This document shows, one piece after another, positions 1-64,000 of a DNA stretch of 64,000 bases. The notes beneath the pieces are model-generated. The model did not search any database, was not told where the DNA came from, and saw nothing but the letters and a program-made list of their open reading frames with translations. Each line of letters begins with the position of its first letter. Within the stretch, counting starts at the first letter, position 1. Origin of the DNA: Aquimarina rhabdastrellae (lineage in GTDB: Bacteria > Bacteroidota > Bacteroidia > Flavobacteriales > Flavobacteriaceae); contig CANDNT010000001.1 in assembly GCA_947387485.1 (NCBI GenBank), forward strand, positions 930,001 to 994,000. Direction: 5' to 3'. The position numbers were made by a program, and so were the translations under genes.

Positions 1-599
1 ATTAACCAATTTGAAGATTGTAGCTTTTTAGTTATTCTTGAAATGACTTCTCTAGAGGTTCCCAAATCTGAAGCTATTTGTTTATGTGAAATTTGTATTT
101 CTCTGGTCTTTTTTAGCTTTGCTTTTTTCTTTAAATAACCAATTAATCTATCTTCAATTTTATAACAAACAATCTGTTTTGTCGTATTTAAAAGATCTTC
201 GTAATTACGTTGAAAATCTTTGAGCACTATACGAGTAAAAGATGGATATTTAATAAACCATTCTTTGACTTTATTAATGGGTAAACACAATACAGAGGTA
301 TCTTCTTCTGTTTTTGCTGAAAAGCGTACTGGTTCTTGATGAAATAAATGGTTGAAACTTAAAATACAGCTTTGATTTGGATAGATGTAATATAATAAAA
401 ATTCTACTTCATCTTCTTCGGCATACATTTTAATCAATCCATCTAAAATTATAGGCAAAAAACTTAAATAGCTTCCTTGTCTTACAACGTATTCTCCTTT
501 TGGCACGTTTTTTATTTCGCCATGAGCTATAATTTCTTTTTTTAAATCAGCTTCAATAAAAGGGAAACATTGTGAAATTTGTAATTTATCAATTGTCAT
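1..599 (-). CDS. Crp/Fnr family transcriptional regulator (3' end cut by window edge)
   Basis: Translating the minus strand from the ATG at 599 gives about 199 residues with no stop before base 1, so the gene runs off the left edge. The N-terminal part fits a cyclic-nucleotide-binding-like beta-roll (VPKGEYVVRQGS, then a DGLIKMY stretch around residue 55). The C-terminal part holds a helix-turn-helix with the Crp family signature HKQIASDLGTSREVISR. Members in this phylum are usually 190-230 residues, so only the last few residues are missing. These regulators act as cytoplasmic dimers sensing a small ligand or redox state; the N-terminal region shows no Fnr-type four-cysteine cluster, so oxygen sensing through Fe-S is not supported. 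It lies 74 bases downstream of dsbD on the same strand and may be cotranscribed. Its target is unknown. Confidence 0.85.
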   Translation of the reverse strand, partial: MTIDKLQISQCFPFIEADLKKEIIAHGEIKNVPKGEYVVRQGSYLSFLPIILDGLIKMYAEEDEVEFLLYYIYPNQSCILSFNHLFHQEPVRFSAKTEEDTSVLCLPINKVKEWFIKYPSFTRIVLKDFQRNYEDLLNTTKQIVCYKIEDRLIGYLKKKAKLKKTREIQISHKQIASDLGTSREVISRITKKLQSSNWL

Positions 600-673
600 C
601 TTTAGGTTAAGTTATTTTTCGTTAATTCAGTCGCTTTTTAACTGATTCCTTACTCTTTTAACCTATTTCTTAA

Positions 674-2695
674 TTATTTAAATTTATTAACTCCTTGTTT
701 TAACCATTGATAAAACTCTTTTGCATCTGGTGTATAACCTACAGGAGATGACAAATTATTTTCATTATGATCAATCATTACATAATATGGCTGTGCATTT
801 GCTTTATATTTCTTGATCTGAAAATCACTCCATTTATTTCCTATAGTTTTTACTTTTCTTCCTGTAGTTTCAGAAATATATTGTTCTGATTCTGGTAATT
901 CTTCTTTATAATCCACATATAAAGAAATTAAAACTACATCATTTTTTAATAGTTGTAATACCTTATCTTCTACCCATACATTTTCTTCCATTTTACGACA
1001 GTTTACACAAGCAAATCCTGTAAAATCAATTAACGCAGGTTTTCCTACTTTTTTTGCATAGGTTAATCCTTGTTGATAATCTGTAAATGCTACGATATTA
1101 TGTTCTGCATATTTAGCTCCTTCTGGTAGAGCTTCTTTTGATACTGGATACGAAACACCTATTCCTTGAGGAGATTCACTATAACTTAATGGTGGTGGAA
1201 ATCCACTTATTAATTTTAATGGGGCACCCCATAATCCTGGAATTAAATAAATTGTAAAAACAAATGTTACTATAGCCATAAATAATCTACCTACACTAAT
1301 CTTTTCTATTGGTGAATCATGTGGTAAACGTATTTTTCCTAATAAATAAAATCCTAATATACCAAATACTGCAATCCATATTGCCAAAAACATTTCTCGT
1401 TCTAGCCAGTGTAATTGTAATACTAAATCTGCATTTGATAAGAATTTAAATGCAAATGCTAACTCTAAGAATCCCAATACTACTTTTACTGTATTTAACC
1501 ATCCTCCACTTTTAGGCAACGAATTCATCCATCCTGGAAACATTGCAAAAAGCATAAATGGAATAGCTAAGGCTAAAGAAAATCCTAGCATTCCCATAAT
1601 AGGGGCTATACCTCCTTTTGATGTTGCTTCTACTAGTAAAGTACCTACTATAGGTCCTGTACAACTAAAAGATACTATAGCTAACGCTAGTGCCATAAAA
1701 AAGATCCCTATAATACCTCCTCTATCTGCTTGTCTGTCTACTTTATTTGCCCAAGAATTAGGTAACATAATCTCAAATGCTCCTAAAAATGATGCTGCAA
1801 AAACAATCAATAGAACAAAGAAAATAAGATTGAATCCTACAGAAGTTGATAATTCATTTAAATATTCTGCTCCAAAAATCCTTGTTACTATTCCTCCTAG
1901 TACTACATAGATTAATATAATAAAGAATCCATATAAAAATGCATTGCGAATTCCTACTGCTCTATTTTTGCTCTGTTTTGTAAAGAAACTCACTGTCATT
2001 GGTATCATTGGGAATACACATGGTGTCAATAAAGCTGCAAATCCAGAGAAAAATGCTATAATAAATATCGTCCAGATTCCTTTTTGTTGCTCAGGAGTCT
2101 CAGTCGAATTACTTTCGGATATAATATTATCTTCCTGTACAGGGAAGTTATCTGTTTCTATTATTTTTATTTGTTCTGTTTCTTCCTTCTTTCCTTCAAA
2201 AACAGCAGCATCTACAACGCTTCCCGTCTTCTTTTCTAAATCAAAAATAAAATAAGCTACTTCACTTAAACAAACTTCTTTACAAACTTGATACTCCATT
2301 TCAACTTTAATCTGCGTTGTTTGAGCATCTGTTAATTTTACTTTTTGTTTGATTATTGCTTCGTGAACAAAATAGGTCTCATCTAATTCAAAAGTGTCAT
2401 TATAACTTGTTTTTGTTTTACTTTCTATAGCTTTTCCTACTAATGTATAAAGGCTATCTTTTGCAGTAAACCCAAGAGATAATGGTATCGGAGCTATCGC
2501 ATCTTCTGGATATTCATGCATAGAATACACATGCCATTCGTCTTCTATTTCTCCCTTAAAAGTTACTATATATGTTTCCTCATCTTCTTGAGTTAATGAT
2601 GCACTCCATTCAACGGGATTAAATATTTGTGCATTTCCTAAAAACGATACACATAAAATTGTTATTATAGTAACATAATATTTTATTCGATCCAT
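674..2695 (-). CDS. dsbD: Thiol:disulfide interchange protein DsbD (transmembrane electron shuttle)
   Basis: DsbD moves electrons from cytoplasmic thioredoxin across the inner membrane to periplasmic thiol proteins and cytochrome c maturation. The 673-residue protein shows the full three-part architecture. After a signal peptide (about 1-22) comes a periplasmic N-terminal domain with the CKEVC pair (C138, C142). A multi-spanning CcdA-like core follows from about 205 to 500, starting with the PCVFPMIPM motif and a second conserved cysteine in SCTGPIVG. The C-terminal thioredoxin-like domain carries the CVNC active site (C563, C566). The start ATG at 2695 overlaps the end of tilS by 13 bases, suggesting translational coupling. 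All redox cysteines expected of the family are present. Confidence 0.95.
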   Translation of the reverse strand: MDRIKYYVTIITILCVSFLGNAQIFNPVEWSASLTQEDEETYIVTFKGEIEDEWHVYSMHEYPEDAIAPIPLSLGFTAKDSLYTLVGKAIESKTKTSYNDTFELDETYFVHEAIIKQKVKLTDAQTTQIKVEMEYQVCKEVCLSEVAYFIFDLEKKTGSVVDAAVFEGKKEETEQIKIIETDNFPVQEDNIISESNSTETPEQQKGIWTIFIIAFFSGFAALLTPCVFPMIPMTVSFFTKQSKNRAVGIRNAFLYGFFIILIYVVLGGIVTRIFGAEYLNELSTSVGFNLIFFVLLIVFAASFLGAFEIMLPNSWANKVDRQADRGGIIGIFFMALALAIVSFSCTGPIVGTLLVEATSKGGIAPIMGMLGFSLALAIPFMLFAMFPGWMNSLPKSGGWLNTVKVVLGFLELAFAFKFLSNADLVLQLHWLEREMFLAIWIAVFGILGFYLLGKIRLPHDSPIEKISVGRLFMAIVTFVFTIYLIPGLWGAPLKLISGFPPPLSYSESPQGIGVSYPVSKEALPEGAKYAEHNIVAFTDYQQGLTYAKKVGKPALIDFTGFACVNCRKMEENVWVEDKVLQLLKNDVVLISLYVDYKEELPESEQYISETTGRKVKTIGNKWSDFQIKKYKANAQPYYVMIDHNENNLSSPVGYTPDAKEFYQWLKQGVNKFK

Positions 2696-4029
2696 ATGAT
2701 TCGTAATATATGTTTGGTTTGGGTTGTTATTTTATATCTATTATCTGCTCTATGACCTATCACCCATATGATTTGGTCTTTATCACATAACAATTGTACA
2801 TTTTCTTTGGCTATCAAGGATAATTTTTCGTCTTTAAAAAACTTACTCAATTTCTTTTTTCCTTGCATTCCAAGAGGATAAAAATAGTCACCATTATTCC
2901 ATTTCCTTACACTTAATGATGATTTTAACTTATCTTTATCAATATAGATCGTATTTTTATTTTTTACATCAATCTCCTCGACCTCTTCTATTTTTAATAG
3001 CCCTCTTTCTAAGCTTACTTCTTTTTTATTAAGCTCAATTTCAAGTGCTTTTTCTTTTTTACTTTCATTACTCAGAGGCATTAGTAATAATACCGCTCTA
3101 TCTTTAAGTAATCTATGGCTTGCAGAAAAAATTTGTTTCCCAGATTGGGCTTTAATCAAATTTTCTATTTCTATCCAAGAAGTAAATCCATAATCTTTAA
3201 AAACAAAATACAGGTCTCCTTCACTTATATCATATTCTTTTAAAGCTTTAAGCGAAATTGTATATACATTAGATTTTTCTTCTGCTTTTTTAAATATTTC
3301 TGCTTTAATACGAGCTAATTGTTTCTCTGTAAATGCCGCGTATTGCTGTAAATGCTGTATGGTTTTATTGAAGTTTTGAAGTGTATTCTGGTTTATTGTT
3401 TTAAACTCAGGAATTACGTTATGTCTAAGTTTATTTCGCACATACTTAGTAACACTATTACTACTATCTTCTCTCCAATGTATCTCTTTTTCTAATGCAA
3501 ACTGTTCAATATCTACTCTAGAAAAAGGTAATAATGGTCTTATATATTTCTTATTAACTTGAGGTATTCCTGTAAGTCCTTCTATACCTGTTCCTCTAGA
3601 TAAATTGATCAAAAATGTTTCTAGATTATCATCTGCGTGATGCGCAGTGAATACATACATATAGTTATTTTGTATAGCTAATTGTTCAAACCAATTATAT
3701 CGTAATGCTCTTGCAGCCATCTGTATTGATAGCTGTTCTTCTTGAGCATATTTTTCTGTATCAAATGTAATGGAATGATACGGTATTTGATATTGTTTTG
3801 CATATGCTTTTACAAATGTTTCATCTCCATCACTTTCTTTATTTCTTAATTTAAAATTACAGTGTGCTAGTGCTATGTCTAATTTTATACTCTGGCATAA
3901 ATGAGTTAACACCATACTATCTATACCTCCACTACATGCTATCAAAAGTTTTTCTTCCTTCAAAAAAGGAAGTTCTTTTGCTATATGTGTTTCAAATGCT
4001 GTTTCTAATTTAGCTTGAGGTATCTCCAT
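2683..4029 (-). CDS. tilS: tRNA(Ile)-lysidine synthase TilS
   Basis: TilS ligates lysine to the wobble cytidine of the AUA-reading tRNA-Ile (lysidine), which changes both its decoding and its charging; it is normally essential. The PP-loop ATP motif SGGIDS is near the N-terminus, followed by the family's AHCNFKLR and TAHHADDNLETFL motifs. The C-terminal substrate-binding domain ends with the typical GMQGKKKLSKFFKDEKLS block. I prefer the ATG at 4029 (protein begins MEIPQ, about 448 residues). An in-frame TTG at 4050 would add seven residues, but it sits against a TATATTTG box and is a weaker start. It lies between pabB (about 33 bases upstream) and dsbD (13-base overlap), an arrangement common in flavobacteria. 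Confidence 0.95.
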   Translation of the reverse strand: MEIPQAKLETAFETHIAKELPFLKEEKLLIACSGGIDSMVLTHLCQSIKLDIALAHCNFKLRNKESDGDETFVKAYAKQYQIPYHSITFDTEKYAQEEQLSIQMAARALRYNWFEQLAIQNNYMYVFTAHHADDNLETFLINLSRGTGIEGLTGIPQVNKKYIRPLLPFSRVDIEQFALEKEIHWREDSSNSVTKYVRNKLRHNVIPEFKTINQNTLQNFNKTIQHLQQYAAFTEKQLARIKAEIFKKAEEKSNVYTISLKALKEYDISEGDLYFVFKDYGFTSWIEIENLIKAQSGKQIFSASHRLLKDRAVLLLMPLSNESKKEKALEIELNKKEVSLERGLLKIEEVEEIDVKNKNTIYIDKDKLKSSLSVRKWNNGDYFYPLGMQGKKKLSKFFKDEKLSLIAKENVQLLCDKDQIIWVIGHRADNRYKITTQTKHILRIIWIE

Positions 4030-4062
4030 TGCATCTACACTTAATCTCAAATATAAACTTTT

Positions 4063-5355
4063 CTAGTTTTCTAATGCTTCTCGCATTGCTTTTGCTTTTA
4101 ACAAGCATTCTTCGTATTCTTTTTCGGGAATAGATTTTGCTGTTATAGCTCCTCCTACAGAAAAAGATACATATTTTTTATTTTCATTATATAAAATACT
4201 CCTTATAACCACATTAAAATCAAAATCATTATTAGGAGTAAAATACCCTATAGCGCCACTGTATATGCTTCGTTTTGTCTCTTCTACATCTTCAATAATT
4301 TCCATTGCCGAGATCTTTGGTGCTCCTGTCATACTTCCCATTGGAAATGTTGTTTTAATAATTTCTACAGGCTTCACATTCGAATCCACAGTTGAAGTTA
4401 CTGTTGAAATCATTTGGTGCACTTGATCAAAAGTATAGATCTTACATAATTCTTCTACAGTTACACTACCTTTTGTTGCTGTTTTTGAAAGGTCATTTCG
4501 CACTAAGTCAACAATCATAATATTTTCTGATCTTTCTTTTGGATCTTTTTCTAACTGAAACTTTATAGCATTATCTTCTTCTATATTAGCTGCCCTTTTT
4601 GCTGTACCTTTTATAGGTTGAGATACAATCTTATTTCCTTCTTTTTTGATATAGCGTTCTGGTGATGCAGACAAAATATACAGTTCGTCTAATCGCACAA
4701 AACTTGCAAACGGTGGTCTCGATATCGCATTTAGATGTTTATATGTTGCTAATGGATTAATAGCGGAACCTTCTGCATAAAATTCCTGACAAAAATTTGC
4801 TTCATAAATATCTCCTCTATGGATATGTTCTAATACCTTATTTATTTTTTGATAATACACATCTTTTGTAAGGCTTAACTTTATCTTTATACGCTCTGTA
4901 GGTGTAAGCTTTCTAGTACAATCTATAGTTGTGATTTCTTGAAAATCTATTTCAATTTCATCTGCTACCATATTGAGATACTGAACTTCCAACTCATTCT
5001 CTTTTAAAAGAAATATTTTTTTAGGTTGAAAAAAATACAGTTCTGGAAACGCTAATCCATCTTTATTTTTTGAAACTAAAGCTTCTACATCATTTTTAAG
5101 ATCATATGATAAGTATCCAAAAATCCAATCGGCAGTAGTTTCTTGATATTCGGCAAGCTTTTCAAAAGCTTGTTTTTCATCTGTTTTAATAGCTGTAAAA
5201 GCTTCAACTGCTAGAATAGCATCATAACTTGAATAATGTTGCTGATAATCATTGGAATCTAACCATACAACTTCTTCAAATTGCTGTGCCCATTGTACTA
5301 GTTGCTCTTTAAAAGCTACTGGAGTATTTATATTAAATTTTCTGGTGCTTCGCAC
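4063..5355 (-). CDS. pabB: Aminodeoxychorismate synthase component I (PabB)
   Basis: This chorismate-using enzyme makes 4-amino-4-deoxychorismate on the way to p-aminobenzoate and folate, using ammonia from a glutaminase partner that is not encoded here. The 430-residue protein has the chorismate-binding fold with SASPERYI, PIKGTAKR and the MTGAPKISAMEII motif. The lysine in PIKGT is the PabB hallmark, whereas TrpE has PIAGT, so anthranilate synthase is unlikely. The start is GTG at 5355; it shares its G with the TAG stop of the upstream flavin reductase gene (TAGTG), a classic translational coupling arrangement. tilS follows. Confidence 0.93.
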   Translation of the reverse strand: MRSTRKFNINTPVAFKEQLVQWAQQFEEVVWLDSNDYQQHYSSYDAILAVEAFTAIKTDEKQAFEKLAEYQETTADWIFGYLSYDLKNDVEALVSKNKDGLAFPELYFFQPKKIFLLKENELEVQYLNMVADEIEIDFQEITTIDCTRKLTPTERIKIKLSLTKDVYYQKINKVLEHIHRGDIYEANFCQEFYAEGSAINPLATYKHLNAISRPPFASFVRLDELYILSASPERYIKKEGNKIVSQPIKGTAKRAANIEEDNAIKFQLEKDPKERSENIMIVDLVRNDLSKTATKGSVTVEELCKIYTFDQVHQMISTVTSTVDSNVKPVEIIKTTFPMGSMTGAPKISAMEIIEDVEETKRSIYSGAIGYFTPNNDFDFNVVIRSILYNENKKYVSFSVGGAITAKSIPEKEYEECLLKAKAMREALEN

Positions 5356-5900
5356 TAATCAATCTGAATTTGATGAGAAAATGTTTCTATTACTTCTTTT
5401 AATCCCATAGCCAAAACTTCATTTTCTACATTATTATTTTCTGCAGAGAAATTCTCGTAAAATAAAGGAAAACTAAAACTTTGTAGTATTTCTCCACCAA
5501 ATCTTGGTAAAACCATTTTTCCATAATCCAAAGCCATGATACCTCCTCTCTTTCCTGGAGAAGTACTCATTAATAAAATTTTCTTTCCTTTTAAAAAGTT
5601 ACGATCCACTCTCGATAACCAATCTAATACATTTTTAAAAAATGCACTAAAACTTCCGTTATGCTCGTTAACAGAGATGATTAAAGCATCTACTTCTGAT
5701 ATTTCATGCTTTAGTCCCAATAACATCCCACTAAATCCTTTTTGTTCCTCATCTTCGCTATACATGGGGATAGGATAGTTAACTAGCTTCATCACTTTTA
5801 CTTTGAACTCTTCTCTAAATTGTGATGCAACATAATTCACAAACTGGTGATTTATAGAATTGCTACTATTAGAGCCTGCAAAAGCAAGAATCTTTTTCAT
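5355..5900 (-). CDS. NADPH-dependent FMN reductase family protein
   Basis: A 181-residue flavodoxin-like protein of the NADPH-dependent FMN reductase family, which binds FMN and reduces quinones, azo dyes, chromate or free flavin; the physiological substrate cannot be read from the sequence. Seen: the N-terminal phosphate-binding loop FAGSNSSNSIN, the central SVNEHNGSFSAFFKN segment and the STSPGKRGG flavin-contact loop. It is the first gene of the operon that continues into pabB, tilS and dsbD. A well-formed promoter lies upstream at 5956-5986. There is no link to folate synthesis beyond co-transcription. Confidence 0.88.
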   Translation of the reverse strand: MKKILAFAGSNSSNSINHQFVNYVASQFREEFKVKVMKLVNYPIPMYSEDEEQKGFSGMLLGLKHEISEVDALIISVNEHNGSFSAFFKNVLDWLSRVDRNFLKGKKILLMSTSPGKRGGIMALDYGKMVLPRFGGEILQSFSFPLFYENFSAENNNVENEVLAMGLKEVIETFSHQIQID

Positions 5901-5955
5901 ACAATTACACTTATAAGTTGTTTAATTTTTAATAAATCTAGGGTCTTTTCGGCGT

Positions 5956-5986
5956 CAAATGTAATTAAAATGGAAACAGTCACAAA
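5956..5986 (-). promoter_or_regulatory. Bacteroidota-type promoter for the flavin reductase-pabB-tilS-dsbD operon
   Basis: On the minus strand, a TTTG box (5986-5983) is followed after exactly 19 bases by TACATTTG (5963-5956). This matches the primary sigma consensus of the phylum, TTTG at -33 and TAnnTTTG at -7. The transcript would start near 5950, about 50 bases before the ATG at 5900. Confidence 0.6.
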
Positions 5987-5993
5987 ATAAGGC

Positions 5994-6001
5994 TAACTTT
6001 G
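5994..6001 (+). promoter_or_regulatory. Promoter -7 box (TAACTTTG) for the DEAD-box helicase gene
   Basis: An exact match to TAnnTTTG 23 bases before the GTG start at 6025. No TTTG box is present at the expected upstream spacing, so support is from the -7 element only. It is divergent from the promoter at 5956-5986. Confidence 0.4.
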
Positions 6002-6024
6002 CGACTGATAAAAACTATACAAAA

Positions 6025-7383
6025 GTGACATTTCAAGATTTAAACTTAAGTACACCTTTATATAACGCCTTAGAAGATTTAGGTTTTAAACAACCTACTC
6101 CTATTCAAGAAAAAGCATTTCCTGTAGTCATGTCAGGGAGTGATATTGTAGGTATAGCTCAAACTGGTACAGGTAAAACCTATGCTTATATGCTACCCAT
6201 ATTAAGATCTCTTAAATTTTCTACACAATTAAATCCTAGAGTACTTATTCTAGTTCCTACTAGAGAATTAGTAGTTCAGGTTGTTGATGAAATCGAAAAA
6301 CTAGCTACTTATATTAATGTTAGAGTCACTGGAGTATATGGTGGTACTAATATCAATACTCAAAAAAAGGCTGTTGCTCAAGGATTAGATATTATAGTGG
6401 CAACTCCTGGTCGTTTATACGATCTAGCTGTAAGTAGAGCTTTACAGCTAAAATCAATTCAGAAATTGGTAATTGACGAAGTTGATGTAATGTTGGATTT
6501 AGGTTTTAGACATCAATTGATAAATATTTTTGATATTCTTCCTCAACAACGACAAAACATTATGTTTTCGGCTACTATGACTGCTGATGTTGAGGCTATG
6601 ATTACTGATACATTTAAAAATCCAAAACGTATTTCTGTTGCGGCAAGCGGAACTCCTTTAGACAATATTAAACAAGCGGGATATAAGGTTCCTAATTTTT
6701 ATACTAAAGTAAATCTATTAATACATTTATTACAAGACGCCGAAGTTTATCATAAAACGTTAATATTTGTTAGTAATAAACGAATGGCAGATCGTCTTTT
6801 TGAAGCTTTAGAGCAACAATTTCCTGACGAATGTTGTGTAATTCACTCTAATAAAACACAAAATTATCGTTTGCGTAGCATTCGTCAATTTGAAGAGGGT
6901 GATAATCGTATTCTTATTGCTACCGATGTTATGGCAAGGGGACTTGATATAGATAGTGTTAGTCAAGTAATCAATATGGATACTCCTGCATATCCAGAAA
7001 ATTATATGCATAGAATAGGTAGAACAGGTCGTGCAGAAAAAGAAGGTAGCACTCTTGTATTTACTACTACTAAAGAAGAAGCATTTTTAGAAAATATTGA
7101 ACAACTTATGGACATGTCTATTCCTCAAATAGCTTTTCCAGAAGAGGTAGAAGTTTCTCAAGAACTCACTCCAGAAGAACGCCCAAAAATTAAGGAAATC
7201 AATAATCCTTTAAAGCGAAACAAAAACGACGAGGATGCACCTGGAGCTGCTTTTCATGAAAAAAGCAAAAAGAACCAGAAGACAAATCAAGGAGGTTCTT
7301 ATCGAAGAAAAATAGAGCAGAAATATAAAAAACCTAAAACAAGAGGTGACAAACATCAAAACAACAAAAAGAAAAGACGTTAA
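6025..7383 (+). CDS. DEAD-box ATP-dependent RNA helicase
   Basis: A 452-residue ATP-dependent RNA helicase of the RhlE/SrmB type that unwinds short RNA duplexes in ribosome assembly or mRNA turnover in the cytoplasm. Seen in order: Q motif (QPTPIQEKAF), Walker A AQTGTGKT, PTRELVVQ, motif II, motif III SAT, then ARGLDI and HRIGRTGR in the second RecA domain. Motif II reads DEVD rather than DEAD. The last 80 residues are a basic, Lys/Asn/Arg-rich tail ending KNKKKRR, typical of RNA-binding extensions. The start is GTG at 6025, which gives the usual family N-terminus MTFQDLNL. The cold-shock gene follows 146 bases downstream, a plausible functional pairing in RNA remodelling. Confidence 0.93.
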   Translation: MTFQDLNLSTPLYNALEDLGFKQPTPIQEKAFPVVMSGSDIVGIAQTGTGKTYAYMLPILRSLKFSTQLNPRVLILVPTRELVVQVVDEIEKLATYINVRVTGVYGGTNINTQKKAVAQGLDIIVATPGRLYDLAVSRALQLKSIQKLVIDEVDVMLDLGFRHQLINIFDILPQQRQNIMFSATMTADVEAMITDTFKNPKRISVAASGTPLDNIKQAGYKVPNFYTKVNLLIHLLQDAEVYHKTLIFVSNKRMADRLFEALEQQFPDECCVIHSNKTQNYRLRSIRQFEEGDNRILIATDVMARGLDIDSVSQVINMDTPAYPENYMHRIGRTGRAEKEGSTLVFTTTKEEAFLENIEQLMDMSIPQIAFPEEVEVSQELTPEERPKIKEINNPLKRNKNDEDAPGAAFHEKSKKNQKTNQGGSYRRKIEQKYKKPKTRGDKHQNNKKKRR

Positions 7384-7501
7384 TTTTTTCTAGTCTTATG
7401 TCTAATCACTATAATTAATGCATTATAGCTATTTTTATATAGTATTTTATTTTATTTCTTAATTATTTAGTCATAAAATAGCATTCCACATAAATAAGTG
7501 T

Positions 7502-7509
7502 TAGTTTTG
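7502..7509 (+). promoter_or_regulatory. Promoter -7 box (TAGTTTTG) for the cold-shock gene
   Basis: Exact TAnnTTTG match 20 bases before the cold-shock ATG at 7530. This implies a short 5' leader rather than the long thermosensor leader of enterobacterial cspA. There is no clear -33 box. Confidence 0.4.
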
Positions 7510-7529
7510 AACAATTATTAAAATAACAG

Positions 7530-7721
7530 ATGAAAAACGGAACGGTAAAATTTTTCAACGATTCTAAAGGATTTGGTTTCATAGTCGAAGATGGAACAAG
7601 AAATGAGTATTTTGTGCACATCTCTGGTTTAATCGATGAAGTGCAACAAAACGATGCAGTAGAATTTGAATTAAAAGAAGGTAAAAAAGGATTAAATGCA
7701 GTAAACGTTAGAGTTATCTAA
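7530..7721 (+). CDS. Cold-shock domain protein (Csp family)
   Basis: A 63-residue single cold-shock domain that binds single-stranded RNA or DNA and acts as an RNA chaperone. RNP1 (KGFGFI) and RNP2 (YFVHIS) are both present, and the start MKNGTVKFFNDSKGF is characteristic. It is slightly shorter than the usual 65-70 residues but complete. A -7 promoter box lies at 7502 and a strong terminator follows at 7747, so it is probably a monocistronic unit. Confidence 0.95.
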   Translation: MKNGTVKFFNDSKGFGFIVEDGTRNEYFVHISGLIDEVQQNDAVEFELKEGKKGLNAVNVRVI

Positions 7722-7746
7722 TTTTATTGAATAATATTTTTTTATG

Positions 7747-7785
7747 AAAAAGCCCTATTCAAGATGAATAGGGCTTTTTACTTTT
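7747..7785 (+). terminator. Intrinsic terminator after the cold-shock gene
   Basis: A 14-base-pair perfect stem (7747-7760 with 7766-7779, five-base loop AAGAT) whose GC core GCCCTATTC is flanked by A and T runs. It would work in either direction. Confidence 0.85.
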
Positions 7786-7865
7786 TCTATTTTCTCATTA
7801 ACTTTCAGAATTAATCTTCTATTTTTGATGTTCTTTTTCTAAGTTGTTTCAATTCTATTTTACTT

Positions 7866-8741
7866 ATGATCCATACTATTCAAAATGATTTTTTAAAAGT
7901 ACAGGTAAAATCAATAGGAGCCGAACTATGTAGTATAATTAACCTTGAATCGAATCAAGAATATATATGGCAAGCTCATCCTGACATCTGGGCTAATCAT
8001 GCTCCTAATTTATTTCCTATTGTAGGTGCTTTAAAAAACAATACATACCTATTTGATAATAAAGAATATTCATTACCAAAACACGGTTTTATACGATACA
8101 ATTCTGATATCTCTTTATCTTCAAAGACATCTAATTCGCTATGTTTTTCGTTATTGTATTCTAATAAGACCTTAGAACAATATCCTTTTAAATTTGAATA
8201 TAAAATCACGTATACACTTATAGGTAAAACATTGGCCATTAAACAAGATGTAATCAATCTAGATACACAAACATTATTATACTCTTTGGGTGGACATCCA
8301 GCATTTAATTGTCCTCTAACTCCAGAAGAAGTTTATGACGATTATTATCTAGCTTTTGAACATAACGAAACATTAGATACTATTCTATTAAGTGATGCAG
8401 GTTTATTATCAAATGATCATAAACGAGTTTTAACACAAAGTAATCAATTACCTCTACATAACGCATTGTTTAATAATGATGCCTTAATATTTGATACGCT
8501 ATCGTCAAGAAAGATTGATTTGATAAGTAAAAAATCTGGTAAGGTATTATCTATGAACTTTGAAGATTTTTCGTTTTTAGGTTTATGGGCAAAACCTAAT
8601 GCTCCTTATATATGTATTGAACCATGGTTAGGAATAGCTGATCATGAAGAACACAATCAAAATTTAAATGATAAAAAAGGAATTTTAACTTTACCTCCCA
8701 AAACATCATCTGCTGCAACCTATAGTATAACCATTTCTTAA
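7866..8741 (+). CDS. Aldose 1-epimerase family protein (galactose mutarotase-like)
   Basis: A 291-residue protein of the mutarotase superfamily, which interconverts alpha and beta anomers of hexoses or hexose-6-phosphates. Family features: GAELCSI near the N-terminus, the KHGFIRY segment holding the conserved catalytic-region histidine, GGHPAFNCP in the middle with the second conserved histidine, and FLGLWAKPNAPYICIEPW near the C-terminus. The length and these motifs resemble the LacX/YphB-type subgroup more than classic GalM, so the substrate is uncertain. It has no signal peptide and is cytoplasmic. A TATTTTTG box at 7820 could be its promoter, and the ABC exporter gene starts 9 bases downstream. 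Confidence 0.85.
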   Translation: MIHTIQNDFLKVQVKSIGAELCSIINLESNQEYIWQAHPDIWANHAPNLFPIVGALKNNTYLFDNKEYSLPKHGFIRYNSDISLSSKTSNSLCFSLLYSNKTLEQYPFKFEYKITYTLIGKTLAIKQDVINLDTQTLLYSLGGHPAFNCPLTPEEVYDDYYLAFEHNETLDTILLSDAGLLSNDHKRVLTQSNQLPLHNALFNNDALIFDTLSSRKIDLISKKSGKVLSMNFEDFSFLGLWAKPNAPYICIEPWLGIADHEEHNQNLNDKKGILTLPPKTSSAATYSITIS

Positions 8742-8750
8742 CCCCTATTC

Positions 8751-10517
8751 ATGAGATCATTTCAAGATACTACCAACGATACTCCTAAAAAGAAAGTATC
8801 TCTTAAACACGCTTTTAAAACCATTATTTGGCCTAGAAAAGGACTCGTAATGATTGGCTTATTATTAATCGTGATTAGTAAAACTGCTGGTTTAGTCCTA
8901 CCTATATCTTCAAAATACCTTCTGGATGATGTTGTAATCAATAAGGATTATACCATGCTTAAAAATTTATTATTTATTGTTATTGGAGCTATTAGTGTAC
9001 AAGCTATTACATCCTTTTTACTAACTAAAATTTTAAGTGTACAAGCGCAATACCTTATTTCTGAACTTAGAGTCGAAGTCCAAAAAAAAGTACTCTCTTT
9101 ACCCATAAGTTTCTTCGATAATAATAAAGCTGGAGGTCTAGTATCTCGTATCATGAGTGATGTTGAAGGTGTTCGCAACTTAATTGGTACTGGATTAGTA
9201 CAACTTGTAGGAGGTACTGTTACTGCTATTGCATCACTTGTTCTATTATTAAGAATAAGTACATCTATGACTTTATTTGTCTTGGTCCCTGTTAGTATTT
9301 TTGCTCTTGTAGCTATGAAGGCTTTTAAATTTATTCGTCCTATTTTTAGAAATCGCGGAAAAATTAATGCTGAAGTAAAAGGTAGACTTACCGAAACTAT
9401 TAACGGAATACGAGTAATTAAAGGATTTAATGCAGAATCTCAAGAAAATAGTTTATTTGAAGAAGGTGCTGATCGTTTATTTCAAAACGTCAAGAAAAGT
9501 CTAACCGCTAATGCTCTAATCATGAGCTCTTCTACCTTCTTATTAGGTTTAGCTACTGTAGGTATTATGGGAATTGGTGGTTATTATATGATAGACGAAT
9601 CTCTAACTTCTGGTCAATTCCTAGAATTCACTATGCTTCTTGGTTTTATGATTGCTCCTATAGTACAAATGAGTAACATAGGAACACAACTTACAGAAGC
9701 TTTGGCAGGATTAGATCGTACTCAAGAACTTATGGCGATGACTCCAGAAAATGAGCTTGGAGATCGTACTATAGCATTAAATAATATTAAAGGTGATATC
9801 TCTTTTAACAATATCTCGTTTGCTTATGAGGACGATAAAAACGTACTCCATGGTATAAGTTTTAACGCTCCTTCTGGATCCGTTACAGCTTTAGTAGGTA
9901 GCTCTGGTTCTGGTAAATCTACCATCGCTAGTCTGGTAGCTACATTTTTGACCCCTAATCAAGGAGAAATAACTATTGATGGTGTTAATTTGGCCGAAGT
10001 AAAATTAAATAGCTACAGACAATTTTTAGGGTTGGTTTTACAAGATGAATTTTTATTTGAAGGAACTATTCGAGAAAATATTATGTTCTCAAAACCTGAC
10101 GCTACAGTACAAGAGTTAGAAAATGCTATTACAGCAGCATATGTTAACGAATTTACAGATCGCTTTGAAAAAGGTTTAGACACGTTGATAGGTGAACGAG
10201 GTGTTAAACTTTCTGGAGGACAACGTCAACGTATAGCTATAGCAAGAGCTATATTAGCAAATCCTAAAGTATTAATACTTGATGAGGCAACTTCTAATCT
10301 AGATACAGAAAGTGAAGCTTTAATCCAAAAAAGTCTTAATGAACTTATTAAAGGTAGAACAACATTTGTTATTGCTCATCGCCTAAGCACCATTAAAAAA
10401 GCTGATCAAATTCTAGTAATTGAAAATGGTCATATTGTAGAACAGGGAAATCATGATTCACTCATCAAAACACAAGGTAGATATCATGATCTCTATACAT
10501 ATCAAGCACGAATTTAA
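8751..10517 (+). CDS. ABC transporter, fused permease and ATPase (MsbA-like exporter half-transporter)
   Basis: A 588-residue half-transporter that would work as a homodimer in the inner membrane. The N-terminal half (about 30-320) has six hydrophobic helices of a type I exporter. The C-terminal ATPase has Walker A GSSGSGKST (near residue 383), Q-loop LQDEF, signature LSGGQRQR (near 488), Walker B VLILDEAT and the H-loop AHRLST. There is no N-terminal C39 peptidase domain, so it is not itself a leader-cleaving bacteriocin exporter. Substrate is unknown; lipid or drug export is usual for this group. It lies 9 bases after the mutarotase-like gene, so the two are likely cotranscribed. Confidence 0.9.
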   Translation: MRSFQDTTNDTPKKKVSLKHAFKTIIWPRKGLVMIGLLLIVISKTAGLVLPISSKYLLDDVVINKDYTMLKNLLFIVIGAISVQAITSFLLTKILSVQAQYLISELRVEVQKKVLSLPISFFDNNKAGGLVSRIMSDVEGVRNLIGTGLVQLVGGTVTAIASLVLLLRISTSMTLFVLVPVSIFALVAMKAFKFIRPIFRNRGKINAEVKGRLTETINGIRVIKGFNAESQENSLFEEGADRLFQNVKKSLTANALIMSSSTFLLGLATVGIMGIGGYYMIDESLTSGQFLEFTMLLGFMIAPIVQMSNIGTQLTEALAGLDRTQELMAMTPENELGDRTIALNNIKGDISFNNISFAYEDDKNVLHGISFNAPSGSVTALVGSSGSGKSTIASLVATFLTPNQGEITIDGVNLAEVKLNSYRQFLGLVLQDEFLFEGTIRENIMFSKPDATVQELENAITAAYVNEFTDRFEKGLDTLIGERGVKLSGGQRQRIAIARAILANPKVLILDEATSNLDTESEALIQKSLNELIKGRTTFVIAHRLSTIKKADQILVIENGHIVEQGNHDSLIKTQGRYHDLYTYQARI

Positions 10518-10670
10518 ACTTTTCGTGATCATCATAACAGCGCTATATAAAAAACATTTTTCTCATCTTTTTAACAAACAAACAAAACATTGCTCATTAT
10601 TTTAGTTTTTTAATTGAATTATTCTTTAAAAAAACAAGATAAAAAGATGGATAATTGAGAATCATTCAAT

Positions 10671-10745
10671 GGTTAAACCGTAAATTATATTTTCGTTAAC
10701 GTTTTTTAAGTTTTTTTTAACATAAAATATGGTCATACCGTAAAA
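10671..10745 (+). repeat. Two direct repeats GGTnAnACCGTAAA spaced 60 bases apart
   Basis: The copies begin at 10671 (GGTTAAACCGTAAA) and 10731 (GGTCATACCGTAAA), exactly 60 bases apart. Each begins with a small inverted repeat (GGT...ACC). They lie upstream of the candidate RNA and could be regulator sites; no function is established. Confidence 0.35.
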
Positions 10746-10840
10746 ATCATGAGGTTAAAACAAACCGAAAATCTGTAAAAACATCTTAATATTGGAGTAG
10801 CTAAATTTTTAATTACACAATCAATACATTTTAAATTTAG

Positions 10841-11022
10841 AGGGCATCAATAAAGTTAAAATTAAACAGTATACTTTAATGGGGGTTATAGTTTCTGTTT
10901 ACTTGATGAATTTATCTAGAAGAAAAACATTGTTTTTCTTTAACAATACTCATCAATTGGGTATTCCCAAAAATTTAACTTTTAAAAAAAAGCCTTGGAA
11001 AGCAATTTCCAAGGTTTTTTCT
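10841..11022 (+). ncRNA. Candidate structured non-coding RNA
   Basis: No ORF, but several helices can be drawn in order: an outer stem CATCAA (10845-10850) with TTGATG (10903-10908); an inner stem TAAACAG (10863-10869) with CTGTTTA (10895-10901); a hairpin AAGAAAAA/TTTTTCTT (10920-10940); a hairpin TTGGG-TATT-CCCAA (10957-10970); then an intrinsic terminator (10993-11020). A second CATCAA at 10951-10956 could compete for the same TTGATG. The block is 470 bases beyond the ABC transporter stop, too far to be simply its terminator. The 5' end is not defined. It could be a member of a described flavobacterial RNA motif such as Flavo-1, which I cannot test here. Confidence 0.4.
10993..11022. terminator. 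Intrinsic terminator
   Basis: A perfect nine-base-pair stem CCTTGGAAA (10993-11001) and TTTCCAAGG (11006-11014) with a GCAA loop, followed by TTTTTTCTTT and preceded by AAAAAAAAG. Likely the end of the candidate RNA. Confidence 0.85.
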
Positions 11023-11085
11023 TTGGCGTTATTCTGTCATTAATCCTTTTTCAATACGTATTAAAACGGGTCAAAAACAAAATGG

Positions 11086-11930
11086 ATCAAGAACAATTGT
11101 TGTGTTTTTGTATAAGTAACGAGTGATTAGCGATGAGAGATGAGTGGGATTGAATCTAAAATTTAAAAGTTTTTTTGTTGTGGAGTTTGATTAGTTAGGT
11201 AGTTTTTGGGTACTGTCACTTCGACTGTGCTAGTGAACAGACAAGCCTTGTGATAAGTATAAATCTAAAATCAAAACTCGTTAATCTACATTCGATATTC
11301 ATTAAATATCAATCGGCCTATCGAAAGTATAGCGTAAAATTTGCAATGAGAGAAGCGTTAAAAACTTTGGACTGTTTGAGCGCAAACGAGTTTGTCTTAA
11401 GTTTAGCTTCCGAATAATAAATTTAGCTATGGTTTCGTAAGCCTAGACTTTTTTGATTCTTTTTTGGGCGATGCAAAAAAGAATAAGCTTAATAAAGCTA
11501 AAATGTTTTTTTTAAGTAATAAATAATAATAAATTGGTTAGTTTTGAGTGAAATTCGTTACTTCGACTCCACGATCAAATTAATCTAAAATCAACTATCG
11601 TTAATCTTAACTATATATTCGACATTCATTATTATATTTTAATTCACCCACAACTTTTGAGACTGATCCATTATATTTTCTTATTACATCGTTTACTACG
11701 AATCAAGAGCAATTGTTGTTTTTTTATAAATGAAAAGTTATTATCAAAAAGGTATAAATTGAATTGAGTCCAAAACATAAAAAAGATTCTCAACATAAAC
11801 TATATAACTATAGACTACAGAAAGCTATTTTTCTGACTATCTAAAATTTCTATATTCAATGTTGGATATTCGTTATTCGACATTCTTTTATAGGTCTATC
11901 GAGAGCATAGTCTAAAATTAATTAGCTTAG
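11086..11930. repeat. Diverged direct repeats and repeat debris
   Basis: Two copies of a roughly 250-base segment are recognisable. Copy one starts ATCAAGAACAATTGTTG at 11087 and ends near 11345; copy two starts ATCAAGAGCAATTGTTG near 11702 and ends near 11925. Shared blocks include ATTCGATATTCATT / ATTCGACATTC and CTATCGAAAGTATAGCGTAAAATT / CTATCGAGAGCATAGTCTAAAATT. A third partial copy lies near 11546-11640. Around 11455-11490 there is an 11-base-pair hairpin, ATTCTTTTTTG with CAAAAAAGAAT around GGCGATG. No ORF or terminal inverted repeats of an insertion sequence are seen. Confidence 0.5.
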
Positions 11931-11960
11931 GAATGAAATATAAAACCAACAAGCATAGAA

Positions 11961-11991
11961 AATAAAAAAGGGAATCTAAATTAGATTCCCT
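11961..11991 (-). terminator. Terminator of the small membrane protein gene
   Basis: A perfect inverted repeat AGGGAATCTAA / TTAGATTCCCT (11969-11991). On the minus strand it is followed by CTTTTTTATT. It lies 29 bases past the stop at 12020. Confidence 0.8.
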
Positions 11992-12019
11992 CTCATATAT
12001 ATCTTAGTAAAAAGAACTT

Positions 12020-12190
12020 TTATTCGTTTTCTTTACGTTTTGCTTCTCTTTTTAATTTGAAATTTTCAATCAAAGCTCCTCCAATCCAGTAAGGAATTAC
12101 AAAAGTTGCTAAGAAAATCAATAACCAAAATCCTATAGTAAGGATAGTTAAGAATGCTAAAAATCCTAAATACTGATCAAATTCAAACAT
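12020..12190 (-). CDS. Small membrane protein, 56 residues
   Basis: The reading frame from ATG 12190 to TAA 12020 encodes 56 residues. The N-terminus MFEFDQYLGFLAF leads into one long hydrophobic stretch (about residues 8-40, enough for one long or two short helices, with FLTILTIGFWLLIFLATFV inside). A highly charged basic tail (KLKREAKRKENE) follows and should stay in the cytoplasm. A dedicated terminator follows and fumC diverges upstream, so it looks like a real monocistronic gene. I recognise no family; function unknown. Confidence 0.65.
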   Translation of the reverse strand: MFEFDQYLGFLAFLTILTIGFWLLIFLATFVIPYWIGGALIENFKLKREAKRKENE

Positions 12191-12338
12191 AATATGCGTT
12201 AATTAATATTTTTTGCCAAAGATAGCAACTCTTAACAATATCTCATAACATAATTATAATATTTTTCATTCTTTATCTATAGTTAAATTAACTGCTAAAG
12301 AATTCATAAAAAAAGTCATCTATAGCTACATAAATTCT

Positions 12339-12346
12339 TAAATTTG
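12339..12346 (+). promoter_or_regulatory. Promoter -7 box (TAAATTTG) for fumC
   Basis: Exact TAnnTTTG match 29 bases before the fumC ATG at 12375; no convincing -33 box. Confidence 0.4.
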
Positions 12347-12374
12347 TTCTTCGAAAAAAATAAATTATCCAATT

Positions 12375-13772
12375 ATGGAATTCAGAATAGAAAAGGACAC
12401 TATGGGTGAAGTGCAAGTTCCAGCTGATAAGCTTTGGGGAGCACAAACCGAACGTTCTAGAAACAATTTTAAAATAGGCGCTCCAGCTTCTATGCCATTA
12501 GAGATTGTATATGGTTTTGCTTATTTAAAAAAGGCTGCTGCTTACACTAACTGTGAACTTGGAGCTCTTCCTATTGAAAAAAGAGATTTAATTGCTCGAG
12601 TTTGTGATGAAATCTTAGAAGGAAAGCACGATGATCAATTTCCATTAGTGATATGGCAAACAGGATCTGGTACTCAAAGTAATATGAATGTCAATGAGGT
12701 TATCGCTAACCGCGCTCATCAATTGGCAGGTAATGTAATTGGTGAAGGTGAAAAAACTTTGTTACCTAATGATGATGTAAATAAATCTCAATCATCAAAT
12801 GATACTTTTCCTACAGGAATGCATATTGCTGCTTACAAAAAAATTGTAGAAGTGACTATTCCAGGAATTACACAATTGCGTAACACTCTAGATAAAAAAG
12901 CAAAAGAATTTAAAAATGTAGTTAAGATTGGTCGTACGCATTTTATGGATGCTACTCCGCTTACTATAGGTCAAGAATTATCTGGATATGTTTCTCAATT
13001 AGATCATGGATTAAAAGCTCTTGAAAATACGTTAACTCATTTAAAGGAATTAGCTTTAGGGGGAACAGCCGTAGGAACTGGTCTTAATACTCCTAAAGGA
13101 TATGCAAAACGCGTATCAGAATTTATCGCTGATTTTACTGGGCTTCCTTTTATCACTGCAGAAAATAAATTTGAAGCACTTGCCGCACACGATGCTTTTG
13201 TTGAAACTCATGGTGCATTAAAAACAATCGCTGTTTCTTTAAATAAAATAGGAAACGATATTCGTATGTTAGCATCTGGACCTCGTAGTGGTATTGGTGA
13301 ACTTATCATTCCTGCTAATGAACCTGGTAGTTCTATTATGCCTGGAAAAGTAAACCCAACACAATGTGAAGCACTAACAATGGTTTGTGCTCAAGTAATG
13401 GGTAACGATGTTGCTATTAACGTAGGTGGAATGCAAGGACATTTTGAATTGAACGTATTTAAACCTGTTATGGCTTCTAATCTATTAGAAAGTGCTCAAT
13501 TAATAGGTGATGCTTGTGTTTCTTTTGATGTTCACTGTGCTTCTGGAATTGTACCTAACCAACAACGTATTACTGAATTATTAAATAACTCTTTAATGCT
13601 TGTTACTGCTTTAAATACAAAAATAGGATATTATAAAGCTGCTGAGATTGCAAATACTGCACATCAAAATGGTACTACACTAAAACACGAAGCAATTGCC
13701 CTTGGTTATGTTACCGAAGAAGAGTTTGACGAATGGGTTAAACCTGAAGATATGGTAGGTAGTTTAAAATAA
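12375..13772 (+). CDS. fumC: Fumarate hydratase class II (FumC)
   Basis: The iron-independent fumarase of the TCA cycle, interconverting fumarate and L-malate in the cytoplasm as a homotetramer. The 465-residue length is typical. Family markers seen: the start [23 protein letters not shown], the [13 protein letters not shown] and [16 protein letters not shown] motifs, and the fumarase/aspartase signature [11 protein letters not shown] (near residue 318) containing the catalytic serine loop. The motif HFMDATP with this context favours FumC over aspartate ammonia-lyase. It is a single-gene unit with a promoter-like box upstream and a shared terminator downstream. Confidence 0.96.
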
Positions 13773-13786
13773 ACTATCCTCTTACT

Positions 13787-13827
13787 AAAAAAAACAGCGT
13801 GTTTAAAATAAACACGCTGTTTTTTTT
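13787..13827. terminator. Bidirectional terminator between fumC and the GNAT gene
   Basis: ACAGCGTGTTT pairs with AAACACGCTGT, flanked by runs of eight A and eight T. It serves the convergent genes on both sides; the T run touches the GNAT gene's stop at 13826. Confidence 0.9.
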
Positions 13828-14254
13828 ATGGTTTCCATTTCATTAAAAACTCTATGTCATCTTCTCCTATTATCTCAAAACCATTACGCTCGTATAAATT
13901 TCTTGCTGGATTATTTTTTAATACTTTTAGTACTAACATTTTCTTTTTACTTAATGTTACTTCTTTTAAATAATCAAGCACTTTCTTTCCTATTCCTCTT
14001 AGCTGATAATCTGGTAAAATCTGAAATTGCACTAATTCAACCTCATCATCATTTTCTATGTACTTTATCATCCCTATCTTTTGGTTTTCTATTACCAAAA
14101 CATAGGTATCACTAAAATACTTATCTATGCGTGCGCTATGTTCTTCTTCAGTTAAAAAAATATTTGCTGCTTCTAACAGCGATTCCATTGTTTGTTTTCT
14201 TAATTGTACAAGAAAATCTCTATCTTTTTCTTGAGCCTTATTGTAACTTATCAT
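13826..14254 (-). CDS. GNAT family N-acetyltransferase
   Basis: A 142-residue acetyl-CoA-dependent transferase of the GNAT fold. The acetyl-CoA pyrophosphate loop is QLRGIGKKVL (motif A, near residues 84-93), preceded by the strand VELVQFQILPDYQ and followed by the motif B tyrosine in NPARNLYERNGFE. The fold is clear, but the acceptor (a small molecule or a protein amine) cannot be predicted. It lies 11 bases after holA on the same strand and is probably cotranscribed. No signal peptide. Confidence 0.88.
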   Translation of the reverse strand: MISYNKAQEKDRDFLVQLRKQTMESLLEAANIFLTEEEHSARIDKYFSDTYVLVIENQKIGMIKYIENDDEVELVQFQILPDYQLRGIGKKVLDYLKEVTLSKKKMLVLKVLKNNPARNLYERNGFEIIGEDDIEFLMKWKP

Positions 14255-14265
14255 TATAAACTCAA

Positions 14266-15270
14266 CTACCCCATTATTTTAACTAACAACTCTTTCAATA
14301 CATCTCCTGCTGGAAGATTGGCCGCTCCTACTCCTTTACTTTTTATATCAGCCTCTCTAAGTAATGCTATAATCTGACTCACTTTTTTCATAGGATAATT
14401 TCGAGCTGCTTCAGCATAATCACTCACAAAATATGGGTTAATTTTCAAGGCTTTAGCAACACTACCTTTAGACTTATCTGCTAATCCATGGTACTGTAAT
14501 ACTTGAGAGAAATATGAAAATAGTAATGCTATGGTTACGACAAGAGGGTTATCTTTAGGGTTTTGTGCAAAGTAATTGATTATTCGATGTGCTTTAACAA
14601 TATCTCTTACTCCTACAGCTTTACGTAACTCAAAATTATTAAAGTCTTTACTAATTCCTATATTCTTTTCAATTGCATCTGCTGTGATTTGAGAACCTTG
14701 AGGTAGAATCAGTTTTAACTTGTCTAGTTCGTTATTAATTTTCCCTAAGTCAGTTCCCAGAAACTCTACTAGCATTTGTGATGCTTTAGGTTCGATCGAG
14801 TATTGAGCACCTTTTAATACTCTTGTTATCCAATCTGCAATTTGATTTTCATATAATCGTTTGCTTTCAAAAATAACTCCGCTCTTAGCTACGGCTTTAT
14901 ATAGCTTTTTACGTTTATCTATTTTCTTATACTTATAACACATTACCAAAACCGTCGTAGGTTGAGGATTTTCTGCATAAGCCGTCAATTTTTCAATAGT
15001 TCTAGATAATTCTTGAGCTTCTTTAACAATCACTACTTGACGTTCTGCCATCATAGGATATCGTTTAGCATTTGATACAATATCATCTATACTTACATCA
15101 CGACCATATAACACCATTTGATTGAATCCTTTTTCATCTTCACGCAAAACATTACTATCAATATAGTCTGTTATTTTATCTATGTAGTACGGTTCTTCAC
15201 CCATCAAAAAATAAATAGGTTTTATATTTCCGTTTTTAATATCACTTACAATATTCTTTACTTCATCCAT
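14266..15270 (-). CDS. holA: DNA polymerase III subunit delta (HolA)
   Basis: The delta subunit of the clamp loader opens the beta sliding clamp during DNA replication. The 334-residue protein begins with the typical GNIKPIYFLMGEEPYYIDKI and continues with the family blocks VVIVKEAQEL, CYKYKKIDKRKKLYKA and LGTDLGKINNELDKL. The length is standard for Bacteroidota. The start at 15270 is only 26 bases from the divergent gene at 15297, so both promoters must overlap in that gap or in the neighbouring coding sequences. Confidence 0.93.
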   Translation of the reverse strand: MDEVKNIVSDIKNGNIKPIYFLMGEEPYYIDKITDYIDSNVLREDEKGFNQMVLYGRDVSIDDIVSNAKRYPMMAERQVVIVKEAQELSRTIEKLTAYAENPQPTTVLVMCYKYKKIDKRKKLYKAVAKSGVIFESKRLYENQIADWITRVLKGAQYSIEPKASQMLVEFLGTDLGKINNELDKLKLILPQGSQITADAIEKNIGISKDFNNFELRKAVGVRDIVKAHRIINYFAQNPKDNPLVVTIALLFSYFSQVLQYHGLADKSKGSVAKALKINPYFVSDYAEAARNYPMKKVSQIIALLREADIKSKGVGAANLPAGDVLKELLVKIMG

Positions 15271-15296
15271 TCAAAAAAAATCATCAAATTTGTGGC

Positions 15297-15746
15297 ATGC
15301 AAAATCTCAATTTTCCCGCATACAATTTTAGGTTCAAAAATAGCGAAAATAAAACTTCCATTTTTGACCCTATACGTAAAAAATTTATCATTCTTACACC
15401 AGAAGAATGGGTGAGACAGCATACTGTTAATTTTTTAATGCATGAAAAAAACTATCCTAAAAGTTTAATTAATGTAGAAAAAAAAGTGGATGTAAACGGT
15501 ATGCAAAAACGTTATGATATTATCGTTTTTCATCCCGATGGACGTATTCATATCATTATTGAATGTAAAGCGCCTAAAGTTACTATATCACAAGATACTT
15601 TTGATCAAATTGCTCGATATAACCTTAGCTTGCATGCCGATTATTTAATGGTTACTAATGGGCTTTCTCATTATTATTGTCAAATGGATTTTGAACAAGA
15701 ATGTTATCATTTTTTAAGAGAAATCCCTAATTATTCATCACTTTAA
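15297..15746 (+). CDS. Stand-alone HsdR N-terminal (PD-(D/E)xK) domain protein
   Basis: A 149-residue protein corresponding to the N-terminal nuclease domain of type I restriction R subunits, without the helicase part. Catalytic-type residues are visible as EKKVD and RYDIIVF, then the IIECKAP core (D...ExK), followed by the conserved QIARYN helix. Short proteins like this are widespread next to holA in Bacteroidota, and no hsdM or hsdS genes are nearby, so it is not a restriction system. It may bind or cut DNA in a housekeeping role. A glycosyltransferase gene follows 10 bases downstream. Confidence 0.82.
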   Translation: MQNLNFPAYNFRFKNSENKTSIFDPIRKKFIILTPEEWVRQHTVNFLMHEKNYPKSLINVEKKVDVNGMQKRYDIIVFHPDGRIHIIIECKAPKVTISQDTFDQIARYNLSLHADYLMVTNGLSHYYCQMDFEQECYHFLREIPNYSSL

Positions 15747-15756
15747 GTTTACTCTA

Positions 15757-16752
15757 TTGAAAATAGCTGTTGTTATATTAAATTGGAATGGAAAAGACTT
15801 ACTTAAAAAGTTTTTACCTGCTGTAGTTTCATATTCAAAAGAAGCAACTGTATATGTTGCAGATAATAATTCTACAGACGATTCTGTTGCTTTTGTAACA
15901 GTGAATTATCCAGAAATAAAAATTATTAAAAATACTATTAATGGTGGCTATGCCAAAGGTTATAATGATTCCTTAAAACATGTAGATGCCGATATATTTT
16001 GTCTATTAAATAGTGATATAGAAGTTACTCCTAATTGGCTTTCTCCTATACAAGCTACTTTTGAAAAAGATCAAACAATCGGAGCAGTTCAACCCAAAAT
16101 ATTAGATTACAAAAACAAGACATATTTTGAATATGCTGGTGCTGGAGGTGGTTTTATAGATCAATTGGGATATCCCTATTGTAGAGGTCGTGTTTTTGAT
16201 ACGCTCGAAATTGATACAGGGCAATATAATGATACTATTCCTATACAATGGGCTAGTGGCGCTTGCTTATTTGTTAGAAAAGATGTTTTTAATCAAGTAG
16301 GTAAATTTGATGAAGATTTTTTTGCTCATCAAGAAGAGATTGATCTATGCTGGCGTATAGAAAATTATGGATATCAATTGCTTTATGTAGGAACGTCTAC
16401 AGTTTATCATGTAGGTGGAGCCACACTTGATGCTATGCATCCTAAAAAGACATTTTTGAATTTTAGAAATAGTTTATTCGTAATAGTTAAGAATGTTGCT
16501 AGTAAAAAATATTTAGGTTTTGTATTTTTGCGACTACTTTTAGATGGATTAGCCGCAGTTCAATTCTTAAGTAAAGGTAAGTTCAATCATATTTGGGCTA
16601 TTTTAAAAGCTCACTTTAGTTTTTATAGGTATTTCTTACAAATGTTAAATAAACGAAAAAGCATACCTAAACGTAAAAGAGTGCATCAACCCAAATCAAT
16701 TGTATTACAATACTTTGTATTTCAAAAAAAGAAGTATACTGAATTATTTTAG
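15757..16752 (+). CDS. Glycosyltransferase family 2 protein
   Basis: A 331-residue GT-A fold glycosyltransferase of family 2, of the rhamnosyltransferase-like type used in surface polysaccharide or lipid-linked glycan assembly. Seen: the start KIAVVILNWNGKDLLKKFLP, nucleotide-sugar contacts VADNNSTDDS, the DxD-like LLNSDIE (near residue 85), and the acceptor-side GACLFVRKDVF plus FFAHQEEIDLCWR blocks. The start is TTG at 15757, 10 bases after the preceding stop; no ATG lies closer to the family start. A hydrophobic segment around 245-265 may anchor it to the membrane. Donor and acceptor are unknown. Confidence 0.88.
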   Translation: MKIAVVILNWNGKDLLKKFLPAVVSYSKEATVYVADNNSTDDSVAFVTVNYPEIKIIKNTINGGYAKGYNDSLKHVDADIFCLLNSDIEVTPNWLSPIQATFEKDQTIGAVQPKILDYKNKTYFEYAGAGGGFIDQLGYPYCRGRVFDTLEIDTGQYNDTIPIQWASGACLFVRKDVFNQVGKFDEDFFAHQEEIDLCWRIENYGYQLLYVGTSTVYHVGGATLDAMHPKKTFLNFRNSLFVIVKNVASKKYLGFVFLRLLLDGLAAVQFLSKGKFNHIWAILKAHFSFYRYFLQMLNKRKSIPKRKRVHQPKSIVLQYFVFQKKKYTELF

Positions 16753-16856
16753 CTTTTTATGCGATTAAATTAATGTTAACGCAGTCATGATCCGTCATAT
16801 TTTTAATAATTTTGAGTTATATACTATACAATCTTAGATTAAAATAAATTTTCGAA

Positions 16857-17711
16857 ATGAAAAAAGTAATGATTATTGGGGCTTCTATAGCTATTGTATT
16901 ATCTTCTTGCGTATCGCAAAAGAAATTTGCAGAGCTTGAAGCAAAACAGAAGGAAACACAAGATTTATTAAACACTGCTACTGTAAAATTAAACAGTTGC
17001 TTAGAAGAAAAAGCAGGAAACTCTGCTCGTGTACAGTCTCTAGAAGATCAAATTAAAAACTTGAAAAATACTAATGCTTCGTTACTTAATAACGTAGGAG
17101 ATTTAGCTACATTATCTAAAAAGGAAGCAGAAAACTTAGAACGTTCTTTAGAGAGCATCAAGGAAAAAGATTTACAAATCAAGACCATGAATGATGCTAT
17201 CAACAAAAAAGACTCTGTTACATTAGCTCTAGTAACTAGTTTAAAAGGAGCTTTAGGTAATTTAGCCGATGATGACATTCAAGTTAATGTTGAGAAAGGT
17301 GTAGTATATGTATCTATTTCTGATAAGCTTTTATTTAAGAGTGGTAGTTTTACTGTATCCAAAAAAGCTAGAGGAGTTTTAGGTAAAGTTGCAAAAGTAG
17401 TAAACGATAAACCAGATATCGAATTCTTAGTTGAAGGTCACACTGATAATGTACCAATTAAAAACAAAGTTTTATTGGATAACTGGGATCTTAGTGTAAA
17501 AAGAGCTACAGCTGTAGTACGTGTATTACAAAATGATTTTGGAGTAGATCCTAAACGTATGACTGCTGCTGGACGTAGTTATTATATACCAGTTGCAAAT
17601 AACGATACAAAAGAGAATAGAGCTTCAAACAGACGTACTCGTATTGTTGTTTTACCTAAATTAGATCAATTCTATAATTTGATCGAAGAAGGAATGAAAA
17701 AAGCTAAGTAA
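16857..17711 (+). CDS. OmpA-family outer membrane lipoprotein
   Basis: A 284-residue lipoprotein. The signal peptide ends in a lipobox, LSSC, with the modified cysteine at residue 18. Residues 20-140 form a long charged helix, probably a coiled coil, spanning the periplasm. The C-terminal OmpA domain binds peptidoglycan: LLFKSGSFTVSKKA, VEGHTDNVPI, SVKRATAVV and NRRTRIVVLP are the conserved blocks, including the Asp and Arg that grip diaminopimelate. It should tether the outer membrane to the cell wall. A TAATTTTG box at 16807 could be its promoter and a very strong terminator follows. Confidence 0.92.
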   Translation: MKKVMIIGASIAIVLSSCVSQKKFAELEAKQKETQDLLNTATVKLNSCLEEKAGNSARVQSLEDQIKNLKNTNASLLNNVGDLATLSKKEAENLERSLESIKEKDLQIKTMNDAINKKDSVTLALVTSLKGALGNLADDDIQVNVEKGVVYVSISDKLLFKSGSFTVSKKARGVLGKVAKVVNDKPDIEFLVEGHTDNVPIKNKVLLDNWDLSVKRATAVVRVLQNDFGVDPKRMTAAGRSYYIPVANNDTKENRASNRRTRIVVLPKLDQFYNLIEEGMKKAK

Positions 17712-17724
17712 TTAGTTAATTAAT

Positions 17725-17775
17725 AAAGTAAAAAGCCATCAAATATTAATATTTGATGGCTTTTTACTTTATTTG
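17725..17775. terminator. Long perfect-palindrome terminator
   Basis: A 46-base perfect inverted repeat (17725-17770) with core AAAGCCATCAAATATT, with T and A runs built into the arms. It lies just past the OmpA-family gene. Confidence 0.9.
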
Positions 17776-17792
17776 TCTTTTATTAAAATCTT

Positions 17793-18014
17793 ATGAGAAT
17801 CACTTTACTTTCAATAGCTGCTATTACTGCTTTATTCAGCATTTTTATGTTTAAAACAACTCAATCTTGGTTGATTATTTCTAGTGGTTCAGTTGCTTTT
17901 ATTACAGGTAGTATCGCTGCTTACTTGGCAAAAAAAGAATTAAAAAGTGAAAAATCAGCACTTTTATTTGCCTTGATAGGTGTTATGATTATCCTTTATA
18001 GAGTTCTTAATTAG
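17793..18014 (+). CDS. Small integral membrane protein, 73 residues
   Basis: Three hydrophobic segments can be seen at about residues 4-20, 26-45 and 56-72, separated by a short charged loop (AKKELKSEKS). There is no recognisable domain and no signal peptide cleavage site. It starts 82 bases after the OmpA-family stop, beyond the terminator, so it likely has its own promoter, and it converges with the YrdC/Sua5 gene with a gap of only 5 bases. Function unknown. Confidence 0.6.
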   Translation: MRITLLSIAAITALFSIFMFKTTQSWLIISSGSVAFITGSIAAYLAKKELKSEKSALLFALIGVMIILYRVLN

Positions 18015-18019
18015 TTTGT

Positions 18020-18640
18020 TTATAAAATAGATACATCACCTTTTCCTTCTCTTATCAATACAGGTTCACTCGAAGTAAGGTCTACTATCGTAGATGGTAT
18101 ATTTCCTCCATATCCTCCATCAATTACAAGATCAACTTGTTTTTCCCATTTTTCAAAAATAAGTTCGGGATCAGTTGTATATTCTATTATTTCATCTTCA
18201 TCATAAATTGATGTAGATACTATAGGGTTTCCTAATTCAGAAACAATACTATTACAAATTTGATTATCTGGTACACGAATCCCTACCGTTTTCTTCTTTT
18301 TAAATACTGTAGGTAAATTATTACTTCCTGGTAAAATAAAAGTATATGGTCCTGGTAAAGTCCGTTTCAATAATTTAAACGTACTATTATCTATTTGCTT
18401 TACATAGTCTGATAAATTACTAAGGTCTTTACAGATAAACGAAAAGTTAGCTTTAGCTAGTTTTATCCCTTTTATTTTTGCAATACGTTCTAATGCTCTA
18501 TTATTAGTGATATCACACCCTAATCCATATACAGTATCGGTAGGGTAAATAACTAATCCTCCATTTTTAAGTATATCAACTACTTTTTGGACTTGTTTGG
18601 GGTTTGGGTTTTCTTCATAAAGTTTAATCAACTGCGCCAT
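18020..18640 (-). CDS. YrdC/Sua5-family L-threonylcarbamoyladenylate synthase
   Basis: This family makes threonylcarbamoyl-AMP from threonine, bicarbonate and ATP for the t6A modification at position 37 of ANN-decoding tRNAs. The 206-residue protein has the YrdC domain only (no C-terminal Sua5 domain): IYPTDTVYGLGCDITN, KRTLPGPYTFIL, KKTVGIRVPDNQI, GNPIVSTSIYDED and STIVDLTSSEPVLIREGKG. The spacing resembles the YciO-type subgroup, so true t6A activity is likely but not certain. No other t6A gene is nearby. Confidence 0.88.
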   Translation of the reverse strand: MAQLIKLYEENPNPKQVQKVVDILKNGGLVIYPTDTVYGLGCDITNNRALERIAKIKGIKLAKANFSFICKDLSNLSDYVKQIDNSTFKLLKRTLPGPYTFILPGSNNLPTVFKKKKTVGIRVPDNQICNSIVSELGNPIVSTSIYDEDEIIEYTTDPELIFEKWEKQVDLVIDGGYGGNIPSTIVDLTSSEPVLIREGKGDVSIL

Positions 18641-18734
18641 ATCATCTAACTTAAATTTTTCTTTGCTCTTATAAAGATACGCTTTCCTTTATAGATTCCC
18701 TTTTTTTATTTTACTTTTTACTTGTTAATTTTAT

Positions 18735-19079
18735 TTATTGCTTAGCATTTAATAACTGTGTAATGATCATATCATATCGTTTACATGATTTAATCATTAA
18801 CTCCTCTACTACCTCTTCATGATATTTTAAAACATCTTTTCCGTTAATTTCATCTTTACGAAAATACGCTCTAACGATTTCATCTGTATAACTTTTATGT
18901 TTTTTATACGATTGTAATGCACAGTCCATTAATTGATCATATTGTTCTGTAATTGTAATTGTTGTTGCTATTTCTTCAATACAATTACATTGATCTTTTA
19001 ATAATTGATTTTCGTTTGATTGAGCAGTTATATAAGAACTAGTACATAGTAATAATACGGTAATAATAAGAGATTTCAT
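18735..19079 (-). CDS. Secreted or periplasmic protein of unknown function, 114 residues
   Basis: A signal peptide (MKSLIITVLLLCTSSYITAQ, cleavage after about residue 20) precedes a mostly helical, charged protein of about 94 residues. It has four cysteines (CNC, C in MDCAL, C in KSCKR) that may form disulfides in the periplasm. I recognise no family. It stands alone between the YrdC/Sua5 and globin genes on the same strand. Confidence 0.65.
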   Translation of the reverse strand: MKSLIITVLLLCTSSYITAQSNENQLLKDQCNCIEEIATTITITEQYDQLMDCALQSYKKHKSYTDEIVRAYFRKDEINGKDVLKYHEEVVEELMIKSCKRYDMIITQLLNAKQ

Positions 19080-19169
19080 TCTAGGGAATTTTTAATACGC
19101 TCAATATAAGTTTATTTTTTGAATTCTTTCAGTATTCGGCTGTTTTTAAGGGTTTTTCATCTAATTGAA

Positions 19170-19197
19170 AAAGGGATGCATCATGATACATCCCTTT
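19170..19197 (-). terminator. Terminator of the globin gene
   Basis: AAAGGGATG pairs with CATCCCTTT around a 10-base loop; it is 20 bases past the globin stop. The run of T on the minus strand is short. Confidence 0.65.
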
Positions 19198-19217
19198 ATT
19201 ATCTTCTTACTTTTATT

Positions 19218-19607
19218 TTACACAGCAGGTGTTTCTGTAGGTTTTCTATTTAATACATCATCTTTGGTAGATAGTGCAATCTCAACAACTTCATCTATCA
19301 ACTCTTGAGCTACATTTAGTTCTTGTAATGTCGATACCAAATGATTAGCAACGGCATTAAAATGTGCTTCATTTAATTTCATATGTGCATGTGCATCTCT
19401 CATGTTTTTTCCAGTATAAGCTAATGGAGCTCCAAAAGCATAAGCTAAAAAAGCTTTTTGCTTTGCTAATTGTTTTTTCATATCTGTATTAGTAAAAAAA
19501 TGACTAATCGTTTCGTCTTCTAATACCTTTTTATAAAATATCTCTACTGCTGCATTTACAGCTTCCATTCCCCCTATCCTTTCAAATAACGTTTGTTTGT
19601 TGTCCAT
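19218..19607 (-). CDS. Truncated hemoglobin, group I
   Basis: A 129-residue 2-on-2 globin. Family features are the start LFERIGGMEAVNAAVEIFYKKVL, the segment FFTNTDMKKQLAKQKAFLAYAFGAP and the heme-proximal histidine region RDAHAHMKLNEAHFNAVANHL. The tyrosine at position B10 (in FYKK) is the usual distal ligand partner. Such proteins bind oxygen or nitric oxide in the cytoplasm and often detoxify NO; which role applies here is not visible. It has its own terminator and no linked partner gene. Confidence 0.9.
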   Translation of the reverse strand: MDNKQTLFERIGGMEAVNAAVEIFYKKVLEDETISHFFTNTDMKKQLAKQKAFLAYAFGAPLAYTGKNMRDAHAHMKLNEAHFNAVANHLVSTLQELNVAQELIDEVVEIALSTKDDVLNRKPTETPAV

Positions 19608-19714
19608 TGTCTTTTTATTAATTCTGATTTTTAATTCTTGTATGTTTTAATCTCTTTTTTAGACTTTACACAACACTCAAACTTACAAGTTATTTTATGT
19701 TTTTGTAAAAAAAT

Positions 19715-19742
19715 AAAGCCCAAGAACTAGTTCTTGGGCTTT
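19715..19742. terminator. Terminator of the UvrD/PcrA helicase gene
   Basis: A 12-base-pair stem AAAGCCCAAGAA with TTCTTGGGCTTT around CTAG, a perfect palindrome, 27 bases past the helicase stop. Confidence 0.85.
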
Positions 19743-19768
19743 ATCTATATCTTTTTATTAAAATCTTC

Positions 19769-22084
19769 TTATTCTATGATTTTAAGTTTAGCAAAACGTA
19801 ATAATAGCTTTTTCAATCCACCTGAATTAAAATTAATTTCAGCTTTTTGATCTTGTCCTACTCCTTCTATTTTCACCACTTTTCCTATACCAAAACGCAT
19901 ATGCTCTACCATAGTTCCCGCTACTAATCCATGTTGAGGTATTGTTGCTGCTTTACTAGAAGTTGGACCAGTAGGTCTAATCTTTCTCAATTTCCTCATT
20001 TGTTCTTCTGTAGGTTTATGAGATGGTGGTGGTGTACCACTAGTTGTTGGTTTTTTAAGTCGTAATTTACTTTTGTCTATTTCACCAAAATTCTCAACTG
20101 GTCTAAATTTACGCTCCATAGGAGTCATATAATCTAGATACGCATCATCAATCTCATCTATAAAACGACTAGGTTCTGCATCAACAAGCTTTCCCCATCG
20201 ATATCTTGACAAGGTATATGTAAGATATGCTTTCTTTTCTGCTCTAGTTAATGCCACATAAAATAATCGACGTTCTTCTTCTAATTCACTACGCGTATTC
20301 ATACTCATTCCAGAAGGAAATAATTCTTCTTCCATTCCTACAATATACACATGAGGAAATTCTAATCCTTTGGATAAATGTATCGTCATTAACGCTACAC
20401 GATCGTCATCTCCTGTATCTTGGTCTAGATCTGTTGCCAATGCTACATCTTCAAGAAACTCGGTTAACGATCCCGTTTGATCAGCTACTTCTTTTTGACC
20501 TTCAACAAAATCTCTAACCCCATTAAGAAGTTCTTCTATATTCTCAATTTTGGCAATACCTTCTGGTGTATTATCTTTTTTAAGTTCTAACACTAATCCT
20601 GTTTTTTTAGCAACCATTTCGGCTACTTCAAAGGCATTTTGTGATTCGTTTGCTATTTGAAACGTACGAATCATTGTCATGAAATTTTGTAAACGTGTTT
20701 TGGTACCTGTATTGATTTTAAGATCAATACGATCTATGTTTTCGATTACCTCAAAAATAGATCTTCCATAATGATTTGCAGCTACGATAAGTTTATTTAC
20801 TGTAGTAGCACCTATACCTCTTGCAGGATAATTAATTACACGTTTTAAAGCTTCTTCATCTTTAGGATTGATAATCAATCTTAAATACGCAATGATGTCT
20901 TTAATTTCTTTACGCTGGTAAAATGATAGTCCTCCATAAATACGATATTTGATATCTCTTTTACGCAAGGCATCTTCAATCGCACGAGATTGAGAGTTTG
21001 TTCTATATAAAACCGCAAACTCTCCAGCTCCCATCTGCTCTCGCATTTGTGTTTCAAAAATAGAACTCGCTACAAACCTTCCTTCATCTGCATCTGTAAT
21101 CAGTCGATTTACAACAATTTTAGGTCCATAATCATTAGCTGTCCATACAACTTTGTCTAGCTTAGTTTTATTTTTATCTATAATAGAGTTTGCTGCTTCT
21201 ACTATATTACGAGTGGATCTATAATTTTGTTCCAAACGATACATCTTTACGCCATCATAATCCTTTTGAAAATTCAAGATATTATTGATATTGGCACCAC
21301 GGAAAGCATAAATACTCTGTGCATCATCTCCTACTACACAAATATTCTGAAACTTATCTGATAATGCTTTTACAATTAAATATTGCGAGTGATTTGTATC
21401 CTGGTACTCATCTACTAAGATATATCTAAATCTATTTTGATATTTTGCCAGAACTTCTGGAAAACGATTTAAGAGCTCATTGGTTTTTAATAATAAATCA
21501 TCAAAATCCATTGCTCCTGCTTTAAAACAACGCTCTACATAATTTTTATAAATATCACCTAATCTAGGCTTTTTTGACATTGCATCAGCCTCTACCAACT
21601 CAGGATTATTAAAATAGGCGTTAACTGTGATCAAGTTATTTTTATAAGAAGAGATTCTAGATTGTACTTGCTTGTATTTATATACATCTTTGTCTAATCC
21701 CATCTCTTTAATAATCGAAGCAATCAGTCGTTGAGAATCTTGAGTATCATAAATGGTAAAATTTGTAGGATACCCTAATTTGTCTGATTCCATTCTCAAA
21801 ATCTTAGCAAAAATGGAGTGAAAAGTACCCATCCATAGATTTTTAGCTTCACTTTGACCTACAATTGTAGCAATACGTGCTTTCATTTCACGAGCTGCTT
21901 TGTTGGTAAATGTTAATGATAAGATATTAAATGGATCGACACCTTTATGCATTAAATATGCTATACGATAGGTCAATACCCTTGTTTTTCCTGATCCTGC
22001 TCCGGCTATAACAATCAAGGGTCCATCTACATGTACTGTTGGCGCATATTGCGCTTCATTTAGCTGACTTAAATACTCTTCCAC
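19769..22084 (-). CDS. uvrD: UvrD/PcrA-type ATP-dependent DNA helicase
   Basis: A 771-residue superfamily 1 3'-5' helicase acting in nucleotide excision repair, mismatch repair and displacement of stalled proteins. Seen: Walker A GAGSGKT (28-34), motif Ia LTFTNKAAREMK, motif II LVDEYQDTNHSQY, motif III VVGDDAQSIYAFRGAN, motif IV YRSTRNI, motif V MTIHLSKGLEFPHVYIVG and motif VI VALTRAEKK. The C-terminal 50 residues form the basic Tudor-like domain typical of PcrA (GTMVEHMRFGIGKVVKIEG). The length and order match UvrD/PcrA rather than Rep. It has no operon partners. Confidence 0.95.
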   Translation of the reverse strand: MEEYLSQLNEAQYAPTVHVDGPLIVIAGAGSGKTRVLTYRIAYLMHKGVDPFNILSLTFTNKAAREMKARIATIVGQSEAKNLWMGTFHSIFAKILRMESDKLGYPTNFTIYDTQDSQRLIASIIKEMGLDKDVYKYKQVQSRISSYKNNLITVNAYFNNPELVEADAMSKKPRLGDIYKNYVERCFKAGAMDFDDLLLKTNELLNRFPEVLAKYQNRFRYILVDEYQDTNHSQYLIVKALSDKFQNICVVGDDAQSIYAFRGANINNILNFQKDYDGVKMYRLEQNYRSTRNIVEAANSIIDKNKTKLDKVVWTANDYGPKIVVNRLITDADEGRFVASSIFETQMREQMGAGEFAVLYRTNSQSRAIEDALRKRDIKYRIYGGLSFYQRKEIKDIIAYLRLIINPKDEEALKRVINYPARGIGATTVNKLIVAANHYGRSIFEVIENIDRIDLKINTGTKTRLQNFMTMIRTFQIANESQNAFEVAEMVAKKTGLVLELKKDNTPEGIAKIENIEELLNGVRDFVEGQKEVADQTGSLTEFLEDVALATDLDQDTGDDDRVALMTIHLSKGLEFPHVYIVGMEEELFPSGMSMNTRSELEEERRLFYVALTRAEKKAYLTYTLSRYRWGKLVDAEPSRFIDEIDDAYLDYMTPMERKFRPVENFGEIDKSKLRLKKPTTSGTPPPSHKPTEEQMRKLRKIRPTGPTSSKAATIPQHGLVAGTMVEHMRFGIGKVVKIEGVGQDQKAEINFNSGGLKKLLLRFAKLKIIE

Positions 22085-22308
22085 TTCGCTCCTACTTTAA
22101 AGGCGAAATTTACTCAAACTATCTTTTTTTAGGAAACTTCTGCACAGTATTTTTTAAACATTTCATTGATTTCCATATTTATCTCCCTTTATTCTTTTCC
22201 CTTTTCACTCTTAAAATCTCTAATCAATTTTTTATCTATTATTTTGTACTTATATCGATAATCTCTTTTATTTTTTTCGACAACATTAACTTTTTAATAA
22301 AGTTCGTT

Positions 22309-22316
22309 TATATTTG
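22309..22316 (+). promoter_or_regulatory. Promoter -7 box (TATATTTG)
   Basis: Exact TAnnTTTG match 36 bases before the ATG at 22352; no clear -33 box. Confidence 0.35.
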
Positions 22317-22351
22317 AGTATCATAAAACTTTCATCAACTCAATACTTTAT

Positions 22352-23017
22352 ATGCTTAAATTATTTAAAAGACAAATTCCTGCCATTCAAAAAATTTCTT
22401 TCCCTACTTTCAATTGGGAACGAATTCAAAAAACGAAAAGCAAACAAGAATGGGTAAATCCCAAACATAATATCACCCTATCATTACATTATTTTGATTT
22501 ACCTCCAGATATTCCTACTATGGATAATATTGAGGAATTAAGAACTTTTTATCGCAACTTAATTACGCCTCATAAAGCTGGAATTATCGAAGTTGATTAT
22601 GTGGATACGAATCATGTTCGTTCTTTAAAAACACTCTTCAAATTTCCAAAAACGCCATCTGGAATGTCTTATATTTCCTCATTAATTATTCCGTTTAAAA
22701 ACTCAAGCTATGTCATTAAATTACAAGCCACAGAAACTGGAATTACAGGAATTAGAGATTCGGCTATTGCTGATCTTCTTATGCAAAATGATGAGATTTC
22801 GATAGGAGAAGAAGGATTACAAGGATGGTTTGCAGATCCCTATTCATCTCATTATAAAGGAGGAACTTTAATGAATCGCTCTGAAGAAGCCCAATATGAC
22901 ACTCAGTTTCCCGAGCACCCTTTGAGTCAATGTAGAGCACTAATGCGTGAAATTCTTTCTGAATTAACTTTTGATAATGCACTTCAATCATTAACTCCCT
23001 TGGCTTTAGTGCCGTAG
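22352..23017 (+). CDS. Hypothetical protein, 221 residues
   Basis: A soluble protein without signal peptide or membrane segment. The N-terminal half is rich in aromatic residues (FPTFNWERIQ, HYFDLPPDIP), and the middle predicts as beta strands (SYISSLIIPFKNSSYVIKLQATE), which could be a small alpha/beta domain. The C-terminal part contains a DPYSSHYKGGTLMNRSEE segment followed by HPLSQCRALMREILS. I recognise no family. A promoter-like box lies at 22309. It is a single gene divergent from the UvrD helicase. Confidence 0.7.
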   Translation: MLKLFKRQIPAIQKISFPTFNWERIQKTKSKQEWVNPKHNITLSLHYFDLPPDIPTMDNIEELRTFYRNLITPHKAGIIEVDYVDTNHVRSLKTLFKFPKTPSGMSYISSLIIPFKNSSYVIKLQATETGITGIRDSAIADLLMQNDEISIGEEGLQGWFADPYSSHYKGGTLMNRSEEAQYDTQFPEHPLSQCRALMREILSELTFDNALQSLTPLALVP

Positions 23018-23148
23018 TATACTAAAAGACTAGTATATTTTTTAACTTTACTTTAGTTAAAATTCTAATTTTTGAGCTCTTTTCTAAAAAAACAAAAACT
23101 CTAATCTCAGTTTTTTTAGATATATTTAGAACATTAAAACCCATTTAC

Positions 23149-23685
23149 GTGAAGCATTATTTTTACTTTTTTATAGTATTTTTCCCGTTAATAGGGCTAT
23201 CTCAGTCCACATCTCAAGCAGGAAATGTTATAACTGATTATGGTAAAACCTATCCTGTTATTTCTCCCGATTTTAAAACAGATACCGCTACTCCTCTAAA
23301 AGTAGTATTTGATGTGGGTCGATCTTTTAATAATCCTCAAAAAGTAAATCCGCTTTTTAATACCGCTGCTCGATTTCTCAATATGCATGAGCAAGCTGGG
23401 GTTCCGCTAAAAAACCTTAACGTAGCATTAGTAATACATGGCAATGCTGCAAATGATTTATTAAAAGATGAAATTTACAATCAAAGACATTGCATCGATA
23501 ACCCTAATACACCTCTTCTTAAAGCATTAAAAGATCATGGTGTACAAATCATATTATGTGGGCAAACAGCTGCTCACCGTAAATTAACCAAAGACAAAAT
23601 TTTACCTCAAGTAGATATTGCCCTATCTGCTATGACCGCATTGATTCAATTACAGAATCAAGATTACAGGTTGATTAATTTTTAG
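23149..23685 (+). CDS. Exported DsrE-family protein
   Basis: A 178-residue protein with an N-terminal signal peptide (FYFFIVFFPLIGLSQS) followed by a DsrE/DsrF-like domain. The alpha/beta core shows LKVVFDVGRSF, then LNVALVIHGNAANDLL, then GVQIILCGQTAAHR, in the order expected of the family, with a cysteine in the LCGQT loop at the family's active-site position. DsrE proteins handle persulfide sulfur in the cytoplasm, but exported members like this are common in Bacteroidota and have no known function. The start is GTG at 23149. The M20 gene starts 41 bases downstream. Confidence 0.78.
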   Translation: MKHYFYFFIVFFPLIGLSQSTSQAGNVITDYGKTYPVISPDFKTDTATPLKVVFDVGRSFNNPQKVNPLFNTAARFLNMHEQAGVPLKNLNVALVIHGNAANDLLKDEIYNQRHCIDNPNTPLLKALKDHGVQIILCGQTAAHRKLTKDKILPQVDIALSAMTALIQLQNQDYRLINF

Positions 23686-23726
23686 TAGTGCTGCTACTAT
23701 CGTTAATAATTTAAAAATTTAGAAGT

Positions 23727-25007
23727 GTGAAAAAGATTTTATTAGTAAGTTTAATTGCTATAGCCAATCTTCATGCACAGCAAATTGATCCTAAAATCAA
23801 AGCTGCTGCCGAAGCTGTAGAACAGAAAGTTATTGAATGGCGTAGAGACATTCATCAAAACCCAGAACTTTCAAATCGTGAGTTTAATACCGCAAAAAAA
23901 ATTGCCAAGCACTTAAAAGGTCTCGGTCTCGAAGTTCAAGAGAATGTTGCAAAAACTGGTATTGTTGCTGTATTAAAAGGTAAAAAAGCAGGTAAAACAG
24001 TGGCTCTAAGAGCAGATATAGATGCATTACCTGTTACAGAGCGAGCAGACGTACCGTTTAAATCCACCGTTAAAACTGAGTTTCTTAACGAAAAAGTTGG
24101 AGTAAGTCATGCCTGCGGACACGATACTCATACGGCTATCTTAATGGGTGTTGCAGAGGTCTTATCAAAACATAAAGAAAAGATTAGAGGTACTGTAAAA
24201 TTCATTTTTCAACCAGCAGAAGAAGGACCTCCACCAGGTGAAGAAGGTGGTGCTAAATTAATGATTAAAGAAGGTGCTTTAAAAAACCCTGATGTAGATG
24301 CCATTTTTGGTTTACACATTAACTCTGGAACTCCTATAGGAAAAATACGTTATAAACCAGGCGGTACTATGGCTGCTGTAGAACGATTTGTTATTAATGT
24401 TAAAGGAAAACAAACTCATGGTTCTGCTCCTTGGTCTGGTGTAGATCCTGTCTTAATTTCGGCCAAAATCATCGATGGTTTACAAACGATTATTAGTAGA
24501 GAATCTCAGTTGACCAAAGAAGCTGCTGTTATTACCGTAGGTAAAATCACCAGTGGTGTTCGTTTTAATATTATTCCAGAAAGCGCCGAGATGATAGGTA
24601 CTGTACGTACGCTAGATCCAGGTATGAAAGCTTTAATCTTGAGACGTATGCGCGAAATGGTTCCCGCTATTGCAAAAGCCTATGGAGGAACAGCTACAAT
24701 CGAGATTCAAAATAATACAGCTATTACATATAATGATCCAGCACTAGTTGCAAAAATGTTACCTACATTACAAGGCATTGCTGGAAAAGATAATGTACTA
24801 TTAGCCAAAGCTACTACTGGTGGTGAGGATTTTTCTTATTTTCAAGAAGAAGTTCCTGGTTTTTACTTTTTCTTAGGTGGAAAATCACCTGATACAAAAG
24901 TTGCTCCTGCACATCATACACCAGATTTTTATATCGATGAAAGAGGGTTATTATTAGGTGTAAAAACAATGTCTCAATTGGCTATTGATTATTTAAACGC
25001 TAAATAA
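23727..25007 (+). CDS. M20-family metal-dependent amidohydrolase (exported)
   Basis: A 426-residue zinc- or manganese-dependent amidohydrolase of the M20D type (hippurate, IAA-amino acid or N-acyl amino acid hydrolases). A signal peptide precedes residue 18. Metal ligands are in SHACGHDTH, the catalytic glutamate pair is in PAEEGPPPGEEG, and the C-terminal HHTPDFYIDE carries the last ligand. The dimerisation (lid) domain is in the middle (near residues 210-330). It probably cleaves N-acyl amino acids or dipeptides in the periplasm. The start is GTG at 23727, 41 bases after the DsrE-family gene, and it is followed by the glutamate synthase-like gene after 14 bases. Confidence 0.88.
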   Translation: MKKILLVSLIAIANLHAQQIDPKIKAAAEAVEQKVIEWRRDIHQNPELSNREFNTAKKIAKHLKGLGLEVQENVAKTGIVAVLKGKKAGKTVALRADIDALPVTERADVPFKSTVKTEFLNEKVGVSHACGHDTHTAILMGVAEVLSKHKEKIRGTVKFIFQPAEEGPPPGEEGGAKLMIKEGALKNPDVDAIFGLHINSGTPIGKIRYKPGGTMAAVERFVINVKGKQTHGSAPWSGVDPVLISAKIIDGLQTIISRESQLTKEAAVITVGKITSGVRFNIIPESAEMIGTVRTLDPGMKALILRRMREMVPAIAKAYGGTATIEIQNNTAITYNDPALVAKMLPTLQGIAGKDNVLLAKATTGGEDFSYFQEEVPGFYFFLGGKSPDTKVAPAHHTPDFYIDERGLLLGVKTMSQLAIDYLNAK

Positions 25008-25021
25008 ACTAATCATTAATT

Positions 25022-26584
25022 ATGAATGCATTTGTAGAGTTTATAGGAAATATAGCATGGTGGGGATGGATTTTAATCGCCTTGGCTCTGGTTGCAATAC
25101 GAGATATTTTATTTAATAAGCGACATACCATCAGTCATAATTTCCCAATTATCGGCCATTTGCGTTATGCTTTAGAAAGTATTGGCCCAGAAATGCGACA
25201 ATATTTTGTTGCCAACAATCGCGAGGAATTGCCTTTTAATAGAATTGAAAGAGGATGGATATATGCTTCTTCAAAACAAGAAAATAATTATGAAGGCTTT
25301 GGTACGGATAGAGATATCTATATGCATCAACACATTTTTGTTAAAAACTGTTTGATGCCATTTCAAATGGATAAAAATCATCCTAATAAGATCGATAAGT
25401 CTTTTTTACCTTGTGCCAAAGTCATTGGTGCTTATAATAGACGTAAACGACCTTATCGTCCAGCTTCTGTAATTAATATTTCAGCCATGAGTTTTGGTTC
25501 ACTTTCTGCCAAAGCCGTAGCTTCTCTTAATAAAGGTGCTCAACAAAGTTTTGCTTATCACAATACTGGAGAAGGTGGACTTTCTCCCTATCACAGTAAT
25601 GGTAGTGATGTGATTTTCCATTTTGGTACAGGGTATTTTGGGGTTCGTGACGAAAAAGGGAATTTTTCTATGGAAAAGTTAAAAGATTTAGTTGCCAAAA
25701 ATCCTTTTATAAGAGCTATTGAAATTAAGTTATCACAAGGTGCAAAACCTGGTAAAGGAGGTGTGCTACCTGGAGCTAAAATAACACCTCAAATTGCAGA
25801 AATACGCGGTGTAGAAGTAGGTAAAGATGTCTTATCACCTTCTGCCCATACAGCCTTTACCAATGTACATGAATTGTTAGAATTTATTGAAGCTATTGCA
25901 AACGAAACTGGACTCCCTGTAGGAATCAAAGCTGCTATAGGAAAAACTCAACAATGGGAATTATTAGCCGATTTAATGCTTGAAACTAAAAAAGGTCCTG
26001 ATTTTATTTCTATCGATGGTGGTGAAGGTGGTACTGGTGCTGCTCCTCCTAGTTTTGCAGATCATGTTTCTTTACCTTGGGTATATGGGTTTACTGCTAT
26101 ATATAAAATCTTTAAACAGCGTAATATTACTGATCGCGTAGTATTTATTGGTAGTGGAAAATTAGGGTTTCCTGCCAAAGCTGCAATGGCTTTTGCTATG
26201 GGTGTTGACTGTATTAATGTTGCTAGAGAAGCTATGATGAGTATAGGATGTATTCAAGCTCAAATATGCCATACAAATAGATGTCCTAGTGGTATTGCTA
26301 CACAAAGTAAATGGTTACAAAGTGGGATAAACATTCCGCTAAAGTCTGATCGTCTAGCACAGTATTTTAATACTTTTAAAAAAGAACTTGTTGAAATCAC
26401 TCATGCTGCTGGATACGAACATCCTTGCCAATTTACTATGCAAGATCTAGATGTCAATGTAGATGATGGCGAATTAACACGTACTCTCGAAGAATCTTTT
26501 AAATACACAAAAGTACCTGTCCCTTTTAAAGGAGTTAAAGATTTAAAAGAGTGTGTACACTTAGGAGGAAACTATCCACAATAA
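25022..26584 (+). CDS. FMN-binding glutamate synthase family protein (membrane-anchored)
   Basis: A 520-residue protein homologous to the FMN/Fe-S synthase domain of glutamate synthase, with one N-terminal membrane helix (WWGWILIALALVAIRDILF). Seen: SINGGEGGTGAAPP-type FMN loop (here SIDGGEGGTGAAPPSF), VVFIGSGKLGFP, and the 3Fe-4S cysteines CIQAQICHTNRCPSG. It lacks the amidotransferase and GXGXG domains of GltB, and no gltD is nearby, so it is unlikely to be a working glutamate synthase; it is an orphan member of a family of unknown redox function. It forms an apparent unit with the M20 gene 14 bases upstream. Confidence 0.85.
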   Translation: MNAFVEFIGNIAWWGWILIALALVAIRDILFNKRHTISHNFPIIGHLRYALESIGPEMRQYFVANNREELPFNRIERGWIYASSKQENNYEGFGTDRDIYMHQHIFVKNCLMPFQMDKNHPNKIDKSFLPCAKVIGAYNRRKRPYRPASVINISAMSFGSLSAKAVASLNKGAQQSFAYHNTGEGGLSPYHSNGSDVIFHFGTGYFGVRDEKGNFSMEKLKDLVAKNPFIRAIEIKLSQGAKPGKGGVLPGAKITPQIAEIRGVEVGKDVLSPSAHTAFTNVHELLEFIEAIANETGLPVGIKAAIGKTQQWELLADLMLETKKGPDFISIDGGEGGTGAAPPSFADHVSLPWVYGFTAIYKIFKQRNITDRVVFIGSGKLGFPAKAAMAFAMGVDCINVAREAMMSIGCIQAQICHTNRCPSGIATQSKWLQSGINIPLKSDRLAQYFNTFKKELVEITHAAGYEHPCQFTMQDLDVNVDDGELTRTLEESFKYTKVPVPFKGVKDLKECVHLGGNYPQ

Positions 26585-26616
26585 ATACAAAAACATTCGT
26601 TTTATATAATATCAAG

Positions 26617-26660
26617 TAAGAGTTTGATAAAAAATTAATTTGTCAAACTCTTATTTTTTG
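26617..26660 (+). terminator. Terminator after the glutamate synthase-family gene
   Basis: TAAGAGTTTGA (26617-26627) pairs with TCAAACTCTTA (26643-26653), followed by a T run. Confidence 0.8.
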
Positions 26661-26710
26661 AAAAGATATACTATTTTCGATCCAAACTATACTTAACCTT
26701 ATTTAGATTT

Positions 26711-27229
26711 ATGGATATTACTTTAGTTCAATTATTACTTGCATTACTCCCTGCTATCTTAGTAGGAGTTATTGCTTTTTATTTCTTTAATCTTCATACC
26801 AAAAATGAAGAACAAAGACGTCGTTATTTATTGCATAGAGAAACTCAAAAACAAACCATTCCGCTTCGATTACAAGCTTATGAACGTATGGCTTTATTTT
26901 TAGAGCGTATTAATCCTGGTAAGCTTTTACTGCGTATTAGCCCTGTAGGTACAGATAAAAATAGTTATGAGTCATTATTAACAAACACTATAGAACAAGA
27001 GTTTGAACATAATTTGACTCAACAAATCTATATTTCTGACGAGTGCTGGAATGCAATTCGTTTAGCTAAAAATACCACTATAGCTATCATACGTAAAGCT
27101 GCAAAAGATGATGCTGTAACAGATGCTAATGGATTAAGAGAAGTTGTTTTAAAACAACTAGTCGAAAAATCTGCCCCTACAGATGCTGCCTTGGCTTTTG
27201 TAAAGAAAGATGTGGGAGAGCTGTTTTAA
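26711..27229 (+). CDS. Membrane-anchored protein of unknown function, 172 residues
   Basis: One N-terminal transmembrane helix (LVQLLLALLPAILVGVIAFYFF) is followed by a charged, mainly helical cytoplasmic part. Visible blocks are RLQAYERMALFLERINP, a glutamate-rich segment EQEFEHNLTQQIYISDECW, and WNAIRLAKNTT. Proteins of this shape are frequent in flavobacteria, but I cannot name a function. It has terminators on both sides (26617 and 27251), so it is monocistronic. Confidence 0.7.
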   Translation: MDITLVQLLLALLPAILVGVIAFYFFNLHTKNEEQRRRYLLHRETQKQTIPLRLQAYERMALFLERINPGKLLLRISPVGTDKNSYESLLTNTIEQEFEHNLTQQIYISDECWNAIRLAKNTTIAIIRKAAKDDAVTDANGLREVVLKQLVEKSAPTDAALAFVKKDVGELF

Positions 27230-27250
27230 ACAGTATAAAATATTGAAAAA

Positions 27251-27297
27251 AATACCGCTTAGTATTATATAATATTAAGCGGTATTTTATTTTTGTA
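27251..27297 (+). terminator. Intrinsic terminator
   Basis: AATACCGCTTA (27251-27261) pairs with TAAGCGGTATT (27276-27286), then TTATTTTTG. Confidence 0.85.
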
Positions 27298-27322
27298 TCC
27301 CTAACTAACCAGAACAACTTGC

Positions 27323-29017
27323 ATGAAAACTCAGTTTCATATTTCTATAATAGTTTCTTTTTTATTCCTATTGTTAAATAGTCATACAAGTTTTTCTCAG
27401 ATTACTAAAGATTATGTTTTTATGTATCGGTTACATAAACTTGATTCTACCATTACAGAAAAGGAAATACAAAATAATTTAGATTCTCTTCATTTTTTAT
27501 CTCCCAAAAAACAATCTTTATTTTATGTTGTTTTAGGAGATTATTATAGTGTAAGAAAAGATTTTTTAAAAGCCTCAAAATATTATTACCAGTTATTTGA
27601 ACATTTTAACAATCAACCTTCTGATGATTATTATAATTTTACAAAAGCTAGAGCACATAATGGTTTAGCTGTTATCTATTCTAATTCTTATCAAAATAAA
27701 ATAGCAATCCGTCATTATAAGAAGGCTATTCAACTACTTTCTGCTTACGAATCTAATAACGGTCGCGCTATTATAAGCATCTATAATAATCTAGCTACCA
27801 TTTATTATAAAGAAAACATTAATGATAGTATTTTTTCTTTTTTAAATAAAGGGATAGCGCTAAGTAAAAAACTTAATATTACCCCTTATCAATCTTATCT
27901 TTCTTTATCTTTTTATCATAAAAATATTGATTCTGCCTTATATTATTCAAACAAGGCAAAATTATCTTATGATAAATTCAATATCCAAAGCAAAGTATCT
28001 TACTATAGAACACGTGGCGCAATTTTATTAAAAAAAAATAATTTATTTAAAGCGGATGGTTTATTAGAAATAAGCCAGTCTTTATCAGACACCTATAATT
28101 ATACCGATTATCCTATTAATGTTATTAGAGGTAAAATTTTAATCTTAAAAAATCAAATCGATGAAGGTATTGCTTTGATTTCAGATCAAATTCCCTATTT
28201 AGAAAAGGAAAATAACTTTATATCACTAGAAAAAGCGTATTCTTTTTTAGAACAAACATATTTAAAGCAAAATGATTATAAAGAAGCTTTTCATATTGTT
28301 AAACAACGACAAAAAAATGATAGCCTTTTTAAACTGCATAAAAAACTAAAGCAAAAAGAAGGGTTATTAATTTACAATAATCATATCAAACATCTTGAGA
28401 AAGAAAAAAAATCAATTTCAAAAACGCTACAGTTTTATATTATAGGTCTAATCATACTGCTTTTATTTTTATCTGGTGTTATTTATTATATCTACAGAAA
28501 AAAAAGAAAACAACATAATACTTCAAAAAAGCTATTAAACCATAATCAACTATTAAAATCCAAGATAGCATCTCTTACTTCAGAAAATCAACAATCTCAT
28601 CAAGAACTATTATTTAAAACTTTGTTATTAGACGAAAGGCAATCTTTCTTAAATGAATTAATAAAAACTATTAAACAAGCTATTCATACTGCTACTTCAA
28701 AAAGAGAGAAAGATCAACTTCAAAACATCCATAAACAACTTCGTTTAAATTTAAAAAATACTGTAGCTACAGAGTTTGAATTTCATTTTGAAAAAGTGCA
28801 TCCTAATTTCTTTCAAAAACTACATAAGATATATCCTAATCTCACCAAAAAAGATGTTCGTTTAGCTGCTCTTATTAAATTAAATCTTGACACCAAAGAG
28901 ATATCTGATATTACTAAACAGTCGATAACAGCTATTAATACTGCCAAAAGTCGCTTAAAATCCAAGCTAGAACTACAAAAAGAAGACTCTTTATATAATT
29001 ACATACAAAATATTTAA
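27323..29017 (+). CDS. Membrane-bound TPR sensor with C-terminal HTH domain
   Basis: A 564-residue one-component regulator. A signal sequence precedes residue 26. Several tetratricopeptide repeats fill about residues 60-330 (clear helices such as AIRHYKKAIQLLSAY and ALYYSNKAKLSYDKF). A single transmembrane helix at about 371-391 is followed by a basic stop-transfer segment and a coiled coil. The C-terminus is a LuxR/GerE-like helix-turn-helix, with YPNLTKKDVRLAALIKLNL and EISDITKQSITAINTAKSRL. The DNA-binding part therefore faces the cytoplasm and the TPR domain the periplasm. Targets are unknown; neighbouring genes give no hint. The Crp/Fnr gene follows 302 bases downstream. Confidence 0.8.
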   Translation: MKTQFHISIIVSFLFLLLNSHTSFSQITKDYVFMYRLHKLDSTITEKEIQNNLDSLHFLSPKKQSLFYVVLGDYYSVRKDFLKASKYYYQLFEHFNNQPSDDYYNFTKARAHNGLAVIYSNSYQNKIAIRHYKKAIQLLSAYESNNGRAIISIYNNLATIYYKENINDSIFSFLNKGIALSKKLNITPYQSYLSLSFYHKNIDSALYYSNKAKLSYDKFNIQSKVSYYRTRGAILLKKNNLFKADGLLEISQSLSDTYNYTDYPINVIRGKILILKNQIDEGIALISDQIPYLEKENNFISLEKAYSFLEQTYLKQNDYKEAFHIVKQRQKNDSLFKLHKKLKQKEGLLIYNNHIKHLEKEKKSISKTLQFYIIGLIILLLFLSGVIYYIYRKKRKQHNTSKKLLNHNQLLKSKIASLTSENQQSHQELLFKTLLLDERQSFLNELIKTIKQAIHTATSKREKDQLQNIHKQLRLNLKNTVATEFEFHFEKVHPNFFQKLHKIYPNLTKKDVRLAALIKLNLDTKEISDITKQSITAINTAKSRLKSKLELQKEDSLYNYIQNI

Positions 29018-29319
29018 AATCAACATACTACACAAAAATGTAACATTATACTAAACACTCGTTTGTTTTTGTAAGTAGCATTATTCCTATTAAAAACATT
29101 TTATATCTAGATTTAGTAATACCTGATTAGAAAATAGTTTCACACAATCTTCAATCTATTTTCTAACAACATTCTTAATTATTAACCTATAAATTGTTTT
29201 TACCCTATGACAAAGACATTAACCTTTCCCTTTCCTCTTTCTTTTAATACTGATTTAGTCAATTTTTAGAGCCCTCTAAAAATAAACACTTCTATATATT
29301 ACTAATCTAAATCAATATT
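29018..29319. other. 302-base intergenic region
   Basis: AT-rich, no terminator hairpin and no clear promoter. One 20-codon ORF (29207-29269, beginning MTKTLTFPF) is present but has no supporting feature and is not called as a gene. Confidence 0.5.
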
Positions 29320-29925
29320 ATGAATCCCCCATCATTTTTAAATTTATTGACGCTATTAAAAAAGAAAGGTATTGAGCGAACCTATCCTCCTAATACTGTA
29401 ATTGTTTCTAAAGGAGATCACAAAAACAAAACTGCATTTATTATAGATGGCTTACTCAAAGCCTGTATCGATGAACCTAATAATACTTTATTATTATACC
29501 ATCTTGATTCACAAAAACCTTCTGTAATCTCCTTTATAAATATCTATACTAAGACTCCTATAGGTGTATCTATAACTACTTTAACCAATTCTCGCCTTTT
29601 ATGGATAGAAAATTCAGATCTTTTGGTTTTAGGTAATCAATCTATAGACATTAAAAAACTAATGATAAACTCTTATAATCACGTTTCTAAAAGTCTATTG
29701 TTAGTATTAAAAAATATAATTAGTGATTCTTTAGAGGCGCGTGTTCTTGAGTATTTACAAGCTAAAGTACAATTACATCAAAACTCAAATATCACAATTC
29801 CTAGGCAAGAAATAGCAGAAGATCTTAACATTTCTAGAGTTACTTTATCAAGAGCCTTAAAAAGGCTGGAAACTGAGGATAAAGTACAACGAAACATCAG
29901 GTCAATTAAACTTCTTGCTGTTTAA
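29320..29925 (+). CDS. Crp/Fnr family transcriptional regulator
   Basis: A 201-residue regulator. The N-terminal cyclic-nucleotide-binding-like fold is visible (YPPNTVIVSKGDHKNKTAFIIDGLLK), and the C-terminal HTH reads IPRQEIAEDLNISRVTLSRALKRLE. The sequence lacks the Arg and Ser/Thr expected for cAMP binding and lacks Fnr cysteines, so the signal is unknown. It is different in sequence from the Crp/Fnr protein at 1-599. A terminator follows at 30011, so it is a single-gene unit. Confidence 0.87.
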   Translation: MNPPSFLNLLTLLKKKGIERTYPPNTVIVSKGDHKNKTAFIIDGLLKACIDEPNNTLLLYHLDSQKPSVISFINIYTKTPIGVSITTLTNSRLLWIENSDLLVLGNQSIDIKKLMINSYNHVSKSLLLVLKNIISDSLEARVLEYLQAKVQLHQNSNITIPRQEIAEDLNISRVTLSRALKRLETEDKVQRNIRSIKLLAV

Positions 29926-30010
29926 CACTATACCCCTTAGTTTTGTTTCTCATTATAATTAACCTATAAGTTTCAATTTTCTGAATAATCGATACAAAAC
30001 TATGATAAGA

Positions 30011-30046
30011 ACAAGGTAGTATCTTAATGTTACTACCTTGTTTTTA
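30011..30046 (+). terminator. Terminator of the Crp/Fnr gene
   Basis: ACAAGGTAGTA (30011-30021) pairs with TACTACCTTGT (30031-30041), then TTTTT. Confidence 0.85.
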
Positions 30047-30422
30047 ATTCTTTCCTTATAAATTTTCTTTGTTAATAGCTATTATATTTAAACATTTATA
30101 TTCCATTATAATAAGCGAATTCTTTTATATCTATAAATTTAAATAGCATTTCTAATGTTATCAGAAATCTTAGGTATCTAGACCTTCTTATTTTTTGAGC
30201 AAACAACTATTATTCAAGCCAGATAACATGGGGATTAAAACAACCACACACCTATTACTAAACAATTAAAAAACAACTATATAAACCACATATTATAGTC
30301 CTCTAATTCTTATTCTACTCTTAAAACGCTTATTTTATTTCATTAATTTTTAATTTATTGGTTTATTATATTCATATAATACGCTTGTTCTATTCTTATT
30401 TCTGTACGACATTTTTTTATAT

Positions 30423-30448
30423 AAAAAGCCCCCTATATTTTAGGGGGC
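30423..30448 (-). terminator. Terminator of the giant surface-protein gene
   Basis: GCCCCCTA (30428-30435) pairs with TAGGGGGC (30441-30448) around a five-base loop; on the minus strand it runs into TTTTTAT. It is the most GC-rich stem in the window and lies 51 bases past the stop at 30499. Confidence 0.9.
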
Positions 30449-30498
30449 CTAGATTCAACCAAAATTCAGTAGCTTATAAAAACTCACTGATTTTTTCC

Positions 30499-33400
30499 TT
30501 ATTCAATTACTAACTTACGTTGTAATTCTTGTCCTTCATAATTTAGTTTATACACATAGATACCACTTGATAATACATTTTCTTCTGCAATACCATTCCA
30601 ATCAACTGTATGTAATACATTTCCTTTTACTGTATCTGATACAAAAGTGTATACCTTTTGTCCTAATACGTTATATAGGCTTATGTCTACATGTCCATCT
30701 TCTGGGATACTATAACTAATCTGTGTAGCATCGGTCATAGGGTTAGGAATATTTTGTTCTAAACTTAATCCTAATACACCGTTTAACACTACTTCTTCAG
30801 TTTCGCTATTAGGAGTGTAATTTAACACATAAGGTGATTTCATTACTCCTAATGATACCTCGGTATCAAAATCCTCTATATTATCCAAAGTCACTATCTT
30901 CTCTCCATCAAATAACTTGAATGTTATCTCTTCATTTGATGAGCTACCTCCTATACCGATAAAGTAGTGATATTTACCTTTTATCAACTGCGCTTGCGCC
31001 ACACCTCTAAGCTCTTCTCCAGCAAATGCTGCTATCGTATACTCTTTTGAGGTATCTAATTGTACTGCATTTACTACTGCTGTCATATACATAAACCTTA
31101 AATAGTCTCCTCGATCTACTTTCCAGTTTAATTGTGCTGCTTCATCTATAGTTGATAAACTTGCTTCACTTACTTTTGAAGCTTCACTTGCTCTATCTAC
31201 TAATCCACTGTAGTTTAATGTCATTGCATTTGTTACATCCATTATATATCCATGTCCTGGTAATAAATGTGTCAAAGCTCCTACCCAACCATCTTCTGCT
31301 GTATATTCTGCTCTAAGTCCTCTACGTTCTATACGATCACCTATACTTATTCTTGGTGATGATGTTAAGGAACGTAGTGCAAAAGCTGTTCGCTGTAATT
31401 CACTTGGTAAAAAGGCTATTGGTGTAAGTTCTTTATCATTTGGATCACCATCACCTTCAGCATCTCCATTTAAGTAAATATTAGTATTAACATCTGCTGG
31501 AGCTCCTGATACTATTAAGGTTATTTGATTTCTACTTGAGCGCTGTAATACATAAGATTTACGTATATCTATAGTATTTGGATAACCCTCTTGTGCTACC
31601 AATATTCCATTAGCATCTGCTATAGCTATTGGATTTAAATCATCTAGCGTCTCTGCATCTATCAGTTGATCTCCCGCAGATAATCCTTCTATAGCATCTA
31701 ATGATAACGTTGTTACCATAGGGTTATCACTTACATTAAAACTGATATCAAAGTTTCTACCACTCACTACAATTCTACGGGTTAACGTACTCCCCACAGT
31801 AAAGGTTACAGGTACAGTTTGATTACCTATATCTCCTCTAAAATCAAAGTCATAGCGTTCAACAATATTCTCATACTCTGTACATTCTGAAGCATCCCAA
31901 ACTCTAAAACTTAGTCTCTTTCCATTGTCACTTCTATCACCAAATACAGATAAATCTACTAATCCTCTTGAATTTACATTTGTTGATCCTCTAAACTCTC
32001 CATCTATATATGCCGCTACAATATCATTTACATCTGTAGATTGCTCTCCATCGATTATTAATCGACTCGTAAAATCTGTTGTTCCTAAGAAATCACCAGT
32101 ATCAAATCCATTATCATAATCTGGCACCACACAATTGGTAGTAATCTCCAGCGTAAAGCTTTCTATTCCTATAGGTGTTCCTGTTGTAGTAGGGTTTGAT
32201 GAATTATCAAATACCTCTGCATTTACCGTAGCTGTATGTATCCCTGGCGTTAAGAATGGGGCTACTACAAATTCTAAATTACGCTCGGTTGCTCTAGCAG
32301 CTAACGATAAACGATCATCTTCATCTATATTTCTAATAGTTCCTCCATTATTTTCTCTTACAGATAACCATACTGGTAAGCGTCTAAAACGATATTCTAC
32401 TGGAATTCCTCCTTGACTATTATCAAAATTAATATCATCAATAATCAATTCTTGTCCCTCTGTCTGTACACGTTCTACATCATTTTGACTCCATTGTATT
32501 GTATTTAAATTAACAATAAAACTCCATGATGCTCCTTCTATATTATTATTAGTCACATCTCTTAATCCTCCATCTGCTAAAATCACTGTTAATTGAGCTC
32601 CTTCAAGATTTGCTAACGAACTCAATGGCCTAAGGTTAAGCACTGTCCCTCCTAAAGACACACTTGTTTCAAACTCTAAGTTTGTTACCATTCTACTCAC
32701 ATCTATAGGTGCTGCTGCATCTCCATTAACAAAGTTTAATCCTGTTGCTGTAGTTGCTCTTGCATTTCCGGTATAATCTCTAATAGCTTCTTGTATACCA
32801 TCTACCTCAAGTGCGATATCATCTAATACAAAGTAGGCTATCAAGTTTACTTCATTCCCTAATAATTGTGCATCTAGATTTTGTACAATCTCTATTGGTG
32901 TTCTTGCATCATTCCATATACGGATGTCATCTATACCTCCTGTATAAGATTGCCCACTTACTATAGGCGAAATCACTATATCTTTTGTATTCACTATACT
33001 AGAGCTATATGTTCCTGATCCTACTGGATCTCCATTAAAATAGATTTGTATCACTCCTGTACCATCATATACAGCTGCTATATGTGTCCAAGCAAATGGT
33101 TGAATGGTTCTTGTAGAACGTACATTATCATTAACCTCAATATGTCCAGACGGTGTTAATGCAACTTTATAATTATTTCCTTTATCCAAGATAGGTACTG
33201 CTGTGCCTTCTGGAATAAAACTAGGATTTACCCACATCTCTACCGTAAAGGCATCTGGAGCATTAAATACTGGACGGTGTGGTATGGTTATTTCTGCATT
33301 TTGTGTTCTTAACTCTGCCGATACCAAATCTCTTGGTAATCCCCCCAATACACCTCTTAAGGCTACAGAATTTAAATTAACCGTTGCTGGATTTATAGCC

Positions 33401-36400
33401 GAAGAGAATGTTGCTGAGATCGTTCCCGAAGTATAAATCCCATTATTGGCTGGATTTGTACTTACTAAAACAGCCGCTGTTTTATTAATAGTTCCAGAAA
33501 TAAATTCTGTTGGATTATTTCTTGCATTCGGATTATTACTCAGTGGATCACAGATAGGTACTATACGTACACTATAATCTCCATTGGCCAAATCCATCTC
33601 TGCCGTATAGGTAATAAATCCATCTGGTTGTAAATCTTCCCTTAGAGCTGCTGCATCAAGCGTTACTAATTCTATTCCTCTATTATTTCCTGCAATAGCA
33701 TATTCTATCGCTACCTGAAAATCACTAGTCTCTACAAAGTCTTCTGGATCTGTACCTTCTGGAATTTCTCCTAAAATATCTAATAATCCTGGAATTCTAA
33801 ATCTAAAATCTAACAGATTTTCACTTCTATTATTAATTACCCAATCTTCAATAGGTGCTGTCACTTCTATATTATCTACACAAGGTGCGCTAAAATCGGC
33901 TGTAAAAGTAATCTCTTGTACTGGTCTTATACCACTATCAAAATCATCAGGTGCATTCGCTCCTGCTCCTATTAATCGGTATTCATCTACACGATAAGAT
34001 TGGTATAAAAACCCGTCTCCTCCTTGTTCGCAATCTGCATAAAAACGTAATCGTATATCTTCGTATCTTACATTTTGACCTTCGTCGGCTGGATTACGTC
34101 TCACTACCATACGTACAGGTCCATCTAGAGTTTGACGAACTCTTACTGGGGAATTCTCATCTGGTCCAAAAGAGAATGATGCTCGATTTCCTGCTACACT
34201 ATTAAGATCTACTCCTCCTACTTCTACTTGAGCTCCATTAAGATTTGAAGAGTTTATCAATTGTACAAAATATATTTTAGGAGTAGCGTCATTGGCTAGC
34301 TGTGTATTACGTAAGGTTAACTCATATTCTACAAAATCATTTCCTTCATTAAAACCTACAGCATTATCTATTGCGATTTCTACTGCCTGACGTGGTTGTG
34401 TCCCTGCTTCAAACGGACACGAACTACGTCCTGCATAAACTGCAAACATAGGGGTTCCAAATTCTGGATCTGGAACAACCGCTGTAAAGAATTGATCTCC
34501 AGCATCATCATCATTAATAGTAAAACTCTCTGTTACAACATTATTAAAACTATCATTTGATGTAGTTGCTCTTGATCCTATTACCCTACCACTAACTCCA
34601 TAAGATATTGTAGCACCTCCAAAATTGGTTGTATTACTTATATTAAATCCAAGTCCAGCTCCACCATTAAAGTTATCTCCATTATTGTCAGTTATACTTC
34701 TGGTAAAAGAATAACTAATGCTAATACCATCACTAAATGCAATTCCACTTTCATCCAATCTTGTAAACTGTTCCAAATCCTCAAATAGCATTCCTTCGTC
34801 TTCATCATCTACTACTCTAACATTATCAACTATATCATTAAATGTAGTTCTATTTTCTTCTACAACTCCATCATCAAGGTCAAATACTACCGCATCTCTC
34901 TTTCTTTTATTAGTATCTACATAGCTTTTCCATCTATCAATTTGTCTTTGTAGATCAGCTGGATCTATTTCTTCTGTACCGTCTTCAGTTTCATCTACAC
35001 CTTTTTCTATTAATTCTTCTAAATTTGGAATGATCACATCTAAAATCTGTTGTTGTGTGATTGCAAACGGAGTTTGACTTGTTACAGATGCTACGCGGTT
35101 TGGTTCATTTGTAACCGTACAAGTAGTTAGATCTACCTTAATTTCATTTCCCATGCTTACAGCAAGTACATCTGTAGTTCCTATAAAAACATCTGCATCT
35201 TGCCCTACATAAGTATCAAAAGAAGGTGTTGTTATACTTCTACCAACAGTGAAAGTTGTTTCGTTTCCTCCTGTATTACGGTATGAAAAATTTCCTATAG
35301 CAGAGAGTTGACCTTCTATTCTTTGTGAAGTTCCTGTTGTAGTAATTTCAAAAGTAGTTCCTGCTCCTACACCTGTAAAAGTCCCTTGTGTTGTCATAGA
35401 TTCAAAATTAACTCCAGCAGAACCTACTATCTCTAAATCTGTATCAACTCCTTCAGAGAATGTTTTTGTCATAGTGAATGAAGCTCCTTCATGTAATGTA
35501 GCAAAACTACTATCACCTGGTGGATCGTGTAATACATGTACTACAGTAGGATTGGTTAATGTAAAATCTGCATTACCTGCTCGTGATCCTGTGACTACAG
35601 CTTTTGTAGTAAACGTCTCAATTTCTATAGTACTAGAAGCTCCTCTTTCTGCTGTTGCTGTAAAATTACGTGAAAAACTATTTGATTCATCTTGAGTATC
35701 TTCAATAAAATTAGGGGTATTTACTTCAAACTGTAATACAGCATTTCCCATCTCGTTTGTTTCAACTGCCACACTACCCTCTAATATCTCACTGGTACCT
35801 TCTTCTTCACTAGCACCTTCTTCATCAGTACTTTCTGTCATTAGATTAATTCCTCTTATCAAATCTCCACTATAGTTAACTGTAATCCCTTCTAATGCAC
35901 AACGTTCTCCATTATATTCTTCAAATACGGTAGTTACTGCTACTATCTGAGTGCTTTGCGCAAATATATAACGATCCATACAATTAGATCTTATTGTAAC
36001 TTCATCTCCTAATATTCTTTGTCCTTGATCGTTTAGAGTATCACTTAACTCATAAAATTTGGTTTCTAGTTGCATATTATTACGATATGCTATGTCTTCA
36101 ATAGCATTTCCATAACGTAAATCTATTGTGTTGCTCACTATAAATGGTGTTTCTGGGTTTAGTCTATTTGTTAAAGACAATTCATAAACACCTGGTATCA
36201 AACCATTTACTACAAACACTTTAAAATCATTATCAAAATTAGCGGCGCTAATATTACGAACAAACTGAGGTTCTGCTATATCAGTTCTAGTAATTGTTCC
36301 TGTCCATTCTCCTACATTATTGTCACAAGGAACTATGATATTTCCTATAAAACTATGTCTAGTTAAATTCTCAAAATTTAGCTCTGTAATCACTTCATCT

Positions 36401-39400
36401 ACATTTAATCTATAAGCATCTCCTTCTGGATTAAAACGCTCATTTGAGGCTATATATTCAAAAAACACTCTACGCTCTAAAGGAGCATTAGCACTATCAT
36501 CAAAACTTACATCTCCAAAAACTCCGAAATAATTATTATCTCTAGAACCTTCTTCTACTATCATATTTACTGCTCTAAAACTATCTTCATTATGTTCAAA
36601 AGTATATCTTAGGCTTAATGCACTCAATGGATCATCATTATTATCTTCTGCTATATTATTTCCATCTGCAATTCTTCTTAATAAAGGTTCTGAATATGCA
36701 CCTATACGATATTCTAACTCATCAATATGTCCTACATAAAAATCTGTTTTTGAAGCTGATCCTTCTGCTGGATTTTCTATATGAGTTGCTCCCAAATAAG
36801 CTTTGGTATTAAAATCTAAAGCTCCTACACCTGATGGTATAGAAATCACTTCATAATCTCCATCAAAAAGTACACGTATACTATTATCGGCTTCATTAAT
36901 AGCTACAGCAAAAAATTCAAAAGCATTTTCTTCTATCCCTGGTAAAGTCACTTGTCTTAATTCTCGATCATTTAAACGTACCGACAATAGTTCATTATCT
37001 ATTATTTGTACTTTTAAACTTCCATGATGTAAAATCGTTTGTCTAGGCCTAACTGCTGCATTTGGATCAAGTGCTATCATTCTTCTAAAAAAACCTGTCC
37101 AAGTCAATTGATTCGTGGTATTAACAAGTGCATCTTTTAATTCTGCATATCCTTCATTTTGAAAATAGATACTCGTTTCATTTTGTCTAGTATTCTCATC
37201 TGCATTTGTATTTGTACTTTGTAATATTGTTGGGTGAATAGAGAATCTTTGCCTTCCTTGTGGGCTATCAAATCGAAACGATCCATTTGATTCTGTACCT
37301 ATGGCTTCTCCTGTCTCATTATCCCTTAACACACCTCCATTCACCTGAATAGCAGTACCTTCCAAAACAGGATATACAGTCTCTACTCCTCCATTATCTA
37401 CTACATATTGCACTCTACCTTGAATCTCAAAAGTCGATATATCTACAAATTGATCAATACTACTTTCCACATCTGTAAATGATAATTGCTCTCTAACTTG
37501 TTTAAATCTAGTCTCTGGGCTAAATTCATGATTAGGTAGATATGGTGTAAACGTATATCCAAAATCACTATCTGTAGCTAAACCTCCTGGTAACGTAGCA
37601 AAACTATAATTCCCGTTTTGATCTGTTACCACTCCATATGCAATTGGTGGAGTATCATTATCTTGTGTTGTAAATGTACTTGATGATCTTCCTACTAATC
37701 GTCCTCTAGTACCTATTGCTTGATTATAAATTTCACGATCTCTTGTTAAATCAAAACGATAATATGCTATTAAATTAGTATCCTCTGATCCTAAGATAAG
37801 GTCTTTATACGTAAAAACTTCTTCTGGGGTACGTGTTGTTTTCCAGATACGCAGTTCATCTAATAAATAGTTGTTACGTACCTCATGATTAAATGAGAAT
37901 TGTGATATTCTATTTAATCCCACCACAAAAGGTGTTGTTGTTGTAGCATCTGCTCTTCTTGAATTCTCCAAATCTGGTGCTAATCCTCCATCTACATATA
38001 ATGCTCCTCCTATAGGGCTTACCGAAAATGCATAATGATGCCAATCTGTAGGATCTCCTTTAATAGGAGTTTCTAGGTATACTGCACCACCTAAATACAT
38101 TTGAACCTTATCGTTATTGATACGGATCTCTCCTGTATCTAATTTAAATACGGTATTTACAGCAGTACTACTCGTTGGTGTTTTATACCAGAACTCTATT
38201 GTAGCTACTCCTCTTGCTTCTTCAAATACCTGTACATTATTGATAAAGATTGGAGCTCCATTGTTTCTTACATCTAGTGCACTATTATTAGACTGTGCAA
38301 TAGCGCCATCTTTTAATACTGCTTCTACTGTTACACCTCGTACTCCACTTTGTCCTTGGGTTACTACCCTACCGTTTACTTCTCCATTATGGAATACAAA
38401 TCCTGTATCTACTCCTTCTATAGTTTCTTCAGTATTCATTCTACCTATTACGGTATATTCATAGAGACGACCAGGTACTATTCCTTCATCAAATTCTTCA
38501 AAAAACTCTGATACTCCTGTTCTCGCTATCTCTTCTGGAGTGATCTCTATATCGCTTACTACGCTAGATTCAGCACCTCCTCCAAGTTCTCTTCTTCTAA
38601 TCTCATACGAAGTTACTCCAGCTACATGAGGCCAACGCAAACGTATACTATGCTTGCTATCTGTTCTAAAATCTGCACCATTTCCATTACTTGCTTCTAG
38701 TAAAATACGGTCAAGACTAAAAATAGGATGATCTGCCATAGCATTAATATGAGCTATTCGTGTTCCTCCTTGATCTCTTCTTATTTTGGTACGTATACTT
38801 GAATAGGCTAATGATGGAACCGTTTCTATAGGATTCTCTATCGTATTTAATGCATTATACCATCTCGCTTCTTTAAGTTGTGGGAAATTTGCAACAACAA
38901 TATCTTCGTCTGCCTCTACATAAGCAATTACTAACCCTAAACGATTAAAATCTCTAAGTGTAAGATTACTAGCATTAAATAATGTACGGAATCTATTATC
39001 TTCTAATTGATCCCTAGTTCTAGCACGGTTCCATGCTCTATATTCTGCTAAGAACAAATGATCTTCACGTCCTGTAGTAACATATAAATCTTCTGCCGAT
39101 ACCGTAAAGTTTTGTAATGAAGCTCTACGAACCCCATTAATATAAATACTAAATCGATTCCCAGTTTCAAATACTAACCCAAAGTGATACCACTGATCAT
39201 TTTCTAATACGGCATCACCAGATAAATTAATCTCTGGGATTACAGCATTTCCATTGGTTATACTTATGGTTTCAGGTGTTACTTCTATTCTAAACTCGTT
39301 ACTACCGTCTAATAAGTTTGTAAGTTCAAAATTCCCGAAAGATCTTCCATCTTCTCTATCCAGTCTTACCCAAAATTCTAAGGTTCCTTCTCCTGCTCGA

Positions 39401-39570
39401 CCGGCATTAATAAGATTTGTTCGTAAACGTGTTTGGGTATCATAATACGATTTATACCCTCCATCGGCTAATAACTGTGCCACATAAGGTCGTGTAGCAG
39501 TATCTTGTGCTATGGTTAAAAAACTAAAGCATAGCATCCACAACAATACAAATTGTTTTATTCTTTTCAT
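30499..39570 (-). CDS. Giant LamG-repeat surface/secreted protein with T9SS sorting domain
   Basis: A 3023-residue exported protein. The signal peptide ends near residue 21. Concanavalin/LamG-like domains can be placed at about 45-185 (TLEFWVRLDRE, WYHFGLVFE), 440-590 (TIEFWYKTP, WHHYAFSVSP), 800-960 and 2095-2265 (TVEMWVNPS, WTHIAAVYDG). Fibronectin-like and carboxypeptidase-regulatory-like segments lie between them (TDQNGNYSFATLPGG). A long beta-rich region with an acidic, helix-prone stretch near 1510-1550 fills the middle, and a Big_5-type Ig segment (VSTNPANNGIYTSG) lies near 2030. The last 85 residues are a type A T9SS sorting domain (IPNPMTDATQISYSIPEDG, then SSGIYVYKL, ending RKLVIE), so the protein crosses the outer membrane and is likely attached to the surface. 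Adhesion or glycan binding is inferred from LamG content only. It is preceded by a small secreted-protein gene 12 bases upstream. Confidence 0.88.
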   Translation of the reverse strand: MKRIKQFVLLWMLCFSFLTIAQDTATRPYVAQLLADGGYKSYYDTQTRLRTNLINAGRAGEGTLEFWVRLDREDGRSFGNFELTNLLDGSNEFRIEVTPETISITNGNAVIPEINLSGDAVLENDQWYHFGLVFETGNRFSIYINGVRRASLQNFTVSAEDLYVTTGREDHLFLAEYRAWNRARTRDQLEDNRFRTLFNASNLTLRDFNRLGLVIAYVEADEDIVVANFPQLKEARWYNALNTIENPIETVPSLAYSSIRTKIRRDQGGTRIAHINAMADHPIFSLDRILLEASNGNGADFRTDSKHSIRLRWPHVAGVTSYEIRRRELGGGAESSVVSDIEITPEEIARTGVSEFFEEFDEGIVPGRLYEYTVIGRMNTEETIEGVDTGFVFHNGEVNGRVVTQGQSGVRGVTVEAVLKDGAIAQSNNSALDVRNNGAPIFINNVQVFEEARGVATIEFWYKTPTSSTAVNTVFKLDTGEIRINNDKVQMYLGGAVYLETPIKGDPTDWHHYAFSVSPIGGALYVDGGLAPDLENSRRADATTTTPFVVGLNRISQFSFNHEVRNNYLLDELRIWKTTRTPEEVFTYKDLILGSEDTNLIAYYRFDLTRDREIYNQAIGTRGRLVGRSSSTFTTQDNDTPPIAYGVVTDQNGNYSFATLPGGLATDSDFGYTFTPYLPNHEFSPETRFKQVREQLSFTDVESSIDQFVDISTFEIQGRVQYVVDNGGVETVYPVLEGTAIQVNGGVLRDNETGEAIGTESNGSFRFDSPQGRQRFSIHPTILQSTNTNADENTRQNETSIYFQNEGYAELKDALVNTTNQLTWTGFFRRMIALDPNAAVRPRQTILHHGSLKVQIIDNELLSVRLNDRELRQVTLPGIEENAFEFFAVAINEADNSIRVLFDGDYEVISIPSGVGALDFNTKAYLGATHIENPAEGSASKTDFYVGHIDELEYRIGAYSEPLLRRIADGNNIAEDNNDDPLSALSLRYTFEHNEDSFRAVNMIVEEGSRDNNYFGVFGDVSFDDSANAPLERRVFFEYIASNERFNPEGDAYRLNVDEVITELNFENLTRHSFIGNIIVPCDNNVGEWTGTITRTDIAEPQFVRNISAANFDNDFKVFVVNGLIPGVYELSLTNRLNPETPFIVSNTIDLRYGNAIEDIAYRNNMQLETKFYELSDTLNDQGQRILGDEVTIRSNCMDRYIFAQSTQIVAVTTVFEEYNGERCALEGITVNYSGDLIRGINLMTESTDEEGASEEEGTSEILEGSVAVETNEMGNAVLQFEVNTPNFIEDTQDESNSFSRNFTATAERGASSTIEIETFTTKAVVTGSRAGNADFTLTNPTVVHVLHDPPGDSSFATLHEGASFTMTKTFSEGVDTDLEIVGSAGVNFESMTTQGTFTGVGAGTTFEITTTGTSQRIEGQLSAIGNFSYRNTGGNETTFTVGRSITTPSFDTYVGQDADVFIGTTDVLAVSMGNEIKVDLTTCTVTNEPNRVASVTSQTPFAITQQQILDVIIPNLEELIEKGVDETEDGTEEIDPADLQRQIDRWKSYVDTNKRKRDAVVFDLDDGVVEENRTTFNDIVDNVRVVDDEDEGMLFEDLEQFTRLDESGIAFSDGISISYSFTRSITDNNGDNFNGGAGLGFNISNTTNFGGATISYGVSGRVIGSRATTSNDSFNNVVTESFTINDDDAGDQFFTAVVPDPEFGTPMFAVYAGRSSCPFEAGTQPRQAVEIAIDNAVGFNEGNDFVEYELTLRNTQLANDATPKIYFVQLINSSNLNGAQVEVGGVDLNSVAGNRASFSFGPDENSPVRVRQTLDGPVRMVVRRNPADEGQNVRYEDIRLRFYADCEQGGDGFLYQSYRVDEYRLIGAGANAPDDFDSGIRPVQEITFTADFSAPCVDNIEVTAPIEDWVINNRSENLLDFRFRIPGLLDILGEIPEGTDPEDFVETSDFQVAIEYAIAGNNRGIELVTLDAAALREDLQPDGFITYTAEMDLANGDYSVRIVPICDPLSNNPNARNNPTEFISGTINKTAAVLVSTNPANNGIYTSGTISATFSSAINPATVNLNSVALRGVLGGLPRDLVSAELRTQNAEITIPHRPVFNAPDAFTVEMWVNPSFIPEGTAVPILDKGNNYKVALTPSGHIEVNDNVRSTRTIQPFAWTHIAAVYDGTGVIQIYFNGDPVGSGTYSSSIVNTKDIVISPIVSGQSYTGGIDDIRIWNDARTPIEIVQNLDAQLLGNEVNLIAYFVLDDIALEVDGIQEAIRDYTGNARATTATGLNFVNGDAAAPIDVSRMVTNLEFETSVSLGGTVLNLRPLSSLANLEGAQLTVILADGGLRDVTNNNIEGASWSFIVNLNTIQWSQNDVERVQTEGQELIIDDINFDNSQGGIPVEYRFRRLPVWLSVRENNGGTIRNIDEDDRLSLAARATERNLEFVVAPFLTPGIHTATVNAEVFDNSSNPTTTGTPIGIESFTLEITTNCVVPDYDNGFDTGDFLGTTDFTSRLIIDGEQSTDVNDIVAAYIDGEFRGSTNVNSRGLVDLSVFGDRSDNGKRLSFRVWDASECTEYENIVERYDFDFRGDIGNQTVPVTFTVGSTLTRRIVVSGRNFDISFNVSDNPMVTTLSLDAIEGLSAGDQLIDAETLDDLNPIAIADANGILVAQEGYPNTIDIRKSYVLQRSSRNQITLIVSGAPADVNTNIYLNGDAEGDGDPNDKELTPIAFLPSELQRTAFALRSLTSSPRISIGDRIERRGLRAEYTAEDGWVGALTHLLPGHGYIMDVTNAMTLNYSGLVDRASEASKVSEASLSTIDEAAQLNWKVDRGDYLRFMYMTAVVNAVQLDTSKEYTIAAFAGEELRGVAQAQLIKGKYHYFIGIGGSSSNEEITFKLFDGEKIVTLDNIEDFDTEVSLGVMKSPYVLNYTPNSETEEVVLNGVLGLSLEQNIPNPMTDATQISYSIPEDGHVDISLYNVLGQKVYTFVSDTVKGNVLHTVDWNGIAEENVLSSGIYVYKLNYEGQELQRKLVIE

Positions 39571-39582
39571 ATGCTTTATAGT

Positions 39583-40194
39583 TTAAAATGTATTTTTAAT
39601 TCGTTGCATTATGAAATTATTTTGTTCATAATTGTTATCAGACCCTATTACAAGAGAAGCTCCGTCATCATCTTTAACATTAAATATATATCGTCCAAAA
39701 TCTCCTTCATGGGGAATTTCATCACTAGCATGCTGTATTGATACGATAACTGAATCCTCTGCTATTCCTGGAAGGAATATACTTTCATCTTGTGCAAATA
39801 AAATTCTCCATCTAAAATTCCTGTTATCCTGAATATTATTACTTTTTTCAAAATAAACATCTTCTACACTAAAATCATTACCTTCTCTTCTTAAGAAATA
39901 ATCAGGTTTTTTAGCAGAAGCAATCAATACTTCCCCAAAACTATCTTCTACAGGTATAATAATGAATGCATCACTATATTTACTATTAACATTTTCATCA
40001 TTACCAATTACTCTACGTAAATCAGCTTTATTATTTTCAAGATTATGATACAATCTATTTGTTAAAAAAATTTCTCCCTCTGCTCTATAATCTCTATTAC
40101 TTACAAACCTATATAGATAGGTATCGTTTTCTTGTGCTACTACACTAGTACAGCCTAGTAATAATAACACCACAAATTGATATATTTTTTTCAT
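39583..40194 (-). CDS. Secreted protein of unknown function, 203 residues
   Basis: The signal peptide has a lipobox-like LLLGCTS, so this may be a lipoprotein with its cysteine near residue 15. The rest is polar and beta-rich with acidic clusters (NRLYHNLENNKADL, SVEDVYFEKSNN) and reads as a compact domain or beta-trefoil-like fold (IFLPGIAEDSVIVSIQH, NFRWRILFA), though I cannot assign a family. It ends 12 bases before the giant T9SS gene, so the two are almost certainly one operon; it could be a surface partner or attachment protein. Confidence 0.72.
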   Translation of the reverse strand: MKKIYQFVVLLLLGCTSVVAQENDTYLYRFVSNRDYRAEGEIFLTNRLYHNLENNKADLRRVIGNDENVNSKYSDAFIIIPVEDSFGEVLIASAKKPDYFLRREGNDFSVEDVYFEKSNNIQDNRNFRWRILFAQDESIFLPGIAEDSVIVSIQHASDEIPHEGDFGRYIFNVKDDDGASLVIGSDNNYEQNNFIMQRIKNTF

Positions 40195-40402
40195 ATTTTT
40201 TATTTTTATTCTCCTTAATTATTGACAATAATCATCCTGCCCTTTGTTTATTATTTCTTAAACAATGAGAAGGTATACCTATATAATTGTCTTATCTTAA
40301 GGAATATTGGCGTTTGATATGTTATTGTTTTCGATACAATTTTATGTCGTTTCGCTTTATAAAATCACTCAAACTGACAACTCAAACATTTTTGTTGCTT
40401 CT

Positions 40403-41515
40403 TTATTTATTGATTGTTGCTTCTAGCGCTTCAATCTTTTTCATTAATTGTTCAATCTTTTCTTCTTGATTGATGGTATGCAATGTCAACTCTTCAACCT
40501 TTTCTACCAGGATGGTATTGATTTGTCCTACATTCATTCCTTCAGCTACCACTTGTGCTTCTGTAGGCATATTAGGCAAGTGTTTATTTGCTTTAATATA
40601 TTGTGCAATTTCTTTAAGTGGCATTAAATCATAATCTTTTGCAAATACATAATCTGGAAAAGATGTTACATTTAATCGTACTTGATCTGTTGTAATCACT
40701 CCATCTTGCATACGTATCATTTCATCTCCGCTTTGATTTAAAAATGAAATTCTATCATCTCCAGTATCGTTATTATCTGGTTGAAATCTTAATGCTCCAT
40801 TAGAACTAATCAATCCTCCATCACTTCCAGAACGACGTAAAAACAATTCTCCATCTTGAACTTTTGCTATTATATCATTTGATGAATTTCTAAACTCTAT
40901 AGCATCATCTCCTGTATTATCTACATCTGGATGTAAGATTATTTCTCCATGACTTTGAAATTGTCCTCCATCAACTCTAATATTACCCTGATTAACATGG
41001 ATTTTTTGTACTGGATTATTTATTCCTAAACCTATATTTCTATCAAAATAAGCGTTATCATCAAAATTAGCCGGTCTTTCTACAATTAGTCCATTATCAT
41101 AAGACATACGAGCAATCGTTCTATCATCTCCATTTCTACCTACTCTAAAACGTATAGGTTCATCACTACTACTATTATCAGAATTTGAATAAATTTCCAA
41201 GCCTCTAATACTACGTAACTGTGCATAATCAGTGTTCGCCATTCCTCTTATCTGAAGTCCTTTTCGATTAAACTCTGCCATGTAACGACCGTCTCCTACA
41301 CTACTTTGTTGACCTACGACAAATCGAATCGCTTCGCCACTTCTATCATTATTATTATCTGCTCTAATAACAACTCCTCTAGTTGAATTTATATTATATC
41401 GCCATTCTGCTGTCCCTTGATTCGTTACACTTGCTGATCCAGATTGAGCTTGTAATCCAAACCCACCTAGACCTAACATTAAACACGTTAATACTGTGAT
41501 TTGTTTCTTTTTCAT
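40403..41515 (-). CDS. Secreted protein with tail-fibre-like C-terminal region, 370 residues
   Basis: A signal peptide (to about residue 23) is followed by beta-rich repeats resembling fibre proteins (RSIRGLEIYSNSDNSS, DEPIRFRVGRNGD). The C-terminal part, with FPDYVFAKDYDLMPLKEIAQ and ANKHLPNMPTEAQV, is a block very common at the end of secreted Bacteroidota proteins and similar to an intramolecular-chaperone region in phage tail fibres. It finishes in a coiled coil (EKVEELTLHTINQEEKIEQL). There are no other phage genes nearby. It precedes the 39583 gene by 208 bases on the same strand and may belong to the same surface operon. No T9SS sorting tail is present. Confidence 0.75.
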   Translation of the reverse strand: MKKKQITVLTCLMLGLGGFGLQAQSGSASVTNQGTAEWRYNINSTRGVVIRADNNNDRSGEAIRFVVGQQSSVGDGRYMAEFNRKGLQIRGMANTDYAQLRSIRGLEIYSNSDNSSSDEPIRFRVGRNGDDRTIARMSYDNGLIVERPANFDDNAYFDRNIGLGINNPVQKIHVNQGNIRVDGGQFQSHGEIILHPDVDNTGDDAIEFRNSSNDIIAKVQDGELFLRRSGSDGGLISSNGALRFQPDNNDTGDDRISFLNQSGDEMIRMQDGVITTDQVRLNVTSFPDYVFAKDYDLMPLKEIAQYIKANKHLPNMPTEAQVVAEGMNVGQINTILVEKVEELTLHTINQEEKIEQLMKKIEALEATINK

Positions 41516-41570
41516 TGTATTTATTTTTTAAAATTTAATTATTCAAAAGTCCTACAATGTCGTTTTATAA

Positions 41571-41624
41571 GCAATAAAGCATATCACCTTGTGATAGTTA
41601 TCACAAAGTGATATGCTTTATTGC
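41571..41624. terminator. 54-base near-perfect inverted repeat (terminator)
   Basis: Two 27-base arms around 41571-41597 and 41598-41624, starting GCAATAAAGCATATCAC. They are perfect except for one C/T difference and the central base, with A/T-rich flanks. It lies 87 bases past the patatin gene stop on the minus strand and is the longest uninterrupted stem in the window. Confidence 0.75.
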
Positions 41625-41710
41625 TTTTGTATACCTTATTAAATTACAAGAATTTTAAAAAAGTCATATTCTAAACAGAAACTAATGCTATCTTATTTTC
41701 TTATGTTTTT

Positions 41711-42634
41711 TTATCCAGCTAAATCAATATGTTTTATTTTATTTTCCTGTGTTTTACGATCTTTTTCTTGAGCATATTGATAGCCTTGTTGCCACCATGC
41801 TGTCATTAATTTTTTATCAAAAATCAAGGAGTTTTCGGTTAATTTTGATGGAGTATAGTATAGGTTTAAAGAAACTTCTTTATTAATAGCAGCAAGTTTA
41901 CCCTCTATCACATCGTGTTTTTCGACTTGATCGAGCATAAAGCCAAACAGGTTTACCATTAAAGAAAATGGGTTTTTACCTAATACCTTATTATGTTCCA
42001 TATTTTCTGATTCTAAGATGATCGCATCTACTTCTGTTGCTCCTCTTTTAATCGCCTCTCTGATAGGAACTATACATCCAAAACCGCCATCTGCGTATTC
42101 ACATTCATTTTTTGTCACCATACTCATAAATGGTACATAATTACAGGAGATCCATATCCAATCGCAAAAATCCTCATAACCAAAATCATTTATGGATTTG
42201 TATTCGGTTCTGCTTTTGGTCAAATTTGACACTGTAACGACAACATCTTTTACTCGTTCTTTGGCCAAATTAAATTCGGCTTCGCTAAAGTTTTTACGAA
42301 TAGCTCTACGCAAATTTTTACTTTCTCCAAAAGTACGTTTGTGTTTAATAAACTGCCATACTGTATTAAAAAAGTTAATGGATACAAATTCTCGATCTCC
42401 TTTTTTACGCAATACAAAGGGATTGACACTAAAGATCGTACTTTGTTTTACATTGGTATAGATATCATACACCTTAGGGATATTACCTAATGCCAGATAT
42501 GGGATCAATAAACTCCCTGTAGAGGTTCCTAAAAAGAGATCGTATTTATGTTTTTTTTCCTCGATGAGGTATTGTGCAACGCCTCCTGCAAAAGCGCCTT
42601 TACTTCCTCCTCCTGATATTACTAATGCTCGCAT
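41711..42634 (-). CDS. Patatin-like phospholipase (second of a tandem pair)
   Basis: A 307-residue patatin-family lipid acyl hydrolase with a Ser-Asp dyad. Seen: the oxyanion loop SGGGSKGAFAGGV (near residues 7-19), the nucleophile elbow GTSTGSL with the serine, and the DGGFG aspartate motif near the middle. It has no signal peptide and should be cytoplasmic. It is clearly a paralogue of the next gene: the two share the oxyanion loop, the nucleophile elbow, DFCDWIWISCNY / EFCDWVWISCNY and PIREAIKRGAT / PIEEAIKRGAT. The two genes are only 9 bases apart, indicating tandem duplication and cotranscription. Confidence 0.9.
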   Translation of the reverse strand: MRALVISGGGSKGAFAGGVAQYLIEEKKHKYDLFLGTSTGSLLIPYLALGNIPKVYDIYTNVKQSTIFSVNPFVLRKKGDREFVSINFFNTVWQFIKHKRTFGESKNLRRAIRKNFSEAEFNLAKERVKDVVVTVSNLTKSRTEYKSINDFGYEDFCDWIWISCNYVPFMSMVTKNECEYADGGFGCIVPIREAIKRGATEVDAIILESENMEHNKVLGKNPFSLMVNLFGFMLDQVEKHDVIEGKLAAINKEVSLNLYYTPSKLTENSLIFDKKLMTAWWQQGYQYAQEKDRKTQENKIKHIDLAG

Positions 42635-42643
42635 ATAGTGTGA

Positions 42644-43540
42644 TTAAATTCGATTTGAGTTATTTTTTTGTTTGGCAAATTGGTATCCACTTTTCCACCA
42701 GATTTTCATTTTTTCTTTATCAAAGACTAGTGAATTTGTGGTTAATACTGTTGGGGTATAATATAAATCTAGGCTTATATCTAGGTTTTTGGCTTTGTAT
42801 TTCCCTATTCGTATATTCTGGGTTTCGATTTGATCCATCATAAAATTTACCATATTGGTAATTAATGAAAATGGATTTTTGGTAGGCATTCTATTGATAT
42901 ATGTAACCTCTGTTTCTAATACGATAACATCTATAGCTGTTGCTCCTCTTTTTATAGCTTCTTCTATAGGTACCATATCTCCTAATCCGCCATCTACATA
43001 ATCGCAATTATTCTTTTGTACCAAACTCATAAATGGAGGATAGTTACAGGATATCCATACCCAATCGCAAAATTCATCATAATCAAAATCGTGTATCGAT
43101 TTGTACTCTACCGTATTGGTCGATAGATTTGTTACAGTAACAACGACTTCTTTATGGCTAGCTTTGAGGGTTTCGAGATAATGGGGTGGTATTGATTTAC
43201 GTATTAACTTTCTTAAGTTTCTACTATCTCCAAAGGTTTTCTTTCCTGTAAAGAGATTTTTTAAAACATTGAAATGATTTATCGTTACATCTTTATGCCC
43301 GTGTTTCTCTTTAATATTAAACGGACAGTTTTTAAATATTGAGGATTGATTAACCGAAGTATATATTTCTTTTATTTCGGCTACTTTGCCCAAAGCCAAA
43401 TGAGATATTAATAAACTCCCTGTAGAAGTTCCTATATAGATATCATATTCTCGTTTTAAATCTTCTATCAAATGTTGAGCAACACCTCCTGCAAAGGCTC
43501 CTTTACTTCCTCCTCCAGAAATGACTAATGCTCTCTTCAT
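42644..43540 (-). CDS. Patatin-like phospholipase (first of a tandem pair)
   Basis: A 298-residue paralogue of the downstream patatin. Motifs: SGGGSKGAFAGGVAQHL, nucleophile GTSTGSL, and the DGGLGDMVPIEEA aspartate region. No signal peptide. It begins 14 bases after the end of the M1 peptidase gene, so it probably shares a transcript with that gene. Lipid acyl hydrolase activity is well founded for the family, but the substrate is not predicted. Confidence 0.9.
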   Translation of the reverse strand: MKRALVISGGGSKGAFAGGVAQHLIEDLKREYDIYIGTSTGSLLISHLALGKVAEIKEIYTSVNQSSIFKNCPFNIKEKHGHKDVTINHFNVLKNLFTGKKTFGDSRNLRKLIRKSIPPHYLETLKASHKEVVVTVTNLSTNTVEYKSIHDFDYDEFCDWVWISCNYPPFMSLVQKNNCDYVDGGLGDMVPIEEAIKRGATAIDVIVLETEVTYINRMPTKNPFSLITNMVNFMMDQIETQNIRIGKYKAKNLDISLDLYYTPTVLTTNSLVFDKEKMKIWWKSGYQFAKQKNNSNRI

Positions 43541-43554
43541 AGATTTATGTTATC

Positions 43555-45648
43555 TCAATTTAACTTCTTTTTTAAATAGGCACTTTCTTCTTTATTCAAT
43601 GTTTTAGAAAGGGCTATAAATTCTTTTTTATAGGTTTGGTTTTGTATTAATCGATCTATCATTGCTCTACAGCTTTTTCTAAATCGCCAATTGTGATGTT
43701 GTGTGCCTATTGCTAAGCTTTTAAGCGACACCTCTGTAAAAGCTTCTAAATTCTCTAAATATTCAAAAGCATTACGCCTAGTATTAAATCCATATCGCTC
43801 TGTTGTGTACGATGTTAATTCTTGGAACCATTCTTTTTGTTTTTCTTCATCATATCCAGAGGTATTGAGTGCCAATACTAACCATAAGATACGAACATTT
43901 TTATCATTAAATCCTATAATGGTCTTAGTTTCTTCTAGATATTGCACTCTTTTTTGAGGAAAATTTGCCCATAAGTGATATAGTGCTGGTTCTATAGCCG
44001 CATAGGATTCACTTTTTAATATATTTTCATAATCACTTTGCAATGCCTTCGGAATTTTATTCATTGTTGCTGCTATACTTTGTAAGACAAAAGTATTTCC
44101 GCTTTCAAATGCTTTTTGATAAAGTGCCAACGCTTCTTTTGAGGTATCTCCTGCTAATTGATTAATCACTTCTTGTCCCAAATAATCATTGACTGGAAAA
44201 CGCAATGCATTTGCCAAGGTTTTCCATTTACCTATGAGTGGTTGCGTACGTTCTTGAGCCAGTGTTAGATATTGTTTAATAAATGCTGATTTTTCTAATA
44301 TTTTTAAAGCTTCTGCCGAAGGGAATGCTACTTGTTTAAGCCACTTCTCTTGATATATACTGAGATCTAGCTTACTATGCTTTGCTACTATTTTTATAAA
44401 ATCTGCTGTTGTCACATTTTGATAGCGATAAGTAGTAAGATATTCTTGTATGCTCTTTTTAAAGGTTGCGCTCCCTACTTTTTCTTCTAAAGCAACTAAT
44501 GCCCATGCTCCTCGTTGATAAAAGGTAAGCGAACTTGCTTTTGGGTCTAATAAAGAGGTGGCTTTTCCTTTTTGACTAAGTGCGGTTAACTGCTCTGCGC
44601 TTTCGTATAATTTGTAATAAAAATAATCCTCACCAAAAATTTCTCGTTCTGCTACTAATGCATAATAGGTAGCAAAGCCTTCTTGTAACCAATGGTGTGT
44701 TCCACTTGTTTCTGTTACTAAATCTCCAAACCATTGATGTGCCAACTCATGTGCATTGACATTGATATAATTACGGTCTTTAAAACCTATTTCGTCAACC
44801 ATAAATGCATCAGAAAAAATAGTTGTTCCTGTATTTTCCATTCCTGCATATAAAAAGTCTTTTACAGGAACTTGTTTATAGTTTTGCCACGGATAACGTA
44901 CGCCTATTTCTTGTTCCAAAAAATCAAACATGCTTGTACTATGTCTATAAGTAGGTGCTACTTTATCTTTATCTTCTGGATAATAATACCATGTTAAAGG
45001 TGTCCCGTTTTTTGATACAGCTGTTTCCTTAGCATATTTACCTATAGCTACAGCCACTAGATAACTACTCATAGGATGTTGCATATCGTATTGCCAGCTT
45101 ACCAACTCATTTTCCTTTTCTTCTGTAGTGATCAATTTACCATTTGCGATCACCTCATATCCTTTGGCATAGGTTATTGTAAGATCAAACGTTAACTTTT
45201 CATTCATATCATCAAAGCTTGGTAACCAATTTGAAGTATCCTTACCTTGTCCTTGAGTCCATATTTGATCATTTCCTTGCTCATCCTTTACAAAATACAT
45301 TGCTTTTTTAGGACTTGTACTATAGGTTATTGCAATGGTGTATTCTTCTCCTTTTTTAAATGTTTTTTTGATCCAAATCTTCTGTTTATCATAATCAAAA
45401 GTCTGTAGTTGATCATTTACTAAAACTTTTTCAATTTGCATTTGCTTGGCATCAATAAAAATAGCTTCTGTTGACGCTAATATGTTTACACTAAAACTTA
45501 TAGTCCCTGCTACTTGTTTTGCACTTGCATCTATATGAATATTGGCTTGGGCTGTTTTAAAATCTACTGTAGGTTGTTGTTTTTCTTTAGCTATAGCTAT
45601 CCATAGCGAATTCAACAATAGTAAAACGAAAAGGAACTTTGTTTTCAA
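43555..45648 (-). CDS. M1 family aminopeptidase (exported)
   Basis: A 697-residue zinc metallopeptidase of the M1 family. A signal peptide ends near residue 20. The GAMEN-type substrate motif is YAGMENTGT, and the zinc site HELAHQWFGD (HExxH, near residue 300) is followed by the third ligand glutamate in WLQEGFATYYAL. The N-terminal beta domain and the long helical C-terminal domain match leukotriene-A4-hydrolase/aminopeptidase-N type enzymes, so it trims N-terminal residues from peptides in the periplasm. It starts the unit that continues into the two patatin genes; the gap from the secreted-protein gene upstream is 60 bases. Confidence 0.92.
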   Translation of the reverse strand: MKTKFLFVLLLLNSLWIAIAKEKQQPTVDFKTAQANIHIDASAKQVAGTISFSVNILASTEAIFIDAKQMQIEKVLVNDQLQTFDYDKQKIWIKKTFKKGEEYTIAITYSTSPKKAMYFVKDEQGNDQIWTQGQGKDTSNWLPSFDDMNEKLTFDLTITYAKGYEVIANGKLITTEEKENELVSWQYDMQHPMSSYLVAVAIGKYAKETAVSKNGTPLTWYYYPEDKDKVAPTYRHSTSMFDFLEQEIGVRYPWQNYKQVPVKDFLYAGMENTGTTIFSDAFMVDEIGFKDRNYINVNAHELAHQWFGDLVTETSGTHHWLQEGFATYYALVAEREIFGEDYFYYKLYESAEQLTALSQKGKATSLLDPKASSLTFYQRGAWALVALEEKVGSATFKKSIQEYLTTYRYQNVTTADFIKIVAKHSKLDLSIYQEKWLKQVAFPSAEALKILEKSAFIKQYLTLAQERTQPLIGKWKTLANALRFPVNDYLGQEVINQLAGDTSKEALALYQKAFESGNTFVLQSIAATMNKIPKALQSDYENILKSESYAAIEPALYHLWANFPQKRVQYLEETKTIIGFNDKNVRILWLVLALNTSGYDEEKQKEWFQELTSYTTERYGFNTRRNAFEYLENLEAFTEVSLKSLAIGTQHHNWRFRKSCRAMIDRLIQNQTYKKEFIALSKTLNKEESAYLKKKLN

Positions 45649-45708
45649 GTGTATTTTATTTTATGTCTATGTTCTGTTTATATAAACGGAATTATTTAGC
45701 TTTTGTGA

Positions 45709-46608
45709 CTATATATTCCAAAAATCAATTTGATCTTCTTCTAATTCTTGTAATGCTGTATTATTTACTTCCATACGATACATAACCATCTCGGTAATAC
45801 GATTAGTAGCAAATTGAGAGTTATTACCATTAGAATATAGTATACCAAATCCATTTGTTGCAGTACATCTTCCATTGGTATAATTACCTGTACGTAATAC
45901 TGTCCCATTACGTCTAATTGTTTGTACTACATTTGCTCTAATAAAAGAAAATTGTTGCCATTGATTATCTGGGTTACCTATATTTCTCACACCATTATCA
46001 CAGCACACTCCAGAATCAAAATACACATTACTATTACTCCAGTTAAGATGGGCTGTCCATCTATTACTACTAGCACCTGGTCTTCTGGTACCAAAAGTAA
46101 ATTGACTTCTTCTAGTTGAATATGCAACCATTATTACTGATCCATTAACTCCTGCATTAGTCAACGTTTGTATACTGGTATTTACATCTAATCGATCATT
46201 TGATCCATCACCAAAAAAATAAGGTCTTGTTGCATCTGGAATAAAACGTGGTTGAAAATTACGGGTATTTTGTACGGCATTTCGTCCTAATCCACTTTGG
46301 TCATACCAAGTCACCACAAAAACATTTGAACCACCTCTCCAAGCATTTATAGCTGCTATATCTACTATATCATTATCTCCCCAACCAAAATCTCGTTCGG
46401 CATTATCACTAGATCTTCTTAAACGAATTAAAGGTCCATTATAATCTGATTCTAAAACTCGCATCGAAAAGGCAAAACTAATATTGGTAAGTTCTTCGTC
46501 CAGAATATGTGACGGTCTCCTCGTAGGAAAATTATTCCATTGAGCTATTTGCGCACTTGCCATTACCTCTAGTAGTAGGCACACTAGCAACGTAATTCTT
46601 ATTTTCAT
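45709..46608 (-). CDS. Secreted protein with GH54-like (arabinofuranosidase B catalytic-type) domain
   Basis: A 299-residue exported protein with a signal peptide to about residue 19. Residues 40-290 read like the concanavalin-fold catalytic domain of family 54 arabinofuranosidases: AFSMRVLESDYNGPLIRLRRSSDN, then the DIVDIAAINAW segment, then FVVTWYDQSGLGRNAVQ. I see no certain catalytic pair, so it may be only a lectin-like relative of this fold. It is separated from the upstream 170-residue secreted protein by 2 bases and from the M1 gene by 60 bases. There is no T9SS tail. Confidence 0.72.
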   Translation of the reverse strand: MKIRITLLVCLLLEVMASAQIAQWNNFPTRRPSHILDEELTNISFAFSMRVLESDYNGPLIRLRRSSDNAERDFGWGDNDIVDIAAINAWRGGSNVFVVTWYDQSGLGRNAVQNTRNFQPRFIPDATRPYFFGDGSNDRLDVNTSIQTLTNAGVNGSVIMVAYSTRRSQFTFGTRRPGASSNRWTAHLNWSNSNVYFDSGVCCDNGVRNIGNPDNQWQQFSFIRANVVQTIRRNGTVLRTGNYTNGRCTATNGFGILYSNGNNSQFATNRITEMVMYRMEVNNTALQELEEDQIDFWNI

Positions 46609-46610
46609 AA

Positions 46611-47123
46611 TTAGTTACGTTTTAAATCTCCTGTAAGATGAAATGTATTATTTCCTGTACACATCAATCCTACACCTGCATTTACACCTGCTGTTCTAAA
46701 TCTAGATAAACGGTTGCTTACTGTTACTCCTCCTGCTCCAGTGATCGTTACTTTACCAGATCCTACTTGGTAAATACTCACATTATATCCTACTTCTAAT
46801 CCCGCAGGAACTGTAAGTGTCATATCACTTGAACTATTAAATCGTAACACATTACCATTATCTGCAGCAGTTAAGGTATAATTTCCTGTTTTGGTTTCTA
46901 CCAAAGGAGCTAATACTAATGGTCTCCATCTGGTTCCATCATATTCATAAATACGTGCTGCATCACTATTAAATACCATTGCTCCGCTGGTTAAAGTAGC
47001 TGTACTAATTGCATTAATTTCTGCAGTTGTTCCTATCGGAATGTTCATTAAAGCATTAGCATCAAGTTGTGCCATTACAGGCATAGCACATATAAACATT
47101 AAAACATGTAAAACTTTCTTCAT
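46611..47123 (-). CDS. Secreted protein of unknown function, 170 residues
   Basis: A signal peptide (MKKVLHVLMFICAMPVMAQ) is followed by a polar, beta-rich domain with repeated NTLTAADNGN-like strands (here NYTLTAADNGNVLRF) typical of fibre or beta-helix proteins. No enzyme motif is seen. It overlaps in operon style with the GH54-like gene (2-base gap). A promoter-like TATATTTG box lies upstream at 47162-47169. It is possibly a small structural partner of that protein. Confidence 0.68.
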   Translation of the reverse strand: MKKVLHVLMFICAMPVMAQLDANALMNIPIGTTAEINAISTATLTSGAMVFNSDAARIYEYDGTRWRPLVLAPLVETKTGNYTLTAADNGNVLRFNSSSDMTLTVPAGLEVGYNVSIYQVGSGKVTITGAGGVTVSNRLSRFRTAGVNAGVGLMCTGNNTFHLTGDLKRN

Positions 47124-47161
47124 ATAATTTGGGGATTATATCATTTCTGAATTGTCTGTTA

Positions 47162-47169
47162 CAAATATA
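47162..47169 (-). promoter_or_regulatory. Promoter -7 box (TATATTTG on the minus strand) for the secreted-protein unit
   Basis: Exact TAnnTTTG match 39 bases before the ATG at 47123. No -33 box at usual spacing. Divergent from recG. Confidence 0.4.
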
Positions 47170-47293
47170 AGTTTCTTTATCAAATAATATTAATCTCTAA
47201 TAATCAACACTTAAAAACTCTTCTATTTTTTATCTTATTAGTATTTTATCAGTTTGTTTTGAAGTTTTCTTTCTCCATTTTATCTTCGCTATT

Positions 47294-49390
47294 ATGAAGC
47301 CTAATATTTTACAAACTCCCATAGATTATCTCAAAGGTGTAGGTTCCTCTCGTGCTGACTTATTACGAAAGGAATTAGGCATTCATACCTATCAAGATCT
47401 TATCAATTTATTTCCTAATCGGTATATTGATAAAACTCAATATTATAAGATCAATCAATTGCAACGCAATGGTTCTGAGGTTCAAATCTTAGGTAAAATT
47501 GTACATCTTAAAACTGTTGAACAAAAAAGAGGTAAGCGTTTAGTAGCTAAATTTATCGATGATACTGGCGAAATGGAGTTAGTATGGTTTCGTGGTCATA
47601 AATGGATTAAAGAAAGTATTAAGCTCAATACACCTTATGTTATTTTTGGTAAAACCAAATATTACAACGGTTTTAATATGCCTCATCCAGAAATGGAATT
47701 GTATGAGGATCATAAAAAAAAGCTTAGCACTGCTATGCAACCAGTTTATCCTTCTACTGAAAAACTAGCTAATAAAGGGATTACGAATAGGGTTATCAAT
47801 AAAATAATGCAACAGCTTTTTATTGAAACTCAAGCCCGTTTTTATGATACGCTTTCTGAAGATATTTTAAAAGAATTAAAACTTATCCCTAAAAACGAAG
47901 CTTTATTTAATATTCATTTCCCTAAAAGTCAAGAATTACTCTCCAAAGCACAGTTTAGGCTTAAGTTTGAAGAATTATTCTATATACAGTTACAGCTGAT
48001 TTCGAAAAAGATAGTTAGAAAACATAAGATCAAAGGTTTTCCTTTTCCTGATGTTGGTCATTATTTTACTACTTTTTATAAAAATCATCTGCCATTTGAT
48101 CTTACCAATGCTCAAAAACGGGTAATTAAAGAAATTCGTAACGATATTGGTGGTAGTGCGCAAATGAATCGCTTACTGCAAGGTGATGTAGGTTCTGGTA
48201 AAACTATTGTTGCTTTAATGACTATGCTATTGGCTATAGATAATGGATTTCAGGCCTGTCTTGTAGCTCCTACAGCTATTCTTGCTGCTCAACATTTTAC
48301 TGGAATCCAAGAATTAGTTACAGATCTTGGGCTTAATGTTAAACTCTTGATGGGTAGTACTACTGCCAAAGAGCGTAAACAATTACATCAAGAATTAGAA
48401 GAAGGTACTTTACATATTCTAGTTGGAACGCATGCTTTGTTTGAGGATAAAGTCAAATTCAAAAACTTAGGATTAGCTATTATTGATGAACAACATCGTT
48501 TTGGCGTTGAGCAACGTTCTAAACTATGGCATAAAAATACTTATCCTCCTCATATCTTGGTTATGACGGCTACACCTATTCCTCGTACACTCGCTATGAG
48601 TTTATATGGGGATTTAGATATTTCTGTTATAGACGAACTTCCGCCAGGTCGTAAACCTATTAAAACTGTTCATCGTTATGATAGTAATCGTCTTAAAGTT
48701 TTCAAGTTTATTAAAGACGAAATTTTAAAAGGTCGTCAAGCTTATATCGTTTACCCCTTGATCCAGGAATCTCAAACACTGGATTATAAAGATCTTATGG
48801 ATGGGTATGAAAGTATTTGTCGCGATTTCCCTAATTATGAGATTTCTATAGTTCATGGACAGATGAAAGCTGCTGATAAGGATTATGAGATGGATCGCTT
48901 TGTTAAAGGAGAAACTCAGATTATGGTTGCTACTACAGTTATCGAAGTGGGAGTAAATGTTCCTAATGCGAGTGTAATGATCATAGAAAGTGCAGAGCGT
49001 TTTGGTTTATCTCAATTACATCAGTTAAGAGGTCGTGTAGGTCGTGGTGCAGAACAGAGTTACTGTATTTTAATGACAAGTCATAAGTTATCTCACGATA
49101 GCATTACTAGATTAGAAACTATGACTCGGACTAACGACGGATTTGAAATTGCCGAAGTTGACTTAAAACTTAGAGGTCCTGGAGATCTTATGGGTACACA
49201 ACAAAGCGGTGTTTTAAATCTTAAGATTGCGGATATTGTAAAAGATAATGATATCTTAAAAATGGCACGACATTATGCTACTAAAGTTTTAAAAGAAGAT
49301 CCAGGTTTAAAAATGGATAAACACAAAGTTATCCTATATACTTACCGTCAAATGGCTAAGCATAAAAATATCTGGAATTATATAAGTTAA
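47294..49390 (+). CDS. recG: ATP-dependent DNA helicase RecG
   Basis: RecG regresses stalled replication forks and migrates branched DNA (D-loops, Holliday junctions). The 698-residue protein has the N-terminal wedge domain (oligonucleotide-binding fold, GKIVHLKTVEQKRGKR) and then the superfamily 2 helicase: Walker A GDVGSGKT (near 296), DEQHRFGVEQR as the DExH box, MTATPIPRTLA, and the TRG motif region HQLRGRVGRGAEQSYC. The length and order are typical. A TATCTTCG box at 47281 lies only 6 bases before the ATG, which would imply a very short or absent 5' leader. It is single-gene, with a terminator at 49402. Confidence 0.95.
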   Translation: MKPNILQTPIDYLKGVGSSRADLLRKELGIHTYQDLINLFPNRYIDKTQYYKINQLQRNGSEVQILGKIVHLKTVEQKRGKRLVAKFIDDTGEMELVWFRGHKWIKESIKLNTPYVIFGKTKYYNGFNMPHPEMELYEDHKKKLSTAMQPVYPSTEKLANKGITNRVINKIMQQLFIETQARFYDTLSEDILKELKLIPKNEALFNIHFPKSQELLSKAQFRLKFEELFYIQLQLISKKIVRKHKIKGFPFPDVGHYFTTFYKNHLPFDLTNAQKRVIKEIRNDIGGSAQMNRLLQGDVGSGKTIVALMTMLLAIDNGFQACLVAPTAILAAQHFTGIQELVTDLGLNVKLLMGSTTAKERKQLHQELEEGTLHILVGTHALFEDKVKFKNLGLAIIDEQHRFGVEQRSKLWHKNTYPPHILVMTATPIPRTLAMSLYGDLDISVIDELPPGRKPIKTVHRYDSNRLKVFKFIKDEILKGRQAYIVYPLIQESQTLDYKDLMDGYESICRDFPNYEISIVHGQMKAADKDYEMDRFVKGETQIMVATTVIEVGVNVPNASVMIIESAERFGLSQLHQLRGRVGRGAEQSYCILMTSHKLSHDSITRLETMTRTNDGFEIAEVDLKLRGPGDLMGTQQSGVLNLKIADIVKDNDILKMARHYATKVLKEDPGLKMDKHKVILYTYRQMAKHKNIWNYIS

Positions 49391-49401
49391 TTATAGGATA
49401 T

Positions 49402-49443
49402 AAAAAAAGACACTCATGTAAGCATCAAAGTGTCTTTTTTGTT
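49402..49443. terminator. Bidirectional terminator between recG and the TonB-domain gene
   Basis: AAAAAAAGACACT (49402-49414) pairs with AGTGTCTTTTTT (49429-49440). It lies between convergent genes. Confidence 0.85.
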
Positions 49444-49466
49444 AGTTTTGAATACCGTTCTTATTC

Positions 49467-49913
49467 TTATTTTCCGAAAGAAATAGATTGGAAATACTTT
49501 ACATTAATCGGTTCTTCATTGTGATATCCAGGTCTCCATCTTTCCATAGATTTAATGATTCTCACTGCTTCTTCATCTAATAATGGATGTACCTTTCTAG
49601 CAACCACAACATCTTTAACATAACCATCTGCACCTACATAAAACTGCACTATTACTTTACCTGTAATTTTTTTACTCTGTGCTGCTTTAGGGTATTTAAA
49701 TTTTTTAAGTACGTGTTTTTTTATACCTGCTTTTCCTTTAGGGTATGCTGGGTAAGCATCTGGTGTAAATGAGATCATATTATCATCATAAACATCTCCT
49801 GCTACTTCTTCATACTTTTTCTCTTCTGGAAAGTCTTTTATTAAGAAAAAATTCTGGGCATTAAGGCTTGTTGTAATTACTAATGCAAAAATTAATAGTA
49901 AAAATTTATTCAT
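49467..49913 (-). CDS. Exported protein with a TonB C-terminal-like domain
   Basis: The ATG at 49913 gives a 148-residue protein with a signal peptide (MNKFLLLIFALVITTSLNAQ), a better start than the upstream ATG at 49988, which would place a hydrophilic 25-residue extension before it. The C-terminal half is the TonB fold: KKHVLKKFKYPKAAQSKKITG, GKVIVQFYVGADGYVKDVVVARKVHP, LDEEAVRIIKSM and WRPGYHNEEPINVKYFQSISF. There is no N-terminal membrane anchor, so it cannot by itself connect to ExbBD; it is more probably a periplasmic relative of unknown role. Confidence 0.8.
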   Translation of the reverse strand: MNKFLLLIFALVITTSLNAQNFFLIKDFPEEKKYEEVAGDVYDDNMISFTPDAYPAYPKGKAGIKKHVLKKFKYPKAAQSKKITGKVIVQFYVGADGYVKDVVVARKVHPLLDEEAVRIIKSMERWRPGYHNEEPINVKYFQSISFGK

Positions 49914-50105
49914 TAGGCTAGTATTAATTGGGGATTTAACATAAAAAAAACAATGTTCAATGATACAAATTCTATCAATTATGAACAAACATAAAACATA
50001 TAAAAATGTACTTTTTCAGTTGTTTAACCATAAAATCCTACAAATGGTCGAATCCTACTACATATTAACAGTCAAACACTTACACTCTTTTTTATTTTTA
50101 ATCCT

Positions 50106-50139
50106 AAAAAAAGCGTTATCAAATGATAACGCTTTTTTT
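50106..50139. terminator. Terminator of the secreted endonuclease gene
   Basis: GCGTTATC (50113-50120) pairs with GATAACGC (50125-50132) around AAAT, with A and T runs on both sides; 13 bases past the nuclease stop. Confidence 0.85.
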
Positions 50140-50151
50140 ACATTTTGTTAA

Positions 50152-52335
50152 TTATTTCTTTACAAATCTTTTTGTGTAGATTTGATTTTCTTGCTGTATT
50201 ACAAGCATATACATTCCTGTATTAAGTGCAGACAAGTTTATCTCTTTTGACTTTACAATTCCTTTTTTAACGATCTGTCCTAATTGATTTACCACCTGGT
50301 ATGTTGTATTATCAAAAGCTTTTAAGCTAATGATTATATTATCTTCAACTGGATTAGGATATGCATTAAAAGTAACCGCATTATTAGATGTATCTAAGAC
50401 TTCGCTTTCGCTAGCGTTTTTATTTGTTGTTGCTATACAAAAGTTCTTTGTTCTTTCTGATGTAAAAGAGCTTCCTGATGTTATAGTTTGTCCTGTAGTT
50501 GTATTTCTTAATACATACGATCCGTTACCATAAGTACAGCAGATTCCATCTCCATAGCGATCTTTAATTACAAAAGTATAACATCCTGCTGCTAACGTTT
50601 TGCTAACTGTAACTGTACTTCCTTTTTGAGAAGAACTATAATTTCCTCCAGAAAACACTACTTGGTTATTAGCATTTTTAATTTCCCAACTTGTTTCTTC
50701 TGGATAATTATCAAAGGTTATACTAAAGCTTATGTCTTCATTAGTTGGTAATGGTGATGTTGTACCTCCATCGATAGTATGACTTCCTAAACCATTAAAT
50801 GTATTTGATGCAAATGAATCCCACTCTGAAGTAGTATAAGTTGTATTTGGCCCATTAACAGATGATTTACGTCTTAATGTAGTATTTTGTGCAAAACTTG
50901 AGCTTCCTCCATTAAAAGTACCTATAACATCCACTAGGACATTGTTTTTAAATAGTCCAACTGGATCATTACCATTAAATGTAAGTGCTCCTGTAGATGT
51001 CGTCAAATCTGCCTCTGCTTTTGCAGTACTACTTGCACTACTATTAGCGATTACATATACGTCACCATTGGCTAGAGTTCCGCTTAACGTTAATGTACTA
51101 TTCCAGCTTCCTGATCCATTAGATTGTTTCTTGATACTATAAGCAGATAAGTTAACACTACTACCTGTAAAGTTAGCTATCTCTAATACTTTGTTATTAG
51201 AAGATCCTTCAACATATTCTGAGAAAAATAAACTCGCTACTGATCCATTATCAGAATCATCATCATTAGTAGCAATTGTAGCTGCTTGACTTGCTGCAGA
51301 TGTATTTCCTGCTGCATCTTTTGCTTTAACTGCAAAAGTGTATGTAGTTCCTGCTGTTAAACCTGTAACTGTATATGACGTAGCAGTTGTAGTATGAATT
51401 AAACTACCGTTTCTTAAAATTTCGTATCCTGTTACTCCTACATTATCTGTTGAAGCATTCCAGTTCAATTGTGCTGTAGATGTTGTTGCTCCAGAAGCTA
51501 TAAGGTTTGCTGGTACAGATGGACTTTGAGTATCTGTAGGAATCGTAGTTCCTCCAAAACGATCTTCGGCTTGTGGTCCACCCCATATTGTTGTAGCAAA
51601 AGCAGGATTATCGATAAATGGGTTTCTATTTCCTTGTACTTGAGCTATTGCATTGTTACGTTGATCTTCAAATGGAGAAACAGGATCTTCTGCATTCCAC
51701 TCTAAGAATAACTGAATCATATTAGCGTCTGATGCTACAGGAGTTCCTACACCTACATTAGTAGGTAAACAACGATTTCCGTATCTTAAATATACATACA
51801 TCATCATTCTAGCTACATCTCCTTTATATTCATCACCAGGATACCAATGTCCTTGAGATGTTACTTTTGAATCACCACTTCCATCTGCAAATTTTCTACT
51901 ACTACGAGTAGAGTTCCATTGTGTATCTGCAGCTCTAATATGGTGAGCATCTGCTCCAGGTCCAGTTGTTCCTAAATTAGGATTTCCTAAAGATTTAGGA
52001 TAAACATGTTCTCTATTCCAATCTGTAGAACCACCTCCATTAGCATCAACGCTACGAGTTCTATCATTTTTTGTTATATTATCTGTATCATTATATCCAT
52101 AAATTAAGATTACCTTGGAAGCATCATTAGGATCTAAATCTGCTTCTTTTAAAGCATTCCATACTCCAGGAGTGTATGAAATAAGTGATACGTGAGTATT
52201 TGTGATTTTTGTTGTTAAAGCAGATTTTAAAGACTGCCCAGACTGATTTAAGTTAACATCATTATAGTACGTAGGGATCTGTGCATATCCTATTACTGAT
52301 ATTAACAATAAAATAAAGGGTAAAAGTTTTTTCAT
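50152..52335 (-). CDS. Secreted endonuclease I-family nuclease with Fn3, lamin-tail and T9SS domains
   Basis: A 727-residue modular exported nuclease. After the signal peptide (to about 18), residues 20-260 form an endonuclease I (NucM/EndA) domain: NREHVYPKSLG and ADAHHIRAADTQWNSTRSSRKF contain the conserved catalytic histidine and metal-binding residues. A fibronectin type III domain (about 268-352, starting PSVPANLIASG) and a lamin-tail domain (about 365-500, SLFFSEYVEGSSNNKVLEI) follow. The end is a T9SS sorting domain (YPNPVEDNIIISL, then YTKRFVKK at the terminus). It probably digests environmental DNA for phosphate or nucleotides. The promoter-like box at 52374 and the terminator at 50106 define a single-gene unit. 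Confidence 0.92.
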   Translation of the reverse strand: MKKLLPFILLLISVIGYAQIPTYYNDVNLNQSGQSLKSALTTKITNTHVSLISYTPGVWNALKEADLDPNDASKVILIYGYNDTDNITKNDRTRSVDANGGGSTDWNREHVYPKSLGNPNLGTTGPGADAHHIRAADTQWNSTRSSRKFADGSGDSKVTSQGHWYPGDEYKGDVARMMMYVYLRYGNRCLPTNVGVGTPVASDANMIQLFLEWNAEDPVSPFEDQRNNAIAQVQGNRNPFIDNPAFATTIWGGPQAEDRFGGTTIPTDTQSPSVPANLIASGATTSTAQLNWNASTDNVGVTGYEILRNGSLIHTTTATSYTVTGLTAGTTYTFAVKAKDAAGNTSAASQAATIATNDDDSDNGSVASLFFSEYVEGSSNNKVLEIANFTGSSVNLSAYSIKKQSNGSGSWNSTLTLSGTLANGDVYVIANSSASSTAKAEADLTTSTGALTFNGNDPVGLFKNNVLVDVIGTFNGGSSSFAQNTTLRRKSSVNGPNTTYTTSEWDSFASNTFNGLGSHTIDGGTTSPLPTNEDISFSITFDNYPEETSWEIKNANNQVVFSGGNYSSSQKGSTVTVSKTLAAGCYTFVIKDRYGDGICCTYGNGSYVLRNTTTGQTITSGSSFTSERTKNFCIATTNKNASESEVLDTSNNAVTFNAYPNPVEDNIIISLKAFDNTTYQVVNQLGQIVKKGIVKSKEINLSALNTGMYMLVIQQENQIYTKRFVKK

Positions 52336-52373
52336 GTGTTTGTTAAGTTTGTGTTTTTCTAAAAAAATACGCG

Positions 52374-52381
52374 CAAAAGTA
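52374..52381 (-). promoter_or_regulatory. Promoter -7 box (TACTTTTG on the minus strand) for the endonuclease gene
   Basis: Exact TAnnTTTG match on the minus strand, 39 bases before the ATG at 52335; no -33 box at usual spacing. Confidence 0.4.
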
Positions 52382-52801
52382 TATTTTGCTTTTATCTTTC
52401 TACTGTTTCTAATATTATCAAATTGTTACCAATCTGAACACAAGTATACAATATTATTTTATTCTCCAACTAATTAACAAACAAAACATTACCTGCTCAT
52501 TATTTTAAAATTAAATAAAAATTATCTTCTTAAAAATAGCCTAAGACCGTATAAATACTACTGTTCAGCCACTTTTTTGAAATGTTAAAAATTACTTAAA
52601 CAAACTGTTAATAACTTTATTTTTAAGTAAATTGAAAGTTCGTCTACTTCTATCCAAAAAGAAATATTCTAATATTTTTTTATTCATAAACTCCCGATTT
52701 ATCCATTTTTTATATTGTAAACAGCAAAGAAGATGTCAATTTTATAATTAAACCATAATTATTATGAGGCTTTAACTCATTGATTTTAAACAACATTACC
52801 G

Positions 52802-52809
52802 TAATTTTA
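52802..52809 (+). promoter_or_regulatory. Promoter-like -7 box (TAATTTTA) before peptide A1
   Basis: A TAnnTTTA variant of the Bacteroidota -7 box, 29 bases before the A1 ATG. The same type of box occurs before A2 (53165-53172), A3 (53524-53531) and A5 (54125-54132), always 22-29 bases before ATG. Confidence 0.35.
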
Positions 52810-52838
52810 TATCTCTAATCTTAAATAAATTATATATC

Positions 52839-53027
52839 ATGAAAAAAATCTTAAACTTAAAGGGGATTAAAACATTAAACAGAGATGAACAACAACAAAT
52901 TAAAGGAGCTTGGGGACGAGTTTCTTGTTGCCCTACAGGTAGAGGATGCCTTATAGCATTTGGTAATGAAACTTTTTGTGAGCCAGGATATTGTGATAGC
53001 AGAAGAGGAACTTGTATCTTTTATTAA
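52839..53027 (+). CDS. Cys-rich double-glycine-leader peptide A1
   Basis: A 62-residue precursor. The first 24 residues (MKKILNLKGIKTLNRDEQQQ then IKGA) are a leader of the double-glycine/ComC type, with the predicted cut after G23-A24. The predicted mature part is about 38 residues with six cysteines in the order CC-x5-C-x9-C-x4-C-x6-C, rich in Gly and Arg, which fits a disulfide-stabilised mini-protein. Its leader is almost identical to A2 at the DNA level. It is followed by its own terminator (53076) and preceded by its own promoter-like box. An exported bacteriocin- or toxin-like role is inferred. No activity can be shown from the sequence. Confidence 0.75.
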   Translation: MKKILNLKGIKTLNRDEQQQIKGAWGRVSCCPTGRGCLIAFGNETFCEPGYCDSRRGTCIFY

Positions 53028-53075
53028 TATCTAGTTATTCAATAATAAGAAGATCATAAACTTTTACATAGTTAT

Positions 53076-53107
53076 AGAGAGAATCATTTAGGTTCTCTCT
53101 TTTTTTA
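53076..53107 (+). terminator. Terminator of peptide A1
   Basis: AGAGAGAA (53076-53083) pairs with TTCTCTCT (53093-53100) around a nine-base loop, then a run of T. Confidence 0.8.
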
Positions 53108-53164
53108 TTTTTTCACCTCATATAGTTTACGTTTTATACATAACTTATTTTTAACAAGATATAG

Positions 53165-53172
53165 TACTTTTA
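53165..53172 (+). promoter_or_regulatory. Promoter-like -7 box (TACTTTTA) before peptide A2
   Basis: 25 bases before the A2 ATG, in a longer block (AACAAGATATAGTACTTTTA) closely matching the one before A3, so the promoter was duplicated with the gene. Confidence 0.4.
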
Positions 53173-53197
53173 ATTTTCATTAAATACACTATAAATC

Positions 53198-53389
53198 ATG
53201 AAAAAAATCTTAAACTTAAAGGGAATTAAAACGTTAAACAGAGACGAACAACAACAAATTAAAGGAGCTTGGGGACGAGTTTCTTGTTGTCCTTCTGGAA
53301 GAGGTTGTTTATTAGGTTATTATAACGGTGAACCTTTTTGTGAACCAGGTTATTGTGATAGAAGAAGAGGAACTTGTATCATCTACTAA
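53198..53389 (+). CDS. Cys-rich double-glycine-leader peptide A2
   Basis: A 63-residue precursor, the closest paralogue of A1. The leader (IKGA end) is identical in protein and nearly identical in DNA up to about codon 32, after which the core changes. Core cysteines are CC-x5-C-x10-C-x4-C-x6-C (SCCPSGRGC, then FCEPGYC, then TCIIY). ATG starts of A1 and A2 are exactly 359 bases apart, as are A2 and A3, which points to tandem unit duplication. It has its own terminator at 53416. Confidence 0.75.
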   Translation: MKKILNLKGIKTLNRDEQQQIKGAWGRVSCCPSGRGCLLGYYNGEPFCEPGYCDRRRGTCIIY

Positions 53390-53415
53390 TACGAAACTTT
53401 CTTTTTAAAAGACAT

Positions 53416-53448
53416 ATATACGGAATCAAGTTTGATTCCGTATATTTT
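53416..53448 (+). terminator. Terminator of peptide A2
   Basis: ATATACGGAATCAA (53416-53429) pairs with TTGATTCCGTATAT (53432-53445), a perfect 14-base-pair stem with a two-base centre, then TTT. Confidence 0.7.
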
Positions 53449-53523
53449 ACACACTTTTCTTCACCTATATTTTACAGTAAAAATTATATGTTTTTTACGT
53501 AATTCATTTTCAATAAGATATGG

Positions 53524-53531
53524 TAACTTTA
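53524..53531 (+). promoter_or_regulatory. Promoter-like -7 box (TAACTTTA) before peptide A3
   Basis: 25 bases before the A3 ATG, within a block homologous to the A2 upstream region (AATAAGATATGGTAACTTTA). Confidence 0.4.
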
Positions 53532-53556
53532 ATTCTCATTTAAATATTCACATATC

Positions 53557-53745
53557 ATGAAAAAAATCTTAAACTTAAAGGGTATCAAGACATTAAACAA
53601 AGTAGAGCAACGAGAAATCAAAGGTGCTTGGACTCAACATACTTATTGTAAAGGAACTAATCAATGTTGTTTCCGTTTACCTAATGGAAATGAATTTTGT
53701 GATGCTGGATATTGTATGGCTTATGGTAGATGTGTATGGGCATAA
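53557..53745 (+). CDS. Cys-rich double-glycine-leader peptide A3
   Basis: A 62-residue precursor with leader MKKILNLKGIKTLNKVEQRE ending IKGA. The core has six cysteines in a different arrangement from A1 and A2: C-x5-CC-x9-C-x4-C-x5-C (YCKGTNQCC, NEFCDAGYC, GRCVWA). The first and third cysteines keep the A1/A2 spacing, but the second moves from next to the first to next to the third. There is no terminator before A4, 63 bases downstream, so A3 and A4 are probably cotranscribed. Confidence 0.74.
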   Translation: MKKILNLKGIKTLNKVEQREIKGAWTQHTYCKGTNQCCFRLPNGNEFCDAGYCMAYGRCVWA

Positions 53746-53808
53746 ATATGTCTCAACATATTTCTTATAACACTAATCAATATCTAAACTTCATAAAACA
53801 TATTAATC

Positions 53809-53991
53809 ATGAAAAATATCTTGAATTTTAAAGGTATCAAAACGTTAAGTAAAAGCGAGCAAAAGCAAATTAATGGTGCTGCTGTACAACGTCCGTGGTG
53901 CGGTGGTCCTAAACGTTGTTGTATAAATACTGCTTCAGGAGTATTTTGCGACTACGGTTATTGCTATGGTAATCGCTGTGAATGGGCATAG
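53809..53991 (+). CDS. Cys-rich double-glycine-leader peptide A4
   Basis: A 60-residue precursor. The leader (MKNILNFKGIKTLSKSEQKQ, INGA end) is the same family with several changes. The core is C-x5-CC-x8-C-x4-C-x4-C (WCGGPKRCC, FCDYGYC, RCEWA), the A3-type arrangement. It lies 63 bases after A3 with no terminator or clear promoter box between them, and the shared terminator is at 54016. Confidence 0.74.
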   Translation: MKNILNFKGIKTLSKSEQKQINGAAVQRPWCGGPKRCCINTASGVFCDYGYCYGNRCEWA

Positions 53992-54015
53992 TCTCTTTAT
54001 TTATTATAATTTTTC

Positions 54016-54054
54016 AATCGCTTAAAATCCCTTATGGTTTTAAGCGATTTTTCT
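54016..54054 (+). terminator. Terminator of peptides A3-A4
   Basis: AATCGCTTAAAA (54016-54027) pairs with TTTTAAGCGATT (54038-54049), then TTTCTTT. Confidence 0.85.
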
Positions 54055-54124
54055 TTAATACAACTTCTTAATTTCCCGTATTTTTTTGATGTCTTATACG
54101 CATACCAAATTCAAAAGACTATAG

Positions 54125-54132
54125 TAAGTTTA
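54125..54132 (+). promoter_or_regulatory. Promoter-like -7 box (TAAGTTTA) before peptide A5
   Basis: 22 bases before the A5 ATG, in a context (GACTATAGTAAGTTTA) resembling the A2 and A3 upstream blocks. Confidence 0.35.
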
Positions 54133-54154
54133 AGGTTTAAAAAATCACAACATC

Positions 54155-54346
54155 ATGAAAACTATCTTAAATTTAAAAGGGGTTAAAACCTTAACCAAAA
54201 AAGAACAACAAGAAATTTCTGGAGCCAACGCTTCAAACCGCCCATGGTGCGGTGGTCGTAACCTTTGTTGTATGTACATAGGTCCTCGTCTTTTTTGTGA
54301 CTCTGGAAGGTGTCAACCTAACGGAAGAGATTGCGCTTTTAATTAA
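54155..54346 (+). CDS. Cys-rich double-glycine-leader peptide A5
   Basis: A 63-residue precursor. Leader MKTILNLKGVKTLTKKEQQE ends ISGA. The core is C-x5-CC-x8-C-x4-C-x6-C (WCGGRNLCC, FCDSGRC, RDCAFN). The WCGG start and Cys spacing match A4. It is the last of cluster A, with its own box at 54125 and the terminator at 54360 shared with ackA. Confidence 0.74.
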   Translation: MKTILNLKGVKTLTKKEQQEISGANASNRPWCGGRNLCCMYIGPRLFCDSGRCQPNGRDCAFN

Positions 54347-54359
54347 CTGTGTAAAAGCA

Positions 54360-54387
54360 AAAAGAGCGTTAATAACGCTCTTTTTTT
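54360..54387. terminator. Bidirectional terminator between peptide A5 and ackA
   Basis: AGAGCGTT (54363-54370) pairs with AACGCTCT (54374-54381) with A and T runs at either side. ackA's stop is at 54391 on the other strand. Confidence 0.85.
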
Positions 54388-54390
54388 ATT

Positions 54391-55572
54391 TTATAATAAC
54401 TCAAAAGATTGCTTAGCAATCTCTAATTCTTCATTAGTAGGAATCACCATAATCTTAATTTTACTTGATTCTTTATGAATACTTCTTGCTTTCTTTGCTC
54501 GAATATTATTTTCTTCTTCATTAAGCGCTATCCCAAAATATTCCATGTCTTGGCAAACAAGTTTTCTCATCATAGATGAATTCTCACCAATTCCTGCTGT
54601 AAAAACTATAGCATCAAGACCATTCATTACAGCTACATACGCTCCAATAAACTTTTTGATACGATAGGCACTCATTTCTAAAGCTAATTTACAAGCTTTA
54701 TCTCCTGCTGCAGCTTTGGCTTCAATATCTCTTAAATCACTATATCCAGTAAGTCCTAACATTCCGCTTTCTTTTTGAAGCATTGTATTTACGTCTTCTA
54801 AAGTATATCCTTTATTATTTACCAAATAAAATACTATTGCTGGATCTATATCACCAGATCGTGTTCCCATGATCAATCCGTTCATAGGTGCGAATCCTAA
54901 GGTATGATCTATACTTTCTCCATTTTTTACTGCCGTCATACTACATCCATTTCCTAAGTGAATTGTAATAATATTTGAGGTAGTTTTTTCTAATAGCTTT
55001 TGGGCTTCTTGTACTACATATTTATGGCTTGTACCATGAAAACCATATAATCTAATATCATGTTCGTCTAACAATGCATTAGGAATTGCATATTTATATG
55101 CCTTCTCTGGTATTGTCTGGTGATATGCTGTATCAAAAACAGCTATTTGTTTAGCTTCTGGAAAAATAGTTTCTGCTACTTCGATTCCTTCTAGATTTGC
55201 AGGGTTATGTAAAGGCGCTAAAGAAAATAACTCCTTAATTTTAGCTTTTACAGCTGTTGTAATTAATGTTGTAGTAGCAAACTCACTTCCACCATGTACA
55301 ACTCTATGCCCTACTGCTTCAATTTCTGAAACATCTTTAATCACTCCTACTTCGTTATCCATAAGATATTGAGCAATTAGTTTTAACCCTACAGTATGAT
55401 CTTTAATCTGGGTTTCGTTCTCTATTTCTTGCGTAGTTGTTGTATATGTTATTTTTGCATTTTTAAGTCCAATTCGTTCTACCAATCCTGAACAAATTAC
55501 TTTAGCTTCAGGCATCAAAAACAATTGAAATTTAATTGATGAGCTTCCTGAATTTAATACTAATATTTGCAT
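54391..55572 (-). CDS. ackA: Acetate kinase
   Basis: Acetate kinase interconverts acetyl phosphate plus ADP and acetate plus ATP; with Pta it links acetyl-CoA to ATP formation or acetate uptake. The 393-residue protein has the family blocks VLNSGSSSIKFQL at the N-terminus, VGHRVVHGG, TAYHQTIPEKAY, ITIHLGNGCSM (catalytic Asn/His region), GTRSGDIDPA and TAGIGENSSMMR. It starts 20 bases after pta and both form an operon. Peptide clusters A and B flank this operon. Confidence 0.96.
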   Translation of the reverse strand: MQILVLNSGSSSIKFQLFLMPEAKVICSGLVERIGLKNAKITYTTTTQEIENETQIKDHTVGLKLIAQYLMDNEVGVIKDVSEIEAVGHRVVHGGSEFATTTLITTAVKAKIKELFSLAPLHNPANLEGIEVAETIFPEAKQIAVFDTAYHQTIPEKAYKYAIPNALLDEHDIRLYGFHGTSHKYVVQEAQKLLEKTTSNIITIHLGNGCSMTAVKNGESIDHTLGFAPMNGLIMGTRSGDIDPAIVFYLVNNKGYTLEDVNTMLQKESGMLGLTGYSDLRDIEAKAAAGDKACKLALEMSAYRIKKFIGAYVAVMNGLDAIVFTAGIGENSSMMRKLVCQDMEYFGIALNEEENNIRAKKARSIHKESSKIKIMVIPTNEELEIAKQSFELL

Positions 55573-55592
55573 ATTTTTCTAGTTTCTAGCTT

Positions 55593-57689
55593 TTATAATC
55601 CTTTTGCTTGAATCGCTGTAATAATTACTGTATTGTATACATCATCTACTGTACATCCTCTACTTAAATCATTTACAGGTTTATTTAATCCTTGTAACAT
55701 TGGTCCTATGGCTAAAGCTCCTGTTTCTCTTTGTACAGCTTTGTAGGTATTATTTCCTGTATTCAAATCTGGAAAAATCAATACACTTGCTTGTCCTGCT
55801 ACTTCAGAGTCTGGTAATTTACTTTTTCCTACCTTCATATCTACAGCAGCATCATATTGAATTGGTCCTTCTATCTTAAGATCTGGACGTTTTTCTTTTA
55901 CTATCATAGTAGCTTCTCTCACCTTTTCTACATCTATTCCTTTTCCTGAACTTCCTGATGAATATGATAACATCGCTATTTTAGGTTCTATCCCAAATGC
56001 TTGTGCAGATTCTGCAGATGATATCGCTATCTCTGCTAATTGTGCTGCATTAGGATTAGGATTAATAGCACAATCTCCAAAAACAGAAACTCTATCGTCT
56101 AAACACATAAAAAATACCGAAGAAACAACTTGAACATCTGGTTTTGTCTTTATGAATTGTAATGCTGGTCGTATTGTATGTTGTGTTGTGTGTATTGCTC
56201 CAGAAACCATTCCATCTGCATGTCCTTTGTAGATCATCATTGTCCCAAAATACGATACGTCTGCCATCATATCTCTAGCGATATCCATATTTACATTTTT
56301 GTGCTTACGCAATTCATAAAACGTTTGCACATAATCATCATAATGTTCTGAATCTACTGGAGAAATAATATTTACTTTGCCGTAATCAAAAGGAATATCT
56401 AATTCGGTTATTTTATTTTGAATCTTCTTTTTATCTCCTAATAAAGTGATTTCAACCACATCAAGTGCTAATAACCTTGAGGTTGCTCTAAGAATACGTT
56501 CGTCTAATCCTTCTGGTAAAACGATATGTTTTTTATGTTGTAATGCTCTTTTCAATAAATTATATTGGAACATACTTGGGGTTATACTATCAGAAGTAAA
56601 TGTAATCAACTTATCTGCTAATCGATCTACGTCTACATATTTCTCAAATGTACTGATCGAAGTGTTGATTTTCTGCGTGTTTTCTGCATAAATTTTCGAC
56701 TTGATCGACCCTATTTTATTAGTTATAGAAAACGTACCGTTAGGCACAGATATAATAGGAACTACAGGAGTAACTCCTTCTATAAGTTTTAATATAGGTT
56801 CTTCTGGTATGATTCCTCCAGTAAGAATAATTCCAGAAATTTTAGGATAGTTTGCTGAGTTGTTTGCTTGTAAAGCTCCCAAGATAATATCTGCTCTATC
56901 TCCTGGGGTAATAACTAAGCTATTTTCTTTAAGATGTGTCAAGTAATTGCGTAATTGCATCGCTCCTACTCCATAACTTCCTGCTTGATTATTTAGGTAT
57001 TCTTTTCCGAATAAAACTTTTCCGTCTAACTCTTTTACTATTTCCTTAATTGTAGGGTTTATTAAGCTATTGATTTGTGGTATTACTACTATTTCAATCT
57101 CATCATTGGTAAACTCTTTTGGCAAGGTAGTAGTAAGTGTCACCTCTTTTTCGTGAGTAACTTTATTGGCTACAATAGCTATTACGTCAACATCTTTTGC
57201 ATGGAAAGAATCATAGGCTAATTTAAGATTCCCTATGAGTTCTGCATTACTCTTTTCGTAAGCACTTGAAACTATTATCGCTGGAATTCCAAGATTTTTT
57301 GCTATTAGCACATTAATATCAAATTCAATAATACTTCCTTCATCAGAAAAATCAGTTCCTTCTACCAGAATAAAATCAAACTTTTCTTCTAGTTTTTTAT
57401 ATTTCTCAATGATACCATCAATAATATCTCCTGATTTCCCTTTGTTGTATTTTTTTAGTACTTGACTACGAGTAAATGCATAGGTTTTCTTAACATTAAT
57501 ATCCAATTCAAAATGCGAGATTACTGTATTGATATGATTATCTATTTCTCCTTCTTCTAAATCGTCAATTATAGGTCTAAAATATCCTACTTTGGGAGTT
57601 TTACCTAATAACATTCTCATTAAACCTAAAACCACAATGGATTTACCACTATTGGGTTCAATAGTAGCTACATATACCGCCTTACTCAT
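55593..57689 (-). CDS. pta: Phosphate acetyltransferase
   Basis: Pta transfers acetyl between CoA and phosphate. The 698-residue protein is the long form: an N-terminal BioD-like P-loop-fold regulatory domain with EPNSGKSIVVLGLMR in place of a classic Walker A, a central DRTGG-like domain (LVITPGDRADIILGAL) and the C-terminal catalytic PTA domain (VLPEGLDERILRAT, DGMVSGAIHTTQHTIRPAL, ALAIGPMLQGLNKPVNDLSRG). It is the first gene of the pta-ackA operon. The promoter-like TATCTTTG lies at 57717-57724, about 28 bases before the ATG. Confidence 0.96.
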   Translation of the reverse strand: MSKAVYVATIEPNSGKSIVVLGLMRMLLGKTPKVGYFRPIIDDLEEGEIDNHINTVISHFELDINVKKTYAFTRSQVLKKYNKGKSGDIIDGIIEKYKKLEEKFDFILVEGTDFSDEGSIIEFDINVLIAKNLGIPAIIVSSAYEKSNAELIGNLKLAYDSFHAKDVDVIAIVANKVTHEKEVTLTTTLPKEFTNDEIEIVVIPQINSLINPTIKEIVKELDGKVLFGKEYLNNQAGSYGVGAMQLRNYLTHLKENSLVITPGDRADIILGALQANNSANYPKISGIILTGGIIPEEPILKLIEGVTPVVPIISVPNGTFSITNKIGSIKSKIYAENTQKINTSISTFEKYVDVDRLADKLITFTSDSITPSMFQYNLLKRALQHKKHIVLPEGLDERILRATSRLLALDVVEITLLGDKKKIQNKITELDIPFDYGKVNIISPVDSEHYDDYVQTFYELRKHKNVNMDIARDMMADVSYFGTMMIYKGHADGMVSGAIHTTQHTIRPALQFIKTKPDVQVVSSVFFMCLDDRVSVFGDCAINPNPNAAQLAEIAISSAESAQAFGIEPKIAMLSYSSGSSGKGIDVEKVREATMIVKEKRPDLKIEGPIQYDAAVDMKVGKSKLPDSEVAGQASVLIFPDLNTGNNTYKAVQRETGALAIGPMLQGLNKPVNDLSRGCTVDDVYNTVIITAIQAKGL

Positions 57690-57716
57690 AGTTGTATTCC
57701 TTATTTTTTATAGCTG

Positions 57717-57724
57717 CAAAGATA
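57717..57724 (-). promoter_or_regulatory. Promoter -7 box (TATCTTTG on the minus strand) for pta-ackA
   Basis: TATCTTTGCA is the most canonical form of the Bacteroidota -7 element. It lies 28 bases before the pta ATG at 57689. The -33 position has GTTTTC, close to TTTG. Confidence 0.5.
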
Positions 57725-58278
57725 CGGTAATATGTGCTAGAGAAAACTGCCATTTATCACATTTCACTATTTCATAATTTAAGCCTATGTTCTTTTCATT
57801 TACACTATTTTTTCAAGCAAAATTTTATCGTTTTATAATTTATCTTCTTATTTAATTAATGTTAAATACGTTTTTTTTAAGTGTACTTATACGTTTTTAT
57901 CATCATTTATGTATGTTTTTTCCATATTTCCAGCATTAACTTATTAACCATAAAAAGTATATGTTAAAACCTCATTACAATCTATTTGATTATTCTATAG
58001 ATTTGCTCACAGAGATATAAATTATATCATCAAGGGTATAAACTCTGAGTGCCTTTTTTATTAATGTTCAGAGCTATTAATTTTTATCAAAGCGTATAAT
58101 TTTATTACAAGTTTTAGTAGTTTTTTAAAGTAAACCTTCCCCTTCCTCAAATCTGTTTTTTCATAAACTTTTTACTTTAAATCTTAGCTAAAAAACTCCC
58201 CACTAATAACCAAAACGTAAACTTTATTATATATCAAATATAGTCTGTATGGTTGATCCATTCTAGAAGTGACCTTTC

Positions 58279-58294
58279 TATACAGTACTGTATA
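58279..58294. promoter_or_regulatory. Perfect 16-bp palindrome, possible operator before peptide cluster B
   Basis: TATACAGTACTGTATA is an exact inverted repeat 61 bases before the B1 ATG. A TATACTTA box (58291-58298) overlaps its right arm, a layout expected of a repressor site over a promoter. The regulator is unknown. Confidence 0.4.
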
Positions 58295-58354
58295 CTTATG
58301 GTAATTACTTAGATGTGTCACAAAAGAAATTAATTATCATTAAATTTTTAAATC

Positions 58355-58579
58355 ATGTTAAAGAACATTAAGCAATTCAACGGAGCTAAAGCTATTACTA
58401 AATCACAACAAAAAACCATTAAAGGAGGTGGTAGTTCTGGATCTTCTGGAGAAAATGGAGAAGGTCAACCATGTGGTTATATCATATATACACCTCAAGG
58501 ACCTGAATGGAAAGGATGTAAACCAAACTATTATTGTGTTGATAATGCTTGTAAACGTGTTAATCCAGGACCTCAATAA
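58355..58579 (+). CDS. Double-glycine-leader four-Cys peptide B1
   Basis: A 74-residue precursor. The leader MLKNIKQFNGAKAITKSQQK ends TIKGG at residues 24-25, followed by a Gly/Ser-rich spacer (GSSGSSGENG) and a core with four cysteines: C-x14-C-x5-C-x4-C-K. The core end is GCKPNYYCVDNACKR. It is the first of four tandem paralogues starting 278-287 bases apart, without terminators in between, so they form one operon. The leader differs from cluster A but has the same general design (Ile/Leu helix, Gln/Glu-rich middle, GG or GA end). Confidence 0.76.
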   Translation: MLKNIKQFNGAKAITKSQQKTIKGGGSSGSSGENGEGQPCGYIIYTPQGPEWKGCKPNYYCVDNACKRVNPGPQ

Positions 58580-58632
58580 TTTAAAAAATAATGTATCATT
58601 TCTAAAACTATTAATTCATTAATTTTTAAATC

Positions 58633-58857
58633 ATGTTAAAGAACATTAAGCAATTCAACGGAGCTAAAGCTATTACTAAATCACAACAAAAAACTATCAA
58701 AGGAGGAGGTAGTTCTGGATCTACTGGGGAAAATGGTAATCCTCCTCAATGTGGTTATATAATAAATACTTCACAAGGACCTGTGAGAAAAGAATGTGGG
58801 CCTAATTATTATTGTGTTCATGGTCGATGTAAATACATCTATCCTGGTCTAGATTAA
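58633..58857 (+). CDS. Double-glycine-leader four-Cys peptide B2
   Basis: A 74-residue precursor whose leader and Gly/Ser spacer are nearly identical to B1 in DNA, while the core differs: QCGYIINTSQGP, then ECGPNYYCVHGRCKY. The Cys spacing (x14, x5, x4) is preserved. The 53-base gap to B1 contains a copy of the AATTCATTAATTTTTAAATC stretch seen before each ATG. Confidence 0.76.
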   Translation: MLKNIKQFNGAKAITKSQQKTIKGGGSSGSTGENGNPPQCGYIINTSQGPVRKECGPNYYCVHGRCKYIYPGLD

Positions 58858-58917
58858 TACAATTTAAAGATGATGTGTCATTTTATAAACTATTTATTAA
58901 TTCATTAATTATTAATC

Positions 58918-59142
58918 ATGTTAAAGAACATCAAACAATTCAACGGAGCTAAAGCTATTACTAAATCACAACAAAAAACTATCAAAGGAGGTGGTAGCTC
59001 TGGATCTACTGGAGAAAATGGTATTCCACCTCAGTGTGGTTATGTTATATACACTCCACAAGGACCTGTAAGAAGAGAGTGTGGGCCAAATTATCGTTGT
59101 GTTCGTGGTTTATGCCAACGTATTTACCAAGGACCACAGTAA
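58918..59142 (+). CDS. Double-glycine-leader four-Cys peptide B3
   Basis: A 74-residue precursor with the same leader and spacer. Core: QCGYVIYTPQGP, then ECGPNYRCVRGLCQR, with the x14, x5, x4 Cys pattern. It is followed by B4 62 bases downstream; the upstream segments of B3 and B4 (beginning GATGTGTCATTTT) are almost identical. Confidence 0.76.
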   Translation: MLKNIKQFNGAKAITKSQQKTIKGGGSSGSTGENGIPPQCGYVIYTPQGPVRRECGPNYRCVRGLCQRIYQGPQ

Positions 59143-59204
59143 ACTATTAAATTACCATGATGTGTCATTTTGTAAACTATTTATTAATTCATTAATTATT
59201 AATC

Positions 59205-59378
59205 ATGTTAAAAAACATCAAACAGATTAAGGGTATTCAAGTTATCGAAAAAACAACACAAAGAGCAATTAATGGAGGTGGGCCTTCATATTCTTGTAGC
59301 TATAGCTCAGTACAATGTCCTCCTGGATGGTATTGTGCTTATCCATATTGTAAAAAAATCCCTGTAGGGCCAAGATAA
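59205..59378 (+). CDS. Double-glycine-leader four-Cys peptide B4 (short, divergent)
   Basis: The ATG at 59205 starts a 57-residue precursor ending at TAA 59376-59378. The leader MLKNIKQIKGIQVIEKTTQR ends AINGG at residues 24-25. The Gly/Ser spacer is missing and the first Cys loop is shorter, giving C-x6-C-x5-C-x4-C-K (SCSYSSVQC, then CPPGWYCAYPYCKK). The upstream sequence is a close copy of B3's. It is a shorter, more diverged paralogue and the last gene of the unit, followed by the terminator at 59389. Confidence 0.72.
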   Translation: MLKNIKQIKGIQVIEKTTQRAINGGGPSYSCSYSSVQCPPGWYCAYPYCKKIPVGPR

Positions 59379-59388
59379 TATTATCAAA

Positions 59389-59413
59389 AGTAGAGAGCAT
59401 AGCTCTCTACTTC
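59389..59413. terminator. Bidirectional terminator between peptide cluster B and the Lrp gene
   Basis: AGTAGAGAGC (59389-59398) pairs with GCTCTCTACT (59402-59411) around a three-base loop. It is followed by TTCTT in one direction and touches the Lrp stop at 59414 in the other. Confidence 0.75.
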
Positions 59414-59872
59414 TTATATCTGAATTGCCGTTGTTTTTTTTACTTCATCAATCATAAATGTACTATGAGTACTCCCTATATGTTCTAATGTGGTAAGTTT
59501 GGTCACCATAAATTCACGATAGGCTTTCATATCTGTTACATACACTTTTAATATGTAATCATAATCTCCGCTCACATGATAACATTCTTGTACCTCATCT
59601 AGTTTCACTACCTGTCGTTCAAACTTAGATAAATAATCTTTTGTATGTTGCGTTAGTTTTATATGACAAAAAACAACAAACGATTTTTGTACTTTTTCTT
59701 TATCTACGAGTGCTACATATTTTTCGATCACTCCCTCTCTTTCCATTTTTTTTATCCGTTCGTATATCGCCGTAACTGATAAACTGAGCTTATTGGAAAT
59801 CTCTTTGGTAGTTTTTTTGCTATCGCCTTGTAGTATATGTAGTATTTTTTTATCTATTTCATCTATCTGCAT
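59414..59872 (-). CDS. Lrp/AsnC family transcriptional regulator
   Basis: A 152-residue leucine-responsive-type regulator. The N-terminal HTH is DEIDKKILHILQGDSKKTTKEIS with LSVTAIYERIKKMEREGVI, and the C-terminal RAM ligand domain has VQECYHVSGDYDYILKVYV with HVSGDYD as its amino-acid-sensing signature. It is divergent from the PLP-dependent gamma-lyase at 60041, so it probably controls that gene in response to an amino acid such as methionine. Divergent spacing is 168 bases. Confidence 0.9.
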   Translation of the reverse strand: MQIDEIDKKILHILQGDSKKTTKEISNKLSLSVTAIYERIKKMEREGVIEKYVALVDKEKVQKSFVVFCHIKLTQHTKDYLSKFERQVVKLDEVQECYHVSGDYDYILKVYVTDMKAYREFMVTKLTTLEHIGSTHSTFMIDEVKKTTAIQI

Positions 59873-60040
59873 GCTTTAAAATTTTCTAAATACCTATTCG
59901 TTTTTCTTATATAACCATAAAAATTACTAAATATTACATATTAATTAGTTTTATATTCTTGTTTTTAACATTTCTATTGACAAAAAAACATAATCCTTGT
60001 AATTTTATTAGCAAATCAATTCTTATAAATACTTAATCTT

Positions 60041-61261
60041 ATGGCATTTGACCCAGCTAACGAAATTCAAGACTTACAATATTTTGGTGAATTTGGCGGT
60101 GTAAACCCTTCTATATCGGATTCATCAACCTATACTTTTTTATCTGCAAAAACAATGTTTGATACCTTTGAAGGTAATACAGATGGTTGTTACCTTTATT
60201 CTAGACATTCTACTCCTTCTAATCTATATCTGGGTGAAGCACTTGCTGCTATGGAAGGAACAGAAACTGCAAATGTTGCTGCTAGTGGTATGGGTGCTAT
60301 CACACCTGTTTTATTACAGTTGTGTAAAGCTGGAGATCATATCGTATCGAGCAGAACTATTTATGGTGGTACTTATGCTTTCTTAAAAAACTTTGCTCCA
60401 GGATTTAATATTACTACAAGTTTTGTAGATATTACTAAACTTGACATTGTTGAAGCTGCAATAACTGATCAAACTAGAGTATTGTATTGCGAAACGGTAA
60501 GTAATCCATTATTAGAGGTTGCCGATATCGAGGCACTTGCTGATCTTGCTAAAAAATACAATCTAAAACTTGTTGTAGATAATACATTTTCTCCCCTATC
60601 TATTTCTCCTGTAAAATTAGGTGCAGATGTAGTAGTACACAGCCTTACAAAATTTATTAACGGAAGTAGTGATACTGTAGGTGGTGTCGTTTGTGGTACT
60701 CAAGAATTTATTGATGCTTTACGCAATGTAAATGATGGTGCTAGTATGTTATTAGGCCCTGCTATGGATAGCCTTAGAGCTTCGTCTGTTCTAAAAAACT
60801 TACGCACACTTCATATTCGTATGAAACAACATAGCCATAATGCTATGTACCTTGCAAAAAAGTTTGAGGCAGATGGACTTAAAACAGTTTACCCTGGTTT
60901 ACCTTCTCATCCTAGTCATGAAGTATTTACAAAAATGATGAATACTGAATATGGTTATGGAGGTATGCTAACTATTGATGTAGGTTCTCTTGAAAAAGCT
61001 AACGAGTTAATGGAATTAATGCAAGAGCGTAATCTAGGATATTTAGCTGTAAGTTTAGGATTCTATAAAACGTTATTTAGTGCTCCAGGAACCTCTACTT
61101 CTTCAGAAATCCCTATAGAAGAACAACAAGAAATGGGACTTACTGATGGTTTAATTCGTTTCTCTATTGGTCTAGATAATGATATCGAACGTACTTATCA
61201 ATCTATGCGAAATTGTATGGTTTATTTAGGTATACTTGAAGCTATTGAAGAAACTGTTTAA
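60041..61261 (+). CDS. Methionine gamma-lyase / cystathionine gamma-synthase-type PLP enzyme
   Basis: A 406-residue trans-sulfuration (Cys/Met metabolism) PLP enzyme. The PLP lysine lies in SLTKFINGSSD (near residue 203), and other conserved blocks are YSRHSTPSNLYLGEALAAMEG, SGMGAITPVLLQLCKAGDHIVSS, YGGTYAFLKNFAP and the ESNPLL-type segment (here ETVSNPLLEV). Divergence from an Lrp-type regulator is typical of methionine gamma-lyase, which makes methanethiol, ammonia and 2-oxobutyrate from methionine, but a cystathionine gamma-synthase cannot be excluded from motifs alone. 2-oxobutyrate is also the product of the neighbouring ilvA. Confidence 0.87.
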   Translation: MAFDPANEIQDLQYFGEFGGVNPSISDSSTYTFLSAKTMFDTFEGNTDGCYLYSRHSTPSNLYLGEALAAMEGTETANVAASGMGAITPVLLQLCKAGDHIVSSRTIYGGTYAFLKNFAPGFNITTSFVDITKLDIVEAAITDQTRVLYCETVSNPLLEVADIEALADLAKKYNLKLVVDNTFSPLSISPVKLGADVVVHSLTKFINGSSDTVGGVVCGTQEFIDALRNVNDGASMLLGPAMDSLRASSVLKNLRTLHIRMKQHSHNAMYLAKKFEADGLKTVYPGLPSHPSHEVFTKMMNTEYGYGGMLTIDVGSLEKANELMELMQERNLGYLAVSLGFYKTLFSAPGTSTSSEIPIEEQQEMGLTDGLIRFSIGLDNDIERTYQSMRNCMVYLGILEAIEETV

Positions 61262-61281
61262 TTTTCATTCTATATAAATTT

Positions 61282-61320
61282 AAAAAGTCAACTTTAATTA
61301 TTTAAAAGTTGACTTTTTTG
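61282..61320. terminator. Bidirectional terminator between the PLP lyase gene and ilvA
   Basis: AAAAAGTCAACTTT (61282-61295) pairs with AAAGTTGACTTTTT; A and T runs suit both directions. ilvA ends at 61413. Confidence 0.85.
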
Positions 61321-61412
61321 GTTTCAGTTTAGTTGGTTTATTCTTTTAACACTTTACTCAATAAGTAGTAATTTTGTTAAAAATCTTACGTTTTTTACTA
61401 TTATTTTTATTT

Positions 61413-62690
61413 CTATACTAAAAATTGAAATAAATTAGGTTTATCATTTAAATAATCCCCATAGAAATTATAAGTTTTCATCCGATCCATTAAAGGCTCT
61501 AAGTCTTTTTGATTTTTTAATTCTATACCTACTACTGCTGGTCCATTTTCTCTACTGGATTTCTTAGAATATTCAAAATGAGTTATATCATCATTAGGCC
61601 CTAATACTTCGCCTACAAATTGTTTTAATGCTCCTGCTCTTTGAGGGAATCTAACAATAAAGTAATGCTTTAAATTAGCATATAATAACGCTCGTTCTTT
61701 AATCTCTGCTGTACGTGTAATGTCATTATTACTCCCACTTACAATACATACCACATTTTTCCCTTTGACCTCTTCTTTATATAATTCTAAAGCTGCCAAA
61801 GTCAACGCTCCTGCTGGTTCTACAACTATAGCATCTCTATTGTATAAATCCAAAATAGTCTGACATACTAATCCTTCTGGCACAGTAATCATATCTGTAA
61901 GATTGTCTTTACACACCGAAAAGTTATAATCGCCTACTTTTTGTACAGCAGCCCCATCAATAAACTTATCTATATTCTTTATTTCTGTAGTGCATTTATT
62001 AGCAATTGCAGTTTTCATTGACGGTGCTCCTTGTGGTTCAACCCCTATGATCTTTGTTTCTGGAGATAGTGTTTTTAACGCACCACATATTCCTGAAGCT
62101 AAACCTCCTCCTCCTACAGGAACAAATACATAATCTATAGTTTGTGAGGTTTGTTTTATTAATTCTAGACCAATGGTTCCTTGTCCTTCGATTATTTTAG
62201 GATCATCAAAAGGATGTACAAACGTTCTTCCTTCGGCTTCACATACATTTTTTGCAGCTTTTGAAGCATCATCAAACGTATCTCCTGTCAAAACAATCTC
62301 TACATATGCTCCTCCAAACATTTTTGTTTGCTCTATTTTCTGTTTTGGAGTCACAGTCGGCATATAAATTGTCCCCTTAATTTTCAACTCGTGACAAGCA
62401 AAGGCCACTCCTTGAGCATGATTACCTGCACTTGCACATACTACTCCTTTTTCTCGTTCGGGAATAGTTAACGAACTAATTTTATTATATGCTCCTCTAA
62501 TTTTATAAGAACGTACACGTTGCAAATCTTCTCTTTTTAACATAATGTCTGCCTCATATCTTCTTGAATATCGAATATTTTCTTGCAAAGGCGTTTCCAT
62601 TACTACTTCGCTAATTCTAGATGCTGCAGTTTCTATCTGTGTTAATTCAGGAAAATATGTATTTGCTTCTGTCATGCTATCTATTTTCAT
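61413..62690 (-). CDS. ilvA: Threonine ammonia-lyase (biosynthetic threonine deaminase)
   Basis: Converts threonine to 2-oxobutyrate, the entry step of isoleucine synthesis. The 425-residue protein has the PLP lysine segment KREDLQRVRSYKIRGAYNKI (near residue 60), CASAGNHAQGVAFAC, the phosphate loop GGGGLASG and, in the C-terminal 80 residues, a single ACT-like regulatory domain (YFIVRFPQRAGALKQFVGEVLG) that suggests feedback control by isoleucine. One ACT-like unit instead of two is typical for this phylum's short form. It lies 90 bases past ilvC on the same strand, probably in one branched-chain amino acid operon. Confidence 0.94.
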   Translation of the reverse strand: MKIDSMTEANTYFPELTQIETAASRISEVVMETPLQENIRYSRRYEADIMLKREDLQRVRSYKIRGAYNKISSLTIPEREKGVVCASAGNHAQGVAFACHELKIKGTIYMPTVTPKQKIEQTKMFGGAYVEIVLTGDTFDDASKAAKNVCEAEGRTFVHPFDDPKIIEGQGTIGLELIKQTSQTIDYVFVPVGGGGLASGICGALKTLSPETKIIGVEPQGAPSMKTAIANKCTTEIKNIDKFIDGAAVQKVGDYNFSVCKDNLTDMITVPEGLVCQTILDLYNRDAIVVEPAGALTLAALELYKEEVKGKNVVCIVSGSNNDITRTAEIKERALLYANLKHYFIVRFPQRAGALKQFVGEVLGPNDDITHFEYSKKSSRENGPAVVGIELKNQKDLEPLMDRMKTYNFYGDYLNDKPNLFQFLV

Positions 62691-62780
62691 TTGTCCTTTT
62701 TAAATTACATTCTAGTCTCCCTAAACTCATCGAAGCAATACCCCAAAACTCCGACAAGTTTAGTTTGACATCAGGAATTC

Positions 62781-64000
62781 TTATGCTAATACTGGTTTCA
62801 TTGCAGTCATCGACGTTCTCAATCTCGTTCCTACTGCTTCTATTGGGTGATTACGTAAGGCTGCATTTACTGCAATAAGTTTACTATTATCTACCGTGTT
62901 ATCTTTTTCTTGATCAAAAGCTTTTCCGATTACATCTGTAGCAACTGTCTTCATAAAATCGGTTAATAAAGGTTTACACGCATGATCAAATAAATAACAT
63001 CCATACTCTGCTGTATCAGAAATTACACGATTCATTTCGTATAATTTCTTACGTGCTATTGTATTAGCTATTAAAGGTGTCTCGTGTAAAGATTCATAAT
63101 AGGCTGATTCTGCTATGATACCAGATTCTGTCATTGATTCAAAAGCTAACTCTACTCCTGCTCTTACAAAAGCAACCATTAATACTCCTTTATCATAATA
63201 CTCCTGTTCTGTGATTTCTATAGCTGTTACTGGTGTTTGTTCAAAAGCAGTTTCTCCTGTAGCAGCTCTCCAAGACAATAAATCTTTATCATCATTTGTC
63301 CAATCTTTCATCATTGTTTCAGAAAATTTTCCTGTCATAATATCATCCATATGTTTCCTAAACAACGGACGCATGATTTCTTTTAATTCTTCAGATAATT
63401 CAAATGCCTTAATCTTTGATGGATTTGACAAACGGTCCATCATATGAGTAATTCCTCCATATTTTAATCCTTCAGTAATCGTTTCCCATCCGTACTGAAT
63501 TAATTTTGATGCATATTCTGGTGCAATTCCCTCGGCTACCATTTTATCAAAACATAAAATAGATCCTGTTTGCAACAACCCACATAAGATGGTTTGCTCC
63601 CCCATAAGATCAGATTTCACCTCTGCAACAAAAGAAGATTCAAGAACTCCAGCTCTATGTCCTCCTGTTCCTACTGCATAGGCTTTGGCTTGAGCCAAAC
63701 CGTGCTGTTGTGGATCATTTTCTGGATGAACGGCTATTAATGTAGGTACTCCAAAGCCTCTTTTATACTCTTCTCTCACCTCTGTCCCTGGACACTTTGG
63801 CGCGACCATAATCACCGTTAAATCTTCTCTAATTTGCATTCCTTCTTCTACAATATTAAAACCATGCGAATAGGATAGTGTCGCTCCTTTTTTCATTAAT
63901 GGCATCACAGTTTTTACAACATTAGTGTGTTGCTTATCTGGTGTAAGATTAATGACTACATCTGCATTAGGAATTAATTCTTCATAAGTTCCTACTGTAA
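62781..64000 (-). CDS. ilvC: Ketol-acid reductoisomerase (5' end cut by window edge)
   Basis: Reduces and isomerises acetolactate or acetohydroxybutyrate in valine, leucine and isoleucine synthesis, with NADPH. The frame is open to the right window edge, adding 30 codons upstream of the internal Met at 63908 (including [10 protein letters not shown]), so the real start is outside. The long C-terminal region with [46 protein letters not shown] and a second domain after it fits the class II (about 490-residue, enterobacterial-type) enzyme. ilvA follows 90 bases downstream. Confidence 0.94.

What the first reader, a model, noticed from the sequence alone, without database searches (positions are those of the whole stretch)
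52839..54346. Five-member family of exported Cys-rich mini-proteins with a shifting cysteine
Five consecutive genes encode 60-63 residue precursors with a conserved 24-residue leader ending in G-A and cores of six cysteines. A1 and A2 have CC-x5-C, A3-A5 have C-x5-CC: the first and third cysteines stay seven positions apart, while the second moves from beside the first to beside the third. A change of that kind in otherwise equivalent cores predicts different disulfide pairing on one scaffold. Leader conservation with core variation is what bacteriocin and toxin families show, but I recognise no family with this exact framework, so it may be undescribed.
Basis: partly seen in the sequence, partly recalled or inferred. 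Interest (0 to 1): 0.85.

Follow-up and report, generated by a model that had tools for sequence, protein, structure and literature searches.

The report
Two-framework six-cysteine secreted peptide array
A marine Aquimarina bacterium carries five neighbouring genes for small, probably secreted six-cysteine peptides of one family in which one cysteine sits in two alternative places; what they do has not been tested.

Summary
Five genes at 52839-54346 encode 60-63 residue precursors with a 24-residue leader ending G-A and six-cysteine cores: A1-A2 are CC-x5-C (type I), A3-A5 C-x5-CC (type II). Relatives show the contrast is real: I collected 52 distinct type I and 74 type II precursors. In 17 Aquimarina genomes one array holds both; where both flanks were read, the array lies between endonuclease I and ackA. 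Type I was found only in Aquimarina; type II also in Tenacibaculum. A tree needs one change between types (87/90), so C-x-CC is probably ancestral. "Seven apart" fails family-wide.

Most likely mechanism (inferred): leader removal and export by a C39-ABC transporter encoded elsewhere, with disulfides made by proteins fusing a C39-like domain lacking the N-terminal cysteine to VKOR and thioredoxin (three copies, the only VKORs found in the genome). Nearest characterised system: bacteroidetocins.

Positional orthologues show purifying selection; cores are not hypervariable, though non-cysteine core positions change somewhat faster than leaders. No NCBIfam, Pfam, PHROG or PDB match was significant. 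Function, and whether disulfide pairing differs between the types, remain undecided. It is a new variant of a known kind.

The parts
52839..53027 (+). A1, type I precursor (CC-x5-C), 62 aa; leader 52839-52910, core 52911-53024
53198..53389 (+). A2, type I precursor, 63 aa; core 53270-53386; 87% identical to A1
53557..53745 (+). A3, type II precursor (C-x5-CC), 62 aa; core 53629-53742
53809..53991 (+). A4, type II precursor, 60 aa; core 53881-53988
54155..54346 (+). A5, type II precursor, 63 aa; core 54227-54343
53076..53100 (+). terminator-like hairpin with T tract after A1
   Evidence: consensus scan; 6 sites found in the region, 0.7 expected by shuffling
54016..54049 (+). terminator-like hairpin after A4
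54359..54385 (+). terminator-like hairpin after A5
52821..52909 (+). first of five direct copies (89 nt) of the leader-coding DNA with 18 nt upstream; the other copies are 93, 81, 71 and 76% identical
50152..52335 (-). conserved left neighbour, 727 aa; called endonuclease I from my reading of the translation, no family scan was run on it
54391..55572 (-). conserved right neighbour, acetate kinase-like (ackA), followed by pta at 55593-57689; names from my reading of the translations

Best explanation
The five genes make double-glycine-type precursors. A C39-ABC transporter encoded far away (G000:C4, 734 aa, beside an HlyD-type adaptor) cuts after Gly-Ala and exports cores of 36-39 residues. Proteins joining a C39-like domain (no N-terminal cysteine, perhaps a leader-binding domain) to VKOR and thioredoxin domains oxidise the six cysteines to three disulfides. 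The cores are small beta-rich scaffolds in which one cysteine of the N-terminal half lies next to the first cysteine (type I) or next to the third (type II); the C-terminal unit C-x4-C...C is shared. Most likely role: bacteriocin-like antagonism of other bacteria, with several variants displayed from one locus. Steps shown from sequence: leader, cysteine frameworks, family-wide persistence, presence of the exporter and oxidase genes. Steps inferred: export, cleavage site, disulfides, role. My odds: export by the C39 route 0.8; disulfide formation by the VKOR fusions 0.7; antagonism as the main role 0.4.
For: Leader ends G-A in all five; nearest curated leader model is a bacteriocin-like one, below cut-off. 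Exporter with an N-terminal Cys (DCGPTC), ABC and membrane domains, HlyD gene next to it. C39-like/VKOR/thioredoxin fusion directly upstream of the exporter; two more copies beside other GG-leader peptide clusters; all three VKOR matches of the genome lie in these fusions. In the genus the fusion occurs in 28 of 28 genomes with a peptide match and in 1 of 5 without (chance 1.2e-4 by hand, not corrected for relatedness). The fusion lies within 1 kb of an exporter homologue in 11 of 31 genomes (hand count of printed rows; the list is cut). Type I and II cores are homologous without the leader (hhalign 96.7%). Precedent: bacteroidetocins need a C39-ABC transporter and a thiol oxidoreductase, and their producers lack an immunity protein (PMC6671954, passages).
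Against: No exporter, oxidase or immunity gene lies in the array. G003 and G036 have the fusion but no peptide match, and G003 and G007 have exporter homologues without peptides. The genome has many other GG-leader peptides (24 matches at E <= 1e-3, 41 at E <= 1), so the machinery is not specific to these five. Conservation across the genus and purifying selection fit a stable function as well as warfare. No activity, expression or mass data exist here.
Confidence: 0.5

Rival explanations
1. The peptides are exported by the same route but serve a conserved non-antagonistic role, such as a signal, an enzyme inhibitor or a molecule directed at the eukaryotic hosts of marine flavobacteria.
For: The array site is conserved: both flanks were read on one stretch in 18 genomes, 17 of them with intact type I or II genes. 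Leaders and cores have similar low pN. No immunity gene. No relative among plasmid, phage or viral records searched.
Against: Copy number and variants differ widely between genomes, with duplications, losses and mixed halves, more like an arsenal. No receptor or target was identified or looked for. Bacteroidetocins also lack immunity proteins.
Confidence: 0.35
2. The moved cysteine keeps the same partner: the two positions are close in space, so types I and II share one disulfide pattern and the shift is structurally near-neutral.
For: C-terminal halves are exchanged between the frameworks: CDYGYC..CMWA with CC-x4-C in 5 precursors and CEP with C-x-CC in 4. Loop length varies from 4 to 11 in type I. 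Both models are all-beta.
Against: The cross-strand idea is my inference.
Confidence: 0.45
3. One reading: the shift produces different disulfide pairing on an otherwise equivalent scaffold.
For: Vicinal cysteines differ (C1-C2 in type I, C2-C3 in type II), and the two frameworks have been kept apart on the tree by one change.
Against: No direct evidence; exchangeable C-terminal halves suggest shared partners. Four-cysteine relatives in Tenacibaculum lose one of the vicinal pair (best fit C3) together with C4 or C6 by two equally possible alignments, which says C3 pairs with the C-terminal half in type II but nothing about type I.
Confidence: 0.3
4. Type I and type II are two unrelated core families that only share the leader.
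For: Leaders recombine freely in GG-peptide families (established knowledge, recalled).
Against: Cores without leaders match at 96.7% probability, E 3.7e-10; intermediate combinations of halves exist.
Confidence: 0.05

Closest known systems
Bacteroidetocins (class IIf bacteriocins of Bacteroidales, PMC6671954)
   Same: Bacteroidota; short leader removed at a double-glycine-type site; cysteine-bearing mature peptide; C39-ABC transporter and thiol oxidoreductase; no immunity protein (passages).
   Different: Leader 15-16 aa against 24 here; bacteroidetocin A and B have four cysteines and 42-residue mature peptides, here six in 36-39; their genes lie together in one region, here the machinery is elsewhere. 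The mature sequences were not compared.
NCBIfam NF047798 leader_Chryseo, 'bacteriocin-like protein'
   Same: Leader position and type; sub-threshold match for 5 of 10 members of alignment A4.
   Different: Best 14.3 bits against a cut-off of 23.5; the model covers 18 leader positions and says nothing of the core.
Six-cysteine mini-protein frameworks (knottins, defensins and the like)
   Same: Short, six cysteines, beta-rich model.
   Different: Spacing C-x5-CC-x8/9-C-x4-C-x5-C does not fit the knottin spacing that I recall; no significant sequence or fold match in the PDB. Connectivity unknown.

Membership tests
NCBIfam NF047798 (leader_Chryseo) | score over the curated cut-off of 23.5 bits | tested here: not met
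   A4 14.3 bits; A1, A2, A3, A5 no match listed
TIGR04149 (GG_sam_targ_CFB) | score over the cut-off of 25 bits | tested here: not met
   12.7 bits for 1 of 10 members of A4, a Tenacibaculum peptide
Bacteroidetocin (class IIf) | leader of 15-16 aa ending GG | tested here: not met
   24 aa ending GA; definition from passages of PMC6671954
Bacteroidetocin (class IIf) | peptide gene beside C39-ABC transporter and TM protein genes | tested here: not met
   no such ORF between 49467 and 57689 on reading the list; the C39 exporter is on another contig
Bacteroidetocin (class IIf) | similar mature sequence and anti-Bacteroidales activity | not tested
   their sequences were not fetched; activity cannot be tested here
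C39-processed double-glycine-type peptides | leader ending GG/GA/GS before a variable core | tested here: met
C39-processed double-glycine-type peptides | C39-ABC transporter in the genome | tested here: met
   G000:C4:247182-249383, Peptidase_C39 1.7e-33, domains; that it takes these peptides is not shown
C39-processed double-glycine-type peptides | cleavage after the GA motif | not testable with these tools
   needs mass spectrometry
Inhibitor cystine knot (knottin) | cysteine spacing of the ICK consensus (recalled) | tested here: not met
   second and third cysteines adjacent in type II, first and second in type I
Inhibitor cystine knot (knottin) | C1-C4, C2-C5, C3-C6 connectivity | not testable with these tools
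   model coordinates not available
Known solved folds in the PDB | significant fold match | tested here: inconclusive
   no Foldseek match at E <= 0.001 for either model; best VIA Z 2.4 and 2.5

The most novel reading that the evidence does not exclude
One disulfide scaffold exists in nature in two stable, co-displayed forms that differ by the relocation of a single cysteine across a loop, with C-terminal halves exchanged between them, produced by a trans-acting export line whose oxidase is tethered to the leader through an inactive C39-like domain. It would be a natural experiment on how a disulfide network tolerates a moved cysteine, and on dedicated oxidative folding of exported peptides in Bacteroidota.
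Probability: 0.3. Interest if true: 0.7.

Novelty: new variant of a known kind. Interest (0 to 1): 0.5.

Why it matters
If the moved cysteine keeps its partner, the family gives dozens of natural sequences on either side of the change, including mixed halves, to learn how a disulfide framework can be rewired. If pairing differs, one array makes two topologies from one scaffold. The C39-like-VKOR-thioredoxin fusion, if it acts on these peptides, would be a dedicated oxidative folding step for exported peptides. These are directly testable with mass spectrometry of a culturable marine genus.

Tried and rejected
Pfam, NCBIfam and PHROGs gave no match over a cut-off; PADLOC was not searched. PDB sequence search: best E 0.031 (a Ly6/PLAUR protein, type I profile) and 1.8 (type II), not significant. 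Foldseek and VIA-align: no significant fold; the type II model's top row was an antifungal protein of Penicillium (E 0.92), the type I model's only listed VIA row the chitin-binding end of human chitotriosidase (Z 2.5, rmsd 2.3 over 35 residues); both too weak to use.

I first thought cores were far more conserved than leaders, but those groups had been picked by core motif. The unbiased positional tests withdrew that: core pN is below leader pN in 66 of 136 and 89 of 190 pairs, and without cysteine codons in 43 of 136. In both tests pS is near saturation and unequal core segments were left out or trimmed.

I first noted a C3-C4 disulfide from four-cysteine variants (note); MAFFT then aligned them with C5 missing, and C3+C6 loss is also possible, so only 'C3 or its vicinal neighbour goes with a C-terminal-half cysteine' is kept. 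Idea that type I is confined to the array: rejected, six type I precursors lie on other stretches (L154, L155, L156, L163, L164, L170).

Mobile-element origin: no relative of A3 in plasmids or phages and none confirmed for A4 in viral contigs. Literature: nine searches listed no paper that, from title and abstract start, describes this family; passages of PMC6671954 and PMC7440613 were seen, the rest as listings only. A comparative genomics paper on Aquimarina natural products was seen only as an entry in a reference list.

The tree used 45 type I and 43 type II precursors; one further row of a related pattern and 52 of other patterns were dropped, and sequences found later are not in it. Rows were placed by cysteine positions in the script and the two loop-end columns left out. 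It has few columns for 88 rows and its bootstrap had not settled.

Full report
What is there. Five ORFs at 52839-54346 (+) encode precursors of 62, 63, 62, 60 and 63 residues. They share a 24-residue leader ending Gly-Ala and have cores of 36-39 residues with six cysteines. A1 and A2 carry CC-x5-C, A3-A5 C-x5-CC. The leader-coding DNA with 18 nt upstream is a fivefold direct repeat, 71-93% identical to the first copy. Terminator-like hairpins follow A1, A4 and A5 (6 such sites in the region, 0.7 expected); A3 and A4 are 63 bp apart.

How far it extends. The window is G000:C1:930001-994000. Named relatives are mostly Aquimarina. A profile of the five matches 29 of 56 genomes at E <= 1e-3: 28 of the 33 genomes of the genus (own included) and one outside. 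The five without are G003, G005, G007, G021 and G031, of which G021 and G031 are under 90% complete. In 397 genomes drawn from the family only 6 match at E <= 1e-8, in 4 of 237 genera, with at most 15 candidates scored per genome. In a second genus, 19 of 97 genomes match a broader profile at E <= 1e-5; I infer that it is Tenacibaculum because named Tenacibaculum loci carry the same kind of peptide and script 66 shows no new peptide for four of its best loci.

Two frameworks. I collected 52 distinct type I precursors (47 distinct cores) and 74 type II (67 cores). The collection started from the window's own profile, so it is not a census. Type I came only from genomes of the window's genus or records named Aquimarina; type II came from these, from the second genus (24 of 74 precursors) and from metagenome-assembled genomes. 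In 17 genomes one array holds both types (G000, 1, 4, 6, 8, 9, 14, 16, 17, 18, 19, 20, 26, 27, 29, 30, 32). A recurring order is type I (CC-5-C), type II, type I (CC-4-C). Both flanks, endonuclease I and ackA, were read on one stretch in 18 genomes plus one further named record; in 17 of the 18 intact type I or II genes lie between (G023 has only an interrupted one), and 13 of them hold both types. In G020 the flanks are about 7 kb apart. Near ackA in G003, G005, G007, G011 and G022 a leader pattern found no such gene within about 1.5 kb.

Origin of the shift. Cores without leaders are homologous (hhalign 96.7%, E 3.7e-10). On a tree of 45 type I and 43 type II precursors, with the loop-end columns left out, the types need one change (support 87/90; one change in 88% of 200 bootstrap trees). 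C-terminal halves are mixed: of 52 type I, 40 have CEP, 5 the CDYGYC..CMWA half usual in type II, 7 other; of 74 type II, 59 have CD, 4 CEP, 11 other. CEP with C-x-CC occurs in the second genus (L117, L145, L148) and once in a genome of the window's genus (L161). So the C-terminal difference may be older than the cysteine move, and C-x-CC is the likelier ancestor. This is inference; the tree is not rooted.

Disulfides. Four-cysteine relatives in the second genus (L139, L140, L144, L188) have lost one of the vicinal pair, best fit C3, with a cysteine of the C-terminal half, C4 or C6 depending on the alignment. They look like one lineage. This suggests that C3 pairs with the C-terminal half in type II. 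For type I no such variant was found.

Export and oxidation. The genome has four Peptidase_C39 matches. One is a 734-aa C39-ABC protein with an N-terminal DCGPTC, followed by an HlyD-type gene. The other three are proteins of 530-532 aa with a C39-like domain without that N-terminal cysteine, a VKOR domain and a thioredoxin-like part (Pfam scan for the first one: VKOR 5.6e-12, C39 1.3e-8, thioredoxin below cut-off), with WCxxC and CGxC motifs in all three. All three VKOR matches of the genome are these. One lies directly before the exporter; the others lie beside clusters of other GG-leader peptides. The fusion occurs in 31 of 56 genomes: 29 of 33 of the genus, G036 and G049. In the genus it is present in 28 of 28 peptide-positive and 1 of 5 peptide-negative genomes (G003). 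By hand this gives a chance of 1.2e-4, without correction for relatedness, and two of the negatives are incomplete genomes.

Selection. In 17 genomes with one type II gene in the array, 136 pairs have mean pN 0.210 (leader) and 0.211 (core), pS 0.605 and 0.753; without cysteine codons core pN is 0.269. For the type I gene nearest endonuclease I in 20 genomes, 190 pairs have median pN 0.18 and 0.19. So cores are constrained and not hypervariable, but outside cysteines they change somewhat more than leaders.

What is known. No curated family passed its cut-off and no solved structure matched significantly. The best-studied parallel is the bacteroidetocins: in PMC6671954 (passages) deletion of the thiol oxidoreductase gene attenuates toxin activity, and the producers inhibit themselves, which suggests no immunity protein. 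So the lack of an immunity gene here does not argue against antagonism. The peptides fail the defining features of that class that I could test, but may work alike.

Verdict. A real, conserved and apparently undescribed family (within the libraries and nine literature searches used) of a known kind: leader-directed, exported, disulfide-rich peptides of Bacteroidota. The unusual part is the relocated cysteine, well supported as a sequence fact; its structural meaning is open.

Noticed in passing
window 58355-59378 (+): A second array of four GG-leader peptides of another family (74, 74, 74 and 57 aa), on the other side of ackA-pta. Two similar peptides occur in L053 near 10570 and beyond.
   Followed up: partly
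L046:1498-1683 (G000:C1 near 330513); L077, L082, L119, L181: GG-leader peptides with CC-x5-CC, that is, cysteines next to both loop ends; six such sequences. Their C-terminal halves differ, so homology is uncertain.
   Followed up: no
L149:1492-1668 (-): A C-x4-CC peptide in which the fourth cysteine seems to have moved (REPCRC instead of CEPGRC): possibly a second relocation.
   Followed up: no
L166, L171, L174, L176, L182, L186: Four-cysteine GG peptides C-x5-C-x10/15-C-x4-C whose spacing resembles type II without C3 and C6.
   Followed up: no
L088:10016-13622 (G000:C18): A C39-like-VKOR-thioredoxin gene followed by eight GG-leader peptide ORFs of several cysteine patterns.
   Followed up: partly
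L085:8279-9553 (G000:C4): A DUF6734 gene (PF20508, 2.5e-95) directly before the VKOR fusion and exporter; it looked glycosyltransferase-like to me on reading, untested.
   Followed up: no
L029 (G023:C9): The array site of G023 holds only an interrupted type I-like gene (two TAG in the profile match).
   Followed up: no
G000 whole genome: 41 matches to the leader-core profile at E <= 1 (24 at E <= 1e-3), a large set of GG-leader peptides scattered over many contigs.
   Followed up: partly
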